This document shows positions 1 to 64,000 of a stretch of 64,000 nucleotides of DNA, piece by piece. The number at the start of each line of letters is the position of its first letter. The first letter of the stretch is position 1. Source of the DNA: Stenotrophomonas sp. 610A2. Lineage in GTDB: Bacteria > Pseudomonadota > Gammaproteobacteria > Xanthomonadales > Xanthomonadaceae. A model generated the notes under the pieces. The model was not told where the DNA came from. It did no database searches and saw only the letters and a program-made list of their open reading frames with translations. The stretch lies in contig NZ_CP130832.1 of the NCBI RefSeq assembly GCF_030549615.1, positions 1,736,001 to 1,800,000 of the forward strand, written 5' to 3'. The translations under genes were made by a program, and so were the position numbers.

Positions 1-568
1 AGGCCTTGCCTACCACCAGCGCCAGCAAGGCATAGCCGCTATTGCTGTAGCGGTAGTCACTGCCGGGCGTGAAGTAAGTCCGGTTCTCTTTCTGCAGCAG
101 CTGCAGCACGTCGGCGTCATGCACCTGGCGGGTGTCGGCAGGGTCCATCAGTTCTTCGTAATCGAGCAGGCCGCTGGTGTGGCTGAGCAGCTGCCGCAGC
201 GTCATCGTGTCGGCGACGGCGGGCAGGCTGGGCAGCCACTTCTTCAGTGGATCATCGATGCCCAGCTTGCCGTCCTCGGCCAACAGCAGGATGGCTGCGG
301 CGGTGAACTGCTTGCTGACCGAGGCCAGCCGGAAGCTGCTGGCGGGGGTGACAGCGGTGCCGTCCTCCAGCACCGCAAGGCCGTAGCTGCGACGGAATGC
401 GGGCTGGCCATCCTTGAGTACCAGTACCGAGGCACCAGGCACCTGGCCGTCGTAGCGCTGCATCAAGCCGTCGATACCTGGATCGGGCGGGGCCAAGGGG
501 GCGGCAGCGGCCAGGCTGGAGCACGCGAGCAGGCACAGCAGGGCGAGTCGGGGTTTCCAGCGTGGCAT
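1..568 (-). CDS. Serine hydrolase of the beta-lactamase/PBP family (3' end cut by window edge)
   Basis: The reading frame enters from the left edge and has no stop inside the window, so only the N-terminal 189 residues are visible. The protein starts with a cleavable signal peptide (MPRWKPRLALLCLLACSS...AAAA), so it is exported. The SxxK nucleophile motif is seen as SVSK within LASVSKQFTAAA, followed by an LLSHTSGL segment and the YSN motif (DYRYSNSGYALL), all hallmarks of class C-like serine hydrolases. Such proteins cleave peptides, esters or beta-lactams in the periplasm; which substrate cannot be told here. A GGAG ribosome-binding site precedes the ATG. It is co-oriented with the DUF885 gene 20 bp upstream. 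Confidence 0.85.
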   Translation of the reverse strand, partial: MPRWKPRLALLCLLACSSLAAAAPLAPPDPGIDGLMQRYDGQVPGASVLVLKDGQPAFRRSYGLAVLEDGTAVTPASSFRLASVSKQFTAAAILLLAEDGKLGIDDPLKKWLPSLPAVADTMTLRQLLSHTSGLLDYEELMDPADTRQVHDADVLQLLQKENRTYFTPGSDYRYSNSGYALLALVVGKA

Positions 569-588
569 GGTGGCTCCTGGGTAGGTGA

Positions 589-2484
589 TCAGGCCTTCTT
601 GCTGGCGATCCAACGGTCGATCTTGGCTTCAAGGATCTCCAGCGGCATGGAGCCGTCCTTGAGGATTTCATGATGGAACTCGCGTGGGTCGAAGCGATCA
701 CCGAGTTCGGCCTTGGCCTTGTCACGCAGCAGGCGGATCTTGATCTCGCCTACGCGGTAGGCCAGGGTCTGGCCGGGCAATGCCATGAAGCGCTCGACCT
801 CGGAGGCGGCATCGGCGGCCGGGATGTCGGCGTTCTTGACCATGTAATCGGTGGCCTGCTGGCGGCTCCAGCCGGCGGCATTGAGGCCGGTATCGGCGAC
901 CAGCCGCACGGTGCGCAGCAAGGTGGTCTGCAGATAACCGAGCTGATCGTAAGGATCGTTGTACAGGCCCAGTTCCTGGCCCAGTGATTCGGCGTACAGG
1001 CCCCAACCTTCCACGTAGGCGACATCACCACCGAGGCGGCGGAAGCGCGGCAAGGCGGTCAGTTCCTGCTGTGCGCCCAGCTGGTAGTGATGGCCGGGGA
1101 TGGCTTCATGCAGGTATTGCATGGTCACCGCCCAGCGCTTGCGCGAGGGCAGGTCGCTGGTATTCACGTAGAGCACGCCCGGCTGCTGGCCGTCGGCGCT
1201 GCCCGGTTGGTAGCTGGCGGCGCTGGAGGTGGCGGCGCGCTCGGCTTCGACCGCCTTGATCTCGAGGCTGGCCTTGGGCCGTTCATTGAACAGGGTGGGT
1301 ACCGCTGCGTTTACCCGCCGGCCGGTCTCGGCATAGTAGGCAAGCAGGGCGTTGGCGTCGCGGAACATGAATTGGCGGTCATTGCGCATCGCGGTAAAGG
1401 CTTTCTGCTGCGAGCCGCGGATCTTGGCCTGCTTCATCACCGCATCGATGCGCGCCTGCAGGTCCTTGACTTCCTGCTCGCCCAGCGCGTGTATCTCGGC
1501 CGGCGTGCGTGCAGGCGAGGTGCTGCTGGCGACGTTGTGTGCATACCATGCGCGGCCATTGGGCAGCGCGGCCATGCCGTCGGTGCTGCGTGCGGCGGCC
1601 ATGTATTCGGTGGCGATGAAGCCGCGCAACGAGCGATAGGCCGGCATGATCCGGTTCTCGATCATGCGCTTGTACTCGGCGCTGAGGCGGGCTTTGTCCT
1701 CGGCGGAGAAGTCGTCCGGCATGTTGCGGATCGGGCCCCAGAACAGGCTCTCTTCCGCCGTGGGTTTGATCACCGCGTCGAGCTGCGGCAACACTTTCTC
1801 CATCAACGCACGCGGCTGTACCACGCCGGCGGCCTTGCCTTCGCGCATGTTGGCAATGGCCTGGTCGAACAGGGCCGGAATGCCGAGTGAGCGCTTGGAC
1901 CAGTTCTCGTAATCCTTGACCGTACGGAAGGGCTGCGCGCCAGCGCCCGAGCCCAGCACCGCGATGATGCTGGACAGGTTGTAGTACTGGTTGATCGGCA
2001 GCATCCAGGTCGGGTACTGCTCGCCGGCCAGCGAGACCTGCGCGTCGCGCACGAAGATCTCATAGCTCAACAGGTCCTGGCCCTGCAGGCCGGTGGGGCC
2101 GACGGCCTGGACCTTGCCCAGCCATTCGACCATGAAATCGTGCGACTGCTGGCGCGAGGCCGCGGACAGGAAGTTGGGTAGCTGGTCGTTGTAGCGCTGG
2201 TCGCCCTGGAAGGTGGCCTGCAGCGGGTTCAGCCGCATCGAGGCATCCCAGTACTCGTCATAGATGCGGTTGAGCTTGGCGGCGTTGTCCTGCTTGATCG
2301 GCAGCGGCACTGCGGCCGGGCGGCGCGGGGCCGGGCGCGGCGTGGTGCGGGGCTTGGCGGCGCGGCTCTGCGGCGCTGACTGGCGCTGGGCTTTCTTCTT
2401 CGCCGCGTCGGCAGGGGCCGCAACGGACAGCGTCATGATCGAGGCAATAGCAAGCGCAAGCAGGCGCAACGGGCTGTAAGGCAT
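589..2484 (-). CDS. DUF885 family protein, probable secreted zinc peptidase
   Basis: 631 residues, a usual length for DUF885 proteins. Residues 1-27 form a signal peptide ending in an Ala-rich cleavage region (VAAPADAA), then a basic Pro/Ala-rich linker to about residue 60. The conserved core contains HEAIPGHHYQ near residues 459-468 and EGWGLYAE near 492-499. This arrangement resembles the HExxH-like zinc site and downstream glutamate of carboxypeptidase-like metalloproteases, which is why a peptidase role is inferred; the family is not well characterised biochemically. It probably acts in the periplasm. It is followed 20 bp downstream by the serine hydrolase and may be cotranscribed with it. 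Confidence 0.85.
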   Translation of the reverse strand: MPYSPLRLLALAIASIMTLSVAAPADAAKKKAQRQSAPQSRAAKPRTTPRPAPRRPAAVPLPIKQDNAAKLNRIYDEYWDASMRLNPLQATFQGDQRYNDQLPNFLSAASRQQSHDFMVEWLGKVQAVGPTGLQGQDLLSYEIFVRDAQVSLAGEQYPTWMLPINQYYNLSSIIAVLGSGAGAQPFRTVKDYENWSKRSLGIPALFDQAIANMREGKAAGVVQPRALMEKVLPQLDAVIKPTAEESLFWGPIRNMPDDFSAEDKARLSAEYKRMIENRIMPAYRSLRGFIATEYMAAARSTDGMAALPNGRAWYAHNVASSTSPARTPAEIHALGEQEVKDLQARIDAVMKQAKIRGSQQKAFTAMRNDRQFMFRDANALLAYYAETGRRVNAAVPTLFNERPKASLEIKAVEAERAATSSAASYQPGSADGQQPGVLYVNTSDLPSRKRWAVTMQYLHEAIPGHHYQLGAQQELTALPRFRRLGGDVAYVEGWGLYAESLGQELGLYNDPYDQLGYLQTTLLRTVRLVADTGLNAAGWSRQQATDYMVKNADIPAADAASEVERFMALPGQTLAYRVGEIKIRLLRDKAKAELGDRFDPREFHHEILKDGSMPLEILEAKIDRWIASKKA

Positions 2485-2589
2485 CAGGTGTTCCGCAAAT
2501 ACATCGACCCGGGAGCTTGCCCGATATCAGCGATGACGACCAGCCGTGGCGCGGATGAACACGCGCGGGTGATACAGGTCCGGTTATAT

Positions 2590-2623
2590 CCCATGCCTTG
2601 CGGCGCCCGCCGCAAGGCATGGG
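2590..2623. repeat. Perfect 16 bp inverted repeat (hairpin) between DUF502 and DUF885 genes
   Basis: Arms 2590-2605 and 2608-2623 are exactly complementary (CCCATGCCTTGCGGCG and its complement) around a 2-base centre. It lies 8 bp past the DUF502 stop codon on the minus strand. It has no T-run, so it may be a transcript-end stabiliser, a weak terminator or a REP-type element rather than a classical intrinsic terminator. Confidence 0.7.
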
Positions 2624-2630
2624 AGAGGGC

Positions 2631-3308
2631 TCAACGGTCGGCGGAGCGGGTGAATGGCACGCTGTCCGGGGCGACCGCACCGCCGGAAATGATGAAGCTC
2701 ATGGCCTGGTCCACCGTCCAGTCGGTGGGGGTGAGCATCTCCACCGGGACGATTTCCAGGTAGCCGGAAGTCGGGTTGGGGGTGGTGGGCACATACACGG
2801 CGGCCAGTTCGCGGCCGGTGCCCTGTTCCTTGAGGACACGGGTGACTAGGCCGATGGACTTCATGTCGCGGTGCGGGAAGTCGATCAGGACCACGCGCTG
2901 GGTGCTGCCCGGTTTGGTCTGCAGGATGTCCAGCAGCTTCTTGGCGCTGTCATAGATGATGCTGGCCAGGGGGATGCGGCGGATCACCGCGCCAAACCAG
3001 CGCAGCAGCTGCTGGCCAATGACCCGGCGGCTGAGGATGCCGACCAGCAGGATGACCAGCAAAGTGGCCAGCAGGGCAGTGATGTCCTGCATCCATTCGA
3101 CCTTGATCCAGCCCAGATAATCCGGGAACGAGGCGGCAATACGCTCGGAAAGCGGCACGATCAGCGGGCTGCTGATGCCCGAGAGCAGGACGAACACGAA
3201 TTTGACGACCACCCAGGTCAACCAGATCGGCAGCAGGGTCAGCAGGCCGGTGAGGAAAAGACGTTGCAGGGAGGGGCGGGGGGCGGGGGAGACGGCTTCA
3301 GGCGACAT
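2631..3308 (-). CDS. DUF502 family inner-membrane protein
   Basis: 225 residues, typical of DUF502. Two hydrophobic segments, about residues 17-43 and 74-95, place it in the inner membrane. The rest is a soluble domain with the family's IPLASIIYDSAKKLLD and a Gly/Pro-rich loop (PTTPNPTSGYLEIVP). The biochemical function of the family is unknown. It stands alone between the DUF4442 gene and the DUF885 gene, all on the same strand. The start was chosen as the first ATG before the hydrophobic region; no alternative in-frame start fits better. Confidence 0.85.
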   Translation of the reverse strand: MSPEAVSPAPRPSLQRLFLTGLLTLLPIWLTWVVVKFVFVLLSGISSPLIVPLSERIAASFPDYLGWIKVEWMQDITALLATLLVILLVGILSRRVIGQQLLRWFGAVIRRIPLASIIYDSAKKLLDILQTKPGSTQRVVLIDFPHRDMKSIGLVTRVLKEQGTGRELAAVYVPTTPNPTSGYLEIVPVEMLTPTDWTVDQAMSFIISGGAVAPDSVPFTRSADR

Positions 3309-3399
3309 CCGCGAATTGTAGCGTTCGGGTGTCCTCCGTATGTACGCAGCAGATGGCCGGAACGGCTGCGTTCAGAGAAATCTGTGTTGCCGCCTTGGC

Positions 3400-3861
3400 T
3401 CAGTCCGCTTTGCGCGCTTCCGGCTTGAGCCGCACATAGACCTGCTTGCGCACCCGCGCCACCACGTCGCCTTGGCCATCGAGTACATCGTTCTCGAACC
3501 AGTGCAGGTATTTGTCACCGTTGGCGGTAGCGGCCTTGACCTCGTCCAGGGTGGCGTCATCGAGCCGGAACTCGGTCCAGACCACGCCACGGCCGGGCTT
3601 CAGGAATTCGATGGCACCGGCCTTGTCCCAGACGAAATAGCGGCTGCCCATGTTCTGCAGCAGGCACAGCATCCAGAACGGGTCGGTCATCGCGAACAGG
3701 CTGCCGCCGAAATGGGTGCGCACATAGTTGACGTTCCACGGCCGCTGCCGCAGCTCGACCCGCACATAGCGGTAGTCGGCGCTGATGGCGGTGACGTGGA
3801 TGCCGGCAAACAGGAACGGTGGCCACAGGTTGATGCCGCGACGGAACAGGCTGGCTTTCAT
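3400..3861 (-). CDS. DUF4442 domain protein (hotdog-fold, thioesterase-like)
   Basis: The start MKASLFRRGINLWPPF at 3861 gives 153 residues, the usual size of DUF4442 proteins. A longer in-frame extension upstream has no family character. The segment WNVNYVRTHFGGSLFAMTDPFWMLCLLQNMG matches the core helix region of hotdog thioesterases, where an asparagine or histidine and the HFGGS turn line the acyl-binding site. This suggests acyl-CoA or acyl-ACP binding, but the substrate is unknown. Cytoplasmic; no signal peptide. The gene lies 58 bp downstream of the diguanylate cyclase stop and on the same strand, so it may belong to that transcript. Confidence 0.8.
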   Translation of the reverse strand: MKASLFRRGINLWPPFLFAGIHVTAISADYRYVRVELRQRPWNVNYVRTHFGGSLFAMTDPFWMLCLLQNMGSRYFVWDKAGAIEFLKPGRGVVWTEFRLDDATLDEVKAATANGDKYLHWFENDVLDGQGDVVARVRKQVYVRLKPEARKAD

Positions 3862-3919
3862 GGTGCGAGCAGACGGACGGGGGAGTCGGAGTCTAGCATT
3901 CGCTGGCGTATGGAAAGCC

Positions 3920-5563
3920 TCAGTTCGGCCAGGGCGGGGCGATCCGGTAGCCGTCGCGGCCGGCTTGCTTGGCCTGGTACAGGGCGGCGTCGGCAGCCTC
4001 GAACAGGCGCGCGGGGCCGTCGTCAGGGCCGGGCAGCACGCTGCAAACACCGATGGTGACGGTGGTCCTGGTCTTGCTGTGGTGGATCTTGTCGACGGGG
4101 ATGCTGAGCTGGCGTACCCGGCTGACCAAGGTCTGTACCAGCTGCTCGGCCCCGGCCGGCGGGGTGTCAGGTAGGATCAGGGCGAATTCGTCGCCGCCGA
4201 AGCGCGCAGCCAGATCGCGGGGGCGCCGGGCCATGTCATCAATCGTGCGTGCCAGATAGCGCAGCAGGCGATCCCCAACCTGGTGGCCATAGGTGTCGTT
4301 GCAGGCCTTGAAGTGATCCACGTCGATCAACAACAGGGTGAGCGGACGACCGCTACGGCGGGCCGCATCGTTCTCACGGCGCAGGGTTTCCTCGAAGCGC
4401 ATGCGATTGGCCAATCCGGTCAGCGTGTCGCGGTTGGCCTGGCGGCGCCAGTAGCGCATCTGCCACAAAGTCCAGAACAGCAGCATGCCGGCGAAACCAA
4501 ACGTCGCTGACACAGGTGCGAACCACAGGTTGCCCGCATGCAGCAGGCCCAGGCTCAGCAGCAGCGGAACCGGCAGCGCGAGTGCGCCAAACAGCCAGCG
4601 CGAACGGAGCCCGGAGGTGATGCCCAGTGCCGCCAGCGCCACCAGCACCGTACTGATCGCGGTCTGGACGAGGGATGGCAAGGTGCGGATGCTGTTCCCG
4701 GCCAGCAGCATCGAGGCGACATTGGCCTGGTACTCGCTACCGCTCATCCAGTTGTCGCGGGACGTGGGGGTAAGCAGGCGCGGGGCAATGCCGCTGGCGG
4801 TCATGCCAACGATGATCAGTCGTCCCTTGAGCAGATCGGCGGGTATCCGGTCTTCAAGCACGTCGACATACGACATCTGCGGAAAGCTGCCCGGCGGTCC
4901 GGCATAGCGCAGCCGCACATAGTGGTCGCGATGCCATTGATAGGGCGAGTTGTTGCGCGGCGTTGGATCGGGCAAGCCGGGGAGCTGGCCATTCACTCCG
5001 GACAAGGCGGCACCCAGCGCCAACCAATGCGGCGAGCCGATCCCGGCCTTCAGGTAGAGGCCACGTGCGATGCCATCGGCATCGACTTCGATATCCGTGT
5101 GTGCCAGCGATGCGGCGGCGTTGGCGATTACCGGCACCGGTAGCAATTCCTCGGGTACCGCCTCGGCGGTCGCCGGTGCAGCCATCACCGGCAGGACTAC
5201 CCGACCGTTGCGGCGGATCGCCGCTGCCAATGCTTCATCCTGGCGGGGGTCCTTGCGATCGGCCTCCGGAAACATCAGATCCAGTGCCACGCGCTCGACG
5301 CCGGCCTGCCGCAGGCGTTCCAGCAGGCGTGCGTGGGTGCTGCGCGGCCACGGCCATTGGCCCAGCTCCTGCAGGCTGCGGTCGTCGATCGCGATGATTG
5401 CCAGGCGGGGATCGGGTGGGTAATCCCAGTCACCGACCAACGCGTCGTAACTGGTGACATCCTGCTGCCAGAACACACGGCTATGGCTGGCCCAGGCAAC
5501 GATCAGGCAACAGGCAATGACGAACAGCAGCCGGTAACGCCAGCGCGGGCGTAAAGGCCTCAT
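3920..5563 (-). CDS. CHASE2 sensor diguanylate cyclase
   Basis: 547 residues from the ATG at 5563, which overlaps the stop of the LysM/FecR gene as ATGA; this overlap decides the start over a longer frame. One N-terminal membrane segment (about 9-25) precedes a periplasmic CHASE2 domain (about 35-290), then three membrane helices (about 298-370) and a C-terminal GGDEF domain. The active site reads FGGDEF at 455-460, with an inhibitory RxxD site (RPRD, 447-450) intact, so it should make cyclic di-GMP from two GTP and be product-inhibited. CHASE2 domains sense unknown extracellular cues. Translational coupling with the LysM/FecR protein suggests that protein is its periplasmic partner. Confidence 0.93.
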   Translation of the reverse strand: MRPLRPRWRYRLLFVIACCLIVAWASHSRVFWQQDVTSYDALVGDWDYPPDPRLAIIAIDDRSLQELGQWPWPRSTHARLLERLRQAGVERVALDLMFPEADRKDPRQDEALAAAIRRNGRVVLPVMAAPATAEAVPEELLPVPVIANAAASLAHTDIEVDADGIARGLYLKAGIGSPHWLALGAALSGVNGQLPGLPDPTPRNNSPYQWHRDHYVRLRYAGPPGSFPQMSYVDVLEDRIPADLLKGRLIIVGMTASGIAPRLLTPTSRDNWMSGSEYQANVASMLLAGNSIRTLPSLVQTAISTVLVALAALGITSGLRSRWLFGALALPVPLLLSLGLLHAGNLWFAPVSATFGFAGMLLFWTLWQMRYWRRQANRDTLTGLANRMRFEETLRRENDAARRSGRPLTLLLIDVDHFKACNDTYGHQVGDRLLRYLARTIDDMARRPRDLAARFGGDEFALILPDTPPAGAEQLVQTLVSRVRQLSIPVDKIHHSKTRTTVTIGVCSVLPGPDDGPARLFEAADAALYQAKQAGRDGYRIAPPWPN

Positions 5564-7212
5564 AGGGCGAGCAACAACAAGGCACCCGCGCCGGCGCCGT
5601 AACACAGCCGGCAGGGCAGTTTGATCTGCTGGGGCGCGGAGAACGCGCCGGCGTAGCCGTCATCGGCGATGCTCTGCACGCGTACATGCAAGGTTCCGCC
5701 ACGCCAGGGGCGCTTCAGGGAAACCTCTGGGGCATCCAGCTGTTGATCCAGCAACAGCTTCGAAAAACCGGCGTCGCGCGCGATCTGCACCCGATAGTGG
5801 AGGGCGTCGCTGTCGGCCGGCCAACGCAAGGTCAGCAGACCTTTTTGGCCATTGTTTGTATCCAGTGGCGTCGCCACCTGCGCATCGCTGACCTGCAGCG
5901 GCAGCGCCTGGCCGTAGCGGCCGGCGCTGTTGTGGGCATCAAGCGAGGCCACGCGCCAGAAGTAGTCACCCGCTGGCAGCGGGCTGCGGATGCGCAGCTT
6001 CTGGTTGCTGCTCTGCTGTTCGACCAGTGGCTGCAGGAAGTTGGGGTTGTCGGCGATCTGCAGGACGGTGCCGGTGGCACCAGTGACCTTGGCCCATTCA
6101 AAACGTGGCTGCGGCTGGTGCACGGTCTGTCCATGCAGTGGCGCGACGGTCAACGGTGCAGGCAGTCCATCGGGTACCGCGAAGTCCCGTTCGGCATCCA
6201 AGCCTTCAACACCATCGGCATCGATGGCCCGCACCAGCAGGCGCAGTTGGCCTGCTGGCAGGTCATTGATCTGGATCTGCGTTGCGCTGACCTCGCGGGC
6301 GAACAGCTGTATATCCGGGGTTGCGGCCAGCACCACTTCCACCCGATAGCGTGTTGCGCCGTCCAGCGATCGCCACGCAGCGAGCAGCGGCAGAGGTTGC
6401 AGGCGCAGCTGCGCGTCCAACAGTTGTGGCGCGGGCAGTAGCGGCTGTGCCGCACTCGGTGCATTGCCTTGCGAACGAATCAAGGTGGCGTGGCCGCCGC
6501 CGATGATCCGGTTACCAGTACGGTTGCCTACCTGCACACGGCCTTCGACGACTTCGGTGCTTGCCGGACTGTTCTGGTCACCTGCGTTTACCCGGAACAA
6601 GGTGCCGCGCACGCTGCTGGTCGCGGTAGGGGCGGTGATGATGTAGCGCGAAGCAGGGCCACGCGCCGGCGTTACATGGCTGCTGCTACGCCCACGTTGC
6701 AGGCGCACCCGCGTATCCACCATGCCGGTGGCGCCGTAGCTGCTGAGCTGGTCCAGCTGCAGTTGCGAGTTCTCGCGCAGTTGCAGTCGAGAGTCGTCGG
6801 CAAAGACAAGGGTGACGCTGGCGTCCTCGCCGGTCTGCAGCTGGGTGCCGATGGGCAACAACATATCCGCTTGCAATGGCCGGCTACCGTTGACCGGGTC
6901 GCTGACCTGCACCTGGCCACGCAAGGCGGCCACCCGCGCTGGCGCGGGCTGCACGCGCAGCCAGATGATCGGAAAGCGCAGGGTCTGCCCGGGCACCAGC
7001 CGGTACGGGTCGCTGATCCGGTTATGCGCCTGCAGCTGCTGCCACTGCACGTCGTTTTTCAGATAACGGGCGCCCAGATCCCACAGCGTGTCGCCGGGCC
7101 GTGCGCGGTAATTCCAGTCCTGGGCGCTGGCGATGCCCGCCCAGCAAAACAGCAATGCAACAGCAAGCAGCTGCAGCAACGATGGGCGTACGGCGGTATT
7201 TCTCACGGCCAC
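5560..7212 (-). CDS. LysM and FecR domain envelope protein
   Basis: 550 residues with a signal peptide (LLAVALLFCWAGIASAQ). A LysM peptidoglycan-binding domain follows (about 32-82, YRARPGDTLWDLGARYL ... LVPGQTLRFP). A FecR-type beta domain comes next (about 95-225, with VTLVFADDSRLQLRENS and the ITAPTATSSVRGT segment), then repeated fibronectin-like beta segments ending near a hydrophobic C-terminus. FecR domains usually transduce envelope signals, and LysM would anchor it to the cell wall. Its stop overlaps the start of the CHASE2 diguanylate cyclase by 4 bp, so the two are made together and probably form a sensory unit. A CRP/Clp-like palindrome lies about 76 bp upstream of the start. Confidence 0.88.
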   Translation of the reverse strand: MAVRNTAVRPSLLQLLAVALLFCWAGIASAQDWNYRARPGDTLWDLGARYLKNDVQWQQLQAHNRISDPYRLVPGQTLRFPIIWLRVQPAPARVAALRGQVQVSDPVNGSRPLQADMLLPIGTQLQTGEDASVTLVFADDSRLQLRENSQLQLDQLSSYGATGMVDTRVRLQRGRSSSHVTPARGPASRYIITAPTATSSVRGTLFRVNAGDQNSPASTEVVEGRVQVGNRTGNRIIGGGHATLIRSQGNAPSAAQPLLPAPQLLDAQLRLQPLPLLAAWRSLDGATRYRVEVVLAATPDIQLFAREVSATQIQINDLPAGQLRLLVRAIDADGVEGLDAERDFAVPDGLPAPLTVAPLHGQTVHQPQPRFEWAKVTGATGTVLQIADNPNFLQPLVEQQSSNQKLRIRSPLPAGDYFWRVASLDAHNSAGRYGQALPLQVSDAQVATPLDTNNGQKGLLTLRWPADSDALHYRVQIARDAGFSKLLLDQQLDAPEVSLKRPWRGGTLHVRVQSIADDGYAGAFSAPQQIKLPCRLCYGAGAGALLLLAL

Positions 7213-7287
7213 TTTGGCTCCAAAAACGCGTGTCCGTTACGCTGGCATCGTGCTGACTGCAACTTCATCACCCTCTGGTCCAAGTGG

Positions 7288-7305
7288 CCGTGATAGATAT
7301 CACGG
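7288..7305. promoter_or_regulatory. CRP/Clp-like operator upstream of the LysM/FecR-diguanylate cyclase pair
   Basis: CCGTGATAGATATCACGG is a perfect palindrome with the GTGA-N6-TCAC core of CRP-family sites. It is centred about 84 bp upstream of the LysM/FecR start and downstream of cnoX, which reads toward it. In Xanthomonadaceae the CRP homologue Clp responds to cyclic di-GMP, which makes the placement in front of a diguanylate cyclase operon suggestive. Binding is inferred from sequence only. Confidence 0.55.
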
Positions 7306-7375
7306 CAGGATCATCTGGTGAAAAGCTGCCAATTTCCGTGCAATTGACGCACAAATTGTACTGTCTGGTGCCAGA

Positions 7376-8236
7376 TCAGAACAGGAGCGAGGACATCTTG
7401 CGGCGGTAGCGGCCCACCAGGTCCTCGTCCTCGATGACGCGGAACGCATCGATCAAGGCCTTCTTGGGCAGGCTGTCGCGGAAACCGCGGTCAATCCGCA
7501 GCATCTCGATGAACTGCTCCAGCGCGCCTTCGTCCTCGCCGGCCAGTAGATGGTGGATGCCGAGCAGATAGCGTGCTTCCAGATCATTGCCATCGGCCTG
7601 GACGCGCGCTGCCACCACGTCGGCGGCCGGTGCATCCTGCAATGCCGCGGCGAAATCCAGACGCGCCCGCGCACGGATGGCGCGATCATCGGTGGCAAGG
7701 TTGGCCGGCAAGCCATCCAGCAGCGGACCTGCTTCGCTGGTTGCGCCGATCTTGAGCAGGGCCAGCGCCAGGTCGAGCTTGAGCTCGGCCTTGTCCGGTT
7801 CGGCACTGATGGCTTCACGCAGTGCAGCGACCTCGGCCTGCGGGTCCAACGGCAGGGCTTCGACTTCGGTTTCAAGCGCGGCGGCTTCGGCCGGAACCAC
7901 CCCGTGCTGGGTCAGGAACTCGCGGAGCTGGCCTTCGGGCATCGCGCCGGGGAAGCCATCAACAATCTGCCCGTCCTTGATCAGGAAAACCGTGGGTACC
8001 GAGCGGATCTGGAAGGCGGCAGCAATCTGCTGCTCCTTGTCCACATCGACCTTTGCCAGCTCGAACGCACCGTTGTACTCGCCTGCGAGCTTTTCCAGGA
8101 TCGGCCCCAGGCTCTTGCAGGGCCCACACCAGGTCGCCCAGAAATCAACCAGCACGGGGGTCTGCGAGGATTTCTGCAGGACCTCGGCTTCGAAGGTTTC
8201 GGTGGTGGCCTCGAATACGTGGGGAAGATCGCTCAT
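7376..8236 (-). CDS. cnoX: Thioredoxin-TPR co-chaperone CnoX (YbbN)
   Basis: 286 residues, matching the usual size of CnoX/YbbN (about 284). Residues 1-110 are a thioredoxin fold with the active-site motif WCGPC (Cys37 and Cys40) in DFWATWCGPCKSLGP and the cis-proline region SVPTVFLI. The remainder is helical tetratricopeptide-like sequence (LALALLKIGATSEAGPLLDGL, ARYLLGIHHLLAGEDEGALEQFIEML). CnoX holds oxidatively damaged proteins and passes them to GroEL or DnaK. Unlike the E. coli protein, both redox cysteines are present. It is cytoplasmic and monocistronic here: a 510 bp repeat-bearing gap lies upstream and a 163 bp gap downstream. Confidence 0.9.
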   Translation of the reverse strand: MSDLPHVFEATTETFEAEVLQKSSQTPVLVDFWATWCGPCKSLGPILEKLAGEYNGAFELAKVDVDKEQQIAAAFQIRSVPTVFLIKDGQIVDGFPGAMPEGQLREFLTQHGVVPAEAAALETEVEALPLDPQAEVAALREAISAEPDKAELKLDLALALLKIGATSEAGPLLDGLPANLATDDRAIRARARLDFAAALQDAPAADVVAARVQADGNDLEARYLLGIHHLLAGEDEGALEQFIEMLRIDRGFRDSLPKKALIDAFRVIEDEDLVGRYRRKMSSLLF

Positions 8237-8393
8237 GGCTGGCTACGTTGCTGTCAGGAAATCCCTTTATGGCGACGCAGGGGCGGGTTCTCAACTGTCA
8301 GCGGTAGTTGCTGACTGTTTTGAGCAAGCTTGCAGGGGTGGGAGGCTTGTGCTGCTTGGGTTTGCTGGTCTTTCGGGGATGTGGGTAAGGCCC

Positions 8394-8417
8394 CTGCCGA
8401 GCATGGCTCGGCACTAC
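8394..8417 (-). repeat. SMAG-like (GTAG) REP palindrome, copy 1
   Basis: On the minus strand this reads GTAGTGCCGAGCCATGCTCG followed by GCAG: a GTAG tetranucleotide followed by a GCCGAGC/GCTCGGC hairpin, as in the Stenotrophomonas SMAG family. It faces copy 2 about 20 bp away, forming a tail-to-tail REP dimer. The whole 8237-8746 gap holds only these repeats, two other small palindromes and a terminator; I see no gene in it. Confidence 0.75.
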
Positions 8418-8436
8418 AGGCTACGCCGCACTTCCG

Positions 8437-8460
8437 GTAGAGCCGAGCCATGCTCGGCTG
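8437..8460 (+). repeat. SMAG-like (GTAG) REP palindrome, copy 2
   Basis: GTAGAGCCGAGCCATGCTCG followed by GCTG; same hairpin as copy 1 but in the opposite orientation, forming a REP dimer with it. Such elements are mobilised by RAYT transposases, none of which is present in the window. Confidence 0.75.
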
Positions 8461-8564
8461 GAGCGTTGCCGGTGTTGCTGGCGATGCGCTTGGCTCCCTC
8501 CCTTTCGCATAGCGAAGGGGAGGGCTGGGGAGGGGTTGGCTCTTCGCTGGCAGGTGGATTGCTG

Positions 8565-8589
8565 GCTTCGCGGCTTACGCCGCTCCTAC
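8565..8589 (-). repeat. REP-like palindrome of a second type
   Basis: On the minus strand this begins GTAGGAGCGGCGTAAGCCGC, a GTAG-headed GCGGC/GCCGC hairpin with a TTAC loop. It differs in sequence from the SMAG copies. Similar GTAGGAGCGGC elements are common between genes in gamma-proteobacteria. Confidence 0.6.
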
Positions 8590-8616
8590 AGCCGGGTTGG
8601 ATTGCTGGTGGAGCCT

Positions 8617-8640
8617 CTGCCGAGCATGGCTCGGCACTAC
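8617..8640 (-). repeat. SMAG-like (GTAG) REP palindrome, copy 3
   Basis: Identical over 24 bases to copy 1 and in the same orientation, 223 bp away. Stands as a single element upstream of the DUF2968 terminator. Confidence 0.75.
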
Positions 8641-8683
8641 AGGCGATCCTGCATGCTCGGCCGAGGGGGCAACGGCGATCATT

Positions 8684-8716
8684 GAAAAACGCCGCTTCCT
8701 TGCGGGAAGCGGCGTT
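8684..8716 (-). terminator. Intrinsic terminator of the DUF2968 gene
   Basis: Stem arms 8688-8699 and 8705-8716 (AACGCCGCTTCC with its exact complement) with a 5-base loop. On the minus strand the stem is followed by a T-run. It lies 31 bp past the stop of the DUF2968 gene. Confidence 0.85.
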
Positions 8717-8746
8717 CTTGTTCTGCGTACCGCTGAGGTGCGGTGC

Positions 8747-9478
8747 TCAGGGGTGGCTGGCGGGTTCCTGGGCCGGGGCGTGCGGTACCACTGCGGCAGG
8801 CGGGGCCACGCTGGGGGTGGCTGGCAGGGTCAGCTCGGGATTGACCTGCTGCGCCTGCAAGGCCTTGATCTGCTGGTTCAAGGCTTCCAGTTGGGAATTG
8901 GTGGCGCGCAGGTCGGTGCTCAATGCCACTGCCTGCTGCTTGCGCTCCTGCAAGGCATTGCTGACCTGCAGGGACTGCTGGCGCTGCTGTTCCACTTCCT
9001 GTTGCAGGCCGCGCAGGCGGCGTTCGTTCATGGCTACCAGCTTCTCGCTGTAGGCCTTGCCGGCCTGCAGACGCACGGTATCCAGATAGACCTGGGCCAA
9101 CTGCTTGGTCTGGTCGGCGAAGGTCAGGTAGAGCGTCTCGGCGTTCTCCACCGACTCGGTGCGGATCACACGCCAGAATTCCTTCTCGTGGAACAGCGCC
9201 ACGTAGTAGTTCAAGGAGTCGGCGTGGAACAGCAGGCTGGCGCCGTAGTTGCCGTTATAGGTGGTACGCAGTTCTGTCAGGGCGTTGTTGCCCATCAGCC
9301 GTTGCAGCTCGGCGACGGTATTGCCCACGGCGCTGTCTTCGCTGTTGGCGGGGGCAGCCGGTACTTCGGCCTCACCACGTTGCCAGCGTCCGGCCATTGC
9401 AGCGGGGGCCGTCAGCAGGCCGACAACAAGCAACAGCGCGCAGCCAAACCGGCTCGGAAGCATCTCGATCCTTCTCAT
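8747..9478 (-). CDS. DUF2968 family exported protein
   Basis: 243 residues from the ATG at 9478, which follows a GAGGA ribosome-binding site; a start 15 bp later (MLPSRF) is also possible. A signal peptide (LLLVVGLLTAPAAMA) precedes the family core VAELQRLMGNNALTELRTTYNGNYGASLLFH. A long coiled-coil region (about 120-205, rich in Glu, Gln, Arg and Leu) and a Pro/Ala-rich tail follow. The function of DUF2968 is unknown; a periplasmic structural or scaffolding role is inferred from the coiled coil. The gene has its own terminator and lies just downstream of the tad operon terminator, so it is probably expressed alone. Confidence 0.8.
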   Translation of the reverse strand: MRRIEMLPSRFGCALLLVVGLLTAPAAMAGRWQRGEAEVPAAPANSEDSAVGNTVAELQRLMGNNALTELRTTYNGNYGASLLFHADSLNYYVALFHEKEFWRVIRTESVENAETLYLTFADQTKQLAQVYLDTVRLQAGKAYSEKLVAMNERRLRGLQQEVEQQRQQSLQVSNALQERKQQAVALSTDLRATNSQLEALNQQIKALQAQQVNPELTLPATPSVAPPAAVVPHAPAQEPASHP

Positions 9479-9568
9479 AAGTCCTCGTAATTCCCCCGAA
9501 TTGCGATGGTCGTCGCATTTGGTGAATGCGCCGGATTCGTAGCCGAGCATAGCACGCGTTCCGGCGAC

Positions 9569-9589
9569 GAAAAGCCCGCTGGCGCGGGC
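9569..9589 (-). terminator. Intrinsic terminator of the tad operon
   Basis: Stem GCCCGC (9574-9579), loop TGGC, stem GCGGGC (9584-9589); on the minus strand it is followed by TTTTC. It sits 22 bp beyond the stop of tadG and marks the end of the pilus operon. Confidence 0.8.
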
Positions 9590-9611
9590 GTTTCACTGTT
9601 TGGGATGGCGC

Positions 9612-11756
9612 TCATTCGACCAGTTGGCCGCGGCCGCACTGGATCGATTGCATGTGCACGTCGGTACGGCCCAGTTGCAGGCCCAGGACCTCGGACAGCA
9701 GCTGCGACAACAGCTTGCCGACACCGTCCAGCAGCGGCCGCAGAATACTGTCGACCACTGGCTTGAGCAGCAGGCACAACGCGCTGCTGCAGGTGCCGCC
9801 GCCGGTAACCGGGTTGTAGCTGCCGTTGCCGCTGAGCCCACCGGGTTTGGTCTGCAGGTACTTGGCCAGTGCATTGCTGACGCAGTCATTGAAGGCCAGG
9901 CCGGCGATCAAGCCCTGGCAGGAGGTCAGCCCTAGCACGTCGAGCAGGCCGCCCAGCACGCTGGGCTTGCTGATCGTGGTCTCGTAGAGAAAGCCCTGCC
10001 AGACCTCCCCCTGGACCTTCTTCGGTGTGCAGCCGAGGATCCAGCTGTCGCAGGTGGGTATCTCGGTAGTCCAACTGCCCAATGCCGGCAGGTTGGCGGC
10101 GCTGTTGCCTTCCTTCAGGGCCTGGACCACGACGGCAGGTTGGTACAGCCCGTTCTTCTTGGTGGCTTCCAGGTACTGCACGGCGAGGTCTTTTGCGGCC
10201 GTGCTGCTGTTGCCTTGCGGGGTGAACAAGGACTGCACCGTGCCAAGCAGGGCATCGACCAGGTCGGAGACCAGCTTGCCGACTTTCAGGTCGTTCGGTT
10301 TGACCGTGCCGATCTGGCCTTCGCTCAGGATCAGCTGGTCGCGTTGCGACAGCGCCTCCAGGCTGATTTTCCTGGTCAGTACATCGCGGCCAAGCAGGCT
10401 GACCAGGATCTCCTCGCTCAGTCCGGTACGGCACAGCTCGCGGGTGGAGTTCCATGGCGTAGTGGCCTTGCCGATGCAGACATTGGCGATGGCGCTGGTG
10501 ACGTCGACAGTGGCGGTCGCCGGTTGGACGGAGCAGTTGATCGCGGTGAGCTGGCCATAGCCATCGATCACATCGATATAGGTCGGCAGCTTGATCCGCG
10601 TGCCCAGCCAGTTCAGCACCGCGCCGAGTGCCGGGATGCGTTGCGAGTCGATATCCAGGAACAGGCGCACCTGGCTGTTGTAGGCGGTGGTGCCCACCGG
10701 GCCGATGCCGATGGAGGCAGGTTCGACGATGCTGGCCTTGGCCTTAAGCAAGCCGAGTACATCGAGCTGGGGCACTTCGACGGCGTGCTTGGAATTGGCG
10801 ATGGAGATGGTGGTGCCGAGCAGGTCCAGGGCGTTGAGGTCAATGTCCAATGCACCACTTGCTGCTTCGCTGCCGCCGGCGATCTTGGCGAACAAGCCGC
10901 TGCTGCTGGCGTTGGAGCCCAGTTGCACCAGCACGTCGCTGATGCCAGCGCCCAGCAGCTTCTGCTGCAGCAGGCGCAGGTCCACGCCGGCCACCCCTTG
11001 CTGCCCCGCCAACGAAGCCATTATTTCAAGCAGCCTGCCTACGGAAACCTGGTTGGCGGCGAGCAGGTTGTTGAGGTCGCCGACGTTGATGTCGGTGGCG
11101 ACCGGAATGCCCAGCGCCTGCAGCAGACCGCGCGGCGTGATCTTTACATCGGCCAGACCTTGGTAACTGGCGATCTGGGTCTGGGTCAGGTCGACACCAA
11201 CCAGTCGCAGGATTCCCTGCAAGGGTGCGTTGCTGTTGACGTTGAGCAGGCGCGAGCCAACGCTGAAAGCCGCCTGCGGCGGCATGCGCCGGGCAACGGC
11301 GGTGGCGCTGATGCGTGGCAGGGAGGTGAGCTGGCCGAGCATCGGCACGGATTGCCTGGAGGCGGTGACCTGTACGGCATTCAGCGGGTGGCTGCTGCTG
11401 ACGCTGACAAAGCGCGCGCCTGCTGGCAGCTCCGCGCCCCAGTAACCGCAGTTGATGGTCAGTTCACCACCGAACTGGTTGTCGGTCACCGCATTGCTGC
11501 GCGCCGCCAGGTTGTCCTTGTAGTCGGTGGTGCATTGCTCCAGCCGCTGCGCCCCGGCCAGCGCGGCCAGGTCGGCGGTCTTCTGTACGTCGCGCTTGCT
11601 CCAGTACAGGTAGCCGACTTCGATCAGGCCGAGTATCACCACCAGCCCGAGCAGCAACAACATCATCGGCAGGCCTGCGCCGCCACGTTGGCGTGCGCGT
11701 TGCGGGAGATCGTGGAGCGCGCGTGACAGCGAAAGCGTAGACGGGCGCGTGTGCAT
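9612..11756 (-). CDS. tadG: TadG-like pilus assembly protein
   Basis: 714 residues. A hydrophobic N-terminal segment (MMLLLLGLVVILGLIEVGYLY, about 31-51) and the following KRDVQKTADLAALAGAQRLE match the TadG/TadE N-terminal domain, where the helix resembles a pilin transmembrane segment. The large remainder is periplasmic and contains several cysteines, mostly in the C-terminal third. TadG-type proteins assist Flp pilus assembly or surface anchoring. It is the last gene of the operon, 8 bp after the DUF3613 gene and followed by a terminator. At over 700 residues it is longer than many TadG proteins. Confidence 0.85.
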   Translation of the reverse strand: MHTRPSTLSLSRALHDLPQRARQRGGAGLPMMLLLLGLVVILGLIEVGYLYWSKRDVQKTADLAALAGAQRLEQCTTDYKDNLAARSNAVTDNQFGGELTINCGYWGAELPAGARFVSVSSSHPLNAVQVTASRQSVPMLGQLTSLPRISATAVARRMPPQAAFSVGSRLLNVNSNAPLQGILRLVGVDLTQTQIASYQGLADVKITPRGLLQALGIPVATDINVGDLNNLLAANQVSVGRLLEIMASLAGQQGVAGVDLRLLQQKLLGAGISDVLVQLGSNASSSGLFAKIAGGSEAASGALDIDLNALDLLGTTISIANSKHAVEVPQLDVLGLLKAKASIVEPASIGIGPVGTTAYNSQVRLFLDIDSQRIPALGAVLNWLGTRIKLPTYIDVIDGYGQLTAINCSVQPATATVDVTSAIANVCIGKATTPWNSTRELCRTGLSEEILVSLLGRDVLTRKISLEALSQRDQLILSEGQIGTVKPNDLKVGKLVSDLVDALLGTVQSLFTPQGNSSTAAKDLAVQYLEATKKNGLYQPAVVVQALKEGNSAANLPALGSWTTEIPTCDSWILGCTPKKVQGEVWQGFLYETTISKPSVLGGLLDVLGLTSCQGLIAGLAFNDCVSNALAKYLQTKPGGLSGNGSYNPVTGGGTCSSALCLLLKPVVDSILRPLLDGVGKLLSQLLSEVLGLQLGRTDVHMQSIQCGRGQLVE

Positions 11757-11764
11757 TGGGGGCC

Positions 11765-12160
11765 TCAGCGGCTGCCGCCGCCTTGCTTGGAGTCGGGAAG
11801 CGCGGCTTCGAAGTACTCGGGAATCGGGTGGTCGAAGCTCTTGAGGTAGCGCTGGTAGCTGCGGCTGGCCGCTTCGCCAAGCATCGGTAGTGCATTGCCG
11901 GCGCGGCTGCCGTCTGCCTGCATCTGTAGCAGGGCACGGGTGGTATCACCGATCTGCGAGCGCGGCTGCTCGATTGCGAACGCAAGTGTAGCGGCGGACG
12001 GCGAAGTGATGGCGCTCGCGTCGCTGTTTGTATTGGTGTTTGCAACGGGCGCAGTGGCATCGGTCATGCGTTCGATCAGCGGCGCATGCTGTGCAATAGC
12101 TTGTGTCGCCCAGAGCGTGCCAAACAGCAGTATCACGGCCAAGGGTGCGGTTCGGCTCAT
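11765..12160 (-). CDS. DUF3613 family periplasmic protein of the tad operon
   Basis: 131 residues from the ATG at 12160, which overlaps the tadD stop as ATGA; that decides the start. It has a signal peptide (LAVILLFGTLWATQAIAQ) and a low-complexity Asn/Thr/Ser region. The conserved C-terminal part (IGDTTRALLQMQADGSRAG ... SYQRYLKSFDHPIPEYF) is typical of DUF3613. Its occurrence in tad loci points to a pilus accessory role; nothing more specific can be said. Confidence 0.8.
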   Translation of the reverse strand: MSRTAPLAVILLFGTLWATQAIAQHAPLIERMTDATAPVANTNTNSDASAITSPSAATLAFAIEQPRSQIGDTTRALLQMQADGSRAGNALPMLGEAASRSYQRYLKSFDHPIPEYFEAALPDSKQGGGSR

Positions 12161-12987
12161 GGTGTTGCCTCCTGGGCGGTTGAGGTGGCAGGGCTGAAGC
12201 GGTCCAGCATCGAACCGGGCGGGCGTGTCGGCGTTGCACTTGCAGCTGGGCCCTGCTGCGCGGCCAGGGCTGGAGCACCGCCTGCAGCTGCCGAAGCGGG
12301 AGCGGCCGCTGCCAGCGGTTGCCGCAGGCGTTGCGAGAGCCGATAGATCTCGGCCTTGGTGGAAGGCGGCAGGTTTGCCCGTTGAATCATGCTTTCCGCC
12401 GCCGCTGGCTGTCCGGACAACAAGGCCCACAACGCAAGATTGGAGATGGCGCGGATGTTGTCGGGTCCCAGCTCCGCTGCCTTTGCCAGCGGTGCACGTG
12501 CCTGCTCGATCTGCCCTGCCTGCAGCAGCGCGAAACCGAGGTCGCTGAGGTAGGCGACATTGAGCGGATCGGCTCGGACGGCGCTGTCCAAGGCCTGTCG
12601 AGCACCGTCGAAATCACCGGTGCCGGCCGCGACCAGCCCAAGGCCATGCCAGGCCGCTGCCGATTGCGGGCCTTTGGTCAGGCCGCGATAGATCAGCGCT
12701 GCTGCGTCCGCATCGCCGGTTTCGCGCAGCGCGTTGGCCTGCAGGATGCGCAGTTCCGGGCTGTCGCCGAAGCGCTGGCGGAAGGCGTCGATATGCGCCA
12801 GCGAAGCGTAGTACGCGCCTTGCGCCTGCATCTGCTTGAGCAGCCCCAGGTACATGCCGCGATCATCCTGCGGTGCTTCCACCAGCGAGGGTTCAATCTG
12901 CGGCTGCTTATAGGCAGCGCGATTGCCGCCACAGCCGATCAGCAGGGCAGGTATCAAGATGCTCAGCAATGCGGTCGTCGTTCTCAT
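12157..12987 (-). CDS. tadD: TadD-like TPR lipoprotein
   Basis: 276 residues. The N-terminus is a lipoprotein signal with a lipobox ending at the cysteine of LLIGCGG. Tetratricopeptide-like helices fill residues 45-235 (for example LRILQANALRETGDADAAALIYRG, AWHGLGLVAAGTGDFDGARQALDSAV and VAYLSDLGFALLQAGQIEQARA). An Ala/Pro-rich tail follows. TadD is the outer-membrane pilotin-like lipoprotein that helps the secretin of Flp pili assemble. Its start shares a base with the tadC stop (TAATG), and its end overlaps the DUF3613 start by 4 bp, so the genes are translationally coupled. Confidence 0.88.
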   Translation of the reverse strand: MRTTTALLSILIPALLIGCGGNRAAYKQPQIEPSLVEAPQDDRGMYLGLLKQMQAQGAYYASLAHIDAFRQRFGDSPELRILQANALRETGDADAAALIYRGLTKGPQSAAAWHGLGLVAAGTGDFDGARQALDSAVRADPLNVAYLSDLGFALLQAGQIEQARAPLAKAAELGPDNIRAISNLALWALLSGQPAAAESMIQRANLPPSTKAEIYRLSQRLRQPLAAAAPASAAAGGAPALAAQQGPAASATPTRPPGSMLDRFSPATSTAQEATP

Positions 12988-13919
12988 TACATCCCCTTGA
13001 TCGCGGCTGCCAGCGAAATGATCGCCGGCCCGGCCAATACCAGCATCAGGGCCGGCAGCAAGGTGATCATCATCACCACGGTCATCTTGACCGAGAGCTT
13101 GCCGACCTTCTCCTTCATCTTCATGCGGCGCTGTTCGCGCAGGCGCATGCCGAACTGTTTCAGTGGTTCCTGCACCGCACCGCCGTGCTGGTGTACCTGC
13201 AGCACCATCTGCATCAGGCTGCGCAGGTCCTCATTGCCGAACGATTCGGATAGTCGCCGCAAGGACTGTGCGCGACTGCGGCCGCGGCTGTAACCGGCGT
13301 TGGCCAGCTGCAGCTCCTTGCCCAGTACCGGAATGGCGATATGCAGCTTGTCGCCAATCATCTGCAGGCTCTGGTCGATGCTGAAGCCCACGCCCTGCAG
13401 CAGCCGCAGCAGGTCAATCAGCAAGGGTAGTTCGTCATCCACTTTCTTGCGCAGCCGCGCTGCCCAACTTCGCAGCAGCAGCTTGGGCAACAGGATGCCC
13501 AAGGCGAAGCCGACCAGCAGCAGGATCACCATGTCGCCGCCCTGTGGGCGCATAACCAGCACGGCGATGAAGGGCACCAACAAGGCCAGCACCAGCCGCG
13601 TGGCAAGGAAGGCCGCAGTGCCGGTGCTGTGGTTCCAGCCAACCTGTTCCAGCAGCAATCTATCCTCGGGCGCCAGCAATGCCGCCTGCAGGCGGCTGCC
13701 TTCGAAGTGTTGGCCGATGGCGGCCAGGTCGGCGAGCCGCCGCCGCCACCAGACCGGCTTGGGTGCGGTGTCATGCTCCACGTGCTGGGCGCTGTCCAAT
13801 GCGCTCTGCAGTGCGGCGCCGGCCTGCTGGCTGCGGCGCCCGCGGTACAGCAGGCCAGCCGCGGCCAGTACCAGCGCCACCACGACCAACAGCATGGCGA
13901 TCGTGTACAGCAGGTTCAT
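12987..13919 (-). CDS. tadC: TadC, type II secretion F-family platform protein
   Basis: 310 residues from MNLLYTIAML at 13919; an upstream extension has no membrane character and would overlap tadB. There are hydrophobic helices at the N-terminus (about 1-22), in the middle (two, about 105-150) and at the C-terminus (about 280-305). The GspF/T2SSF core reads DDELPLLIDLLRLLQGVGFSIDQSLQMIG. TadC pairs with TadB as the inner-membrane platform of the Flp pilus machine, contacting the ATPase CpaF. It lies 31 bp downstream of tadB. Confidence 0.9.
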   Translation of the reverse strand: MNLLYTIAMLLVVVALVLAAAGLLYRGRRSQQAGAALQSALDSAQHVEHDTAPKPVWWRRRLADLAAIGQHFEGSRLQAALLAPEDRLLLEQVGWNHSTGTAAFLATRLVLALLVPFIAVLVMRPQGGDMVILLLVGFALGILLPKLLLRSWAARLRKKVDDELPLLIDLLRLLQGVGFSIDQSLQMIGDKLHIAIPVLGKELQLANAGYSRGRSRAQSLRRLSESFGNEDLRSLMQMVLQVHQHGGAVQEPLKQFGMRLREQRRMKMKEKVGKLSVKMTVVMMITLLPALMLVLAGPAIISLAAAIKGM

Positions 13920-13950
13920 GGTGCGCTCCGGGCGATGGCAACGGGTTGTG

Positions 13951-14865
13951 TCATAGCGATTTGGCCAGCCGGTACAGCAGGAAACCGCCAAACAGTTCCA
14001 GCAGCACCGCGATCAGCAGGATTTTCTTGCCAAGCGGGTCATGGAACATGGGCTGGAAAAAATCCGGGCTCATCAGCGCCATCGACAAGGCCGCGCCAAC
14101 CGGCAGCAAGGCCAGTACCCAGGCTGACATGCGGGTCTCGGAGGTGGTGGCCTGCAGCTCGCGTTGCACTTCCTCCATGTCGCGCATGAAGTCGCTCATG
14201 CGTTGCAGGATCTGGTCGCTGCGGCCGCCGATGCGGATGCTGGTGCCGAGGATCACCGCCAGCATCTCCAGCGGGCGCAGCCGGTAAGCCTGGGCGGCAT
14301 GTTGCAGGGCGCGGTCCAGGTCCATGCCGGCGCGGGTATAGCTCAGGGCGTTGTCGAGGATGGGCCGCAGCGGCGGATCGACGTTCTGGGTGGCACTCTG
14401 GAACGCCATCGACAAGCTGTTGCCGATGCCGGCCATGCGCACCATGTTTTCGAGGAAATCCGGCATCTGCGCGATCAGCCGCTGCTGCATCTTGTCGATG
14501 CGCCGATACAGCCACAGCGCCACGGCCAGCAGGTAGAGCGCGAGTACAAATGCGGCAAACCAGGCGCTGCCAAGACGCAGGCCGGCAGCGATGGTGACGA
14601 CGATGCCGGGCAGGGCGATCAGCAGCAAGGTGCGTGGTGTGTCTTTCAGTCCTGCGCGGCGCAGCAGCTCGGCCCAGCGTTTGCCCTGCGGCCGTTGGTG
14701 GCGCGCTTCCTCGGCAGCGCGTACCGGGTCTGGTCGCGACAAGCGGGTGTCGGCATGGCTGGCGGCGGCACGCTGCTGCACTCGGGTGGCCAGCCCCCAC
14801 CACAGGCCCATGGCAACCGCCACCAGCACCACGGCAAGGCTCCCGAGCAGCAGCGGCACCATCAT
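13951..14865 (-). CDS. tadB: TadB, type II secretion F-family platform protein
   Basis: 304 residues. The ATG at 14865 overlaps the cpaF stop as ATGA, which fixes the start against a longer reading frame. There is a membrane helix at residues 1-23, two in the region 90-130 and two at the C-terminus. The T2SSF core includes IAQMPDFLENMVRMAGIGNSL and MLAVILGTSIRIGGRSDQIL. With TadC it forms the inner-membrane base of the Flp pilus. The paired tadB-tadC arrangement is standard for tad loci. Confidence 0.9.
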   Translation of the reverse strand: MMVPLLLGSLAVVLVAVAMGLWWGLATRVQQRAAASHADTRLSRPDPVRAAEEARHQRPQGKRWAELLRRAGLKDTPRTLLLIALPGIVVTIAAGLRLGSAWFAAFVLALYLLAVALWLYRRIDKMQQRLIAQMPDFLENMVRMAGIGNSLSMAFQSATQNVDPPLRPILDNALSYTRAGMDLDRALQHAAQAYRLRPLEMLAVILGTSIRIGGRSDQILQRMSDFMRDMEEVQRELQATTSETRMSAWVLALLPVGAALSMALMSPDFFQPMFHDPLGKKILLIAVLLELFGGFLLYRLAKSL

Positions 14866-16217
14866 GAAGAGAAGCTCCCCATGTTGGCCTCGCGCAGTTC
14901 CTGACGGAACGGTTCGAGCTTGTAGCAATGCGGGTGGAAGCCGAGGCCTATCCAGCGGTCGCGTTCGCGGCTTTCCTGGTCGACCCAGGTTTCATGCTTG
15001 AACAGCTCCTGGCTGGTGATGACGTTGTCACTGACGCCGGTGATTTCTGTGATCGAGGTGATGACACGACGGCCGCTGCCCAGTCGCGAGATCTGCACGA
15101 TGAAGTCGATGGCGCTGGCGATCTGCCGGCGCAGACTGTCCTCGCTGCCCTGGAAGCCGGCAAAGCCAGCCAGCATTTCCAACCGGTACAGGCAGTCGCG
15201 GGCGTTGTTGGCGTGCACCGTGGCCATCGATCCGTCATGGCCGGTGTTCATCGCCTGCAGCATCTCCAGCACTTCGGCACCACGTACCTCGCCGACCACG
15301 ATGCGGTCCGGGCGCATGCGCAGGCTGTTGCGGACCAGGTCGCGGATGCTGACCGCGCCGTTGCCATCAAAGCCACCCATGCGCGATTCCAGGCGAACCA
15401 CATGCGGGTGGTTGAGTGCGAGCTCGGCGGTGTCCTCAACGGTGATGACGCGCTCGTTGTGCGGAATGAAGGTTGCCAGCGCGTTGAGCAGCGAGGTCTT
15501 GCCGGAGCTGGTGCCGCCGGAAATAAGAATGTTGCAGCGGCCACGCACCATGGCATTGAGCAGGGCGTACATCGGCTTGTCGAACGTGCCGCGGCCGAGC
15601 AGTTCGTCCGGTGTGAACGGGTCCTTGCGGAACTTGCGGATCGACACCATCGGCCCATCAACGGCCAGTGGCGAAATGATGGCGTTGAGGCGGCCGCCAT
15701 TGGGCAGGCGTGCATCGACCATCGGATTGGAGTCGTCCAGACGGCGGCCGAGCGGCGCGATGATGCGGCGCAGGATGCGCAGCAGGTGGCGGTCATCGCT
15801 GAAGCGCTGCGTCGAACGCCGCAATATGCCACCGGCCGAGACGTGTACGTCCTTGTAGCCGTTGATCAGGATGTCTTCGATCTCGGGGTCGTGCAGCAGG
15901 TCATCCAATGGTCCAAAGCCGGTCAACTCCTTCTGCAAGGCGCTGGCGACCGCTTCCATTTCCTGCGCATTGACCGGGATCTTCCATTCCTTGACGAACG
16001 ACGCAGTCTGCGTGCGTACGTACTTGCCGATGGTCTCCGGCGACCAGGAGTCGATATCGACGCGCTGGTCCTCGACATGGTTGAGCAGGTACTCATGGGC
16101 GGCGGACAACACGCTCTGGAACTGCTCGGTCTGCTCGAACGGCACGCTGGGTGTTGGCTCAGCCGACAGTGCTGCTGCGGCGATGCGCGGGGACAAGGGG
16201 GTGACTTTGTCTTCCAT
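14862..16217 (-). CDS. cpaF: CpaF/TadA pilus assembly ATPase
   Basis: 451 residues, the usual size for CpaF. The secretion-ATPase core holds a Walker A motif GGTSSGKT (234-241), ITVEDTAEL (Asp box, about 258-266) and a Walker B-like region RPDRIVVGEVRG. The His box region is TGHDGSMATVHANN. It hydrolyses ATP in the cytoplasm to drive polymerisation of the Flp pilin through the TadB/TadC platform. It lies 2 bp after cpaE and overlaps tadB by 4 bp. Confidence 0.95.
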   Translation of the reverse strand: MEDKVTPLSPRIAAAALSAEPTPSVPFEQTEQFQSVLSAAHEYLLNHVEDQRVDIDSWSPETIGKYVRTQTASFVKEWKIPVNAQEMEAVASALQKELTGFGPLDDLLHDPEIEDILINGYKDVHVSAGGILRRSTQRFSDDRHLLRILRRIIAPLGRRLDDSNPMVDARLPNGGRLNAIISPLAVDGPMVSIRKFRKDPFTPDELLGRGTFDKPMYALLNAMVRGRCNILISGGTSSGKTSLLNALATFIPHNERVITVEDTAELALNHPHVVRLESRMGGFDGNGAVSIRDLVRNSLRMRPDRIVVGEVRGAEVLEMLQAMNTGHDGSMATVHANNARDCLYRLEMLAGFAGFQGSEDSLRRQIASAIDFIVQISRLGSGRRVITSITEITGVSDNVITSQELFKHETWVDQESRERDRWIGLGFHPHCYKLEPFRQELREANMGSFSS

Positions 16218-16219
16218 TG

Positions 16220-17482
16220 TTATCTACCCAGCAGATTGGCGAGGCGCGCCAGCGGCGACGCCGGCGCGGAGGTCGTAGGAGCAGCGAGGCGACGGTCCAG
16301 GCGTTGCAGCAGGGGCAGCATGGCCTTGAGGTAGGGGTCGCGTGGCGCCGCATCGGTCAGCAGGCGGCCCAGCCCGGCATTGGAGCGCAGCACCCGCGAG
16401 CGGTCCGGCAAGGTGGCCAGCAGCGGCAGATTGAAGCGCTGCGCGATCTGCGTATCGGCCAGGCCGCCATTGGGATCGAAACGATTGACGATCAGCCGCA
16501 GCCGGTCATCACGCAGGCCGCGGCTTTCCAGCTCACGCATGGTCTGGTCCAGCGACACCAGCGAGCCGATTGCCTGATCGGTGACCAACCAGACCTCGGA
16601 GGCGCTCTTGAGCAAGGTGGTGGGCAGCAGCTGCACGGGCAGGCCGCCTACGTCGCACAGGCTCAGCGGGAACACGCTGCGCAGGCGGTCGAGCAGGGCG
16701 ATGGGTTCGTGTTTCTTCAGCAACGTACCGCTCGTGATGCCGAGCAAGGCGAGGCCGCTGGGGTGATGGGCGAACGCGGTGCCGGCGAAGGTGCGGTCCA
16801 TGCGCTCGACGTTGCGCAGCGCCTCTTCATAGCTGAAGTGGCTCTCCATGCCCAGATACAAGGCGGCATCGGCGGACGGCTGGCCAAGGTCGATCAGCAA
16901 CAGCCAGCTCTGCAGCGCCGCCATGTCTGGCGAGGTCGGGTTCTGTTCGGCCAGGCTTACGCCCAGATGGGTTGCCAGGGTGCTGGTGCCAACGCCTGGG
17001 CGTACCCCAAGCAGCACGATCAGGCGGCCGTCTGCGCGGACCTCTGCCGCCGCCGCGGGACGCGCTGGACTGGGCGCGGCGGCCACGCGCTCGAATACTT
17101 CCAGCATCTGCGCGGGGCTGTTGTCGATGTCGACGAAGTCGCAGACGCCTGCGCGCATTGCCGCCAACAGGTGTGCGGCTTGTTCCGGACCCGTGGTGCC
17201 CAGCCCGATCAAGGCCGGGCAGCCTGCGATGGCATGCAGTTGGCGCGCGATATCGGTGGAATAGGTGGCATTGCCACCGCAGTAATCGAGCAGCACGAAG
17301 GCGCTGCCTGCGCCATCGAGCAATTGCTTTGGCGTGGTTTCGCGGCTGTCCACCCAGCGCAGATTTGCCTGCCCAGCCAGCACTGCGCCCAGGCGCGCCA
17401 TATGGCGGTTATCCGGTGCGTACAGCAGCAGATTCAATTCTGTATGGCTGTGGGTCTGGGGCAAAGGCATCACCGGTGGCAT
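16220..17482 (-). CDS. cpaE: CpaE/TadZ pilus localisation ATPase
   Basis: 420 residues. An N-terminal receiver-like domain (about 15-130) lacks a clear phosphorylation signature. A MinD/ParA-like ATPase domain follows, starting at LIVLLGVRPGVGTSTLATHLG (about 154-174), where the deviant Walker A lysine position carries Arg161. TadZ/CpaE proteins position the Flp pilus machine at the pole. The start could be the first or the fifth codon (MPPVM); I kept the first, 9 bp after the secretin stop. Confidence 0.88.
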   Translation of the reverse strand: MPPVMPLPQTHSHTELNLLLYAPDNRHMARLGAVLAGQANLRWVDSRETTPKQLLDGAGSAFVLLDYCGGNATYSTDIARQLHAIAGCPALIGLGTTGPEQAAHLLAAMRAGVCDFVDIDNSPAQMLEVFERVAAAPSPARPAAAAEVRADGRLIVLLGVRPGVGTSTLATHLGVSLAEQNPTSPDMAALQSWLLLIDLGQPSADAALYLGMESHFSYEEALRNVERMDRTFAGTAFAHHPSGLALLGITSGTLLKKHEPIALLDRLRSVFPLSLCDVGGLPVQLLPTTLLKSASEVWLVTDQAIGSLVSLDQTMRELESRGLRDDRLRLIVNRFDPNGGLADTQIAQRFNLPLLATLPDRSRVLRSNAGLGRLLTDAAPRDPYLKAMLPLLQRLDRRLAAPTTSAPASPLARLANLLGR

Positions 17483-17491
17483 GGCGGCGCT

Positions 17492-18829
17492 TCAGCGAGA
17501 AAAGCCGGGGAGTTGATCGGGACTGGCCGGATGCAGCAGCCACGAACCCCAGACCGGCAGTTTGGGCTGCGCTTCGCGTTGGCCAGGCAGCGGGATGTCG
17601 GTGCCGCGCGCCAGCGGTTTGACCAGGCGCGGCGTCACCACGATGACCAGTTCCTTGTCCTCACGCTTGTAACTGAGGTTGCGGAAAAACGAGCCGAGTA
17701 TCGGGATGTCACCCAGCAATGGAATCTTGTTGACGTTGGAGGACAGCTGGCTGCTCACAAGTCCGCCAATGACGAAGCTCTCGCCGTCGCCCAGTTCCAC
17801 TGTGGTATCGGCGCGGCGGGTGGAGATGGCTGGAATCTGGGTGCCGTCGAGGGTGATGCCGCGGGCGTAATCCAGGTCGCTGGCCTCGGGCGCGACCTTC
17901 AATGCGATCCGGTCTGCCGACAATACGGTTGGTGTGACGGTCAGGCCGATGCCGAACGGCTTGAATGTGACGGTGGTGGTGCCAAGACCCTGTGGTTCCA
18001 GAATGGGCAGCTCGCCGCCAGCCAGGAAGCTGGCACTCTGGCCCGACAGTGCAACCAGGGTGGGTTCGGCCAGTACCCGCGCCATGCCGTTGGCCTGCAG
18101 CAGATCGATGTTGGCGCTCCATGCGCCCGGAAGCGAACTGGCCACCAGCTTGAACGCCGAAGACAGGGCGCCGCCGCTATCACTGCTGCCGGCCGGTGAA
18201 GTGATGCCGTAGCTGAAACCGCCGTTGATGTTCTTGAAGCTGATGCCGACCTGGCGCAGCACGCTGCGATTGAACTCCACCACCTTGACCTCGACCTGCA
18301 CCACGCCGCCGTTGGCAATGGTGGCTGCGTCGCTGATCACGCCCTTGTCGCCAATCGCCGATGCTGCGGCCTTGCGGCTGGCCTCGTGCTCCAGCAGCGA
18401 GGTCGCGCTGCCCGAGAGCAGCGCCTGCCCGCCTTGCACGGTGAGTTGGCTGCCGCCGCCATCAAGCAGGCCACCCTGTACGGCGTTGCGCACTTCCACG
18501 CGGATGCGGGTGGGGGCGGCCTGCTTCTGCAACCACAACAACAGGGTGGTGCTACCCGCGGACTTGCCCACCAGCAAGGCTTCGCTGTTGCGGCCGATGC
18601 GGGTGATATCGGCGATGGAGGGATCGGCAATGGCGATCCGTTCGACGCCAGCAGGCAGGTTCCACGGGCGCTGCTCGTTGAGTTCGAGCACAACGCTGTT
18701 GGTCATTGCCTGTGCTTGCGCTGCCTGCGTGGCCGGTGGCGCGAAGCCCCCCAATCCAAGCAGGGTCAAGGCAAGTAATGCAGATGCGGTGATGGAAGAG
18801 CGCTGGTGCAAGAGAGAGCCTCCGTTCAT
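17492..18829 (-). CDS. cpaC: CpaC/RcpA secretin of the Flp pilus
   Basis: 445 residues. A signal peptide (SALLALTLLGLGGFAPPATQA) is followed by the pilus-formation N-terminal domain (residues about 45-115, LNEQRPWNLPAGVERIAIADPSI...). The C-terminal secretin domain (about 190-420) contains the signature region ARVLAEPTLVALSGQSASFLAGGELPI and the amphipathic VTPRLVKPLA near the end. It forms the outer-membrane channel through which the pilus passes. The start overlaps the cpaB stop by 4 bp. Confidence 0.92.
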   Translation of the reverse strand: MNGGSLLHQRSSITASALLALTLLGLGGFAPPATQAAQAQAMTNSVVLELNEQRPWNLPAGVERIAIADPSIADITRIGRNSEALLVGKSAGSTTLLLWLQKQAAPTRIRVEVRNAVQGGLLDGGGSQLTVQGGQALLSGSATSLLEHEASRKAAASAIGDKGVISDAATIANGGVVQVEVKVVEFNRSVLRQVGISFKNINGGFSYGITSPAGSSDSGGALSSAFKLVASSLPGAWSANIDLLQANGMARVLAEPTLVALSGQSASFLAGGELPILEPQGLGTTTVTFKPFGIGLTVTPTVLSADRIALKVAPEASDLDYARGITLDGTQIPAISTRRADTTVELGDGESFVIGGLVSSQLSSNVNKIPLLGDIPILGSFFRNLSYKREDKELVIVVTPRLVKPLARGTDIPLPGQREAQPKLPVWGSWLLHPASPDQLPGFSR

Positions 18830-19884
18830 GGCGAAGACAGGCGGTTGTCCGGGGTGGCGCCGCGAATGATCTCGATGCCTTGCCGTGTCGCTGGTCGTGG
18901 TGTGCGGCGCCGCGGCGGTGCAGTCGTGTTCGCACCAGCGGCTGGCGTGCGAGCGTTGTTGTCGCCGGCCAGTGCATTCAGGTCGATACCGGCATAGGCG
19001 CGGTTCTCCGGCCGCGTGGCTGCTTCGGCGGCGCCATCAAGATCGCGACGCAGCGCCAGCACCGGTGCCGGTGGCGCAAACAGCGCCTCATCGGCCAGGC
19101 CGGTATCGCCGGGATTGCGCAGGGCCAGGAACAATTTGCCGCTGTGGGCGGCCAGCAGCAGCCGTCCTGCGTCCTGCACCGGCACGGCAAGAATCGCACT
19201 GCGCGCCTGCGGCGCATCGCTGCTGGTAGTGCCGGAGCCGCGATTGTCGCGAGCGGCGATGGTTTCGGCGCGGCTACCCGGCTCCGGAGAGGTGGTGGAC
19301 ACGGCGTCGCTCTGTTCGCTTGTGGCAGGACGCGCCTGCGACACGTCGGCATTGCCATAACCGAGTACCTGCAACCGCGAAAGCAGCAGGCGCGCCTGTG
19401 GATTTGCCTGGCCACCGGCGCCGGCTGCGGGATCCTGCAGGCTCATGAAGACATCGACGTAGTCGCCGGGTGCTACCCGGTTGCTGACACCGGCCAGCTC
19501 GTCGACCGGTACCGCTACCGCACGCTCGCCGGGTTTGATGCCGATGGCGATGCCCTGCAGCAGCTGTTCGGGGGTGATCAGCGCACCAGCGGCGATGTTC
19601 AGCGCTGGGGTACGGCCCTCGACCTCGCTGATGGCGGCGTAGCCACTGGTTGGTGGCAATGCCATCTCTGCAACGGACAGGTCAGCGGCGGTGATGGGGC
19701 GGCCGGCGGGCAGTTCCTTGTTCGCCACCACCAGCATGCGCTTGGGCACGCTGGCCGGTGCCTGTTTGGCAACGGCATCTTCCGGTGCGGGTGCAGCCCG
19801 GCGACCGATGCCGAATGCCAGCACCATCAACAGCGCCGCCAGTACCAGCAGCAGGATTGCAGCTATGCGTATTGCCTTCGGCAT
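18826..19884 (-). CDS. cpaB: CpaB/RcpC Flp pilus assembly protein
   Basis: 352 residues. It has an N-terminal membrane anchor (AAILLLVLAALLMVLAFGIG, about 8-27) and a SAF domain (KRMLVVANKELPAGRPITAADLSV, about 48-110). A CpaB-type region follows, with GERAVAVPVDELAGVSNRVAPGDYVDVFMSL. The C-terminal 130 residues are low in order, rich in Ala, Ser and Arg. CpaB proteins link the secretin to the inner-membrane complex and may bind the cell wall. Coupled to the secretin gene by a 4 bp overlap. Confidence 0.9.
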   Translation of the reverse strand: MPKAIRIAAILLLVLAALLMVLAFGIGRRAAPAPEDAVAKQAPASVPKRMLVVANKELPAGRPITAADLSVAEMALPPTSGYAAISEVEGRTPALNIAAGALITPEQLLQGIAIGIKPGERAVAVPVDELAGVSNRVAPGDYVDVFMSLQDPAAGAGGQANPQARLLLSRLQVLGYGNADVSQARPATSEQSDAVSTTSPEPGSRAETIAARDNRGSGTTSSDAPQARSAILAVPVQDAGRLLLAAHSGKLFLALRNPGDTGLADEALFAPPAPVLALRRDLDGAAEAATRPENRAYAGIDLNALAGDNNARTPAAGANTTAPPRRRTPRPATRQGIEIIRGATPDNRLSSP

Positions 19885-19913
19885 CTTGAAACTCCTCCCC
19901 TTGGAGTCCGCGC

Positions 19914-20402
19914 TCAGCGGTCGCCTAGATCCAGTTGAACAACGGCGGTACTGCTCAGCGATTTACCCATGCTCCAGCCCATCAAGGTGCCGGTGCCCGG
20001 CATGAAGGGGTGGGCGTCATGGTCGTAGGACACGGTCACCTTGATGCACTTGACCGAGCTATCGGCAGCGCAGGCATAAGGTTGAGATACGGCTATTGGC
20101 GCCGCGCTTGCGCTGCTGCAGCCGGCGGCTGCGCCGGAGTAGTTCAACAACCATTGCATCGAGCGCGCGGCGGCCTGGCAGGCATTGTTGCGCCGCTCGG
20201 CGGTTGTTCCGTAGCGCAGCGATGCGCGTGCGCCTTCACCTGCGGCAAGTGCCAGCGTTTGCTGGGCGGCGAATATCATCACCCCGGTAAAGGTGATCAA
20301 CAGCAGCGGCAGCACGCCGAACATCATCATCAGCGCGAACTCGATGGTTACCACGCCGCGTACGCGGCGGCGGCCGGCTGGGTTCTTTCTAGGCATGCCC
20401 AC
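19914..20402 (-). CDS. tadE: TadE-like minor pilin
   Basis: 162 residues from the first ATG; a start two codons later (MPRKN) would reduce the overlap with cpaA from 14 to 8 bp. A basic leader is followed by GVVTIEFALMMMFGVLPLLLITFTGVMIFAAQQ, a pilin-like hydrophobic helix with the glutamate expected at position 5 of the processed form. The helix is followed by the conserved region LALAAGEGARASLRYG. TadE proteins are pseudopilins processed by the prepilin peptidase and needed for Flp fibre formation. Confidence 0.85.
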   Translation of the reverse strand: MGMPRKNPAGRRRVRGVVTIEFALMMMFGVLPLLLITFTGVMIFAAQQTLALAAGEGARASLRYGTTAERRNNACQAAARSMQWLLNYSGAAAGCSSASAAPIAVSQPYACAADSSVKCIKVTVSYDHDAHPFMPGTGTLMGWSMGKSLSSTAVVQLDLGDR

Positions 20403-20922
20403 CTCCTTGCACGACGACGGCGATCATCGCGATACCCATGTACGCGGCATACGGAATGCCACTGCGGCCTCGTCGTGCCGCCCGCAGATCCATCTGCCAA
20501 TCAAGCACAAGGCTGGAACCCTGCAGCGACTGCACCATCCGCTGGAGTCGTGGCGGGGCGTAACTGGCTGCCGGCGTCCAGGCAATGACGAGCAGTGCAT
20601 GGGCGCCCGCAGCCAGGCTGGCGATCAGCCAGATCGGCAGCAGAGCATTGCTGCCCAGCAGGAAGCCGATGACCGAAAACAGCTTCACATCGCCCGCACC
20701 CATCCAACCGATGGCGTAGAAGGGCAGCAAGGCAGCCAGACCGATCACGCCGCCGAGCAGACACTGGGCGAGCGAAGGCGGGCTGCCAATCTGCAGCAGT
20801 TGCATCGCCGCGACACAGCCGAGCACGCTCAACAGTGCGCGGTTGGAGACGCGCCGGGCCATGAGGTCGCTGATCGCGACCTGGGCTCCGAGCAACAATG
20901 CTGTCAGGTAGGCGATGGTCAT
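20389..20922 (-). CDS. cpaA: CpaA/TadV A24 prepilin peptidase
   Basis: 177 residues, almost entirely hydrophobic with about six membrane helices. The two catalytic aspartates of the family are visible: the first in VAISDLMARRVSN (about residue 19) and the second in the GxGD motif of GWMGAGDVKLF (about residues 74-77). It cleaves the short leader from Flp pilin and TadE in the inner membrane. It lies 15 bp after flp and overlaps tadE. Confidence 0.92.
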   Translation of the reverse strand: MTIAYLTALLLGAQVAISDLMARRVSNRALLSVLGCVAAMQLLQIGSPPSLAQCLLGGVIGLAALLPFYAIGWMGAGDVKLFSVIGFLLGSNALLPIWLIASLAAGAHALLVIAWTPAASYAPPRLQRMVQSLQGSSLVLDWQMDLRAARRGRSGIPYAAYMGIAMIAVVVQGGGHA

Positions 20923-20937
20923 GGCTGTGACCTGGGT

Positions 20938-21141
20938 TCAGCCCGTGCCACCGGTGCTGGGTGTGCCAGTGCTGCCGCCGACCAGCGCGGTGAGTTTGGC
21001 CAGTACTGTCTCAAAGACGGTCTTCAGGCCATCGCGTGCGAAGAAAATAATCAGCCCGGCGACGACTGCGGCCAGCAGTCCGTACTCAAGTGCGGTGACA
21101 CCATCTTCTTCCCGGAAAAACCTGCGCATCTGTGCGTTCAT
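20938..21141 (-). CDS. flp: Flp/Fap-type major pilin
   Basis: 67 residues from the ATG at 21141; the longer open frame upstream has no pilin character. The leader ends in a glycine before VTALEYGLLAAVVAGLIIFFA, so the processed pilin starts VTALEY, with the Glu5-Tyr6 pair diagnostic of Flp pilins. A Gly/Thr-rich tail follows the helix. It is the first gene of the tad operon, preceded by a 489 bp divergent region. Confidence 0.92.
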   Translation of the reverse strand: MNAQMRRFFREEDGVTALEYGLLAAVVAGLIIFFARDGLKTVFETVLAKLTALVGGSTGTPSTGGTG

Positions 21142-21630
21142 GATGTTCTCCCTGATGACCCGGTGTCGGTGTTGCACCGACAAGCAGCCGGGTGCTGGGC
21201 ATCGCTGCCCGATTGAGGTCATTGGGATACGCATGACACCGGCAAGAGTGTGCCGACGGTTGTTCGGGTTGCCGGTTGGGGCCGGCAGTTTCCTACCCTA
21301 GCTTCCGTTGTCCCCTGTCGGCATGCAGCGCATGCCCGGAAACATCATTGCAATCGCCCCGCTGGGCGCATGCGCATATTCGGCAAGAATGAATTGTTTT
21401 TCATATATGTGACGGACTTGGCTAAACGGGAGTGGCGGAGCCCGCGTGAAGGCTTGTTTTCTTTGTCAGTATCCATCGCAACGAAAGACGTTCAATGGAT
21501 TGAAGAGCGTAATTCCGTAATGTGGGTTTCAGGCTGTGCGGCAGGGGATTGCAGGTTGCCTTCGTTGACCTGCAGCGGATGGTCGGGCTTCTGAAGCGGG
21601 TCCTGATCGAGGACGCGCAAAGGCTTTCAC
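21142..21630. promoter_or_regulatory. Divergent intergenic region between flp and the AraC-type regulator
   Basis: 489 bp without a credible gene. It must hold the promoters for the tad operon (minus) and probably for the regulator (plus). A small hairpin (GTCGGTG, loop TTG, CACCGAC; 21165-21181) lies in the flp leader. GCATGCAGCGCATGC (21321-21335) is a symmetric element. The AT-richest stretch, GAATTGTTTTTCATATATG near 21390, is the likeliest promoter area, but I could not assign -35/-10 boxes with confidence. Confidence 0.5.
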
Positions 21631-22584
21631 ATGGATGCGGGTGTCGGCGTAAATGGTTTGAGGTCATGTGATCTGGCGTCGCTGAGCGGCACGCTACGCG
21701 TGTGCCACGTTGAGCTCGTGTTGCTTGATGACCAGCCACCGTCGGCATCCATCACCTCGTTTGTCCACGACCAGGCATTGCTGTGCACATTTGAAATAGG
21801 CGCGCGCACGCGCGGCCGATTCATGTTGCCACTGGATTGGTGCTTGTTGGGATGCCTGCAATCGGTTGATCCGCAGAGCAGTTGGTGCCATGGCGTGCCT
21901 TTGCTGCCCGGCAATATCGTGTCGGTGATGCCGGAGGGGATCACCGAGTTCGCGCTGGGTGCGGGTAGTCGCGTGACATTCGTACTGGTGCCACTCAAAC
22001 GCTTCCAGGAGCGCGCCGCAGCGCAGCGCCTGGGCGGATTGGTGGATGAATCAGCGGCTGTTCCCTTGCTGAGTGCCGGGCCGCATGTGCCGCTGCAGGA
22101 CTATTACCAAGGGCTGCACGAGCGCATCCGTGAAGGCGAGGTGGGCGCCGAAGAGATCGATGCCATGCTCGATGCCCACGTCAAGGAAATCGTGACCGGC
22201 GGACCGCCCGAGCGTGGTGGCTGCAATCGCAGTCGTCGTGCCCGCTATCTGATTTTCCGCCGTGCCGAAGACATGATGTACGCCAACCTGCGGCGGCATA
22301 TCTATATGCACGAGCTCTGCGACGCGGCTGGCGTGAGTGAACGCGCGTTGCGCTATGCGTTCGAGGAACTGGTGGGTATTTCGCCAGTGCGCTATCTGTC
22401 GATGCTGCGCCTGTGCGAGGCCTGCCGCAGCCTGTCCAGCGCTGATGCTGGGCGAAAATCGGTCAAGTCGATTGCACTCAGCTGTGGGCTGTGGGACCTG
22501 TCGCGCTTCGCTGATAACTACCGCAAGGTGTTCGGCGAGTTGCCGAGCGAGACCTTGATGCGTGGCACCTATACGCACGCTTGA
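21631..22584 (+). CDS. AraC-family transcriptional regulator
   Basis: 317 residues. The N-terminal 200 residues form a sensing domain without a recognised ligand. The C-terminal domain carries the two helix-turn-helix units of AraC: MHELCDAAGVSERALRYAFEELVGISPVRYLSMLRL, then SVKSIALSCGLWDLSRFADNYRKVFGELPSETL. It is divergent from the tad pilus operon and 200 bp upstream of the trimeric autotransporter, so it is well placed to regulate either. A pair of imperfect direct repeats, the usual form of AraC sites, lies just downstream of it. Confidence 0.9.
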   Translation: MDAGVGVNGLRSCDLASLSGTLRVCHVELVLLDDQPPSASITSFVHDQALLCTFEIGARTRGRFMLPLDWCLLGCLQSVDPQSSWCHGVPLLPGNIVSVMPEGITEFALGAGSRVTFVLVPLKRFQERAAAQRLGGLVDESAAVPLLSAGPHVPLQDYYQGLHERIREGEVGAEEIDAMLDAHVKEIVTGGPPERGGCNRSRRARYLIFRRAEDMMYANLRRHIYMHELCDAAGVSERALRYAFEELVGISPVRYLSMLRLCEACRSLSSADAGRKSVKSIALSCGLWDLSRFADNYRKVFGELPSETLMRGTYTHA

Positions 22585-22637
22585 TGCCTACGGAATGTGA
22601 TGCGCATCAAACGCCGGTAGCAGCTTGCCGATTACGT

Positions 22638-22705
22638 GCATCGGCGTGCCGTTAACGGGCAAAGGTTTGCCAAATCAACGCATCGGTGTGCCGGATGCGG
22701 GTAAA
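22638..22705. promoter_or_regulatory. Imperfect direct repeat pair upstream of the adhesin gene
   Basis: Two 26-base copies, 22638-22663 and 22680-22705, agree at 20 of 26 positions. Both begin GCATCGG and share GTGCCG and CGGG. Their starts are 42 bp apart, close to four helical turns, a geometry expected for tandem sites of an AraC-type protein. A 12 bp palindrome TGATGCGCATCA lies nearby at 22598-22609. The adhesin start is 79 bp downstream. Confidence 0.45.
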
Positions 22706-22784
22706 AAAAGCAGCGCCGCAGCGCTGTACTGGCCTCACAGAGAGAACCCCTCCACGCCTGGTGGGGTTGAGCTGGAGGCCCCAA

Positions 22785-25700
22785 ATGAACCGTATCTATC
22801 GGCTGGTATGGAACCGCACCCTCAATGCGTTTGTGGTGGGGTCGGAATTGGCGAGTGCACAAGGCAAGGGCTCGGGTCCGGCGAAGTTGTCGCCGGCAGC
22901 GTCGTGGAGCCTGGCAGGTTTGGCTGGCGCCATCGCGCTGGCCTTGGCCGGGCCAGCAGCGGCGACCGACGCCAAGTTGGCCGACCTGCAGGACCTGCTC
23001 GCCAAGTACAGCAACACCGACGCGCAGCAGATTGTCTCCACCGTGTTGCCTGCCGCCGGTGCCGGCGCTGCGATCAACGCCTCGGTGACGCTGCCGGCAG
23101 CGCTGCAGGTGGACGCATCGGCGGCAGTCGCGCTCACGCCGCGCGTTGCGACTGCGCCGGCAGCGGTACGCGCACAACTCGGTGTGCGCGCTGCGTTGCC
23201 GAAGTTGCAGCCGCATAGCGGAACAAATTCACCGGCAGCAGCGTTGTCGGTGGTTACCGATGCCGCACTCGCGGTGAAGCCGCTGGCGGCTTCTGCCAAT
23301 GCCACGGTAACTGCGACAGTTGGTCCGCTGACCGGCAATGGGGCCGGCTTGCAAGGCATTGCCGCGATACTGCTGCCGGGCAAGGAAGAGGGTGGTAGCC
23401 CGCTGCACGGCACGCTGGTGTCAACGGCCGGTGCGGTCAAAGAGCTGACCGGCGAAGTCCTGACGGGCAAGCCGGTGGCGGCGGTTGAAACGCTCACTTC
23501 GCATGTGGGTACAACGGTGGCGCCGCTCACCCAGCATGTGGGTGCCGGCGTCGAAGGTCTGGTCGGTGCGTTGTTGCCGGGTCAGCAGGGTGGAAGCCCG
23601 TTGCAGGGAACGCTGGTTTCAACGGTTGGTGCGGTCAAGGAGTTGACCGGCGAAGTGTTGACTGGCCAGCCGGTGGCGGCGGTCGAAACGCTCACTTCGC
23701 ATGTGGGCACGACGGGGGCGCCGCTTACCCAGCATCTGGGCGGCGGCGTCGAAGGTCTGGTCGGCGCGTTGTTGCCGGGTCAGCAGGGTGGAAGCCCGTT
23801 GCAAGGAACGCTGGTTTCAACGGTTGGGGCGGTCAAGGAGTTGACCGGCGAAGTGCTTGCCGGCCAGCCGGTGGCTGCGGTGGGAACGCTGACCTCGCAT
23901 GTGGGCACGACGGTGGCGCCGCTCACCCAGCATCTGGGCGGCGGCGTCGAAGGCTTGGTCGGCGCGCTGTTGCCTGGCCAGCAGGGTGGAAGCCCGTTGC
24001 AGGGAACGCTGGTTTCAACGGTTGGTGCTGTCAAGGAAGTGACCGGCGAAGTGTTGACTGGCCAGCCGGTGGCTGCGGTCGAAACGCTCACTTCGCATGT
24101 GGGCACGACGGTGGCGCCGCTCACCCAGCATCTGGGCAGCGGCGTCGAAGGCCTGGTCGACGCGCTGTTGCCTGACCAGCAGGGTGGAAACCCGTTGCAG
24201 GGCACGCTGGTTTCAACAGTGGGTGCAGTCAAGGAAGTGACCGGCGAAGTGTTGACTGGCCAGCCGGTGGCTGCGGTCGAAACGCTTACCTCGCATGCCG
24301 GTACGACGGTGACCTCGCTCACCGGGCAGCTGGGCAGCGGCGTTGCTGGCCTGGGTGGCGTGCTGCTGCCGGGTGCTGGGCAGGGTGGCAATCCGGTGCG
24401 TGACACCGTGACCGGAGCGGTGGGTTCGGTCGAAGATCTGACCGGTGGCCTGACCAAGGGCACGGGGCTGGGCGGCGTGGTGGATGGATTGGTCAATGGC
24501 GCCGCGCCTGTTCTGGGTGGCGTTGGCAACCTGCTCGGTGCGGTGGTGGGCGGCGTGACCGGCTCGGCCACGCTTGGTACAGGCGTCACCAATACGGTTG
24601 GCACGCTGACCGGCGGGCTGCAGGGCACGACTGGTGCGCTCGCCGACGGCGATGTGGCTGGCACCGTGCAGAACCTGCTGGGAACGGTCAACAACACTGC
24701 ATCCACGCTGTTGGGTGCGACTGGCAATACGCTGGGCGGCGTCACCGGTTCCGGCTCTGGTGTGGGTGGTTTGACCGGTGCGTTGAGCGGTGTGGTCGGC
24801 GGCGTTACCGGCGGTCTGTCCAACGTGGTCGGAAGCCTCACCGGCAGTCCAGTGATTCCCAGCGCGGTGCCGGCAGCGCCCGGTCCGTCGGGAATGATCG
24901 TTGGCAACGGCGGTCTGGTGGGCTCGGTGAATCAGCTGGTGGATTCGCCGCTCACGTCGCTGCTCGGGGGCAATCCGTACATGCAGAGCGGTAGCCTGAA
25001 GGTGAACAGCACCAATGTGATGCAGACCTATTCGGAGGTGCAGTTGCTGGGTCTGCCGACGGTGAACCTGACTCCGGTAGGCGAACTGCTGGATGGCCTG
25101 GGTGGTCTGGCCACGGGCAGCAACTCGCACCTGACCCTGATCGGCGGTGTCACCTCCGACAGCTATATCACCAACATCAACAACGGCGACCCGGGTGGCC
25201 TGCTGGGACTGCTGCTGCCGGATGGCGCACCGGCCTGGGCGTCGGATTGCCTCAATGTGCTGGGCGTGGTGACCGCCAAGTGCTGGGCAGTGCCGGCAGC
25301 GCAGGATTACCAGGTGTTGATCGGCGATGGTGCCTTTGCCAACGGTTCCAAGGAAGTAGTGATCGGCAGCAATGCCGAGCATCGGTTGGCTGCACAGACG
25401 GCAGACCAGGTGTTCATCGACGCGGCCGGCGGCAAGACCGGTGTGCCCACCGCCGACTACGATGCGCGGCTTGGGCATTCGGTGGTGGTTGGCGACAGTG
25501 CCAAGGGCACCGCCAATGCGCAGACGCTGCTGGGTGCGGGTGCAACGTCAGACAAGGCCAATAGTGTGGCGCTGGGCTTCAAGTCCAATGCCGCACGCGG
25601 TGGCCAGGACAACTACGCAGCCTTCGGCTTGACCGCGGCGCAGACCTCCATCGGCGAAGTGGCCGTTGGTTCGGTTGGTCGCGAGCGGCAGATCACCCAC

Positions 25701-27296
25701 GTTGCTGCCGGCAGCCAGGACACCGATGCGGTCAACGTCAAGCAGTTGCGCGGTGCGCTGGACCAGATCGATGATCTGGGTCTGGCAGCGGTGGTCTATG
25801 ACGAAGACCTCAATGGCGTCGTCAACTACGGCAAGGTGACGCTGGGCAGTGGCCAGGCCGTTAGTGGCACGGTGCTGGCCAATCTCGCCGCAGGTGCGGT
25901 CGCAGCGGGCAGCCTGGAAGCGGTCAACGGTGGGCAGCTGTTTGCTGTGGGTGCATCCATGGCCACCTATCTGGGCGGCGGTGCGACCTTCAATGGCGGC
26001 GTGCTCGGCGCACCGAGCTATCAGATCAACAGCGTCGGTGTGCTGGGCGTGGTCTCGCTGCAGCAGTTTGGAAACATCGGTACCGCGTTCAGCTCGATCA
26101 GTGATTCGCTGCTCAACCTGAGCAACCTGTTGCCGCGCAGCGTCCCGGGCGGCAGCGATCCGCTGGCGGTGAAATACGTCGCCGATGGTGCCGGAAATCC
26201 CACCAATGCAGTGCAGCTGACTGGCGATGGCAGTGGCGCGGCGGTGGCACTGGGCAACGTGGCCGCTGGCAGTGTCACCAGCGGCAGCCTGGATGCGATC
26301 AATGGCGGGCAGTTGGCTGCAACCAACGACGCAGTGGCTTCCGCGATCGGCGGCACCATGCAGTACAACAGCAGCACCGGCCAGTGGAGCTCGGCCAGCT
26401 TCAACATCACCTCGATCAACAGTGGCGGCGCCGCTACCCAGCAGACGTTCGGCAATGTCACCGATGCCTTTGCGGCAATGGACAGCTCCATCGTCAACGT
26501 CAACAAGCGCATCGACAACATCCAGAACGGTGGTGCCGGCAACGCCTACTTCGCGGTCAATTCGACCAAAGCGGCAGCTTCTGCCACTGGTCAGGACAGC
26601 GTGGCTGCAGGTCCGCAGGCCACTGCCAGCGGCAACCAGTCCGTGGCCATCGGTGACGGTGCCAATGCATCGGCCGCCGGCAGTGTCGCCCTGGGCGCAG
26701 GCTCGGTGGCCAGCCGTGCCAACACGGTGTCGGTTGGCGCCGCAGGTGCCGAGCGCCAGGTCACCAATGTCGCAGACGGCAGTGAAGCCACCGATGCGGT
26801 GAACCTGCGGCAGTTGCAGGCATCGCAGCAGGGCACGGTGCGCTATGACCAGAACACCGACGGCAGCACCAACTACGGCAGCGTGACGATGGGCCGCAGC
26901 GGCACCAGCACGGTGATCCACAACGTTGGTACCGGTGTTGCGCCGACCGATGCGGTCAACGTGGCACAACTCAACAAGGGCATGGGGGAGGTCATGGATT
27001 GGTCGAAGAACTACACCGATCAGCGCTTCAATGACGTCAGCCGCGACATGAAGCGCATCGATGACCGTGCTTCTGCCGGTGTTGCCTCGGCCATGGCCAT
27101 GGCCGGTTTGCCGCAGCCGACCGAGGCTGGTCGGCGCATGGCGTCGATGGCTGCCAGTACCTTCCATGGCGAGTCCAGCATGGCGGTGGGCGTGTCGGGT
27201 GTCACTGATGGCGGCCGCTGGATTTACAAGCTCAGTGGTTCGGCCAATACGCGTGGCGATGGCGGGGTGACGGTAGGCGCCGGCTTCCAGTGGTGA
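22785..27296 (+). CDS. Trimeric autotransporter adhesin (YadA-like)
   Basis: 1503 residues from the ATG at 22785, preceded by a GGAG site; the start MNRIYRLVWNRTLNAFVVGSE is a classic extended signal peptide region (ESPR). A signal segment ends near ALAGPAAATDA. Residues about 203-532 are five 66-residue tandem repeats. A Gly/Val-rich low-complexity stretch follows, then YadA-head and stalk repeats (for example SVAIGDGANASAAGSVALGAGS and VTNVADGSEATDAVNLRQL). The C-terminal membrane anchor ends GDGGVTVGAGFQW, with the expected terminal aromatic residue. Three chains form an outer-membrane barrel with a surface fibre for attachment. The OmpA-like gene follows 56 bp downstream. Confidence 0.95.
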   Translation: MNRIYRLVWNRTLNAFVVGSELASAQGKGSGPAKLSPAASWSLAGLAGAIALALAGPAAATDAKLADLQDLLAKYSNTDAQQIVSTVLPAAGAGAAINASVTLPAALQVDASAAVALTPRVATAPAAVRAQLGVRAALPKLQPHSGTNSPAAALSVVTDAALAVKPLAASANATVTATVGPLTGNGAGLQGIAAILLPGKEEGGSPLHGTLVSTAGAVKELTGEVLTGKPVAAVETLTSHVGTTVAPLTQHVGAGVEGLVGALLPGQQGGSPLQGTLVSTVGAVKELTGEVLTGQPVAAVETLTSHVGTTGAPLTQHLGGGVEGLVGALLPGQQGGSPLQGTLVSTVGAVKELTGEVLAGQPVAAVGTLTSHVGTTVAPLTQHLGGGVEGLVGALLPGQQGGSPLQGTLVSTVGAVKEVTGEVLTGQPVAAVETLTSHVGTTVAPLTQHLGSGVEGLVDALLPDQQGGNPLQGTLVSTVGAVKEVTGEVLTGQPVAAVETLTSHAGTTVTSLTGQLGSGVAGLGGVLLPGAGQGGNPVRDTVTGAVGSVEDLTGGLTKGTGLGGVVDGLVNGAAPVLGGVGNLLGAVVGGVTGSATLGTGVTNTVGTLTGGLQGTTGALADGDVAGTVQNLLGTVNNTASTLLGATGNTLGGVTGSGSGVGGLTGALSGVVGGVTGGLSNVVGSLTGSPVIPSAVPAAPGPSGMIVGNGGLVGSVNQLVDSPLTSLLGGNPYMQSGSLKVNSTNVMQTYSEVQLLGLPTVNLTPVGELLDGLGGLATGSNSHLTLIGGVTSDSYITNINNGDPGGLLGLLLPDGAPAWASDCLNVLGVVTAKCWAVPAAQDYQVLIGDGAFANGSKEVVIGSNAEHRLAAQTADQVFIDAAGGKTGVPTADYDARLGHSVVVGDSAKGTANAQTLLGAGATSDKANSVALGFKSNAARGGQDNYAAFGLTAAQTSIGEVAVGSVGRERQITHVAAGSQDTDAVNVKQLRGALDQIDDLGLAAVVYDEDLNGVVNYGKVTLGSGQAVSGTVLANLAAGAVAAGSLEAVNGGQLFAVGASMATYLGGGATFNGGVLGAPSYQINSVGVLGVVSLQQFGNIGTAFSSISDSLLNLSNLLPRSVPGGSDPLAVKYVADGAGNPTNAVQLTGDGSGAAVALGNVAAGSVTSGSLDAINGGQLAATNDAVASAIGGTMQYNSSTGQWSSASFNITSINSGGAATQQTFGNVTDAFAAMDSSIVNVNKRIDNIQNGGAGNAYFAVNSTKAAASATGQDSVAAGPQATASGNQSVAIGDGANASAAGSVALGAGSVASRANTVSVGAAGAERQVTNVADGSEATDAVNLRQLQASQQGTVRYDQNTDGSTNYGSVTMGRSGTSTVIHNVGTGVAPTDAVNVAQLNKGMGEVMDWSKNYTDQRFNDVSRDMKRIDDRASAGVASAMAMAGLPQPTEAGRRMASMAASTFHGESSMAVGVSGVTDGGRWIYKLSGSANTRGDGGVTVGAGFQW
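23391..24380 (+). repeat. Five tandem 198 bp repeats inside the adhesin gene
   Basis: Units begin at 23391, 23589, 23787, 23985 and 24183 and encode 66 residues each, starting GGSPLxGTLVSTxGAVKE and including ETLTSHVGTTVAPLTQH. Copies 2-4 are nearly identical in DNA; the first and last are more diverged, the last grading into unique sequence. The repeats are in frame, so copy-number change would lengthen or shorten the fibre. Confidence 0.92.
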
Positions 27297-27352
27297 GCAC
27301 GGGAAAGCAGTGACCTGCATGTAGACAACCATGGCTACGCATCGAGGACGCT

Positions 27353-28129
27353 ATGAATACGAAATGGACCGTACTGGCGTTGCTGGCAACCCTGACCGCC
27401 TGTGGCAAGGGCCAGCTGCGTGAAGAATTCCCGGATCCGGCGCGTGCCTATCCGGCCGGGGGCACCTACGTGAATCTCGACAACCTGCGGCAATACGCCC
27501 CAGGCATGAACAAGCGCCAGATCCAGACGTTGTTGGGTACACCACAGTTCAATGAAGGTTTGTGGGGGGTGCGGGAGTGGAACTACGTTTTCAAGTTTCG
27601 GCGTTCGGTTGGGGCCGAGCCGATTCAATGCCAGTTCCAGGTTCGGTTTGACGCGGACGGCGTTGCCAGCGGCCAGGCGTGGCAACCAGCAAGCTGCGCC
27701 GCGTTGCTGGAGCCAGCTCCCGCACCACCCGCGCCACCGCCGCCGCCTCCGCCGGAGGTGGTGGCGCCACTGCGGATCTCGGCCGATGCCTTGTTCGCCT
27801 TCGACAGCGCCAACCTCTCGGCTGTCGGCCGCGGTCGTCTGGATGAGCTCCTGCAGCAGCTGAAGGACCGCGCGACGCAGGCGTCGCTCACCGTTATCGG
27901 CTACACCGATCGCATAGGTACCGATGCCTACAACCTGGAACTGTCCCGGCGGCGCGCGCAGAGCGTGCGCAACTATCTGGTCGAGCACGGCGTTCCGGCA
28001 GCGGCACTGCACGCCGAGGGGCGCGGCAACACTGCGGCGCTGGTCGAATGTGAGCAGGTCAGCGGGGCGGCGCTGGTGGAATGCCTGGCGCCGAACCGGC
28101 GGGTGGAGATTGCCGGAATGGGCGGTTGA
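27353..28129 (+). CDS. OmpA-family lipoprotein with BamE/SmpA-like N-terminal domain
   Basis: 258 residues. The lipobox is LLATLTACG (Cys17). Residues 40-115 resemble the SmpA/OmlA fold (YAPGMNKRQIQTLLGTPQFNEGLWGVREWNYVF). A Pro-rich linker (about 120-138) leads to an OmpA C-terminal peptidoglycan-binding domain. That domain includes VIGYTDRIGTDAYNLELSRRRAQSVRNYL, with the conserved Asp and Arg that bind diaminopimelate. Placed 56 bp after the adhesin and on the same strand, it may stabilise the adhesin at the cell wall. Confidence 0.9.
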   Translation: MNTKWTVLALLATLTACGKGQLREEFPDPARAYPAGGTYVNLDNLRQYAPGMNKRQIQTLLGTPQFNEGLWGVREWNYVFKFRRSVGAEPIQCQFQVRFDADGVASGQAWQPASCAALLEPAPAPPAPPPPPPPEVVAPLRISADALFAFDSANLSAVGRGRLDELLQQLKDRATQASLTVIGYTDRIGTDAYNLELSRRRAQSVRNYLVEHGVPAAALHAEGRGNTAALVECEQVSGAALVECLAPNRRVEIAGMGG

Positions 28130-28236
28130 TTCCACGGTGGGGCCGCCGGGCGATGCGATTGTCGCCCGCAGCCCTCACAATGGCCGCCGGTAGTCCGTGG
28201 CAGCCGTGCCCCGGCCAGAACGGGACAGGGTGTGTT

Positions 28237-28842
28237 GTGTTGAAGTCGAACAAGGTAATTGCCTGGGCCGGGCCACTGGCGGTGGTGGTCTTCATTGCGG
28301 CGGTGGCTGGTTTTGGCGCGCAGCTGCACGGCTACGACCAGATGCGCCATCCGGTGTCGCTGCTGGGTGCACGTGGAATCCCCGGCGGCACGGTGTTCAG
28401 TCTGCTGGGGTTTGTATTGCCGGGCTTGCTGGCTGCGATTGCCGCGCTGGACCTGATCCTGCGCATGCCTGCCACTGCCCCGCGCCCGCTGCGGGTTGGC
28501 GGACAGATGCTGTTGCTGGCTGCAATCGCGTTTGCCGCGATGGGGTTGTTCCCGTTGGATGTGGACGATATCGAGAACCGCGCCAGCCAGTTCCACGCCA
28601 GCGCCTGGTTGCTGTGGTTGCTGGCGTTCAGCGCCGCCGCCATCGCTTTGCGCTTTGGCGCCGGCAAGGCCAGTGCGTGGCGGCCGCTGTCCACGCTGAC
28701 CATGGTCTGCGCACTATGGATCGTCTGCAGTGCTTTCCTGTTCGAGATCGCCATGCCAGTGGCTATGGCGCAGCGCCTGGCCTTCCTGGGTTGGCTGATC
28801 TGGCTGGCGGGCGCGGCCCGTTTGGCGCCAACACGCAACTGA
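28237..28842 (+). CDS. DUF998 family membrane protein
   Basis: About 201 residues with six hydrophobic helices and a family-typical LHGYDQMRHPVSLLGARGIPGGTVFSLLGFVLPG after the first helix. No ATG fits: the open frame begins far upstream inside the OmpA gene, so I chose the GTG at 28237 (TTG at 28240 is the alternative), just before the first membrane helix. DUF998 proteins are integral membrane proteins of unknown function. It precedes leuS by about 200 bp. Confidence 0.7.
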   Translation: MLKSNKVIAWAGPLAVVVFIAAVAGFGAQLHGYDQMRHPVSLLGARGIPGGTVFSLLGFVLPGLLAAIAALDLILRMPATAPRPLRVGGQMLLLAAIAFAAMGLFPLDVDDIENRASQFHASAWLLWLLAFSAAAIALRFGAGKASAWRPLSTLTMVCALWIVCSAFLFEIAMPVAMAQRLAFLGWLIWLAGAARLAPTRN

Positions 28843-29043
28843 GCGATGTGGGCCAGGTGCCGCGAATCGGGGCAGGGCACGCGCAAGTGGTGCGCATGAT
28901 GCGCTTTTGAGAAACCTCCGTTTTTTTAAAAGCCCTATATTTCAATGACCTGCAGGCTTTGTTTGATACTGGTCTGCGCCCGGATTGGAGTGCAATGATG
29001 CACTGCGGTACCCTTTGCCGCTTTGCCGTTGCCCAGCGTTGAC

Positions 29044-31806
29044 ATGTCCAGCGTCGAACCAAACATCTACGATCCCCAGCAGGTTGAAGCCGCCGCCCAG
29101 AAATTCTGGGAGGCCGAGAAAGCATTCGAGGTGAACGAAACCTCGGACAAGCCCAAGTTCTACTGCTTGTCGATGCTTCCGTACCCTTCCGGTGCGCTGC
29201 ACATGGGCCATGTGCGCAACTACACCATTGGCGATGTCATCAGCCGCTACAAGCGCATGACCGGCCATAACGTGCTGCAGCCGATGGGCTGGGATGCTTT
29301 CGGTCTTCCGGCCGAAAACGCTGCGATCAAGAACAAGACCGCGCCGGCCAAGTGGACCTACGCCAACATCGGCCACATGCGCAGCCAGCTCAAGTCGCTG
29401 GGCTACGCGATCGACTGGTCGCGTGAGTTCGCCACCTGCACGCCGGACTACTACGTCCACGAGCAGCGCATGTTCACCCGCCTGATGCGCAAGGGCCTGG
29501 CTTATCGCCGCAACTCGGTGGTGAACTGGGACCCGGTCGACAACACCGTGCTGGCCAATGAGCAGGTCATCGACGGCCGCGGCTGGCGTTCCGGCGCACT
29601 GGTCGAGAAGCGCGAGATCCCGCAGTGGTTCCTGCGCATCACCGATTACGCCCAAGAGCTGCTGGACGGCCTGGACGAATTGCCGGGCTGGCCGGAGTCG
29701 GTCAAGACCATGCAGCGCAACTGGATCGGCCGCTCCGAAGGCCTGGAAATCCAGTTCGACGTGCGTGACGTGGATGGTGCCGCACTGGATCCGCTGCGCG
29801 TGTTCACCACCCGCCCGGACACGGTGATGGGCGTGAGCTTCGTCTCCATTGCCGGCGAACACCCGCTGGCCGTGCATGCCGCCAAAAACAACCCGCAGCT
29901 GGCCGCCATGTTGGCCGAGCTGAAGCAGGGCGGTGTCTCCGAGGCCGAACTGGAAACCCAGGAAAAGCGCGGCATGGACACTGGCCTGAAGGCCATCCAT
30001 CCGGTCAGCGGCGAGCAGGTGCCGATCTGGGTCGCCAACTTCGTGTTGATGGGCTACGGCACAGGTGCGGTGATGGCCGTGCCGGGGCACGATGAGCGGG
30101 ACTTTGAGGTCGCATGCAAGTTCGGGCTACCAATCCGCTATGTCATCGCTCCAACGAAGCAGTTTAGGGAATGGCAAGGGCTGCGTTCGAAGCTTTCAGA
30201 GCTCGGAATCGCGACGTTAGAGTATCCACGCTCTTTGGAGGACATCACAGATGTGGCATCAGTGGTGTTTGGAAAAGAGGGCGATTCTGCGCTATTCCAA
30301 GAAATCAATAGATTTGCCGAATCCACCCGTCTTCCGTTTACTGACAAGGACGGAACTTTGGTCAATTCGGCCGAGTTTGACGGCCTGGATTTCCAGGGCG
30401 CCTTCGAGGCACTGGCCGAGCGTTTCGAGCGCAAGGCCCAGGGCCAGCGCCGGGTCAACTACCGCCTGCGCGATTGGGGCGTGAGCCGCCAGCGTTATTG
30501 GGGTTGCCCGATCCCGGTGATCTACTGCGACAAGTGTGGCGCGGTGCCGGTGCCGGAAGACCAGCTGCCGGTGATCCTGCCGGAAGACGTGACGCTCAAC
30601 GGTACCGGTTCGCCGATCAAGGCCGACCTGGAGTGGCGCAAGACCACCTGCCCGGATTGCGGCGGCGCAGCCGAACGCGAAACCGATACCTTCGACACCT
30701 TCATGGAGTCGAGCTGGTACTACGCCCGCTACACCTCGCCGGGTGCACGTGAGGCGGTGGACAAGCGCGGCAATTATTGGCTGCCTGTCGACCAGTACAT
30801 CGGTGGCATCGAGCACGCCATCCTGCACCTGATGTATTTCCGTTTCTTCCACAAGCTGATGCGCGATGCGCGCATGGTGGACAGCAACGAGCCGGCACAA
30901 AACCTGCTGTGCCAGGGCATGGTCATCGCCGAAACCTTCTACCGCCAGAACAGCGACGGTTCCAAGGATTGGTTCAACCCGGCCGACGTGGACACGGTGC
31001 GCGACGAGCGCGGCCGCATCACCGGTGCGACCCTGCGCGAAGACGGCCAGCCGGTGGTGATCGGTGGCGTCGAGAAGATGTCCAAGTCCAAGAACAACGG
31101 CGTCGATCCGCAGACCATGGTGGCCAAGTACGGCGCTGACACCGTGCGCCTGTTCTCGATGTTCGCTGCGCCGCCGGAACAGTCGCTGGAATGGAATGAG
31201 GCAGGCGTCGATGGCATGGCGCGCTTCCTGCGCCGGCTGTGGGCAATGGTGCACAAGCATGTTGCCGACGGCGTTGCACCGGCGCTGGATGTCGCTGCAC
31301 TGAGTGCCGAGCAGAAGGCGATCCGCCGCAAGACCCACGAGACCATCAGCAAGGTCAGCGACGACTACGGCCGCCGCCACGCCTTCAATACCGCCATCGC
31401 CGCGGTGATGGAACTGCTGAACGCACTGGCCAAGTTCGACGATGCCAGCGCCCAGGGCCGTGCGGTGCGCCAGGAGGCCCTGCAGGCCGCCGTGCTGCTG
31501 TTGAACCCGATCACCCCGCATGCCTGCCATGCGATGTGGCAGCTGCTGGGCCACGAGCAGACCCTGCTCGAAGACCAGCCGTTCCCGCAGGTTGATGCCG
31601 CTGCCCTGGTCAAGGATTCGCTGACCTTGGCGGTGCAGATCAACGGCAAGCTGCGTGGCACCATCGATGTGGCTGCCGATACGCCGCGCGAGCAGATCGA
31701 GGTCCTTGCCAAGGAAGAGCCGAATGCGGCGAAGTTCCTGGATGGCCTGACCATCCGCAAGGTCATCATCGTGCCGGGCAAGATCGTCAACATCGTTGCG
31801 GCGTAA
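29044..31806 (+). CDS. leuS: Leucyl-tRNA synthetase
   Basis: 920 residues from the ATG at 29044 ([15 protein letters not shown]), which matches the known start in Xanthomonas; an upstream in-frame ATG adds seven unrelated residues. The class I signatures are HMGH (53-56, in [15 protein letters not shown]) and KMSKS (678-682). The CP1 editing domain includes the TRPDT and AVPGHDERD segments, and the zinc region has CDKCG and CPDCGG. It charges tRNA-Leu in the cytoplasm and edits mischarged norvaline. Residues about 353-440 differ in codon usage and length from close relatives (see findings). Confidence 0.96.
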
Positions 31807-31897
31807 GCCGCAACGGGTATCTCAAGTGCAGTTCACGCGGCATCAGGCAGGCTAGCTGCCTGTTGCCGCTCCCGGCCGGCTCCTCCAGACTGTGTGC

Positions 31898-32503
31898 ATG
31901 ACTCGATACCTGACTGCCCTGATTCTTGCCGCCACCCTCACCGGTTGTGGCTTCCATCTGCGTAACAAGCTCGCGTTGCCTGCCGATATGCCGGCGGTGC
32001 AGGTGGATTCGGCGGTGCGTTACAGCGAACTGGTCAAGTTCCTCAACCGCGGCCTGCGTTCTTCCGGCGCCACCGTGGTCGAAGACGGGGACACGCTGCC
32101 GGTCGCCGGCAAGACCCCCGGGGTTGCGCGCCTGCAGATCCGCTCCGAGCGTTGGGGCGACCTGCCCATTGCCATCGATGCCCAGGGCCGTGCCCAGGAA
32201 TACAGCCTGCGCTACGCGGTGGTGTTCAGCTTCCTGCGACCGGATGGCAGCGTGATCGTGCCGGAACAGGCGGTGGAGCTGTCGCGTGACTACGTGTCGC
32301 CGCCGCAGGACGCCACCGGTACCACCACCGAACGCGAAATCCTGGCCGATGAGCTGCGCCGCGAAATGTCGGCCTCGATCCTGCGTCGTATCGACAGCGT
32401 GGTTCGCGCCGATGTGGAAAAGGCCCTGCATGCGCCGACGCCGGCCGAAGCTGCGACAGACGCGCCCAAGCCTGCGCAGGATGCTGCGGGTGAGGTGCGC
32501 TGA
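31898..32503 (+). CDS. lptE: LPS-assembly lipoprotein LptE
   Basis: 201 residues. I chose the ATG at 31898 over the GTG two codons earlier. The signal peptide ends in the lipobox LTGC (Cys17) followed by GFHLRN, typical of LptE. LptE plugs the LptD barrel and delivers lipopolysaccharide to the outer leaflet of the outer membrane. It lies directly after leuS and before holA, the usual order in gamma-proteobacteria. The C-terminal 30 residues are an Ala/Pro-rich extension. Confidence 0.92.
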   Translation: MTRYLTALILAATLTGCGFHLRNKLALPADMPAVQVDSAVRYSELVKFLNRGLRSSGATVVEDGDTLPVAGKTPGVARLQIRSERWGDLPIAIDAQGRAQEYSLRYAVVFSFLRPDGSVIVPEQAVELSRDYVSPPQDATGTTTEREILADELRREMSASILRRIDSVVRADVEKALHAPTPAEAATDAPKPAQDAAGEVR

Positions 32504-32546
32504 GTTGCTGTTCTTGCACGCCGCACAGACCCGGCAGGCCTGAGCG

Positions 32547-33590
32547 ATGGAGCTGCGACCGGAACAACTGGCCAGCCAGATAGCCTCCCAGCCCTTGGCG
32601 CCGGTGTATCTGATCGCCGGCCCAGAACTGCTGCGGGTGATTGAGGCCGCCGATGCGGTGCGCGCCAAGGCGCGTGCCGATGGTATTGGCGAGCGTGAAG
32701 TATTCGATGCCGATGGCCGCGACTTCGATTGGGGGCAGCTGGCTTCCAGCTTCAACGCGCCCAGCCTTTTCAGTGCGCGCCGTCTGGTGGAGGTGCGCCT
32801 GCCCAATGGCAAGCCGGGCAAAGAGGGCGCCGAGGTCATCAGCGACTTCTGCGCGCGGCCGGCGCCGGATGTGGTGCTGCTGATCACCGCTGGCGAATGG
32901 AGCAAGGCGCATCAGGGCAAATGGGCCGAGGCCGTCAACAAGGTTGGCGTGTTGTCGGTGGCCTGGGCGATCAAACCGCATGAACTGGGTGATTGGATCG
33001 AGCGGCGCCTGCGCAGCAAGGGCCTGCGTGCCGATCCGGGCGCCGTGCAGCGGCTGAGCGAGCGGGTTGAAGGCAACCTGCTGGCTGCAGCACAGGAAAT
33101 CGACAAGCTGGCCTTGTTGGCGGATGGCCAATCGCTGGACGTGGCCAAGATGGAATCGTTGGTGGCTGATGCCGCGCGTTACGACGTGTTCCGTTTGAGC
33201 GAAGCCGCCTTCTCCGGGCAGGCAGCGGCGGTGCTGCGGATGGTCGCCGGCCTGCGCGCCGAGGGCGAGGCGGTCGCCGCGCTGATGCCGATCCTGATCC
33301 GCGAGCTGTTGATCACCGCCGGACTGGCGCGGGTTCAAGCTAATGGCGGCAATCTGGCTGCCGAAATGAAATCCAAGGGCATCTGGGAGTCGCGGCAGGC
33401 GCCGTTCAAGCGCGCCCTGCAGCGCCATCCCGACCCGCGCCGCTGGGAGCGCTTCGTCGCCGAGGCCTCGCAGGTGGATCGCATGGCCAAGGGCAGGGCG
33501 GACGGTGATCCCTGGCTTGCCCTCGAGCGACTGCTGGTCGCGCTGGCGGAGGCCCGGGCAGTGCGCCTGCTTGTCCGTGGCGTGCGCTGA
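32547..33590 (+). CDS. holA: DNA polymerase III delta subunit
   Basis: 347 residues, matching the family. The N-terminal region APVYLIAGPELLRVIEAADAVR is the pseudo-nucleotide-binding segment of the delta clamp-loader subunit, and SLFSARRLVEVRLPNGKPGKEGAE is the beta-clamp-interacting region. It opens the sliding clamp within the clamp loader. The nadD start follows the stop codon with no gap (TGAATG). Confidence 0.95.
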   Translation: MELRPEQLASQIASQPLAPVYLIAGPELLRVIEAADAVRAKARADGIGEREVFDADGRDFDWGQLASSFNAPSLFSARRLVEVRLPNGKPGKEGAEVISDFCARPAPDVVLLITAGEWSKAHQGKWAEAVNKVGVLSVAWAIKPHELGDWIERRLRSKGLRADPGAVQRLSERVEGNLLAAAQEIDKLALLADGQSLDVAKMESLVADAARYDVFRLSEAAFSGQAAAVLRMVAGLRAEGEAVAALMPILIRELLITAGLARVQANGGNLAAEMKSKGIWESRQAPFKRALQRHPDPRRWERFVAEASQVDRMAKGRADGDPWLALERLLVALAEARAVRLLVRGVR

Positions 33591-34301
33591 ATGAGTATCG
33601 CCGCGCTGTCGCCGGCAGCTGCTGGCGCAGCCGAGAGCCTGTGGCTGCTGTACGGCGGCACCTTCGATCCGATTCATAACGGTCACTTGGCCATCGCCCG
33701 CTGCGCGGCGGCCGAGCTGCAGGTGCCTGTGCACCTGATGCCGGCGGCCGATCCGCCGCACCGGGCACCGCCCGGCGCCAATGCGGAACAGCGCACGCGG
33801 ATGCTGGAACTCGCTGTAGCGGGGGAACCCAGCCTGCTGGTCGACAAACGCGAGCTGTTGCGCGCCGAGCTGCAGCCGGGTGTGCCGTCGTGGACCGTGG
33901 ATACCCTGCGCGACATCCGCGCCCAGATCGGGCCGCAACGCCCCTTGGCCATGCTGATGGGCGCTGACAGCCTGCTTGGCCTGCCCAGCTGGCATGAATG
34001 GGAACACCTGCTCGATCTGGCGCATATCGTGGTGGCTGAACGTCCTGGCAGCGGTCTGGATGGCGAGCTGCCAGCGGAGCTGGGCCAGCGCCTGCAAACC
34101 GCCTGGGCCGGTTCGGCCGACGAACTGGCCACCAACCCGGCCGGCCGGGTCTGGCGGCTGCGACAGCCGCTGCACGCCGAGTCGGCGACCGTGGTGCGTG
34201 AAGCCATTGCCAATGGCGGCCAATGGCGCGATCTGTTGCCTTCGCCGGTGGCTGAGTACATCCTTGCGCAAGGCCTTTATGGCTGTGCCGCGCGGGCGTG
34301 A
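33591..34301 (+). CDS. nadD: Nicotinate-nucleotide adenylyltransferase
   Basis: 236 residues. The nucleotidyltransferase signature GGTFDPIHNGH is at about residues 22-32, with the second motif in LMGADSLLGLPSWHEWE. It joins nicotinate mononucleotide and ATP to give deamido-NAD in the cytoplasm. It is translationally linked to holA. The N-terminal 15 residues before the fold are longer than usual but carry the only ATG next to the holA stop. Confidence 0.95.
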   Translation: MSIAALSPAAAGAAESLWLLYGGTFDPIHNGHLAIARCAAAELQVPVHLMPAADPPHRAPPGANAEQRTRMLELAVAGEPSLLVDKRELLRAELQPGVPSWTVDTLRDIRAQIGPQRPLAMLMGADSLLGLPSWHEWEHLLDLAHIVVAERPGSGLDGELPAELGQRLQTAWAGSADELATNPAGRVWRLRQPLHAESATVVREAIANGGQWRDLLPSPVAEYILAQGLYGCAARA

Positions 34302-34360
34302 ATGCCGGCAGCGGCCAGGTTCTCTATAATCGTCCCCTTAATTCATCGAGTTCTGCTGCT

Positions 34361-34780
34361 TTGACCACCGAAGCCCAAGTCATCAAGACCCAAATGCCCA
34401 GCCCGGCACCCTCCGTCCCGGCCCTGCTGGCGTCCGTCCACTCCGCCCTTGAGGAGATCAAGGCCCGGGATGCCGTCGAGCTCGATGTCCGTGGCAAGTC
34501 CAGCGTTGCTGATTACATGGTTGTGGTCTCCGGCACCTCCACCCGTCACGTCAAGTCGATTGGCGAGGAAGTCGTGCGTTTCGCCAAGAACCTGGGCGTG
34601 ATGCCGCTGGGTGTCGAAGGTGAGCGCGAAGCCGAATGGGTGCTGGTCGACCTGGGCGACGTCATCGTCCACGTCATGCTGCCGCGCGTGCGCGAGCTGT
34701 ATGCGCTGGAGCGTCTGTGGACCGTCGGCGACCAGCCGCGTTCGGCCTACGACGACGAAGACGAGCAGGATGCTGGCTGA
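34361..34780 (+). CDS. rsfS: Ribosome silencing factor RsfS
   Basis: 139 residues from a TTG at 34361 (LTTEAQVIKTQMP), the start used in close relatives; an ATG at 34394 would give 128 residues. The frame stays open upstream to 34298, but a TATAAT box at 34325-34330 suggests transcription begins after that point. The core ELDVRGKSSVADYMVVVSGTS and HVMLPRVRELYALERLW is typical. RsfS binds L14 on the large ribosomal subunit and blocks subunit joining in starvation. Confidence 0.9.
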   Translation: MTTEAQVIKTQMPSPAPSVPALLASVHSALEEIKARDAVELDVRGKSSVADYMVVVSGTSTRHVKSIGEEVVRFAKNLGVMPLGVEGEREAEWVLVDLGDVIVHVMLPRVRELYALERLWTVGDQPRSAYDDEDEQDAG

Positions 34781-34861
34781 GCCTGAAGGCCGCAGCTTCT
34801 GTTTCTGTGACGGCGCCGCAGGGCGCCGTCTTCGTTTGTGCAGGCTGATAGGAGGCCACGC

Positions 34862-35332
34862 ATGAAAGCCAGATTGATCGCCACCGGTGAACGCGCGCCG
34901 TCCTGGGTGGCGCAGGGGTTTGCCGAGTACCAGAAGCGGCTGTCGCATTGGCTGCCGCTGGAACTGGTGGAAATCGAACCGGGCCTGCGCGGCAAGGGCC
35001 GTGATCCCAAGCGTGCGATCGAGGACGAAGGCAAGCGGGTGCTGGCTGCGCTGCCCAAGAACCCTTATGTGGTTGCGCTTGATGTGCCCGGCAAACAGCT
35101 CAGTTCAGAGCAGCTGGCGCAGCGTCTGGAGCACTGGCGCACGCAGGGACGCGACCTGGCCTTCCTGATTGGTGGCCCGGAAGGGCACGCAGCGGAGGTA
35201 TCCGCAGTGGCCGATGAGAAGTGGTCGATAGGCCCGCTGACCTTGCCGCATATGCTGGTTCGGCTGGTGGTTGCCGAGCAGTTGTATCGCGCAGCAGCGA
35301 TGTTGGCCAATCACCCCTACCATCGCGCGTAA
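34862..35332 (+). CDS. rlmH: 23S rRNA pseudouridine-1915 N3-methyltransferase
   Basis: 156 residues from the ATG at 34862, the exact family length. The SPOUT fold is seen in LDVPGKQLSSEQLA, FLIGGPEGH (SAM-binding knot) and the C-terminal HMLVRLVVAEQLYRAAAMLANHPYHR. It methylates pseudouridine 1915 in helix 69 of 23S rRNA. It follows rsfS, as in most proteobacteria, and immediately precedes the tRNA-Asn gene. Confidence 0.96.
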   Translation: MKARLIATGERAPSWVAQGFAEYQKRLSHWLPLELVEIEPGLRGKGRDPKRAIEDEGKRVLAALPKNPYVVALDVPGKQLSSEQLAQRLEHWRTQGRDLAFLIGGPEGHAAEVSAVADEKWSIGPLTLPHMLVRLVVAEQLYRAAAMLANHPYHRA

Positions 35333-35356
35333 TTAACGTATAGAATGCGCCTCCCC

Positions 35357-35433
35357 GCCCGAATAGCTCAGCCGGTTAGAGCACTTGACTGTTAATCAGG
35401 GGGTCGTTGGTTCGAGTCCAACTTCGGGCGCCA
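35357..35433 (+). tRNA. tRNA-Asn(GTT)
   Basis: 77 bases including the encoded CCA. The acceptor arms GCCCGAA and TTCGGGC pair fully, the discriminator base is G, the anticodon GTT is at 35391-35393 in the loop CTGTTAA, and the T arm reads GTTGG-TTCGAGT-CCAAC. A TATAGAAT box with a GC-rich discriminator lies just upstream. The prophage begins shortly after it, so the 3' half is the likely phage attachment site. Confidence 0.97.
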
Positions 35434-35448
35434 GTAGATTCAACAGCT

Positions 35449-35472
35449 TAAAGGCCGCGAAAGCGGCCTTTT
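35449..35472 (+). terminator. Terminator after tRNA-Asn
   Basis: Stem AAAGGCCGC (35450-35458), loop GAAA, stem GCGGCCTTT (35463-35471), then T. It ends the tRNA transcript. The adjoining bases 35480-35505 contain a near-duplicate CGTAAATTC / CGTAAAATTC that could be integrase arm sites; this is a guess. Between here and 35658 I see no credible gene. Confidence 0.85.
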
Positions 35473-35658
35473 CGCTGTCCGGCGTAAATTCGGACGTAAA
35501 ATTCCACTGTTCTATTAGCTGCAGCCCATAGAAGCTGTGCTTGGCTATCGTCCCAATTCTTATTGATCAGCTCGCCGCCGGCCGCCCCGCGCCCCGCGCG
35601 GCCGATCGTGTAGTGGACCCCGATAGGAATACACTCGCACTTGCGAACAGGGGGGCGC

Positions 35659-36705
35659 ATGCTTAGATACAATCCGAGCCTGGACGGAATCAGGGCTATC
35701 GCGATCCTTGCGGTAGTTGCGTTTCATGCGACAACGCCACTTGCACGCGGCGGGTTCGTTGGCGTAGATGTCTTCTTCGTGCTTTCCGGATTCCTTATCA
35801 CGTCGATCCTTCGAGGTGAGATTGAACAGCACGGTAGCATTCGGGTCGCCCGCTTCTATGGGCATCGATTCCTAAGGCTATACCCTTCGCTGGCTCTGGT
35901 CCTGGTCGCATTTTTGGCGGCGGCCCCCTCGCTCTGGCCTGATGAACCCGCGGGTCAGTCTGTCCTCTTGGCCGCTATGTATTTGACGGACTACAGTTCC
36001 GCGTTCTGGCAAGCACCCGAAGTGCTGCGTCACACATGGTCACTTTCTGTTGAGGAGCACTTCTACCTGCTTTGGCCCTTAGCTCTGCCTATGGTCGTCA
36101 GGGCTCGCAATCCGGTAGCGACCCTTGCCATGATTTACGTTGCTGCAACGGTTTGGCGCGTCACAAATGCCATCTGGCTGGGATGGGATATGACCTACTA
36201 CCGTTTTGACACCAGGCTCAGCGGCCTGGTTCTCGGCGCGATGCTGAGCTATGTCGGCGAGCATGCGCTGGTGAGAAGATGGTCTTGGTTCGCCTGGCCA
36301 GCGATAGTCTTGGTTATCGTCGGTGGAGCCCATCGACAAGTTGCAGGTCTTGTGACCGCGATTCCTGTCGCTGAACTCGCAACAGCCTTGATGATCCTTA
36401 CCGCGCGCGCAACCCCTTCTCATCGGCTGCTGTCAGCCGCCCCAATGGTCTACATTGGGAAATTGTCCTATGGCATCTATCTCTGGCACTTTCCGATAGC
36501 AGTTTGGCTGCGTCCACAGATCGGATGGGAAGGTACGTTCGCCTGGAGCCTCGGGTTGTCGATCGGAGCCGCTGCAGTTACCTACCACTTCATCGACCTT
36601 CCCTTGCAGCGGTGGCGCCACAGGAACCGGACAGCGGCCTACCGGGCAAGTGAAGAACGGGGACAACCGGGTATTACGCCACATAGGGCATCACTCGATC
36701 CTTGA
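35659..36705 (+). CDS. Acyltransferase-3 family membrane protein, probable O-antigen-modifying prophage gene
   Basis: 348 residues from the ATG at 35659 (MLRYNPSLDGIRAIAILAV), the usual opening of this family. About ten membrane helices are present. Family motifs are ARFYGHRFLRLYPSL (about 63-77) and HTWSLSVEEHFYLLWP (about 124-139), with the catalytic-type histidine and glutamate. Such enzymes O-acetylate polysaccharides at the membrane, and phage copies change O-antigen (seroconversion). It is the only gene between the tRNA and the tail genes. It reads opposite to them, overlaps the last tail gene by 32 bp end to end, and has weaker GC bias at third positions than its neighbours. Confidence 0.9.
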   Translation: MLRYNPSLDGIRAIAILAVVAFHATTPLARGGFVGVDVFFVLSGFLITSILRGEIEQHGSIRVARFYGHRFLRLYPSLALVLVAFLAAAPSLWPDEPAGQSVLLAAMYLTDYSSAFWQAPEVLRHTWSLSVEEHFYLLWPLALPMVVRARNPVATLAMIYVAATVWRVTNAIWLGWDMTYYRFDTRLSGLVLGAMLSYVGEHALVRRWSWFAWPAIVLVIVGGAHRQVAGLVTAIPVAELATALMILTARATPSHRLLSAAPMVYIGKLSYGIYLWHFPIAVWLRPQIGWEGTFAWSLGLSIGAAAVTYHFIDLPLQRWRHRNRTAAYRASEERGQPGITPHRASLDP

Positions 36706-37582
36706 CAAGCGCGTTCTTCTCGCCAGACAGATCATCCAGCGCAACCACGTAATGTAGTTCAGCTGACGATGCGACATCGATGGTGAAAGTCCCATCGACC
36801 GCACTGCTGGTCGCAGATCCAGCATAAGCACCCGTCGCACGCACATAGGCCCTTACGATTCGGGCCAGCGGAGCATCGGCTTCGTCCTTTACGGATCCAA
36901 TAATCTGTGCCGGTGGAGCAAGGGCCCAGTCGATCACCGCGTCCAAAAGTGCTAGACCGTTCGCCGAGTACCCTATGCGCCCGTATAGCCAACCAATGAA
37001 GGCAATTTTAGCCCCAAAGGAACCCCCACTGCGGTCGATCGATCCACGCTCGGCCATAAGCATGGTGATCTTGTTATCGGTCGACGACACCACCGCAATC
37101 GCGCTACCTACATACGGATCGCCAGGAGCCACGGTATCTACATTGTCGGTCGCGGTCACAACGGAATAGTCAGCCGGCGGCGTGACGGAGACGGCTGACC
37201 AAACTGCATGGGGAGATGACGCCCGGACAGTCGTCGGAGAACTGGATCCCGATCCAACGTTTGTAGCCTTGTCGGCCAACTTGAGGTCTGCCAACCAACC
37301 CGTGGTCACGGTACCGCCAGTTGTGGGAACGAAGAGTCCCACCAATACAGGGATGCCACTGCTGTTCAAGTAGGCAGCGATATACATCTTCATCGTTGCA
37401 TAGCTCGCATCGTCCGTTAAAGCGCGAGGCATCACAATCAGATTGAAAGAAAGCAAGTTGCTTGCCGTAACCTCGCTCATGTTGAACGACGTTACTGTGT
37501 GCCCCATTCCCTCAATCGCAGCCTTCGTGTTGGTCGCGGCGACGTTAGTCTTATCTTTCGTGACCAGTGCGATGTTGGCCAT
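36674..37582 (-). CDS. Distal tail-module protein, unknown function, with carboxypeptidase-regulatory-like C-terminus
   Basis: 302 residues from MANIALVTKDKTNV at 37582; the in-frame extension upstream overlaps the tail-tip gene and looks random. The N-terminal half begins with an alternating beta-alpha pattern (IALVTKDK ... AIEGMGHTVTSFN ... FNLIVMPRAL), resembling a Rossmann- or flavodoxin-like fold. Residues about 220-302 (IIGSVKDEADAPLARIVRAYVR ... GTFTIDV) resemble a carboxypeptidase-regulatory-like beta domain, common on surface-exposed phage proteins. As the last gene of the tail operon it is a candidate receptor-binding or fibre component. Codon usage is less GC-biased than in upstream tail genes. 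Confidence 0.65.
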   Translation of the reverse strand: MANIALVTKDKTNVAATNTKAAIEGMGHTVTSFNMSEVTASNLLSFNLIVMPRALTDDASYATMKMYIAAYLNSSGIPVLVGLFVPTTGGTVTTGWLADLKLADKATNVGSGSSSPTTVRASSPHAVWSAVSVTPPADYSVVTATDNVDTVAPGDPYVGSAIAVVSSTDNKITMLMAERGSIDRSGGSFGAKIAFIGWLYGRIGYSANGLALLDAVIDWALAPPAQIIGSVKDEADAPLARIVRAYVRATGAYAGSATSSAVDGTFTIDVASSAELHYVVALDDLSGEKNALVKDRVMPYVA

Positions 37583-37595
37583 TTCTTGGTTCCTC

Positions 37596-40427
37596 TCAAG
37601 GTTCGAAAATAAACTCGACTGCATCGCCAGCCGGCGGCATGTACGGTTCGTCGGTAAAAATGAACTGGATGGGCGTCACAGGAATCTCGATCTCCCATTG
37701 ATGGGAGGTGAAGCTACCCAGGCCGTCGCGCACGGAGAACACCTTCGCAATGACCGGGGACGCGTTGATATCCTCGATTTGGATCGTGGTGGTGTCGCCG
37801 GTAACGCCTGCGGATTCGGCCACCAGCAGCGACATGTCGCTATTCCACAGCTGCACCGTATAGGTCGTCCCCGGCTCAGGGCCGATGCTCGCCGCCGTGA
37901 CGTCCACCAGCGTATCGGCCTGCAGCACGCGATCGCGGTGCTTCCACGTGAATACCAAGTCGGCCCCGACGCTGGTCGGGTAGCTTTCGCCGTTCAACTT
38001 GACGCCGGCCGGCGGGTAGGGACGTCCTGCGCGGCCCTGCATCTCCAAGGTCAACGCCGGCGCCTCCGACAGTGCGAGCATCTCGCTGCTGGTGCGCGTG
38101 AGCGCCTTGGCTGACACCGTCTCGCCGTCCGAGTACTCACGGGTGTCCGCGCCGGACCACGCATCGTAGAACCAGATCCGCTGCCCAGCCTCGTGCGGGA
38201 TGGCCACCGTGTCCGCGCAGCCGCGCCCCAGGGTGAGCGTGCCAGCCACCGGGTCGATCGCGTCGACGCGTACAATCTCCGCGCCCAACAGCGCAGCAGT
38301 GCCGACCTCCACCTGGCCGAGATCGCTTTCGCCGGCCAGGGTGAACGCCGTGTCAGTCCGTGACGCCGCCTCGACCAACAATGCGGTCGGGCACCAGTCG
38401 AATGTTCCGACTTCGCCGTAGTCGGACGCCGGCGGCGCCGTCCAGAGCGCGTAGTTGATACCCGTCCCCGGCCGCCTGGCGACGGTCGCGAGGAACCCGG
38501 CGTCGACGGCGAGCACAGCCAGGTCGCCTGGCGAGAGTGTGCCGGCGAGTTCGACGTACGGAGCTTCGAACGCAAGCTGCTGAGCAGGCACCTGCGGCTT
38601 CGTCGATGGCGTCGTGTCAACCCCAGGCTCGCCCACGATATAGGTGGTGTCCGGCATCGAGAACACGTCCTGCACTGCCACCAGCTTGATCGAGCCGGAC
38701 CGTAGGATTCCAGTGTCGATGTCCCCGACCATGCACACCATGTCTGCGATCCCCCGCAACGGAAGCTGCAGGCGCAGGAACTGCCCGAGCCGAAGCGCGT
38801 GGGGCTTCCGGTTGGTGGTCAGCGTGAAGCGCTTTAAGGGTGTCGCCTTGCTTCGGAGGTCTCGGGCTGCAACGCGGAGTGCCAGGCTCTCGATCGGGAT
38901 CTCGGGGTACTCGATCGTCTCGGAGCGGACCCCGCCGACCGCCGCGATCGCGCCGAGCGAATGCTGCGGAGACGTCGCGCGATCCTCCTTCCGCTCCGGA
39001 TCGAACCATGCGACCACCACCTGGTTGACCGCATCGTCGAGGGTGGATGGATCCTCCTCGAATTCGATGATGTCGTCGTCCGTCAGGATCAGCAGAGCGT
39101 CGAGGTCGTGAACGCCGCGGATCAGGTCGAGGTACCACTGCCCGTCAACGCGGCTGCGCGTGCAGCTGGCGCCGATGACGTTGCAGATCCGCTGCCGGAA
39201 GTCCTCGAGCGATTCGCTGTCAGAGTCATACTTGGTGCAGATGCCGAAGCCTTCGGCGTACAGCTTTTGGGCCGCCGCGCGGAAGCTGTCGTCGTTGATG
39301 GCTGCAACCGGTTCGCCCTGCATGTCCGCCGACGTGAGGCAGTCGTAGATCACGTGCGCGGGGTTCATGCCGCGCATGCCGCCAAGCATCGCTTGGACAA
39401 CCACGGCGGTGATCGCGCCAGGGTCGTCACCCTCGATCACAGGAACACCGTCGTTCGGCGTGTTGTCGACGTACTCGGTATACGTGGTGTCCGACAGGTC
39501 GATGTTCATCCCGTAGCAAGCCAGCGCGGTGACACCGTTGACGACCGCTCCGGCCTCGGCGGCGATCTGCGCGGCCGTCATGCCGGAGCCCGCATCTGCG
39601 GGTTCCCCATCGGTGACGAAAAATGCCACTCGCTTCGCGTCGCCTGGAGCGCCTGCATAGAAGTCAGGCATATCCATCACGCCGGCGGTGAAGTATGTCG
39701 AGTACGACGATGACCGGGCGCTCACCCACGCCTTCAGGTCGTCGATGTCGCTGCTGTCAACATCGCGTCGGAGAATCGAGGCGCGACCACTTGGGTAGGT
39801 GCCGAAGCCGACGATCATGATGTCGGTCGTCACGCCACGCTCGGCAATCAGGGAGCCGATGAAGTCCAGCGACGAGTTGATCGCCGACTTCATGTTGGTC
39901 AGCCGGCTCTGCCCGTTCGGCGTGATCGTGTCCATCGAGCCAGACAGATCCAGCGCGAAGTAGACGGCTACGGACGACGGCGCTACCAGGCCGATCTCGG
40001 CAACCTCCGGGTACCAGCACTCGTCGTTGTCCCACCCCTTGAGTATCCGCCGCAGCTTGAAGGAGGCCGGCTTCGGATACGGGTTGAAGGCACCGTAGCG
40101 ACCGCCCTGGAACACGCCGCCGGCGCGCCCACGGTAGGCGCTCTGCTCGGGGCCCAACTGAGCGGCCAAGTAGCTGCTCGGCGACTGGCTCTGCTCACCG
40201 AAGCGCACGTCAAACGTTCCGGTGATTCCGCCTTCCGACGTCTCGCCACCCCACAGGTTGGCGGCGTTGATGTAGATCTGGCCACTGCTGGTGAGCTCGC
40301 CGCGCCAGGCCGTGCGATCGCCGCCGCGGAACTCCAGGAACGCATCGATCGGGCCCTTGCACCACCCGAAATGCATGATCAGTTTGTACCAGTACCCGAC
40401 CGTGGTTTTCTTGCTGCTACCGCCCAT
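37596..40427 (-). CDS. Tail-tip/host-specificity protein (gpJ-like hub) with inserted von Willebrand A domain
   Basis: 943 residues. The N-terminal 145 and the region from about residue 354 onward (MNPAHVIYDCLTSADMQGEPVAAINDDSF..., IEYPEIPIESLALRVAARDL) match phage central tail-tip proteins that bind the host. Between them, about residues 152-348, sits a von Willebrand A domain with a complete metal-ion site: DLSGS (Asp160, Ser162, Ser164), Thr247 in TYFTAGV and Asp273 in FFVTDGEP. The C-terminal 400 residues are beta-rich and probably form the tip. It acts outside the cell in the virion. Its start overlaps the 74-residue gene by 11 bp. Confidence 0.88.
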   Translation of the reverse strand: MGGSSKKTTVGYWYKLIMHFGWCKGPIDAFLEFRGGDRTAWRGELTSSGQIYINAANLWGGETSEGGITGTFDVRFGEQSQSPSSYLAAQLGPEQSAYRGRAGGVFQGGRYGAFNPYPKPASFKLRRILKGWDNDECWYPEVAEIGLVAPSSVAVYFALDLSGSMDTITPNGQSRLTNMKSAINSSLDFIGSLIAERGVTTDIMIVGFGTYPSGRASILRRDVDSSDIDDLKAWVSARSSSYSTYFTAGVMDMPDFYAGAPGDAKRVAFFVTDGEPADAGSGMTAAQIAAEAGAVVNGVTALACYGMNIDLSDTTYTEYVDNTPNDGVPVIEGDDPGAITAVVVQAMLGGMRGMNPAHVIYDCLTSADMQGEPVAAINDDSFRAAAQKLYAEGFGICTKYDSDSESLEDFRQRICNVIGASCTRSRVDGQWYLDLIRGVHDLDALLILTDDDIIEFEEDPSTLDDAVNQVVVAWFDPERKEDRATSPQHSLGAIAAVGGVRSETIEYPEIPIESLALRVAARDLRSKATPLKRFTLTTNRKPHALRLGQFLRLQLPLRGIADMVCMVGDIDTGILRSGSIKLVAVQDVFSMPDTTYIVGEPGVDTTPSTKPQVPAQQLAFEAPYVELAGTLSPGDLAVLAVDAGFLATVARRPGTGINYALWTAPPASDYGEVGTFDWCPTALLVEAASRTDTAFTLAGESDLGQVEVGTAALLGAEIVRVDAIDPVAGTLTLGRGCADTVAIPHEAGQRIWFYDAWSGADTREYSDGETVSAKALTRTSSEMLALSEAPALTLEMQGRAGRPYPPAGVKLNGESYPTSVGADLVFTWKHRDRVLQADTLVDVTAASIGPEPGTTYTVQLWNSDMSLLVAESAGVTGDTTTIQIEDINASPVIAKVFSVRDGLGSFTSHQWEIEIPVTPIQFIFTDEPYMPPAGDAVEFIFEP

Positions 40428-40641
40428 GCTCTGCCTCTTCTTGTTGCCTGGCGTGCTTCACGAGCGCCAGCGCCAATCCGTCGCCTGTCGCCTCGAGGCG
40501 CTCGGAGGCGATGCCATTTCTTACGAAGTCCGACCAGTCCAACTGGTGGCGGGCGAACCATGCGCGGCTGCCGGACGCGCACAGTCCGGGCCGGGGCCCG
40601 AAGCCGGTGATCGTCCTCAGGTGCTCGATGCGCACGATCAT
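40417..40641 (-). CDS. Small conserved tail-module protein, unknown function
   Basis: 74 residues from MIVRIEHLRTITGFGPRPGLC; the ATG at 40641 overlaps the previous stop as ATGA. Residues 15-45 (FGPRPGLCASGSRAWFARHQLDWSDFVRNG) are compact and basic, and the C-terminus is helical (GDGLALALVKHARQQEEAEHG). No family is recognised. The tight coupling to both neighbours argues for a real gene used in tail-tip assembly. Confidence 0.7.
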   Translation of the reverse strand: MIVRIEHLRTITGFGPRPGLCASGSRAWFARHQLDWSDFVRNGIASERLEATGDGLALALVKHARQQEEAEHGR

Positions 40642-40982
40642 TTCTTGCCGCTCTTCTTGCGAATCGCATCGGTGCCGGCGGGCTTCCAGCCGAGCACGAT
40701 GGAGTCGTCGACCCACACCGTTCCGTAGATGCGGATCATGGATTTGCCGTCCTTGACGGTTGGCGCGTTGCCCTTTTGCGCCTCCTGGTTCTGCGGCTTC
40801 GGCCGCATCGCGTACGAGACCAGCAGCGAAATGATTAGAACCACGATCGCCCAAATGATCTGCACGTAAGCTGCGGAGACTGGTCGACCACCCACGTACT
40901 TCGTGGCATACACGCGGGCGCGGGCCTCGTAGGCGATCGCGATCAGGAGTGCGCGCAGGCGCTTGGCTTGGAGTGAGCGCAT
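40638..40982 (-). CDS. Small membrane-segment tail-module protein
   Basis: 114 residues. A long hydrophobic helix (about 40-60, VQIIWAIVVLIISLLVSYAM) lies between a basic N-terminal helix and a polar C-terminal part (IRIYGTVWVDDSIVLGWKPAG). In position it corresponds to the lambda gpK/gpI slot, but no peptidase motif is visible. Lambda gpI-like assembly proteins also carry such a hydrophobic helix, so a gpI-like role is a reasonable inference. The start shares bases with the upstream stop (TGATG). Confidence 0.7.
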   Translation of the reverse strand: MRSLQAKRLRALLIAIAYEARARVYATKYVGGRPVSAAYVQIIWAIVVLIISLLVSYAMRPKPQNQEAQKGNAPTVKDGKSMIRIYGTVWVDDSIVLGWKPAGTDAIRKKSGKK

Positions 40983-41818
40983 CACCACACCGGATTTCCG
41001 TCGAAGATGTTCTTGACCGGTAGGTACATCGACCCACCGTAGTTGTCGCCGTTCTCGAAGTAGCCGGTGCAGTCGGCCCAGTTGTGTGCGCACCCTGGGT
41101 ACGCGACGACCTCCAGCGCGACGGAGAGATCTGCCGCACCGTAGTTGACGACGATCGCGGCGCCCGTGTGCTCCATGATCGTGCGGAACTCCTTCAGACC
41201 GTCGGGCCGCGTCCATTCGATGTAGCCACCGGCGAGGCGCCCCACGGGTAGCGTCGCAAACTCCGGTGCCGTCAGCATCAGCCCCGTGACGCCGGTAAGC
41301 ACCGCTGGCAGAGCGTGCAATTCCTTATCGACGTTGCACATGCCCAAGCCCTGGCTGTACAGCGCCAACGGACAGCCTCGCTGCCACTTGAGTTGCAGGC
41401 CGCTGCGCCGCCCCGACGTACGCGATGGCTCGCAGGTGAGCTTCAGCGTGGTGTCCGTGTAGGAAGGCGCGACGACGCGGCCGATCCATTCCGTGGCCAC
41501 GTCCGCATCACCATAGTGCTGGGCCATGCAGGTGACGATGACCGGATCGCTTGGCGGGTACGGCCGCCACCACGAGGCAATGGCGACGTCGTCCTCGCCG
41601 ACCTTGAGCGGAAGCGTGATCGTCACGTTGCTGCGCTTGGCGTCGACGCCCTCTCGGATCGGACCGCGGGCGATGCTGATCGGGTTGTATTCCTCGCCAC
41701 CGATGAGAATCGTGCGATCCGCGCTGGTATACCGCTCCACAAGCGTGCCGCGCTCGAAGCGGAAATGCGCCACCGGCTGGCCGAACCAGCGGCTGATCTC
41801 GCGCAGGCTAAACGTCAT
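40982..41818 (-). CDS. Phage BR0599/DUF2163-type tail protein
   Basis: 278 residues. The N-terminal part (DRTILIGGEEYNPISIARGPIREG ... RSNVTITLPL) and the cysteine-containing segment WQRGCPLALYSQGLGMCNV match tail-tip proteins of the BR0599/DUF2163 group, which build the distal tail of siphophages and gene-transfer agents. Cysteines also occur in YPGCAHNWADCTGYF near the C-terminus. It overlaps the upstream gene by 11 bp. Confidence 0.8.
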   Translation of the reverse strand: MTFSLREISRWFGQPVAHFRFERGTLVERYTSADRTILIGGEEYNPISIARGPIREGVDAKRSNVTITLPLKVGEDDVAIASWWRPYPPSDPVIVTCMAQHYGDADVATEWIGRVVAPSYTDTTLKLTCEPSRTSGRRSGLQLKWQRGCPLALYSQGLGMCNVDKELHALPAVLTGVTGLMLTAPEFATLPVGRLAGGYIEWTRPDGLKEFRTIMEHTGAAIVVNYGAADLSVALEVVAYPGCAHNWADCTGYFENGDNYGGSMYLPVKNIFDGNPVW

Positions 41819-43007
41819 CGGTCACCGCCGTGAAGCTGAGGTCACAAACGCCGATGCCGTCGACATCGGTCTGGTGTTCGATCTCGACCTCGTCGCTCGC
41901 CTGGGTGCACAGGCTCATGAACGACACCAGCCGGATCCGCGAAGGCGCGATCGTGGCGCCCAAGGCCGAGGCGAGCGTCAGGCTCTCGAACTCGCCTGCC
42001 TCGCCCGAGCCGGTGATCCTGCGATAGAAGACCGTGCCGTCCTTGAGCTCGATGCGGATGTCCCGGCGGCCCGCCTGCTGTCGGCCGAACAACGTGTAGC
42101 CGCACCACTCAACGACAAGGACCGTGCTGTCCGCCGCGATGGTGGCGGCCACCTTGATGTCGGCCGCCCAGCTTGGCACCCACAGCGGCACCGCACGGCC
42201 GGCCAAGCCGTACAGGAGCGAGCGCACGGCGCCGTGCTCGGCGCGGCCGTCCATAAGCCAGCGATGCGACGCACTCCGGAAGGCGCGCCCGGCGAGGTCG
42301 AATACCGAGGGGAGGCCGCTCCCCTCGTCCACCACCTCGATCTGTCGCGAATAGCTGGCCGTCGGGTCGGAGCCTTCGTCGGGCCGGTGCTCGAGCACGG
42401 GGAACCCGAGGTAGGTCGATGCCGGCAACTCGGCCGGCCAGTCGCATACCTCCGCGATCTCGAAGCTGACGCTGCGCTTGCCCGCGACATCGTTCCAGGC
42501 GCTCTCCTGCGAGCCGTCCAGCACCCGCGCAGCCCGCAGCGGGTACAGGCGGGTGCCGGCGCCCCACGACGCGCCCAGTGGCTGCAGGAGCGCCAGGCTG
42601 TCGCCCAGCACCGCGTCGATGGTCACCACCTCGAAGGCGTTCACCGAGCGCCACAGCATCGCCTGGCCGCCTTCCCGGAACTCGAAGGCGGTGGTGCGGC
42701 AAGGAACGATCGTCGCCCCGACCGCGACCGGGCTCAGCAGGCGCTGGACGTCGTGCCAGATCGGAAGCGCCCACAGCTTGGTGCCGCGGTCGAACAAGAG
42801 GGCGTCCGCTACGCGGCGCGCCTGAGCCTCGGCCAGGACGTCGAAAGTGAACGTGCGGCGGGGGCTGAGCCGCAGCTGCCGGTGCTGGGTGTAGCCAGTG
42901 CGGTTGGACCGCAGGATGTCCGTGAGCCACGCCAGAGTCTCGCGGACGCCACTGCTCCAGTCGGGCGGGACGGGCCAAGGCACGGGACCGGCGGAGGTGT
43001 AGCTCAT
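41808..43007 (-). CDS. Tail protein following the tape measure, family not recognised
   Basis: 399 residues from the ATG at 43007, which overlaps the tape-measure stop as ATGA. The sequence is beta-rich with many Trp and Arg residues (MSYTSAGPVPWPVPPDWSSGV..., SPRRTFTFDVLAEAQARRVADALLF). No enzyme motif is visible. Its place between tape measure and BR0599 protein corresponds to a distal tail or minor tail protein (lambda gpM/gpL region). Confidence 0.75.
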   Translation of the reverse strand: MSYTSAGPVPWPVPPDWSSGVRETLAWLTDILRSNRTGYTQHRQLRLSPRRTFTFDVLAEAQARRVADALLFDRGTKLWALPIWHDVQRLLSPVAVGATIVPCRTTAFEFREGGQAMLWRSVNAFEVVTIDAVLGDSLALLQPLGASWGAGTRLYPLRAARVLDGSQESAWNDVAGKRSVSFEIAEVCDWPAELPASTYLGFPVLEHRPDEGSDPTASYSRQIEVVDEGSGLPSVFDLAGRAFRSASHRWLMDGRAEHGAVRSLLYGLAGRAVPLWVPSWAADIKVAATIAADSTVLVVEWCGYTLFGRQQAGRRDIRIELKDGTVFYRRITGSGEAGEFESLTLASALGATIAPSRIRLVSFMSLCTQASDEVEIEHQTDVDGIGVCDLSFTAVTDDV

Positions 43008-46000
43008 TCCTGCCACCCCGCCTGGATGCTGTTGCCGTTGGCCACGACCCCGTTGACCAGGGTGCGCTCGAATTCGCGGTTGTTCGCCAGCGCCTGCGCC
43101 AGCTGGTCGAGATCGAGGAAGTTCAGTACGCGCGTGTTGGCGTTGACGGTCGGGGCCAGTCCGCCGTTGGCGGCGCTCGGGTGCTGCTCCCACCGGGGGC
43201 CGGCCAGGCGGGCGTCAGGTTCCACGAAGCCGCCGTCGGCGTATCCGCGCCAGTCGTAGAGCGCGTCCATCCCGCGATTGTTGAAGTCCTCGAGGAACGC
43301 GCGGGCGCCCGGCTGGCGCACCACCTCGCGGCGGTTAACGAATTCCTCGGCGTGCACGATGCCGGCGGGTTGCCATTTCGAACCGGGGCCGGTCCAGCCG
43401 CCCTCCGCGAAGCCGCTGCCGCCGTCGTAGCTCGCCTGGGACAGCAACGAGGCGATCTGCGCACCCTGCGCCAGGGCGCCGGCGATGAAGCCGATGTTCT
43501 GAGGGAAGCCGGCCTTGCTCGCCTCGGCCACGTTCTGCGCCAGCGCGACGGCCGCCTGCGCGACCGCGAAGGCCTTGCTGATGGCGAACAGGGCGCGGTA
43601 GGTCTTGCTCTGTTCGCCGCCGTAAGCCTTGGAGATGTCCGCCAGCTGCCCGAAGGTCGCCGACGCGCCGGCCAGCATCGCCTGCTGGCGCGCCGACTCG
43701 ATCTGGCGCAGCGCGTCCTGGTGCTGCGCGGTGAGGGCCTGCTCCTGCGCGTTCCACTGCGCCTCAACGCCGATCTTCTGCGCACGGAACTGGCTGAGCA
43801 GCGCCAGCTGATCCTGGTACCACTTCTCCAGTTCGGCGCGAGCCTCGCCGATCTTGCCGAGCTCACCGAACGCCCCGCCGATCTCCGGTGCCAAGCCTTC
43901 GAATTTCGGTGCCTTGTCGAACGCGCCGCTGACGATCCGTCCCATCGACGCGTCGTAGGCCGCGGAATCGGCGATGCCGGCCTTCAGGGCCTTGTTGAGC
44001 GTCTCGACCTGCGCGATTGCTCCTTCCAGAGCGGCCTCGGCCGGCGTGCGCAGCGCGTCCTGCAGCTGCTCATAGGAGCGCTTTGTATCCTCGAGCTCCC
44101 GCTTCTGCTTGGTGGCCTCCTCGCGCTTGGCGCGCTCGCTGTCCAGCAGCTGCGCGTTGTCGACCAGTTGCTGCTTCACCGCCTCGCTGGCGTTCCGGTA
44201 CGCGCCTTCCTCGATCTCGTAGCGGATCCGCGCCGCCTCGCTGACCTTGGTTTCACCTTCGGACAGATCGCCCAGCAGCGCGATCTGCTTCTCCAGGTTC
44301 TCGACTTCGCGCAGGGCGGCGTCGTTGGGATCCGTGGCCTTGGGGCCGCGCGGCGTGCGGGACTTCTTCTCTTCGGTCTCGTCCTCGATGGCCTTCTTCA
44401 GGCGCTCGTATGAGCCGTCATACAGGCGTGAGTCGTTCGGATCGACGGCCGCGATGACGTTGTACTGCTCGATCAGCTTGTTGAGTCTCTGCTGCCGCTC
44501 GACCTTCTTGTCGATGCGCGCGATGTCGCGGTCGATCGACGCCGCGGCGCTGACCGCCTTGTCCTGCAGCTGCTGTTCTTCGGCCGCGGCCTTCGCCGTC
44601 GCATCCTGCAGGTCCTTGCGTTCCTGCCACTGCGCGATGTTCTTCTGTTCGTTCGCGATGCGCTCGCGCAGCGCCTGGTTGGCCTTGTCGGCCTGCGCCT
44701 GGGTGAGGATCCCGAGCCGGACGTTCTCGGCGAGTTCAGCACGCTGCTGGTTCGCCATCAGGATGCCACGCTGGCCCGCGGCGATGCGGGCCTCGGCATC
44801 CTCGCGGCCGATGTCCTTGATCATCTGCCAGGCGCTGCGCGCCGCGTCGCGCACGTCGTACCAGGCGCGCTCGAGCGTGCCGGCATTCGCCCGCATCTCG
44901 GACACGCGCGACGCGGTCACTTGAGCAAGGGCTTCGGTAGCGGCCTTCGTCGCGTCCTGAGCCCGACCCTGGTCCTCGAGCGACTTGACGTTCTCGTAGA
45001 CCTCCAGCGTCAGGAAGTGGTAGCGCTCGTTCAACTCGACCAGGCTCGCGGTCGGCGACTTGGCCAGCGCGATCACCTGGTTCGTGGTGTCCTCGATGCT
45101 CTTTCCAGTCAGCTGGGCAAGACCCACGGCCGCCTGCGTGGCGCTCTGCAGCGAGTCCGAGGTGAACTTGCCTGACGCGGTCAGCGCCTCGAGCGACGTC
45201 TGCGCCGCAGCGAAGTCGCCCGTGGACTCGCCCACCTGGTTGCGCATGTCTGCCAGCGCACCGGCCGTCGTGCCCGCGTAGTTGCCGGTGGCGATCAGCG
45301 CGTTATCGAACGCGCGCATCTGCAGGTAGTTCGTGACCAGCGCCGCGGTGAGCCCGCCCACGACCAGGGTGACGCCGCCGATCGCCAGGCCGGCGCCGGA
45401 GAACAGCCGCCCCGCCAGCCCAGCCTGGTTGCCCAGCTGCAGCAGCTGGTTGCCGGCCAGTTGCCACTGGCCGGTGACGCCGTAGCTGACCAGCTGGGAC
45501 AGGTTGCGCTGGACACCGAGCGACTCGGTGTTCAGGGTGCGCATCGCATTCGCCGACTGCGCCGCGCCGTCTCGGATTGCAGTGAGGCGCGTGCGCTCGG
45601 CGCCGATGGTCGCCATCGCGCGGTTGTACTGCTCGCGGGAAATGCGGCCGGCGTCGACCGCCGCCTTCAGCTGTGCCTCGTCGCGCGCGAGGCGCTGCAG
45701 CGAGGCGCCCGCCTTGTCGTAGCGCCCGACCGTGCCCTCGATCGCCTTGCCGCTCTTCTCGGTTTCCTTGTTGAGGCGGTCCTGCTCGGCGCCGAGCTTC
45801 TCCAGTGCCTCGTCGTATTCCTCCGCCGTGACCAGGCCCTTGCGCATCGCGACGTCGAGGCGCGCCTCGGTGTCGGCCAGGTCGTCGATGCTGGTGGCGC
45901 TGCGGCCGAGCCGCTCCTGGAGTTCCGAGATCAGCCCGATCTCGGCCGTGACCGCTTGCTGCGTGGCCCGGCTGGCGGCCACGTAGGCCTGCTGCGCCTG

Positions 46001-46291
46001 GGCCTGCTCGAGCGTAGCGGCGGCCGCACCGCTGCGGCCTGTTCCAGCGGCACTCTGGTCCGCCTCGATCTGCGCACGCGCCGCCTCGAGCTCAGCGAGC
46101 GACCGGCGCACCATGTCGCGGATGCGGTTGTCCGTGCCGGATCCGCTGCCGCTCTTGTTGATCTTGTCGGTCGCTTCGACAGCGGCGTCGCCAAGGCTGC
46201 GCAGGTCGCCCTCGGTACCGGTGACTTCGCGGCGTGCCGCCGCGAAGTCCGCCTTCATCCGCATATCGATTTCGAAGTCGCGATTGGCCAC
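43004..46291 (-). CDS. Tail tape-measure protein
   Basis: 1095 residues from a GTG at 46291, 2 bp past the G/GT fusion stop; an ATG nine codons later is the alternative. Long coiled-coil stretches (about 30-250 and 560-730) are rich in Ala, Glu, Arg and Gln. A hydrophobic region (about 285-325, LFSGAGLAIGGVTLVVGGLTAAL) and a C-terminal lambda gpH-like domain with FAEGGWTGPGSKW and GGFVEPDARL are present. It sets tail length and passes through the tube into the host. At 1095 residues a tail of roughly 150-170 nm would be expected by the usual scaling; that is an estimate. Confidence 0.93.
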   Translation of the reverse strand: MANRDFEIDMRMKADFAAARREVTGTEGDLRSLGDAAVEATDKINKSGSGSGTDNRIRDMVRRSLAELEAARAQIEADQSAAGTGRSGAAAATLEQAQAQQAYVAASRATQQAVTAEIGLISELQERLGRSATSIDDLADTEARLDVAMRKGLVTAEEYDEALEKLGAEQDRLNKETEKSGKAIEGTVGRYDKAGASLQRLARDEAQLKAAVDAGRISREQYNRAMATIGAERTRLTAIRDGAAQSANAMRTLNTESLGVQRNLSQLVSYGVTGQWQLAGNQLLQLGNQAGLAGRLFSGAGLAIGGVTLVVGGLTAALVTNYLQMRAFDNALIATGNYAGTTAGALADMRNQVGESTGDFAAAQTSLEALTASGKFTSDSLQSATQAAVGLAQLTGKSIEDTTNQVIALAKSPTASLVELNERYHFLTLEVYENVKSLEDQGRAQDATKAATEALAQVTASRVSEMRANAGTLERAWYDVRDAARSAWQMIKDIGREDAEARIAAGQRGILMANQQRAELAENVRLGILTQAQADKANQALRERIANEQKNIAQWQERKDLQDATAKAAAEEQQLQDKAVSAAASIDRDIARIDKKVERQQRLNKLIEQYNVIAAVDPNDSRLYDGSYERLKKAIEDETEEKKSRTPRGPKATDPNDAALREVENLEKQIALLGDLSEGETKVSEAARIRYEIEEGAYRNASEAVKQQLVDNAQLLDSERAKREEATKQKRELEDTKRSYEQLQDALRTPAEAALEGAIAQVETLNKALKAGIADSAAYDASMGRIVSGAFDKAPKFEGLAPEIGGAFGELGKIGEARAELEKWYQDQLALLSQFRAQKIGVEAQWNAQEQALTAQHQDALRQIESARQQAMLAGASATFGQLADISKAYGGEQSKTYRALFAISKAFAVAQAAVALAQNVAEASKAGFPQNIGFIAGALAQGAQIASLLSQASYDGGSGFAEGGWTGPGSKWQPAGIVHAEEFVNRREVVRQPGARAFLEDFNNRGMDALYDWRGYADGGFVEPDARLAGPRWEQHPSAANGGLAPTVNANTRVLNFLDLDQLAQALANNREFERTLVNGVVANGNSIQAGWQE

Positions 46292-46293
46292 CG

Positions 46294-46943
46294 TCAGCGT
46301 TTCCTCAATGACCGGACGCGGTCACGTGCGCCCTTGCCGTCCCACATTGCGATCGCGGTGTCTTCGATGAAGTTCGCCCGTCGCTCTCGCTCCTGCTTCC
46401 TCAGTGATGCCAGGAAGCCTTTCAGCTGCCGCTCGGTGAAGCGGCCGATGCGGTCGAAGTCGCCGAGGCCGGCGGCGGAGATCCGGGCGAAGGCGTCGAA
46501 CCAGTCGACATCGCCGCGCGTTGTCGCGCCTCCCGCATTTCCACGACGGCCTCGTGCACGAAAAAACTGCTGTTCACCGCGAACCAGCTGTCAAGGAAAA
46601 GTTCCGCGTCGGTCGGGTTCTTCTCAAGGCCGCGCACCCACTCGGGCTCGACATCGGCGGCCTGCGCCGCGATCTCGATGACCAGGTCCTGGTGGACGCC
46701 GAAGAGGCGGCGGATTCGCGAGTACTGCAGGTTGCCGTCCTGGCACATGGCGAACATGGCAGCAATCAGCGGCTGCGCCTTGTGCGCGATGGCAAGGCCT
46801 TCGAAGAATCCGTACTCGCGGATGGTGAGCGTGCGGCCAGCGATGGTCAGGGTGACGTCGGGCTTGATCTCGACCAAGGCCGTCGCCGCCGAGGAAGCCT
46901 CGGCGGCGGCGTCGACCTTGCGAGGGGTCGTTTTGCGGGCCAT
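46294..46943 (-). CDS. Tail assembly chaperone GT fusion made by -1 frameshift
   Basis: Reading shifts back one base at the slippery heptamer at 46560-46566. 128 residues of the zero frame are joined to 88 residues of the -1 frame, 216 in total, ending at the TGA at 46294-46296. The -1 frame is open from the slip site to that stop and encodes a charged, sensible segment (GDVDWFDAFARISAAGLGDF ... LKGFLASLRKQERERRANF). In lambda the GT protein recruits the tail tube protein to the tape measure. Position, slip site and downstream tape measure all fit that model. Confidence 0.85.
46422..46943 (-). CDS. Tail assembly chaperone G (zero-frame product)
   Basis: 173 residues without the shift. The core DVTLTIAGRTLTIREYGFFEGLAIAHKAQPLIAAMF matches phage tail chaperones. 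After the slip site at codons 127-128 (Phe-Phe), the last 45 residues become low-complexity Ser/Pro/Ala, as often seen where most information lies in the other frame. It coats the tape measure during tail assembly and is absent from the mature virion. Confidence 0.85.
   Translation of the reverse strand: MARKTTPRKVDAAAEASSAATALVEIKPDVTLTIAGRTLTIREYGFFEGLAIAHKAQPLIAAMFAMCQDGNLQYSRIRRLFGVHQDLVIEIAAQAADVEPEWVRGLEKNPTDAELFLDSWFAVNSSFFVHEAVVEMREARQRAAMSTGSTPSPGSPPPASATSTASAASPSGS
46560..46566 (-). promoter_or_regulatory. -1 ribosomal slippery site in the tail chaperone gene
   Basis: Minus-strand T TTT TTC, an X XXY YYZ heptamer in the exact zero frame (codons AGT TTT TTC). It lets both tRNA-Phe contacts re-pair after slipping one base. 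It is the expected position, before the end of the G gene and upstream of the tape measure. Confidence 0.85.
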
Positions 46944-46946
46944 GAA

Positions 46947-47705
46947 TCAGGCCACCGCCGCGGACTGTTCGATCTTGCCGAAGCCACCGAGCTCGTCGTC
47001 GAGCGAGGCCTCGTCGTCGTACAGCGCCGCGCCCGACAGTTCCAGCTGCCCGAAGCTCTCGTTGATCATCGGGATGCTCGATGCCGGATCGAACTGCACC
47101 CGGTACAACCGCACCTTGACCGGCGAACCGTCCAGGGTGTTGATGCCGTCCAGCAGCAGGTAGCGTTCCGGCGGCTTGGTCGTGAACATGGTCACGTCCT
47201 GGCTTTCGGTGTGCGAGTACGCGGCCTTGAAGGGCTGGGTGAAGGAAGCCGGATTGATGATCCGGAGCACGCCGCCGTTCTCCGAGTCCAGCGCGTAGTG
47301 CGTGCCGGCGGTCAGGGTGGCCGGCGTGCCGTTGCTGTCGGTCACCACCAGCGAGCTCACGCCGCCGTGGTCCAGAGCGACGATGTCGCCGGCAATCAGG
47401 CCGGTCGGCAGTAACTCGCCGGTGACGCTGCCGGCCGCGACCGTATTGACCTCGCCGTACAGGCCCAGGGCCAGGTTCTCAGCATTGGCCCAGTTCAGGG
47501 TCAGCGCCACTTCGGCATCGCTGCCGCGCTGCAGGCGGGCCGAGGTCAGGCGCTGGCCGGAGTAGCTCTCGCGGCGGGTCTCGGAGTCGGTGCTCAGCGA
47601 CACGTCGCAGCGCGGTGCGTCGCCCACCCAGCGCAGCGCGCCGGGCTTGCCGCCGGCAAGCCGTGCACCGAGGTACACCTTGCCCTGGAAACTGAAGTCT
47701 TTCAT
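46947..47705 (-). CDS. Major tail (tube) protein
   Basis: 252 residues, beta-rich, opening MKDFSFQGKVYLGARLAGGKPGALRWVGDAP with recurrent Gly and Thr. The features VALTLNWANAENLALGLYGEV and a central domain with regular beta strands are typical of gpV-like tube proteins in siphophages. It stacks as hexameric rings around the tape measure. It lies 3 bp before the G chaperone start, the usual order V-G-T-H. A gap of 52 bp separates it from the upstream small gene, enough for a separate ribosome site. Confidence 0.85.
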   Translation of the reverse strand: MKDFSFQGKVYLGARLAGGKPGALRWVGDAPRCDVSLSTDSETRRESYSGQRLTSARLQRGSDAEVALTLNWANAENLALGLYGEVNTVAAGSVTGELLPTGLIAGDIVALDHGGVSSLVVTDSNGTPATLTAGTHYALDSENGGVLRIINPASFTQPFKAAYSHTESQDVTMFTTKPPERYLLLDGINTLDGSPVKVRLYRVQFDPASSIPMINESFGQLELSGAALYDDEASLDDELGGFGKIEQSAAVA

Positions 47706-47757
47706 TGAGATGTCCTCTTGCTGCTATGGGTGGATGGAGCGTGGTGAAGCGGTTGGT

Positions 47758-48000
47758 TCAGCCCTGCGGGCGAATGCCGCCGGCCGTGGCGCCGACCGGG
47801 ACTTCGGCGACGTCCGGACGCTTGGTGGCGCCGACCGATTCGAGGAACTTCGCGTCGGGCTCGTTGACCTCGATTTCGATGCCGTCCGGACCGGGCGTGA
47901 GGCGTTTGCCTTCGTGCGTGTGCGGCCGGAAGATCCGGACCTTGCGCTTCGCGCTCGGCGTGGAAGAAGCGGAGCCTGTGGTGCTGGTGTTGCTGTTCAT
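47758..48000 (-). CDS. Small structural-module protein, unknown function
   Basis: 80 residues. The Ser/Thr-rich start (MNSNTSTTGSASSTPSAKRKVRIF) is followed by a compact acidic region (EGKRLTPGPDGIEIEVNEPDAKFLESVGATK). The ATG at 48000 overlaps the upstream stop as ATGA. Small proteins of this type are common just before the tube gene of siphophages, but I recognise no named family with certainty. Confidence 0.75.
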   Translation of the reverse strand: MNSNTSTTGSASSTPSAKRKVRIFRPHTHEGKRLTPGPDGIEIEVNEPDAKFLESVGATKRPDVAEVPVGATAGGIRPQG

Positions 48001-48632
48001 GGCGATTCCTCGCTGGTGGGTGGAAAGCCGCCGGGGCGGTCGTAGTAGGCGAACAGGCGCTCGATCTCGGCGCCCAACACGCCGCGTGCGAAGTCGGCGA
48101 GCCGCTCCGGGCGGCGCCCCTTCGCCAGCATCTGAGCGACGGTGGCGCCGTATTCCACGGCGATCGGCTGGCGGCGCTTGCCCTTGTAGCGCCCTTGCGT
48201 CATCACCCGCTTCTCGCCGTAGCGCGAAACGACTTGCACGTTGCCGTTGGCCAGCGGCGCCAAGAACGCGCCCTTGTGCAGCGACCGGCGGCCGCGCAGG
48301 ATCGCCGCGGTCACACCCTTGGCCGTGGCGCGTGCGGCGAAGTTGCGCAGTCCGATGCCGCGGAAGTGGCCGACCAGGCGCACGCCGGTGTCGTCGGCGC
48401 GCGTGGACAGGTCCTTGGCGATACGCTGCGCGCCGAGGTTGTACTCGGCCTGGATGTCCCGGCGCGCCTGCACTGGAAGGCGCCGGCGCAGGGTCTGGAT
48501 CGCGCGGCGCTGGACCCACGGCAGACGGTCCGCGAGCAGGCCCAGGTTGCGCGAGGCGGCCAGCGCGCCCTGCAGCTCGAAGCCGAGCGAGATCCGGCCG
48601 CGCCGGCTGGCGGTGACGAAGGCCGCGGTCAT
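47997..48632 (-). CDS. Minor tail protein, gpZ/HK97 gp10-like
   Basis: 211 residues, basic and helical at the N-terminus (LPWVQRRAIQTLRRRLPVQARRDIQAEYNL). A Gly-containing beta region with GKRRQPIAVEYGATVAQML follows. Length, basic character and position (between the terminator-like protein and the tube protein) match minor tail protein Z or gp10-type connectors that complete head-tail joining. Assignment rests mainly on position and overall pattern. Confidence 0.65.
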   Translation of the reverse strand: MTAAFVTASRRGRISLGFELQGALAASRNLGLLADRLPWVQRRAIQTLRRRLPVQARRDIQAEYNLGAQRIAKDLSTRADDTGVRLVGHFRGIGLRNFAARATAKGVTAAILRGRRSLHKGAFLAPLANGNVQVVSRYGEKRVMTQGRYKGKRRQPIAVEYGATVAQMLAKGRRPERLADFARGVLGAEIERLFAYYDRPGGFPPTSEESP

Positions 48633-49054
48633 CGGCGGTACCTCGTGGTGTACATCTGCTGCACGACCATTTCGGCCAGGCCGTCGGGCTTGTCGAGGAT
48701 GATCGATTCCTCGAACTGCAGTGGCAGGGCCAACGGCTGCTGCAGGTACTGATCGAGTGCCTGCTCGAGGTCCTCATCGATCGCCGTCGCAAGCGCCTGC
48801 AGGTTCTCCAGCGATGCCGGAATGCGGGCCTCGACGATCAGCGTGAACTCGCGCTCACCCTTCGATCGTGCGCTGTCCGGATAGATGCGGCTGCCGGCGT
48901 AGAGCGTGATGCGCGGCGCGGTGGCTGCGTCCTTGCTTTCCTCGGTGCGGACATCGGCGCCGGCTTCGGTGCGATAGCCGTTGGCGATGCTGATCTGCTG
49001 CAGGCGCGCCTGCAGCACGGTGAGGATCTGGTAGCTGCGAGCGGGATCAGCCAT
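48629..49054 (-). CDS. Tail terminator-like protein (gpU-like)
   Basis: 141 residues. The segment ILTVLQARLQQISIANGYRTEAGADVRTEE is characteristic of phage tail-completion or terminator proteins, and IPASLENLQALATAIDEDLEQALDQYL forms the second helical part. Such proteins cap the tail tube and dock it on the head. The start overlaps the upstream gene by 8 bp and the end overlaps the downstream gene by 4 bp. Confidence 0.75.
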   Translation of the reverse strand: MADPARSYQILTVLQARLQQISIANGYRTEAGADVRTEESKDAATAPRITLYAGSRIYPDSARSKGEREFTLIVEARIPASLENLQALATAIDEDLEQALDQYLQQPLALPLQFEESIILDKPDGLAEMVVQQMYTTRYRR

Positions 49055-49349
49055 ACATCACCGCCTTGGCCACATAGCCGTCGTCGCTGTCGAGCACGTC
49101 GACCTTCTTGCTCCAGGCGCCTACGGCGACGACGTCGCCGGCGGACGGAACCCACTGCGCAACCATGAAGCTGACGACCGTGACGGTCGCCACGACTTCG
49201 CCGTTCGTTCCATAGCGCTCCACGCCGCGGTCGATGACCACGCGCACGGGGACGGGCGCATCGCCGCCGCGCTGCACGGTACCGTCCTGGCCGAATACCT
49301 CGAACAGGTCGGCATGCAGATCCGCGAATGCCAGGTCTGCGTCGCTCAC
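49047..49349 (-). CDS. Head-tail joining protein (gpFII-like)
   Basis: 100 residues from a GTG at 49349 that overlaps the o-spanin stop as GTGA; a longer frame upstream runs into the lysis genes and is not used. The sequence MSDADLAFADLHADLFEVFGQDGTV ... VPVRVVIDRGVERYG resembles lambda-type joining proteins: a helical start and a beta barrel. It links the portal-proximal head end to the tail terminator. Confidence 0.7.
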   Translation of the reverse strand: MSDADLAFADLHADLFEVFGQDGTVQRGGDAPVPVRVVIDRGVERYGTNGEVVATVTVVSFMVAQWVPSAGDVVAVGAWSKKVDVLDSDDGYVAKAVMYG

Positions 49350-49648
49350 GGCTTGGCGTCCTCCGGAACGGGATTCCCCTGCACCTTGTCGATGCCGTCC
49401 AGTTGGATCTCGTACTGGATCAGGCAGGCCTTGCGCTCGCCGGACACTTCGAAGATCGCGCCGATCGGTGCCGTCTCGCGCCACTTGCACCGCTTGCGCA
49501 GGTCAGGGTCGATAGGCACGTAATACTTGACCGGCTTCTCGATCACCTCCTTCGCGGGCGCCGCCTTGAGCGCCTGGCGATTCGCACCGCATGCGGTCAG
49601 CAGCAGCACCGCCGCGATCAGCGTCAGTAGTCGCGCAACGTGGGACAT
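49346..49648 (-). CDS. o-spanin, Rz1-like outer-membrane lipoprotein
   Basis: 100 residues. Lipoprotein signal with lipobox LLLTAC (Cys20), then a short polar domain containing KYYVPIDPDLRKRCKWRE. It overlaps the end of the i-spanin gene in another frame by 25 bp, the arrangement usual for Rz/Rz1 pairs. It would join the i-spanin across the periplasm and fuse the two membranes in the last step of lysis. Confidence 0.85.
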   Translation of the reverse strand: MSHVARLLTLIAAVLLLTACGANRQALKAAPAKEVIEKPVKYYVPIDPDLRKRCKWRETAPIGAIFEVSGERKACLIQYEIQLDGIDKVQGNPVPEDAKP

Positions 49649-50208
49649 GCCGCCTCCAATGCTTTGAGCGCCGCCTTGCAGGTATCCGGCTTGTTCGCCG
49701 CTTCGCGCTTGAACGCCGATGCCGATTTCTCCGCGGCTTCCTGTCGGCGCTTCACTTCGGCGGTCGCAGCAGCGGACTGCGCGCGCGCCTCAATGAGGCG
49801 CTCTGCCTCCTGGCGCACAGCCGCCTCGAAGTCGACCTCCTGTTGTCGGTAGGTCGTGATCACCGCCTGCAGTTCCGCCTCGCGCACGGCGAACTTGCGC
49901 GCATCGGCGGCTCGCTCCTGGGTGACCATGAGGAACCGTTGGTTATCCTGGTAGCTGGACAGACATGCGACGGCGGCAACCATCGCCAGGACGGCACAAG
50001 CCGCCTTGAGCTTGCTGCCAGGCTTGCGAAGCCACTGGACGAGGTCGCGCAGCGCATCCATCACAAAGCCGCCGGTGGCGCTGGCGAGCTTGACGGCAGC
50101 CGCCGGGTTTAGAGCTGCGAACGCGATCACAGCGATCGTGGCGCCACCGCCCGCAAGCCACGGCCAGAAGTCGAGGGTCCAGGACCATGCGGCATGCAGC
50201 CAGTTCAT
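49624..50208 (-). CDS. i-spanin, Rz-like inner-membrane protein
   Basis: 194 residues from the ATG at 50208 (ATGA overlap with the upstream gene). Two hydrophobic stretches lie in the N-terminal half (about 17-40 and 70-85, AACAVLAMVAAVACL). A long coiled coil follows (about 95-170, rich in Glu, Arg, Ala and Gln). It matches an Rz-type protein preceded by an extra membrane segment, longer than the lambda protein. It is paired with the overlapping Rz1-like gene. Confidence 0.8.
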   Translation of the reverse strand: MNWLHAAWSWTLDFWPWLAGGGATIAVIAFAALNPAAAVKLASATGGFVMDALRDLVQWLRKPGSKLKAACAVLAMVAAVACLSSYQDNQRFLMVTQERAADARKFAVREAELQAVITTYRQQEVDFEAAVRQEAERLIEARAQSAAATAEVKRRQEAAEKSASAFKREAANKPDTCKAALKALEAACPTLRDY

Positions 50209-50489
50209 GCGACGTCTCCCGAGCGACGGCGCCAACGCACCAGCATTAGGGCTGCCGTGGCCGCGCGGATGACGCACAGGTGCCACTCCGAGACATCCGG
50301 ATGACCTGCGTGGTCAAGCATCCAGCCCACTGCCGCGACGGCGATGGCGATGTGCAGGAACCCCCACACCAGCCAGCGCGCCCGGCAGGCGAGCGATGCG
50401 TCCGGGTGCGGCGTCATGATCAGGCGCCAGCACACCGCAGCGAACAGGGCGAATGTCGTCACGACGCCGCACCAGTAGAGCGGATTCAT
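50205..50489 (-). CDS. Small membrane protein in the lysis cassette
   Basis: 94 residues with three hydrophobic helices (about 6-24, 38-58 and 70-86). It is flanked by 4 bp overlaps with the holin-like and i-spanin genes, so it is certainly part of the cassette. It could be a second holin or an antiholin; nothing in the sequence decides this. Confidence 0.75.
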   Translation of the reverse strand: MNPLYWCGVVTTFALFAAVCWRLIMTPHPDASLACRARWLVWGFLHIAIAVAAVGWMLDHAGHPDVSEWHLCVIRAATAALMLVRWRRRSGDVA

Positions 50490-50935
50490 TGCACCCTCCC
50501 GAAGAGTCGTTCCGCCACCCCCTCGAGTCCCTGCATGTACTTCGGCAGCAGCGGCCGAATGAAGACTCCCAGGATGCCGGCGCAGGGCAGCGCGGCAGGC
50601 CCGACCTGGTCGGAGAACCACAGCGACAGCGCGGTCACCGTCCATCCATCGAGGAAGGCGTAGCCGATCACGCCGGCGCCGAGGAACACCGCCTTCAGCA
50701 GCGCGGTCGCGAACCACCGCGCACCGGGTTCGCGCTTCTCGAAAACCGCCGCCGCGTCCTTGTTCGGCATGATGAAGACGCCGATCAGTGCGCCAACGAT
50801 GGCAGCCAGAAGCACGGATTGCGGGATGCCGACGATGTTGCGCTCGACGTGCTCGATGACCGTGACGGCCGTCTGCGTCGCGGCCACAGCCGTCAGGCTC
50901 GCCGCGGTCAGCTTGATCCCCAACGCCCCCATCAT
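50486..50935 (-). CDS. Putative holin
   Basis: 149 residues with four hydrophobic segments, for example VLLAAIVGALIGVFIM and ALLKAVFLGAGVIGYAFL, typical of the larger putative phage holins. The start overlaps the endolysin-candidate stop as ATGA. It would permeabilise the inner membrane to release the endolysin. Assigned from membrane topology and position between endolysin candidate and spanins. Confidence 0.7.
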   Translation of the reverse strand: MMGALGIKLTAASLTAVAATQTAVTVIEHVERNIVGIPQSVLLAAIVGALIGVFIMPNKDAAAVFEKREPGARWFATALLKAVFLGAGVIGYAFLDGWTVTALSLWFSDQVGPAALPCAGILGVFIRPLLPKYMQGLEGVAERLFGRVQ

Positions 50936-51360
50936 GCGCGCACCCCTGCGAGCTCGAGACCCTTGACAATGAGTTCGTCGGGCCAGTAGTGACCGCCGTT
51001 CTCATGGCGGGCGATGGCCTTCGCGATACCGAAGGCCGTAGCGAACTTGGTTACGTCGATCCGGGCATCAGGATCAACGTTCAGCGCCTTTGCGACTTCA
51101 CGGACGTACGCGCTGGTGATGTTCTCGGTGGGCGGCGCCCAGCGATTGATGATGGCCTTGACCGTGCGCAGGCCATGCTTGTTCTGGTAGGTCTGCAGCA
51201 CCTTCGCCAGCGCACGGAAACCGAACTCCGGCGACGTGAAGACGCAGAAGCGCGATTCCTTCCTGCGCGCCGCATCGCTGCGGTCCTCGCCTTGCCAGGC
51301 GACACCGCTGCGGTCGATGTTGCCGGGGTTGTTGTTGCGGACACCGCGGGGCGCTGCCAT
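50932..51360 (-). CDS. Virion structural/endolysin-type protein with RNNNPGNI motif
   Basis: 142 residues from the ATG at 51360, preceded by a GAGGACC site. The opening MAAPRGVRNNNPGNIDRSG and the FTSPEFGFRALAKVLQTYQNKHG region are shared by phage proteins annotated as structural proteins or lysozyme-like endolysins. The C-terminus is helical (IARHENGGHYWPDELIVKGLE). Its place as the first gene of the lysis cassette favours a cell-wall-degrading role. No signal peptide, so it would need the holin. Confidence 0.7.
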   Translation of the reverse strand: MAAPRGVRNNNPGNIDRSGVAWQGEDRSDAARRKESRFCVFTSPEFGFRALAKVLQTYQNKHGLRTVKAIINRWAPPTENITSAYVREVAKALNVDPDARIDVTKFATAFGIAKAIARHENGGHYWPDELIVKGLELAGVRA

Positions 51361-51473
51361 GTCATCGGTCCTCGGGCAGGCAGGCGCCCGCGCCGCCGCA
51401 TGCGCCCTGACGAGGGGCAACGCATGCGGCGGCCGGCGCCTGGAAGGGAGCGGTGTGGACGGTCACGTCGGGC

Positions 51474-51830
51474 TCAGGCGGCCTTCGGGACGCCGGCGCC
51501 GGGGCACAGGCGGACCAGCACTTCGGCCGCGCCGTTGCCGGCCGCGGCGACTGCGTAGCCGAAGTTCTCGACGTCGCCGGTGGCGGCGGATGCGACGATC
51601 ACGCGACCGGGATTGACGTCCCAGGTGACCGGGTCGCCCACGGCGATGACCGCGGTGTTGAGCTTCGGGAGACGGAACACGCCCTCGACGTGGACCGCGA
51701 TCGTGTCGCCGATCGCGCCCTTGCTGACGGCGATGCCGAGCATGCGGCCCTTGGTCACGACGCCGCCGCTTTCGACGGCCGCCTCCAGGGTGACGTCGAG
51801 GACGCGGCCGTCCTGGTGTGCGTTTTTCAT
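51474..51830 (-). CDS. DUF2190 family head protein
   Basis: 118 residues, Gly/Val/Ala-rich beta sequence (MKNAHQDGRVLDVTLEAAVESGGVVTKGRMLGIAV ... FRLPKLNTAVIAVGDPVTWD). This is the DUF2190 pattern, found next to capsid genes and proposed as a decoration or head-fibre-base protein. It lies 84 bp after the capsid fusion gene. Confidence 0.8.
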   Translation of the reverse strand: MKNAHQDGRVLDVTLEAAVESGGVVTKGRMLGIAVSKGAIGDTIAVHVEGVFRLPKLNTAVIAVGDPVTWDVNPGRVIVASAATGDVENFGYAVAAAGNGAAEVLVRLCPGAGVPKAA

Positions 51831-51914
51831 GTTGCTTCTCCGAGAATGCGAAGGGAGGTGAGAAGTGCGAACGTGCGCCGGAGGTGGGCGCCGGCATGGC
51901 CGGCGCCCAGGCCG

Positions 51915-54065
51915 TTACGCGCCGGGGTTCTTGTAGATGCCGCGGTAGTCGGCGATCGCCGGAGCAGCGTCGAGGCGGACCTTCCAGGCGACGCCGTCGA
52001 CGGTGAAGCCCTCGTGCTGCTCCAGGTACGGCGTCTGGTTGCCGTCCAGGTAGCCGACCACAATGCTGTCGACGACGGAGTTGCTGGCCACGCCGTACCA
52101 GGCGGTGGCGCTGGCGGCGTCCAGACGGCCGTCGTCGACCACCTCGAAGGTGTTGCGCACGATGTTCGGCGTGGTGAGGTTCTTGCTGCCGCTCACCTCG
52201 TACTGGCTCTCGCGGACCGTGCGCGCCAGGCCACCGAGCGCAATCGGCGTGAGCAGCGTCTTCAGCGGGACGCGGATGATGTTGCCGTCCTTGTCCTTCT
52301 GCAGGGCCATCGCCTGGCGCATCGCGTCCACGCTGGTGGTGCTGATCGCCGCGCCCGTCAGCAGGTTCCCGTGCTCGGCGCTGAACAGCGCGAAGCCATC
52401 GGCCAGGGTCGGGTTGCTGTTGATCAGGTTGAAGATCGCCTTCGCGATGGTGCGCTTGGCGGCCTGGCCGAGCTTGCGCGGCACGTCGTTGAACACGCCC
52501 AGGTCGTCGTTGATGATCGCCTGACGCGTGATCGAGAAGAGGCGGCCGTAGGTGACGATCTGCATCGCCTGCGACTGCTCGCTGAAGGTGCCGTACTTGT
52601 ACTCGCCGCCTTCCGGAACCACGAGCAGATCGCTGAAGGCGCCCAGGCCGGCGAGGTTCGTCGGCTTGAAGTCGGGCACCGATACCGGGCGGGTGAACTG
52701 GTCGAAGGTTTCCTCGGCTTCCTCGTACCCCTTCAACACCGCCTTGCGCGCCGTGTCGCCCAGCAGGCCAGGGAAATCGGAGGTGGAGTGGGTGAACGCC
52801 AGGCCCACGATCTCCTTGCGGTCGAGGCCACGGGTGCTCACGCCCGCCTGCGCCAGCGACTCGCGGGCCAGGTCGACCATCGTGAATCCGCGGTACGGAT
52901 TGTCGCCCTCGGCCTTGGCGAAGCCCACGCGAGCCTCGATGGCGTTCGCCATCGCCTTGCGGGTCAAGTCGCGCTGGTCCTTGCCGGCGACGACGCCGGC
53001 GTTGCCGTTCAGCGGGCCGGCGCCGTTGGCCATCAGCGCCAGGATGTGCTTGCCGACGTTGGCCGCCGTCACGGCGGGATCCGCCTCGGCGACCACCTTC
53101 TCGACGTAGGCCTTGACGTCGGCGTTGCCCATGTGGGGCTTGGCCATGTCCAGGATCTCGGTGTTGCGGGTGCGCAGCGCGGCGAGAGCTTCGTCTCGGG
53201 CTTTGGCGGCCGCCTTCTTCTCTTCTTCGGTCATTGCGACGTCTCCGGTGGTGTTGCCGGCGACCGCCGGCGGTGGGGCGTCGGCCGAAGCCGACGATTT
53301 CGGCGCAGCTGCGACGGGCCCGCTGCGCGTGATGGGTGTGCGGAACGCCGCAGCGATCCGCTCGGGCATGCGCTCGAGGTAAGGGGCGAAGGCGGCCTGC
53401 GCGGCGACCTGCGCCTTGGCGTTCTCCGCGGCGTCTTCGGTGGCGGCGTCCTCGGTGATGACGTCGCAGAAACCGAGATCCTTCGCTTCGGCCGCGGTGT
53501 AGTAGTGATCCTGGTAGTCGCGCAGCAGCAAGAGCATTGCGTCGACCGTCTTCCCGGTCTTCGCCGCATAGCTGGTCGCGATCGACCCTTCCATGACCTT
53601 GAGCACGTCGATGTACGCCTCGAGGTCGCGTACGTTGCCCCAGGCCCCGCCCCACGGCGCGTGCACCATCAGGATGGTGTTCGCTGCCATCTGCACGGTG
53701 TCGCCGGCGCAGGCGATGACGCTCGCGATCGAGGCGGCGATGCCGTCGATCGTCACGTTGATCGTGGCCTTGTGACGTTTCAACGCGTTGTAGATCGCCA
53801 GGCCGTCGGTCACGCTGCCACCGTAGCTGTTGATGCGGACCTCGATCGTGCTGGCGGTGATGTCGTTGAGTTGCTTCACGACGTCGGCAGCGGCCACCGA
53901 TTCGCCCCACCAGCCGTCGCCGATGTCACCGTAGATCAGCAGCTCGGCGGTGTCGTCGCCCTTAGCGAGAATCTCGAGACGGCCCGGAATGGTGGCCACG
54001 GGGCCGGCGGCGGAAGATGCGGCGATCGCGATGGCGAGGGCAGCAGACAGGTGCGTATGCTTCAT
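51915..54065 (-). CDS. ClpP-like prohead protease fused to major capsid protein
   Basis: 716 residues. The N-terminal part (about 25-210) is an S49/ClpP-type serine protease: EVRINSYGGSV, the nucleophile in GIAASIASVIA (Ser112) and His135 in LMVHAPWG, with an Asp near 183. After an Ala/Pro linker (about 245-290) comes an HK97-type capsid protein with a charged scaffold-like helical region. The capsid core runs from about 420 onward (FKPTNLAGLGAFSDLLVVPEGGEYKYG ... FSITRQAIINDDLGVF). The protease should cut the fusion during head maturation. A Gly/Ala-rich hydrophobic start (LSAALAIAIAASSAAG) is odd for a cytoplasmic protein. Confidence 0.92.
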   Translation of the reverse strand: MKHTHLSAALAIAIAASSAAGPVATIPGRLEILAKGDDTAELLIYGDIGDGWWGESVAAADVVKQLNDITASTIEVRINSYGGSVTDGLAIYNALKRHKATINVTIDGIAASIASVIACAGDTVQMAANTILMVHAPWGGAWGNVRDLEAYIDVLKVMEGSIATSYAAKTGKTVDAMLLLLRDYQDHYYTAAEAKDLGFCDVITEDAATEDAAENAKAQVAAQAAFAPYLERMPERIAAAFRTPITRSGPVAAAPKSSASADAPPPAVAGNTTGDVAMTEEEKKAAAKARDEALAALRTRNTEILDMAKPHMGNADVKAYVEKVVAEADPAVTAANVGKHILALMANGAGPLNGNAGVVAGKDQRDLTRKAMANAIEARVGFAKAEGDNPYRGFTMVDLARESLAQAGVSTRGLDRKEIVGLAFTHSTSDFPGLLGDTARKAVLKGYEEAEETFDQFTRPVSVPDFKPTNLAGLGAFSDLLVVPEGGEYKYGTFSEQSQAMQIVTYGRLFSITRQAIINDDLGVFNDVPRKLGQAAKRTIAKAIFNLINSNPTLADGFALFSAEHGNLLTGAAISTTSVDAMRQAMALQKDKDGNIIRVPLKTLLTPIALGGLARTVRESQYEVSGSKNLTTPNIVRNTFEVVDDGRLDAASATAWYGVASNSVVDSIVVGYLDGNQTPYLEQHEGFTVDGVAWKVRLDAAPAIADYRGIYKNPGA

Positions 54066-55612
54066 CAGTTCTTCTCCGTGAGCATGGATCGAACGACTTC
54101 ACCGCGCAGGGCGGCGCGGGCGTTCGGGTCGTTGGTCTGTGCAGCGTCGCCCAGCTGCAGCGCCTCGCGCTGCTTATTCCAGTCGGCGGACTGCTGCAGC
54201 ACTTCGTTGGGGTTGTTGCCCAGGGCGAGCGCGTTCTGCTGCGGCGAGGTCCAGCCGCGGTCCTCATACTCGCCGCGCGCCATCGCTTCCTTGAGCGGAT
54301 CGATCCACGGCATCATCGGGCGCACGTAGGTCGACGCCATCAGGTGGCGCATCTCCCAGGTGCGGGGAAGCTTGATCAGGCCGTCGAGGACGCAGGCCTC
54401 GACGAAGCGCTTGCGGATCGGCCGCACGCCCTGCGCGATGAAGCTCTCGGCGAGCATCAGGTACGCGCCCCACTTCTCGACCAGTTCCTGTCGCTGCGCG
54501 CTGTATGTGCCGTTGTAATCCAGCGACAGGCTGCTGTAGCTCACGCCGACGCCGCCGGCGGCGGCGCGCAGCTGTTCCTTGCGCCAGGTCGCGGCGTTCG
54601 GGTTCGGTCGGTTGCTTGCGATCGTGCCGACGTCCTCACCGGGCAGCAGTTCGTCGAAGATCGCGCCCGGCGTCATGCGCAGTTCGCGCACCTGGTTCCC
54701 ATCGGATTCCACGATGAGCGCGCCGCTCACCGGCGTGGTGGCGCCGCCGTTCTCGCCCTTCTTGATGAAGGCGCACATCGAAGCGGCGACCTTCGCGGCG
54801 ATGCGCTCGGATTCCTCGTAGTCCTTGACGTCCTCGAAGCGGGACATGGACGAGGCGAGCACGGAGAGCCCGCGGACCTGGTGCAAGCGGTCGATGAGCG
54901 CGATCTGGTGCATGCGATCCGCGCTGACCCGCTTCGTCTCCAGGTTGAAGCCGAGAACGTCGCCCGGATGCGTCTTGTAGACGTGCCAGGCGAGGATGCG
55001 GCCCCAGTCATTGCGCTCGCAGCCCTGCAGGATCTTCCTGCCGGGGTCCGTCATGTCGAGCGGAATCAGGTCTGCTTCCAGCATCTCGATGGCGTAGCGC
55101 ACCTGGGTATCGTAGGTGAGCGCCACGACCGGGCCGATCAGGTCCTGGTAGTAGGATTCGCCGTCGCGGAACCAGCTGCGCGCGAGCAGCTGTTGGCATC
55201 GCCCGAAATCGTGCATCCCGGTGACTTCCGGCTTGTCCCACCAGTCATCCCAGAGGTCGTCCATTTCCTGGGCGAGCACGCGGTCGATCTCCCCGCCGGG
55301 TTTGCGGGGCGCCGAGAGCACGTCGATTCCTGACCCGACGGTGTTCTGCACCAGGATGTTGATCGCGTTGCGCGCTAGGTCGAGGTCCCGCTCGAGGTGA
55401 CGGGCCTGGTCGCGCAACTGCTTGGCATCCATGCCGACGATGGCGTTGCCGCTGCCCCAATCGCGAGCCAGTTTGCGCGAACGGCTGGGGCGGGTTACCT
55501 CGTGCGCGCGGGCGCTGACCTTCGCGTCCGTGAGCTGCGCGATGGAACGCGCCGACCGATCGACCGGCAGGGTCTCCAGCAGCCGCTGGCGTGCGGTGGC
55601 CGCGCTGCCCAT
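54065..55612 (-). CDS. Phage portal protein, lambda gpB family
   Basis: 515 residues. Family features include LTDAKVSARAHEVTRPSRSRKLARDWGSGNAIVG, NILVQNTVGSGIDV near the N-terminus and YNGTYSAQRQELVEKWGAYLMLAESFI later. It forms the dodecameric ring through which DNA enters and leaves the head. The start shares a base with the gpW stop, and the stop shares a base with the capsid gene start (TGATG). Confidence 0.93.
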   Translation of the reverse strand: MGSAATARQRLLETLPVDRSARSIAQLTDAKVSARAHEVTRPSRSRKLARDWGSGNAIVGMDAKQLRDQARHLERDLDLARNAINILVQNTVGSGIDVLSAPRKPGGEIDRVLAQEMDDLWDDWWDKPEVTGMHDFGRCQQLLARSWFRDGESYYQDLIGPVVALTYDTQVRYAIEMLEADLIPLDMTDPGRKILQGCERNDWGRILAWHVYKTHPGDVLGFNLETKRVSADRMHQIALIDRLHQVRGLSVLASSMSRFEDVKDYEESERIAAKVAASMCAFIKKGENGGATTPVSGALIVESDGNQVRELRMTPGAIFDELLPGEDVGTIASNRPNPNAATWRKEQLRAAAGGVGVSYSSLSLDYNGTYSAQRQELVEKWGAYLMLAESFIAQGVRPIRKRFVEACVLDGLIKLPRTWEMRHLMASTYVRPMMPWIDPLKEAMARGEYEDRGWTSPQQNALALGNNPNEVLQQSADWNKQREALQLGDAAQTNDPNARAALRGEVVRSMLTEKN

Positions 55613-55827
55613 CAGGTCACCCCACCGAAGTCGGCGGTCGCGAAGCCGGACCGGCCGCCGCGTTGCTCGCTGGCCACGGCGCGCTGCAGTCGCTCGATCT
55701 CAGCGCGGATCTCCTTCAGGTCCGCATACCGGAGCTCGCGGTCGCCGAAGCGCACCGCTTGGCCCTTGAGGATCTTCACCTCCGCGGCCCGGTAGAGTTC
55801 GAGGCGTTCTTCGTTGATCGTCGGCAT
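55612..55827 (-). CDS. gpW-like head-tail joining protein
   Basis: 71 residues, the size of lambda gpW (68). Sequence MPTINEERLELYRAAEVKILKGQAVRFGDRELRYADLKEIRAEIERLQRAV fits gpW: two helices around a short hairpin. It fills the portal channel after packaging and prepares tail attachment. Directly upstream of the portal gene, as in lambda. Confidence 0.88.
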   Translation of the reverse strand: MPTINEERLELYRAAEVKILKGQAVRFGDRELRYADLKEIRAEIERLQRAVASEQRGGRSGFATADFGGVT

Positions 55828-55934
55828 GGGAACAGGTTCCCGTCCCCGCCGTGCCAGAACTACGCAAAACGCGGAACGATCACGCTACGAAAGCCCCGCA
55901 GGCGCGCAGGCTTGCGAACAATTTTGTGCGTTCT

Positions 55935-55964
55935 TTGCCAAAACACGGCACGCAGCCGTATCGT
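55935..55964 (+). promoter_or_regulatory. Candidate sigma-70 promoter for the opposite-strand gene
   Basis: TTGCCA (55935-55940), 18 bases, TATCGT (55959-55964); five and four of six bases match the consensus. The coding start lies 34 bp after the -10 box. It is independent of the surrounding leftward phage transcription. Confidence 0.5.
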
Positions 55965-55997
55965 CTAGCTTTGAATGGCCCAGCCCAGGGACTTCGC

Positions 55998-56342
55998 ATG
56001 CTCATCCTCGCCACCGCCCTCATCATCGCTGTTGCAGCTACAGCGGCTGACGAAGCGGCGCCTGCCGCTATCGAGCGCGCCCAGACGCTGATCGCTCAGA
56101 AGCTCAAGGATCCAGAGGCGGCTCGCTTCCGCGGCGTCCGGTTCAACCCGGACACGGGCATCGCCTGCGGCCAGGTGAACATGAAGAACGGCTTCGGCGG
56201 CTACGTCGGATACCAGGACTTCATCGTGAGGGACGACTTCGCGCTCACGCGGGGCGAGGCGGCGGCGTCATTGCAGCCGCTGTTCGACGAGGCTTGGCGG
56301 CAGTGCCATGTGGCCCCGGCCGTGCCGGAACCAGCAGCCTGA
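55998..56342 (+). CDS. Small exported protein on the strand opposite to the phage operon (moron)
   Basis: 114 residues from MLILATALIIAVAATAADEAAP; earlier in-frame starts add a basic stretch without signal character. The signal peptide ends near ATAADE. The mature part begins with a helical segment (AAIERAQTLIAQKLKDPEAARFRGV) and contains CGQVNMKNGFGGYVGYQDFIV. Its two cysteines (in IACGQV and RQCHV) could form a disulphide. Such proteins are found in phages and bacterial genomes as hypothetical proteins. Its direction, own promoter and location between terminase and gpW genes mark it as an independent cargo gene, possibly acting in the envelope. Confidence 0.75.
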   Translation: MLILATALIIAVAATAADEAAPAAIERAQTLIAQKLKDPEAARFRGVRFNPDTGIACGQVNMKNGFGGYVGYQDFIVRDDFALTRGEAAASLQPLFDEAWRQCHVAPAVPEPAA

Positions 56343-56346
56343 TCGC

Positions 56347-56640
56347 TCAGGTCTTCGGCCTCGGGAGTCCGCCAGGGAATAGTCGGTACAGCTGCCGACG
56401 CGAAACGCTGTAGTCGCTCATCACGCGCTTCACCGGATCGCCGCGCTCGAGGGCGGCGCGGATCTGCTCGGCTTGGTCGTCACCACGCGCCACCGGGAAG
56501 TATGGCCGCTGGCCAGCGAAGCAGCCCATCACCGAGTCGACGAAAGGCTGGGCCATCCGTTCGCTGACGCCTACATCGCGGATCAATGCCTCGGTGATCT
56601 GTGCGCGTAGTTCCGCATCGCGCTTGCGCATTGCCGTCAT
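56347..56640 (-). CDS. Mor-like DNA-binding protein
   Basis: 97 residues from the ATG at 56640 (ATGA overlap with the terminase stop). It has an N-terminal helical region (RDAELRAQITEALIRDVGVSERMAQPFVDSVM). The C-terminal RALERGDPVKRVMSDYSVSRRQLYRLF-like helix-turn-helix (about 68-92) resembles the Mor/C activators of Mu-like phages and resolvase-type HTHs. It could activate late genes. Its stop is 4 bp from the stop of the convergent moron. Confidence 0.6.
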   Translation of the reverse strand: MTAMRKRDAELRAQITEALIRDVGVSERMAQPFVDSVMGCFAGQRPYFPVARGDDQAEQIRAALERGDPVKRVMSDYSVSRRQLYRLFPGGLPRPKT

Positions 56641-58700
56641 AGGCCCCAGCCCTCGCGTGTGGTGATTCCGGCTGATCGACGTGCCGGGCGCGGCCATGTT
56701 TCACGGGAATCCGCGGCAGCGGCCGGGGGCGGCGACTGTACCGGCAGTGTTTCACGGGAATCCGAATCCTCTGGCGCAGGGCTGAACAAGTCGACGACGG
56801 GTTCGAGCCGGTCCTCCAGCGCCGTCCACTCATGGTCGCGGATCATGTCGAGGCGCACCGCCGGGCTCAGCGCGGCCCAGTAGGCGTAGACCATCGTGTC
56901 GAACGACTCATTGCGCGCCCCCTTCGGAGTGATCCACCGCTTCGCGTTGAGGTCGTAGTACTCGACGGTTAGGCCCTTGTAGTACTCGGGAGGCAGCTGT
57001 CCAGGATCGGGCTTCAATGGGTCGAAGGGCTCGCCGAGGCCGCCGGGGAAGCGGATCATGCGCCGCTCCACGTCCGTCTCCGGGTTGGCGTCCGCAGTCA
57101 TACGACCGAACAGGATGTGCTTGGCCACGTCCGTGCCGACGCCCCACACGCCAACGCTTCGAGCGATGGTGCGGTCCCGGTCGTTGACCTCTGTCTTTGC
57201 CGGCTTGTAGACCACGCGCTCCGACTTGGCCGAGCGACCGCGCACGACGTACAACTTCTGCGGTCTGAAGCCGCCCGCGACCTGGACGAGGCGCGACTGG
57301 CCGGAACGCAGGACTTTCGACTTGACGTACTGCGCGACCATCTCGGTCCAGTTGCCGCCGTCGATCGCCACCGCCTCGCCGATCATCATCGCGCCGCCGC
57401 AGTTCCGGTAGCTGCGCATCAACCACGCATCGAGCTCGGCGTAGCCTTCCGGCGTCGAGGGGTCGCCTGGTATCACGTCGTAGTCGACGATCGACCCGCG
57501 CTGGCCGCGACCCCAGCCGATCACCTGCGCCTCGAAGCGATCGTGCTGGCAGTCCACGCCGATCGTCAGCACCAGCGCGCCACGTGGAACGCGGCCGCGG
57601 TAGCGGCCGGCCTCCGCGCGGGCGGCGATAACTTCCGGGTCCGCCTGCTGCCGCTCCCCTTCGAACGCCAGCCCTTCGTAGGTGTTGGTGAAAGTGACCT
57701 GCTTCGACGGATCCGCTTTGGCCTTCGCGCGTTCGCCGGCGATGTAGAGCCACGACTCGCCAAGGCGGTATGGCGCGTACAACGCGTTGAGGTGGAACCC
57801 AGGTACGGCGCGGTCGGGAAAGCGGGCGATCCACACGCCGCGCTCGAACATCCAGTCCTTGTGCGTTTCCTCGATGGCCTTGCCGCAGTGCTCGCACACG
57901 TACGTGCCGTCGTCCAGCAGATTGTCCATCCGCAGGACCTGCAGGCGTTCGCAGTGCGGGCACGGCACGTGCCGCTCGCGCTGGTCGCTGGCTTCGTACT
58001 CGTCGTCGATGATGCTGTCGCCCTTGATGGTGGGCGAACTGCATAGGTAGATCTTGCGGCGGCCTTGGTACGTGCCGGTTCGGCGGATCGCCGCCTCCAG
58101 CGCGCTTCCCTGGCCGTTGAGGTTGCGGAGGAACTCGTCGACCTCGTCGCAGTACAAATACCGGACCGGCATCGAGCGGACGGCGACCGAACTGTTCGCC
58201 GTGGCGATCACCAGGATGCCGCCGGGAAACTCCTTTGCGCGAACAGTGTTGCCGCTGTCGCGACTGCGCGCCGGCGGCACGACCCGGCTCCACTCCGGGC
58301 TCGCTTCGATCGATGGCGCGATGCGCTGCTTGCTGTGACGCTCGGCCAAGTCGATGCCGGGCACCAGCAGCATGATCGGGCCGGGGTCGTGGCACATGTT
58401 GTGCCCGAGCGCGTTGATCAGGACCTCGGTGCCTCCGACCTGCGTCGGCTTCTTGAACACGACCTTCTCGGCCGGACGGCCTGGCGAGAGCACGTCCATA
58501 ATTTCGACCAGGTGCGGGTTGCGCGCGTTTCGCCACTTGCCTGGCTCGGCCGAACTCGCCTCGGGCAGCATGCGGTGGGCCTCCGCCCACTCGCTGATCG
58601 TCATCGGAATCCGCGGCATCCACGCGCGGGCCCAGGCCTGGTCGACCGCGCAGACGGCGTCGCCCAACAGGCGCTCGAAGCCGGCGGCATCGAACGTCAT
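56637..58700 (-). CDS. Terminase large subunit, GpA family
   Basis: 687 residues. The packaging ATPase has a Walker A-like segment KPTQVGGTE (about 84-92) and Walker B YLYCDEVDE (about 181-189). A zinc-binding pair CPHC / CEHC (about 245-285) and a C-terminal nuclease domain with ALVLTIGVDCQHDRFEAQVIGWG follow. It cuts and packages phage DNA with the small subunit. Near the 3' end a 16-base unit TTTCACGGGAATCCG recurs at 56699 and 56752, giving the repeated DSRET residues in a Pro/Ala tail. GpA-type enzymes usually make cohesive ends. Confidence 0.94.
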   Translation of the reverse strand: MTFDAAGFERLLGDAVCAVDQAWARAWMPRIPMTISEWAEAHRMLPEASSAEPGKWRNARNPHLVEIMDVLSPGRPAEKVVFKKPTQVGGTEVLINALGHNMCHDPGPIMLLVPGIDLAERHSKQRIAPSIEASPEWSRVVPPARSRDSGNTVRAKEFPGGILVIATANSSVAVRSMPVRYLYCDEVDEFLRNLNGQGSALEAAIRRTGTYQGRRKIYLCSSPTIKGDSIIDDEYEASDQRERHVPCPHCERLQVLRMDNLLDDGTYVCEHCGKAIEETHKDWMFERGVWIARFPDRAVPGFHLNALYAPYRLGESWLYIAGERAKAKADPSKQVTFTNTYEGLAFEGERQQADPEVIAARAEAGRYRGRVPRGALVLTIGVDCQHDRFEAQVIGWGRGQRGSIVDYDVIPGDPSTPEGYAELDAWLMRSYRNCGGAMMIGEAVAIDGGNWTEMVAQYVKSKVLRSGQSRLVQVAGGFRPQKLYVVRGRSAKSERVVYKPAKTEVNDRDRTIARSVGVWGVGTDVAKHILFGRMTADANPETDVERRMIRFPGGLGEPFDPLKPDPGQLPPEYYKGLTVEYYDLNAKRWITPKGARNESFDTMVYAYWAALSPAVRLDMIRDHEWTALEDRLEPVVDLFSPAPEDSDSRETLPVQSPPPAAAADSRETWPRPARRSAGITTREGWGL

Positions 58701-59344
58701 GCGGCCTCCGCGGTGTCGCCGTCGGGCGTCGTGGCCAACCCGACGAGCGCCTGGCAGAACTCGCGGTCCGCCTGCTCGAGCAGCTGCTCGACCTTCCGCG
58801 GATCGGTTTCGAGGGCCAGCTTCGGCGCCAGGCTCCGCCGCCGCGCGGCCAGCACATCGATCGCGGATCGGACATGGTGCGCGATGCGGTTTGTCACCTC
58901 GTCGGCGTGCAGCAGCTGGCCGGCGTCGCGGGCCAGCTCGAGCTCACGCTGCATGGCGCTGGCGCGCTTGTCGCGGGCCGCCTCGCGCTGGTAGTTGAGG
59001 CGGTCCGGGTCGGGGTCGTAGCCGCCCTCGGGCGCGCCCTGGGCGGCTGGGCGGGCGCTGGTCGCGCCAGCGGGCACAGGCGGCCGCTGGCGGCCCGTGC
59101 GGTCCCCGCCGCGCCCAGGATCGAGCGTGGCGCGCAAGCGGGCGTTCGACGCTGCTTCCAGTACCCGGCCCTCGCTGTCCAGCACGAGCATGCCCTTGGC
59201 CTTCCAGCGCGAGACCATCGCCTCCGACACGCCGCGGCGCGCTGCGAAGGTGGCCTGCGTGATGCCGGGCTCAGCGGCAAGCGCCTGCTGGCCAGCGACC
59301 GAGGCCGTCTCATCCTTGCCTGAATTCTGCGGGCCGACGGTCAT
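58697..59344 (-). CDS. Terminase small subunit-like protein
   Basis: 215 residues from the ATG at 59344, preceded by an AAGGAAAGG site; the GTG six codons upstream is less likely. An N-terminal helix-turn-helix (EPGITQATFAARRGVSEAMVSRWKAKGML) suits DNA recognition. A Pro/Gly linker and helical C-terminus (IAHHVRSAIDVLAARRRSLAPKL) follow, with the pattern of Nu1-like subunits. It would bind the cos region and recruit the large subunit. It overlaps the large-subunit start by 4 bp. Confidence 0.8.
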   Translation of the reverse strand: MTVGPQNSGKDETASVAGQQALAAEPGITQATFAARRGVSEAMVSRWKAKGMLVLDSEGRVLEAASNARLRATLDPGRGGDRTGRQRPPVPAGATSARPAAQGAPEGGYDPDPDRLNYQREAARDKRASAMQRELELARDAGQLLHADEVTNRIAHHVRSAIDVLAARRRSLAPKLALETDPRKVEQLLEQADREFCQALVGLATTPDGDTAEAA

Positions 59345-59791
59345 TTCAGCCTTTCCTTGCACTCTTGCACACGTAACCCATTGAAATTAACCAAAAAGAT
59401 TCCGCAGAAACTGGGCTGATTTCGCGCGCTTGCTGCCCGCAGGATGGTCCCCCCTGGGGAGGACCCGCGTTCCACGGCCGCCGTTCCACGGACCCGGCGG
59501 CCCTCGGCCGCGACCTGGTCGAGCTCCATCCCGACCAATGATCCCGACCGCAGCGAGGTCGGGTTGAGGTTGGGCTGAGAGAATTCCCTGACACTCGGCA
59601 TCCCTCCCAACCTGCCCAACCTGCCCAACCTGTTAGGGGTTATGTGATGCGAGGAAGGGAGGTTGCCGGCTCCATACACGCGTGAGCCCGAAAGGTCGGG
59701 CAGGTCGGGCAGAGCCGCAGCACGTCTAGCCCGAGGTCGGGCGGATAGGTTGGGCAGGTTGGGCGGCAGCGCCCCGGAGGTTGGGCAGGCC
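59345..59791. repeat. Repeat-rich gap between replication and packaging genes (candidate cos and/or origin)
   Basis: 447 bp without a convincing gene. A 9-base unit (CCCAACCTG or close) is repeated three times at about 59606-59632. Related inverted units (GGTTGGGCA, GGTCGGGCA) recur around 59697-59712, 59748-59765 and 59777-59788. A second pair (CCGACC...GGTCGGG) lies near 59541-59565. Terminase genes usually sit beside the packaging site, and iterons mark origins, so either role fits. The minus frame crossing it encodes only PNLPNL/PDLPDL/GRLGRL-type repeats, which I treat as non-coding. Confidence 0.55.
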
Positions 59792-61201
59792 CTAGAAGGG
59801 GCAGTCGTCATCGACGCCTCCTGCTGGCAGCGTGGCCTTGCCTTCGTCCGCCATGTCCCCGCTTGCGCGCAGCCAGCGTCGCTCCCGCAGTGCTCCGCCG
59901 TCCACCAGCATCCGTCGGTGCGTCCATCCCAGGCGCTTCATGATCGACGACACGCGCATCTGCTCTGGCCGTCCGTGCTTGGCAGCATCGGCGCCGATCG
60001 CGTACTGCAGGATCTCGTCGGTGGTGGTCCAATCGACACGCGTGGTGTAGCTGAGGCGTTGCGGGTAGGCGCGATCGCCTTGACCTTTGCCCTCGAGCCA
60101 GCGACTGATGCGGCCTTCCCAACTGTCCTCGAAGTAGCGCGCTTCCTGCTCCGCGGCTGCGTCGTCCGGCAGCTTCCACCAGGGAACGCCGGCGTCGAAC
60201 AAGTGCACCGCTTCGGCCCACAGCTGGTCGCGCAGTTCGATGATCTTCTCGAGCTCGATCACGCCCTCATCGAGGACGCGTACCGGCAAGAAGCGGCGGC
60301 CGCCGGTGTGATCGCGCAAGTACTCGGTCTCGTTGGTCGTGCCCACGAATACGCACTCGCGGCGGTACGACCGCGGCACGCGCTCGTAGGGCGCGCGGTA
60401 CTTGTCGACGCGGCGGGTGATGGCACCCTTGACGCTCGTGACGTCGGCCTTGCTGAAGCTGTCCATCTCGGCGATTTCGACGCCCCAGCAGCCGAGGATC
60501 ACCTGGTAGAAGTCCTTGCCCGCCGGCGACTCGAGCGTCTCGACGTACCACTGCGCGCCGAACAACGCTTCGAACGAGGACGTCTTCTTCTTGCCCTGGC
60601 CACCCTCCAGCACCAGCATGAAGTCCACCTTGGATCCGGTGAACGGCTGCTTCGGATCGACCCACAGCAGGCGCGAGGCTGCGGATACCATGAAGCACGT
60701 GGCGGCCTGCAGGTTGTAGGGCTTGTCCTCCGCGCCGAAGAGCTCAACGAACATGCGCTCTACGCGCGGCGTCCCGTCCCACTTCAAGGCACGAAGATAT
60801 TCGCGGATGGGATGGCGCCGGTGGCGACGCGCGACCGTGATCACTGACTTCAGCACGAGCTCATCGCTCACGCTCATGTGGTAGCGATCCGGCGACTGCA
60901 GCCAGGCAGCGAGCTCACAGCTATCGGTGTCGGTGAACTCGTCGCGGTTGCCGCCGGTCCACGGCGGATCCTTGGCCAGCACCACCTGGTTGCTCGACTC
61001 GTTGAGCCACACCATGCCGGCGAGGTTCTCGTCGTGCTCCAGGATCATGATGCAGTTGTGCAGTGAGCCTTCGACGCCGCCGTCCTTTCTGCGGGTCAGT
61101 GCGTTCTTCCACGCACTCGGGTCGGAATCGCCTGGCGGTGGCGCCGTGCCGCCGCCATCAACGACCGTGAACTTCTTCTTCGATCCGGCCACGGCGGTCA
61201 T
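59792..61201 (-). CDS. VapE-like (virulence-associated E family) replication helicase
   Basis: 469 residues from the ATG at 61201 (ATGA overlap with the primase). The core has DGTPRVERMFVELFGAEDKPYN and a Walker A site GGQGKKKTS (about 200-208), then GVEIAEMDSFSKADVTSVKGAITRRVDKYRAPY and FVGTTNETEYLRDHTGGRRFLPV, all family hallmarks. It is a phage-type superfamily-3-related helicase used with a primase to start replication. An acidic tail DDDCPF ends it. Members are common in phages and in phage satellites. Confidence 0.93.
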   Translation of the reverse strand: MTAVAGSKKKFTVVDGGGTAPPPGDSDPSAWKNALTRRKDGGVEGSLHNCIMILEHDENLAGMVWLNESSNQVVLAKDPPWTGGNRDEFTDTDSCELAAWLQSPDRYHMSVSDELVLKSVITVARRHRRHPIREYLRALKWDGTPRVERMFVELFGAEDKPYNLQAATCFMVSAASRLLWVDPKQPFTGSKVDFMLVLEGGQGKKKTSSFEALFGAQWYVETLESPAGKDFYQVILGCWGVEIAEMDSFSKADVTSVKGAITRRVDKYRAPYERVPRSYRRECVFVGTTNETEYLRDHTGGRRFLPVRVLDEGVIELEKIIELRDQLWAEAVHLFDAGVPWWKLPDDAAAEQEARYFEDSWEGRISRWLEGKGQGDRAYPQRLSYTTRVDWTTTDEILQYAIGADAAKHGRPEQMRVSSIMKRLGWTHRRMLVDGGALRERRWLRASGDMADEGKATLPAGGVDDDCPF

Positions 61202-62232
61202 CCTCGGATCACTTCGAGGTCGCCGACGCGCTGCGCGGCCCATGTGGCCAGCTGTCGCGGGGTCCATCCGTCATCGAGGGCATCGGCCAGGTCCCAGCCC
61301 TTCGGCTGGCCTTCGGTATCGATGTAGCGCATCGACCTGACGCCTGCACGCTGCAGGAACTGCGCTACTCCGGGGTGCTGCAGCCCGCTGTAGTCTCGGT
61401 AGCCGAGCATTGCGTCGCGGCCCGGTTGGTCGGCATCGGGCCACAACACCACGTCGCGACCCGCCAGCGGCGACCAATCGACGTAGGGAATACCCTTGCT
61501 GCCACCTGGCCACGTCACCACCGCGTACATGGGCAGCGCGCCAGCGCCAGCCGCGCGGCATTTTTCGCCCTCCGGCATCAAGACGGGCGCGAGTGGCTTG
61601 GCTGCAAGGTCATCAAGGCCACAGAGCGGCCGCGGACGTGGGAAGGGGCGAATGCACCATTGCATCGCACCGTCGGGCCCGATGCACCAGGTGATCGTCG
61701 GCGTGATCTTTCCGTCGCCGAACTCGCACCGCAGCACGTAGCCCAGCAGTGCGCCGGCCGCGTTGCGATACGCGTCGGCTCGAGCAGGCCGGAAGCGGGA
61801 GAACTTGGACCGTTTTGGGTTCCAGACCGGCACGGTCCATCCGTCAGCGCGCAGCAACGCCGGCGCGTGATCGGGCACAGGCAGCAAGGGAATCCATTTG
61901 CCCTCCGGTACAGCGACCTCGATCGGCGCCGACTCGCGGATGGGCTCGAAGTCGCGATGCCCGAGCTTCTCACAGGCTTCCTTGAAGTCCAGGCCGTCAT
62001 GGCGCATGACAAACGCGATCACGTCGTGGTGCGCGCCGCACCCGAAGCAATGGACGAAGCCTTTAGCCGGCGAGACGTAGAAGGATGGCGTGCGCTCCGA
62101 ATGGAAGGGACAGCAGCCCTTCCACTCGTTGCCGTCGCGCTTGAGCTTCACGTAGGCGCCTACGACATCGACGATGTCCACGCTGGCGCGCAGTGCGTCG
62201 GTGTCGATGCGCGCAGCCGACGAAGCGTTCAT
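61198..62232 (-). CDS. Phage DNA primase with CHC2 zinc finger and TOPRIM region
   Basis: 344 residues from the ATG at 62232. The CHC2 zinc finger has ligands Cys41, His44, Cys62 and Cys65 (CCPFHSERTPSFYVSPAKG ... HCFGC). The C-terminal half contains VLMPEGEKCRAAG and DVVLWPDADQPG, the Glu and Asp motifs of a TOPRIM fold. It makes RNA primers and works with the VapE-type helicase. Coupled by 4 bp overlaps on both sides. Confidence 0.92.
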   Translation of the reverse strand: MNASSAARIDTDALRASVDIVDVVGAYVKLKRDGNEWKGCCPFHSERTPSFYVSPAKGFVHCFGCGAHHDVIAFVMRHDGLDFKEACEKLGHRDFEPIRESAPIEVAVPEGKWIPLLPVPDHAPALLRADGWTVPVWNPKRSKFSRFRPARADAYRNAAGALLGYVLRCEFGDGKITPTITWCIGPDGAMQWCIRPFPRPRPLCGLDDLAAKPLAPVLMPEGEKCRAAGAGALPMYAVVTWPGGSKGIPYVDWSPLAGRDVVLWPDADQPGRDAMLGYRDYSGLQHPGVAQFLQRAGVRSMRYIDTEGQPKGWDLADALDDGWTPRQLATWAAQRVGDLEVIRG

Positions 62233-62456
62233 AGAAGCGCTCCCTGTCGACGGGCTGTCGCCGCATCGCGCTGCTGCCGCCGCTTGAGCGCGCGGTACTG
62301 CACGCGAAGATACTCGGCGTTGCGATCGCGACAGGAGCGCGGCGCACCGCACCCCTTCTCGCATCCGGTTGGAAGTTTCGCGATCGCATCCGCCCACTGC
62401 TCTAGGGGCAGTTTGGAGATCGCCATCGCATAGTGTGCGCAGCACCACAGACTCAT
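62229..62456 (-). CDS. Small Cys/Arg-rich early phage protein
   Basis: 75 residues. Four cysteines lie in WCCAHYAM and TGCEKGCGAPRSCRDRN with a basic C-terminal helix (EYLRVQYRALKRRQQRDAATARR), which might bind zinc and nucleic acid. The start at 62456 overlaps the previous stop and the end overlaps the primase start, both as ATGA. Family not recognised. Confidence 0.7.
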   Translation of the reverse strand: MSLWCCAHYAMAISKLPLEQWADAIAKLPTGCEKGCGAPRSCRDRNAEYLRVQYRALKRRQQRDAATARRQGALL

Positions 62457-62662
62457 TCGCGCACCTTCAGCGCGAGCGCCAGTTCGCCCTGGCGTCGCTG
62501 CGATGCCTCGGCCTCGCGGCGAAACCGCTCTCGCTCGGCGAGAGCCTCTTCCGTCGTCATTGCTGGCCCGCTGGTGTCGTAGAGGACGGCGAGCGCCGCG
62601 GCGATGCCGCGCATCGACGCTGCGTTCGCGGGTTTGAAGCAGCGGCGTCGGGCGGGCTGCAT
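62453..62662 (-). CDS. Small early phage protein, unknown function
   Basis: 69 residues. The N-terminal half (MQPARRRCFKPANAASMRGIAAALAVLYDTS) is basic, the C-terminal half is a charged helix (TTEEALAERERFRREAEASQRRQGELALALKVRE). A later start (MRGIAAAL) is possible. No domain recognised; kept because it fits the operon overlaps exactly. Confidence 0.55.
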   Translation of the reverse strand: MQPARRRCFKPANAASMRGIAAALAVLYDTSGPAMTTEEALAERERFRREAEASQRRQGELALALKVRE

Positions 62663-62674
62663 ACGCGACCAGCC

Positions 62675-62911
62675 TCACCGCTGCCTTGCCCACGGGGCGA
62701 AGTGGGCATTGCGCCGCTGGTGCTCTTCTTCGCATTCGTCGCAGCGCTGCGCGCCTTGCGCCGTGCGTTCGGGGCGGATGGGCTCGCCGCAATCCAGACG
62801 CTCGCAGTGTGTGCGGCCGGCTCGCGCGTGTTGGTGCGCCTGGTGGCGCTTGATCGAATCCTGCACGTGCTCGTCGTTGAACGTCTGCAGGTGGTCCATT
62901 GCGTCAGGCAT
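62675..62911 (-). CDS. TraR/DksA-type C4 zinc finger protein
   Basis: 78 residues. Cysteines 36, 41, 57 and 60 with CGEPIRPER and QRCDECEEEH match the TraR/DksA zinc finger; the first pair is spaced by four residues instead of two, a small deviation. The helical N-terminus (MDHLQTFNDEHVQDSIKRHQ) fits the family. Phage TraR-like proteins bind RNA polymerase in the secondary channel and alter host transcription. The start overlaps the upstream gene by 8 bp; a start four codons later is possible. Confidence 0.65.
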   Translation of the reverse strand: MPDAMDHLQTFNDEHVQDSIKRHQAHQHARAGRTHCERLDCGEPIRPERTAQGAQRCDECEEEHQRRNAHFAPWARQR

Positions 62912-63488
62912 GCGTCCGGTCCCCTTCCGGCATGAGAGCGGTGACCGAACGGCGCACGGACAGCACGGCGCTGATCAGGTCATCCGACTTATTGAGGATC
63001 TGCAGCGCGTGCTTCAGATCCGCTTCGTTGATCTGGCCGTCCGCCATCGCCGGCGCGATCGCCCCGAGCAGTTCGCCGAACTCGGTGCTGAGCTCGCCGA
63101 CGGTGCTGATGGCGTTGCTGCTACCGTCATCGATTCGGACGCACAGGTGGCCACGGCGTCGAGCGAGATCGCGCTCGCAGTCGGAGCGGTATGGCTCGGG
63201 CAGCGCGCATACCCATGCGTCTTCGAGGTCGGCCGGAAGAACCTTTACGGTGCCGTCCATGTAGCGGCGGAGGACCTGGCCGTTGTCTTTCATGGCGCGA
63301 CAGAGGGCGTCGCCCTCACCCAAGCGCAGCTTCACTTGGCGAACATCCGGGGCGACCATCGCGTGATATCGCTCTGCCACCGCCATCGCGAACGAGTTAG
63401 CGTTCGTCGCGGTCTCGTCCAGCATGCGCCGGGTATAGCCGAAGATGACCGACTGGCGCGGCGGCAGATATTGAGGCCCGCGCTTCAT
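62904..63488 (-). CDS. Early phage protein, unknown function
   Basis: 194 residues from MKRGPQYLPPRQSVIFGY at 63488, whose ATG overlaps the micro-ORF stop. The middle part (LPADLEDAWVCALPEPYRSDCERDLARRRGHLCVRI) and C-terminal helices (LLGAIAPAMADGQINEADLKHALQILNKSDDLISAVLSVRRSV) recall early-region proteins of Xanthomonas-group prophages. No catalytic motif. A role in lysogeny control is possible from its position behind the Cro-like gene but is not shown by sequence. Confidence 0.65.
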   Translation of the reverse strand: MKRGPQYLPPRQSVIFGYTRRMLDETATNANSFAMAVAERYHAMVAPDVRQVKLRLGEGDALCRAMKDNGQVLRRYMDGTVKVLPADLEDAWVCALPEPYRSDCERDLARRRGHLCVRIDDGSSNAISTVGELSTEFGELLGAIAPAMADGQINEADLKHALQILNKSDDLISAVLSVRRSVTALMPEGDRTHA

Positions 63489-63649
63489 GCGAACCCCCGC
63501 CGACATGCGAGACCATGCGGGCCATGTTCGATCCCACCCACCTCCGATTCACCGCCCTGCACGCGTTCGATATCGAAAGCGGCCGCGGCCGCGTCCTTGC
63601 CGTCATGTTCCAGCTGGCGCCGGGCGCCGCCGGTGTAGAGCGCGGACAT
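63485..63649 (-). CDS. 54-residue micro-ORF behind the Cro-like gene
   Basis: 54 residues: starts MSALYTGGARRQLEHDGKD and ends GLACRRGFA. Its ATG follows the Cro-like stop with no gap (TGAATG), and its own stop overlaps the next start as ATGA. It thus fills the only space left in the operon. Acidic middle, one cysteine. I recognise no family; the evidence is the exact fit to the operon. Confidence 0.5.
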   Translation of the reverse strand: MSALYTGGARRQLEHDGKDAAAAAFDIERVQGGESEVGGIEHGPHGLACRRGFA

Positions 63650-63958
63650 TCAGGCCGCCTCCGCGGGGCGGACCCGCTTCGTATAGCTGGTCACGACCCC
63701 GGCGGCGTCCCGATGCCACTCCAGGTCCGGAAGCAACTGCTCTACGGTGACAAGGCCGAGCGCGGCGGCCCGCTCGGCGGCGGCCGGCGACTCGGCCACG
63801 ACGGCGGAGACGGCGCGCTCGATGGCGATCGCCGTGTCCTCGTCGAACCCGTTTTGCAGCCAGTGGTGGACGTGGCCGGAGGCCGGCTTGCCCTTGACCC
63901 TGCGGGCGAGCTCGGTTTGGGTGCCGCAGATGGCGATGGCGCGCTGTAATGCGTTCAC
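63650..63958 (-). CDS. Cro/YdaS-like helix-turn-helix repressor
   Basis: 102 residues from a GTG at 63958. The opening MNALQRAIAICGTQTELARRVKGKPASGHVHHWLQNG is a Cro/C1-type helix-turn-helix with the YdaS-type pattern. The C-terminal half contains LGLVTVEQLLPDLEWHRDAAG, a tail often seen on YdaS-like proteins. As the first gene of the leftward early operon beside palindromic operators it is the expected Cro-type switch. The opposing CI-type repressor should lie just past 64000. Confidence 0.85.
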   Translation of the reverse strand: MNALQRAIAICGTQTELARRVKGKPASGHVHHWLQNGFDEDTAIAIERAVSAVVAESPAAAERAAALGLVTVEQLLPDLEWHRDAAGVVTSYTKRVRPAEAA

Positions 63959-63970
63959 GGGGGCCCAAAT

Positions 63971-63990
63971 GCAAGAAAACTTGCGACAAG
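63971..63990. promoter_or_regulatory. Overlapping operator palindromes of the early promoter
   Basis: GCAAGAAAACTTGC (63971-63984) is a perfect 5+5 palindrome. CTTGCGACAAG (63980-63990) is a second, sharing the CTTGC half. They lie just upstream of the Cro-like start and are likely Cro/CI operators controlling the leftward early operon. Confidence 0.5.
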
Positions 63991-64000
63991 CTACCGCAAA

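Follow-up and report, generated by a model that had tools for sequence, protein, structure and literature searches.

What does a von Willebrand factor A (VWA) domain do when it sits inside the baseplate hub of a phage tail? The question arises from a prophage of Stenotrophomonas sp. 610A2, whose genome is a single 4.68-Mb contig; the window, that is, the whole stretch of 64,000 nucleotides analysed here, covers positions 1736001-1800000. The minus strand of the window encodes a terminase, a portal, a head protease/major head protein, a major tail protein and a chaperone, and the same module continues with a tape measure, a distal tail protein, an upper baseplate protein, a chaperone-like gene and the hub, which belongs to a siphophage-type prophage. 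The tail genes around the hub are as follows.

36674-37624, minus strand: 316-aa protein downstream of the hub (phrog_14189, unknown function, E 4.8e-5)
37596-40427, minus strand: baseplate hub, 943 aa, homologue of JBD30 gp53 and of the Chi minor tail protein (phrog_1101, 8rk3, 8vjh, PF13550)
40982-41818, minus strand: upper baseplate protein, 278 aa, without a VWA domain (phrog_778, E 8.4e-63; matches the C-terminal part of phrog_15205)
41808-42977, minus strand: distal tail protein without arm-wrapping N-terminal domains (phrog_1082, E 1.4e-135; homology to B3)
43004-46291, minus strand: tape measure protein (phrog_24, E 1.8e-94)

The hub matches phrog_1101 at E 5.5e-253 and PF13550 over residues 439-558, and among solved structures the hubs of JBD30 (8rk3, E 3.7e-125) and Chi (8vjh, E 2e-117) come nearest to it in sequence. 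Phage JBD30 (PMC11445458) shares with the window a homologous hub and the gene order tape measure, distal tail, upper baseplate, hub; gene order and the B3 and window seeds lead us to infer that the upper baseplate protein is the equivalent of JBD30 gp50. The 316-aa protein corresponds, by position only, to the JBD30 receptor-binding protein gene. The distal tail ORF was listed from 43193, with homology to B3 starting at its residue 73, and its start was probably set too early. A single 240-aa ORF is listed at 40417-41139 (minus strand), overlapping the upper baseplate gene; as phrog_1196 covers only its residues 115-238 and relatives have two small genes, it is probably over-long or two genes. 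On the opposite strand beside the tail genes (35641-36705, plus strand) lies a gene that resembles the O-antigen acetylase genes of phages (phrog_6705, E 3.5e-61); genes of this kind can change the surface sugar of the lysogen, which might bear on the receptor.

Alignment with the JBD30 hub breaks after residue 144 and resumes at 349, with 5 JBD30 residues between, and alignment with the Chi hub breaks after 143 and resumes at 351, with 15 residues between. Residues of about 145-350 are thus an insertion relative to both. The match to JBD30 extends over residues 1-144 and 349-914, in agreement with an initial annotation that described an in-frame insertion with intact flanks. That annotation also placed the insert between hub parts that otherwise adjoin; JBD30 and Chi indeed have nearly nothing there, but the domain is not peculiar to this phage and occupies a slot shared with its relatives. 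The domain and its metal-site elements, the latter identical in 50/50 VWA slots and in 33/33 tail VWA domains, map as follows.

39378-39983, minus strand: VWA domain in an exchangeable slot, residues 149-350 (slot limits from relatives; matches to Pfam VWA and, by profile, to solved VWA domains)
39936-39950, minus strand: first MIDAS motif, DLSGS, with Asp160, Ser162 and Ser164
39696-39698, minus strand: second MIDAS motif, Thr244
39609-39611, minus strand: third MIDAS motif, Asp273

Residues forming a MIDAS in the pattern DxSxS, Thr, Asp are established for the VWA family. Taken singly, the hub segment gives a modest Pfam match: PF00092 aligns to residues 155-298 at E 5.3e-4 and 20.7 bits, under the cut-off of 23.8, while the same place scores 24.7 bits, just above the cut-off, in a whole-genome search. 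That sub-threshold score is what could suggest that the match arose by chance, or that the segment belongs to the ordinary hub fold and is no VWA domain. We give this reading almost no weight: relatives clear the cut-off (highest 37.1 bits among those scanned, P0023), homologues without the segment exist, the MIDAS residues are invariant, and a family profile matches solved VWA domains. The profile was built from 33 domains of hub, upper baseplate and distal tail proteins, 25-62% identical to the window domain, and it matched 52 distinct sequences of solved chains at E <= 0.01 (best 1.1e-18), including the pilus adhesin SpaC, collagen VI, TRAP and integrin I domains. The initial assignment of a complete VWA domain to residues of about 152-348 (window 39384-39974) is therefore borne out by the Pfam match and the family profile.

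Six positions only are invariant in the 50 VWA slots among the matches listed: Asp160, Ser162, Ser164, Thr244, Asp273 and Gly274. Across the 33 tail VWA domains the five MIDAS ligands are invariant, together with Met165 and one Asn. DLSGS at 160-164 and Asp273 had been named correctly as metal-site elements; the threonine had been given as Thr247, which is absent from the conserved positions listed, and Thr244 takes its place. The slot segment is a VWA domain with a full set of MIDAS residues, and Asp160, Ser162, Ser164, Thr244 and Asp273 are predicted to bind a divalent metal. The identity of the domain and the conservation of its metal site can be read from sequence, as can the exchange of the slot and, within our sample, the exclusion of arms described below.

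How widely the domain is shared depends on how relatives are sought. A search with the whole protein, with 120 matches listed of 594, found a slot of the VWA cluster in 50 of those listed and other inserts in 70. Such a list favours VWA domains by construction, so the search was repeated with hub residues 351-850 only. Among the 120 matches listed of 719 in this hub ranking, 17 carried a VWA domain; relatives often lack it. Slots were measured in 114 and ranged from 85 to 345 aa, six matches being left out of the slot lengths because their N-terminal part was not recognisable. Over both lists, 159 measured slots fell into 20 clusters by BLAST (E 1e-4), which is not a count of folds, as some clusters may be distant relatives of one another. 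Laminin_G matched the slots of P0161 (over the Pfam cut-off) and P0013 (under it), and BNR/Sortilin matched those of P0163 and P0048 below the cut-off; beyond these matches, the terms lectin-like, sandwich-like and propeller-like for slot types are our reading of the sequences.

A quick tree of the 114 hubs (from the 120 listed) calls for a minimum of 55 changes of slot cluster, and for a minimum of 12 if VWA slots are set against all others. A close comparison is offered by locus L035, the nearest hub in the locus tree, with 73% identity across the core. Its DNA follows that of the window for 9.3 kb, at 78.8% identity, as far as window position 40007, and the match starts again at 39372, at 70.5%; the break brackets the slot (39378-39983), in which L035 holds a different insert of 247 aa. 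Judged from these sequences, the best reading is that recombination exchanges the slot and leaves the hub around it the same.

The domain also diverges faster than the protein that carries it. Of 228 pairs of VWA hubs with hub identity above 60%, 219 had a lower identity in the VWA domain than in the hub (means 48% vs 67%); in P0055 and P0117, for instance, hubs 96% identical carry VWA domains only 43% identical. Such divergence fits adaptation or the replacement of one VWA domain by another, and could also come about through relaxed constraint. The hub query matched in 6 of 61 related genomes, its own included, and the matches with both hub parts outside its own genome had nearly empty slots of 7-19 aa. 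In one genome of the same genus, only the VWA part of the query found a match, and a weak one (G024:C7:178631-178936, locus L009; query residues 176-279, E 6.9e-4). Two further relatives, Arenimonas caeni (L016) and Pseudoxanthomonas jiangsuensis (L017), have hubs in which the slot, 160 and 145 aa long respectively, is not of the VWA type.

The origin of the domain was sought in standalone proteins and in the host. Among 700 candidates of 0.55-1.75 times the 202-aa query length, no standalone VWA relative was found at E <= 0.001. Four other places in the prophage's own genome match Pfam VWA, of which one matches the tail-VWA profile, at E 9.9e-4; we saw no sign there of a recent capture from a local host source. 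The pilus protein PilY1 has a VWA domain, and mimicry of PilY1 by the tail domain is conceivable.

JBD30 attaches to the type IV pilus through three side arms made of gp47/gp48; its distal tail protein wraps these arms with domain I (residues 2-74), which is followed by domain II (75-174), as described in PMC11445458. Unlike the window, JBD30 has an empty slot, of 5 residues, and carries these pilus-binding arms; the Chi hub, although homologous to that of the window, has 15 slot residues and no VWA domain. Arm genes of the JBD30 type (gp47/gp48) were found neither in the window locus nor elsewhere in its own genome. Between the tape measure and distal tail genes of the window there were 0 arm matches, the gap to the listed ORF being -189 bases.

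This pairing of a filled slot with the lack of arms recurs among relatives. Loci were drawn from IMG/VR (80 of 594 confirmed were taken from the first scan), genomes and named phages, and a hub was found in 199 of 203 sources, the window included. The count covers 132 of them, each with a measurable slot and a distal tail gene that begins over 1500 bases in from the edge of the locus: 77 are filled and armless, 52 empty and armed, 3 empty and armless, and 0 filled and armed. Removing hubs at least 90% alike leaves 89 loci, divided into 67, 19, 3 and 0 in the same order. In loci with a match to the tape measure profile, the distance from this gene to the distal tail gene ranged from -372 to +13 bases if the slot was filled and was at least 1069 if arms were present. 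In the 77 filled loci, the ORF that directly precedes the distal tail gene is 678-1396 aa long, unless cut by the locus end; since a long tape-measure-like ORF adjoins the distal tail gene, the absence of arms does not depend on the arm profiles alone. In whole records, an arm homologue occurred in none of 10 VWA phages and the own genome, five armed phages were without a tail VWA domain, and 0 of 16 had both; as the records were picked for their states, this check excludes only arms or VWA domains elsewhere in a record.

Three loci are both empty and armless: RcHartney and L184, which have enlarged distal tail proteins, and L082, which is without arms, a slot domain or an enlarged distal tail protein. 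In RcHartney (L004, 5446-7197) the distal tail protein itself contains a VWA domain, flanked by parts that match B3 residues 189-304 and 365-450, and in L184 (4774-8979) the distal tail protein reaches 1401 aa. Outside the counts, the Chi-type phage ER24 has a slot of 16 residues and a tape measure gene adjoining the distal tail gene, and RcIroh has a slot of 22 residues and no VWA domain.

The distal tail protein follows the same division. In BLASTP, the alignment with B3 begins at B3 residue 178 for MW2, 187 for QH3 and 177 for the window, after 20, 22 and 72 residues of their own, and for PaMx28 it pairs residue 1 with B3 residue 174; in the armed phages AXL1, AXL3 and PaMx74 it begins at B3 residue 13-44. 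Taking the numbering of B3 (568 aa) and JBD30 (~567 aa) as equivalent, the armless proteins would be without domains I-II. The exceptions are R6L (filled slot, 529 aa) and ER24 (562 aa), in which the distal tail protein has N-terminal sequence without a BLAST match to B3. The upper baseplate protein varies as well, being at least 330 aa long in 30 of 77 filled loci but in none of the 51 armed loci and none of the 3 others. In some relatives a VWA domain stands at its N terminus; of the 31 hub-VWA loci, which include near copies, 11 have a second VWA domain in this protein, so that, with the distal tail protein, two further baseplate proteins of relatives carry a VWA domain. In some loci (L050-L052, L054-L056, L059, L083 and others), all with a filled slot, the upper baseplate protein is 346-425 aa long but gave no VWA match, and its length makes other added domains probable.

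The exclusion of arms by a filled slot might merely reflect two old baseplate lineages, with the slot domain an accessory binding module that tracks lineage. In keeping with this, 11 of the 19 non-redundant armed loci fall in one clade, and the use of the B3 hub as a query over-sampled armed loci from B3-like phages, enriching the search for them. The sign test on the locus tree, which was not significant (median p 0.125), leaves room for it too, p 0.05 being out of reach with fewer than six informative pairs. In the other half of that tree, however, armed hubs alternate with filled ones; the tree requires at least 7 changes of slot state and 5 of arm state, and when independent pairs were drawn at random 200 times, all informative pairs were opposite in direction (mean 4.1 opposite, 0 the same way, 1.9 without co-variation). 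A switch within a genus also tells against lineage: PaMx28 and PaMx74 are placed in one genus in their records and have opposite states: PaMx74 has a slot of 2 residues, two genes for arms, a distal tail protein of 561 aa and an upper baseplate protein of 270 aa, whereas PaMx28 is armless, with a 386-aa distal tail protein and VWA domains in both the hub slot and the upper baseplate protein. We regard the two-lineage account as possible, if rather unlikely.

The reading that we consider probable is that the VWA domain is a metal-dependent adhesin in an exchangeable receptor-contact slot of the hub. Because filled slots go with armless tails and the slot is exchanged, the domain is most likely a receptor-contact domain. 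As we picture it, the slot of the trimeric baseplate hub takes unrelated-looking inserts, exchanged by recombination; in the loci sampled, a filled slot goes with tails that have neither JBD30-type arms nor the distal tail part that matches the arm-wrapping domains; and the slot would be the receptor-contact site of these armless baseplates. A divalent metal held by the five MIDAS residues would then complete the contact with a molecule of the host surface, probably a protein. Exposure of the domain on the virion, its binding of metal and receptor, and the nature of that receptor are predictions. The initial annotation had offered both adhesion and triggering at the tail tip. Domain exchange, arm exclusion and fast divergence around an invariant metal site all speak indirectly for adhesion, which is the better supported of the two. 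The presence of SpaC, integrin I domains and TRAP among the solved VWA matches, and the adsorption-promoting baseplate inserts of skunaviruses, point the same way. The product of the gene following the hub may nevertheless be the real receptor-binding protein, which would count against an adhesin in the slot. Also against it stand the small number of changes in the tree-based test, the three loci and ER24 that have neither arms nor a slot domain, the enlarged distal tail protein of R6L beside its filled slot, and relaxed constraint as a possible cause of the fast divergence.

Two other roles deserve weighing against that of an adhesin for a separate receptor. VWA domains often bind partner proteins, and the domain could be an internal baseplate part whose metal site binds a tail protein for assembly, stability or tip opening. 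A partner is at hand in the 11 of 31 hub-VWA loci that also have a VWA domain in the upper baseplate protein, where VWA-VWA or VWA-hub contact is possible, the hub and the upper baseplate protein adjoining in JBD30 (PMC11445458). The upper baseplate protein is, however, without a VWA domain in the remaining 20, and hubs function with unrelated-looking inserts or none, which implies that a fixed partner is unnecessary; an internal part thus seems unlikely to us. The slot domain could instead bind the same pilus receptor as the arms by another route. The armed relatives AXL1 and AXL3 (slots of 3 and 14 residues) and DLP4 (arm homologue present) use type IV pili, which published work on them reports to be required for infection, and some VWA phages share host genera with armed relatives. 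Yet the many kinds of insert would all need to bind pilin, and the accessible literature on the VWA phages Mallos/Elanor and R6L names no receptor; pilus binding by the slot is, in our estimate, improbable.

Several elements of this picture are already known: binding domains inserted in baseplates, the mosaicism of tail proteins, and VWA labels in GenBank and phrog. GenBank gives the hub of the Bordetella phage MW2 the label 'von Willebrand factor type A', and upper baseplate proteins with a VWA domain are gathered in phrog_15205 under the name 'tail assembly protein'. The hubs of MW2, PaMx28, QH3, Mallos, Elanor, R6L and Bhz59 carry a VWA domain in the same slot as the window; they differ in that the VWA identity is 25-50% and several have a second VWA domain in the upper baseplate protein. 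Domain mosaicism is known for phage tail proteins in general (PMC10684548), and in skunaviruses the binding domains inserted in a baseplate protein, the evoDits, promote adsorption (PMC10688798). The window resembles evoDits, as that report presents them, in having exchangeable domains of many insert groups within a baseplate protein. It differs in that the lactococcal evoDits are distal tail proteins with carbohydrate-binding modules, where ours is a VWA domain in the hub of a Gram-negative phage. As in an evoDit, the insert is internal, absent from homologues and flanked by parts that align with the short form, but it lies in the hub. Archaeal tailed viruses, Hardycor1 (PMC7911831) and those of the CobT type (PMC8651126), have VWA domains with a MIDAS, as the window does; these are reported beside AAA ATPases or as cobaltochelatase subunits, not as tail parts. 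In the accessible open-licence literature we found no description of a VWA domain in a phage tail or baseplate hub, nor of an alternation between arms and slot.

More broadly, and with confidence somewhat short of even, we propose that Gram-negative siphophages of this kind share one baseplate chassis with two interchangeable modes of attachment, the VWA mode being a metal-dependent, integrin-like, protein-binding adhesin. In the first mode, arms anchored on distal tail domains I-II would grip retractile pili. In the second, arms and anchor would be gone, and a slot domain of the hub, VWA, lectin-, sandwich- or propeller-like, would contact another receptor, often with a second domain in the upper baseplate protein. 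Switching between modes would then be switching between receptor classes. If this is true, it would name the receptor-contact site for a large group of siphophages with armless tails, and the state of the slot (filled or empty) together with the presence or absence of arms would be a mark in the sequence that predicts the mode of attachment. It would also place an integrin-type metal adhesion site at work in a virion.
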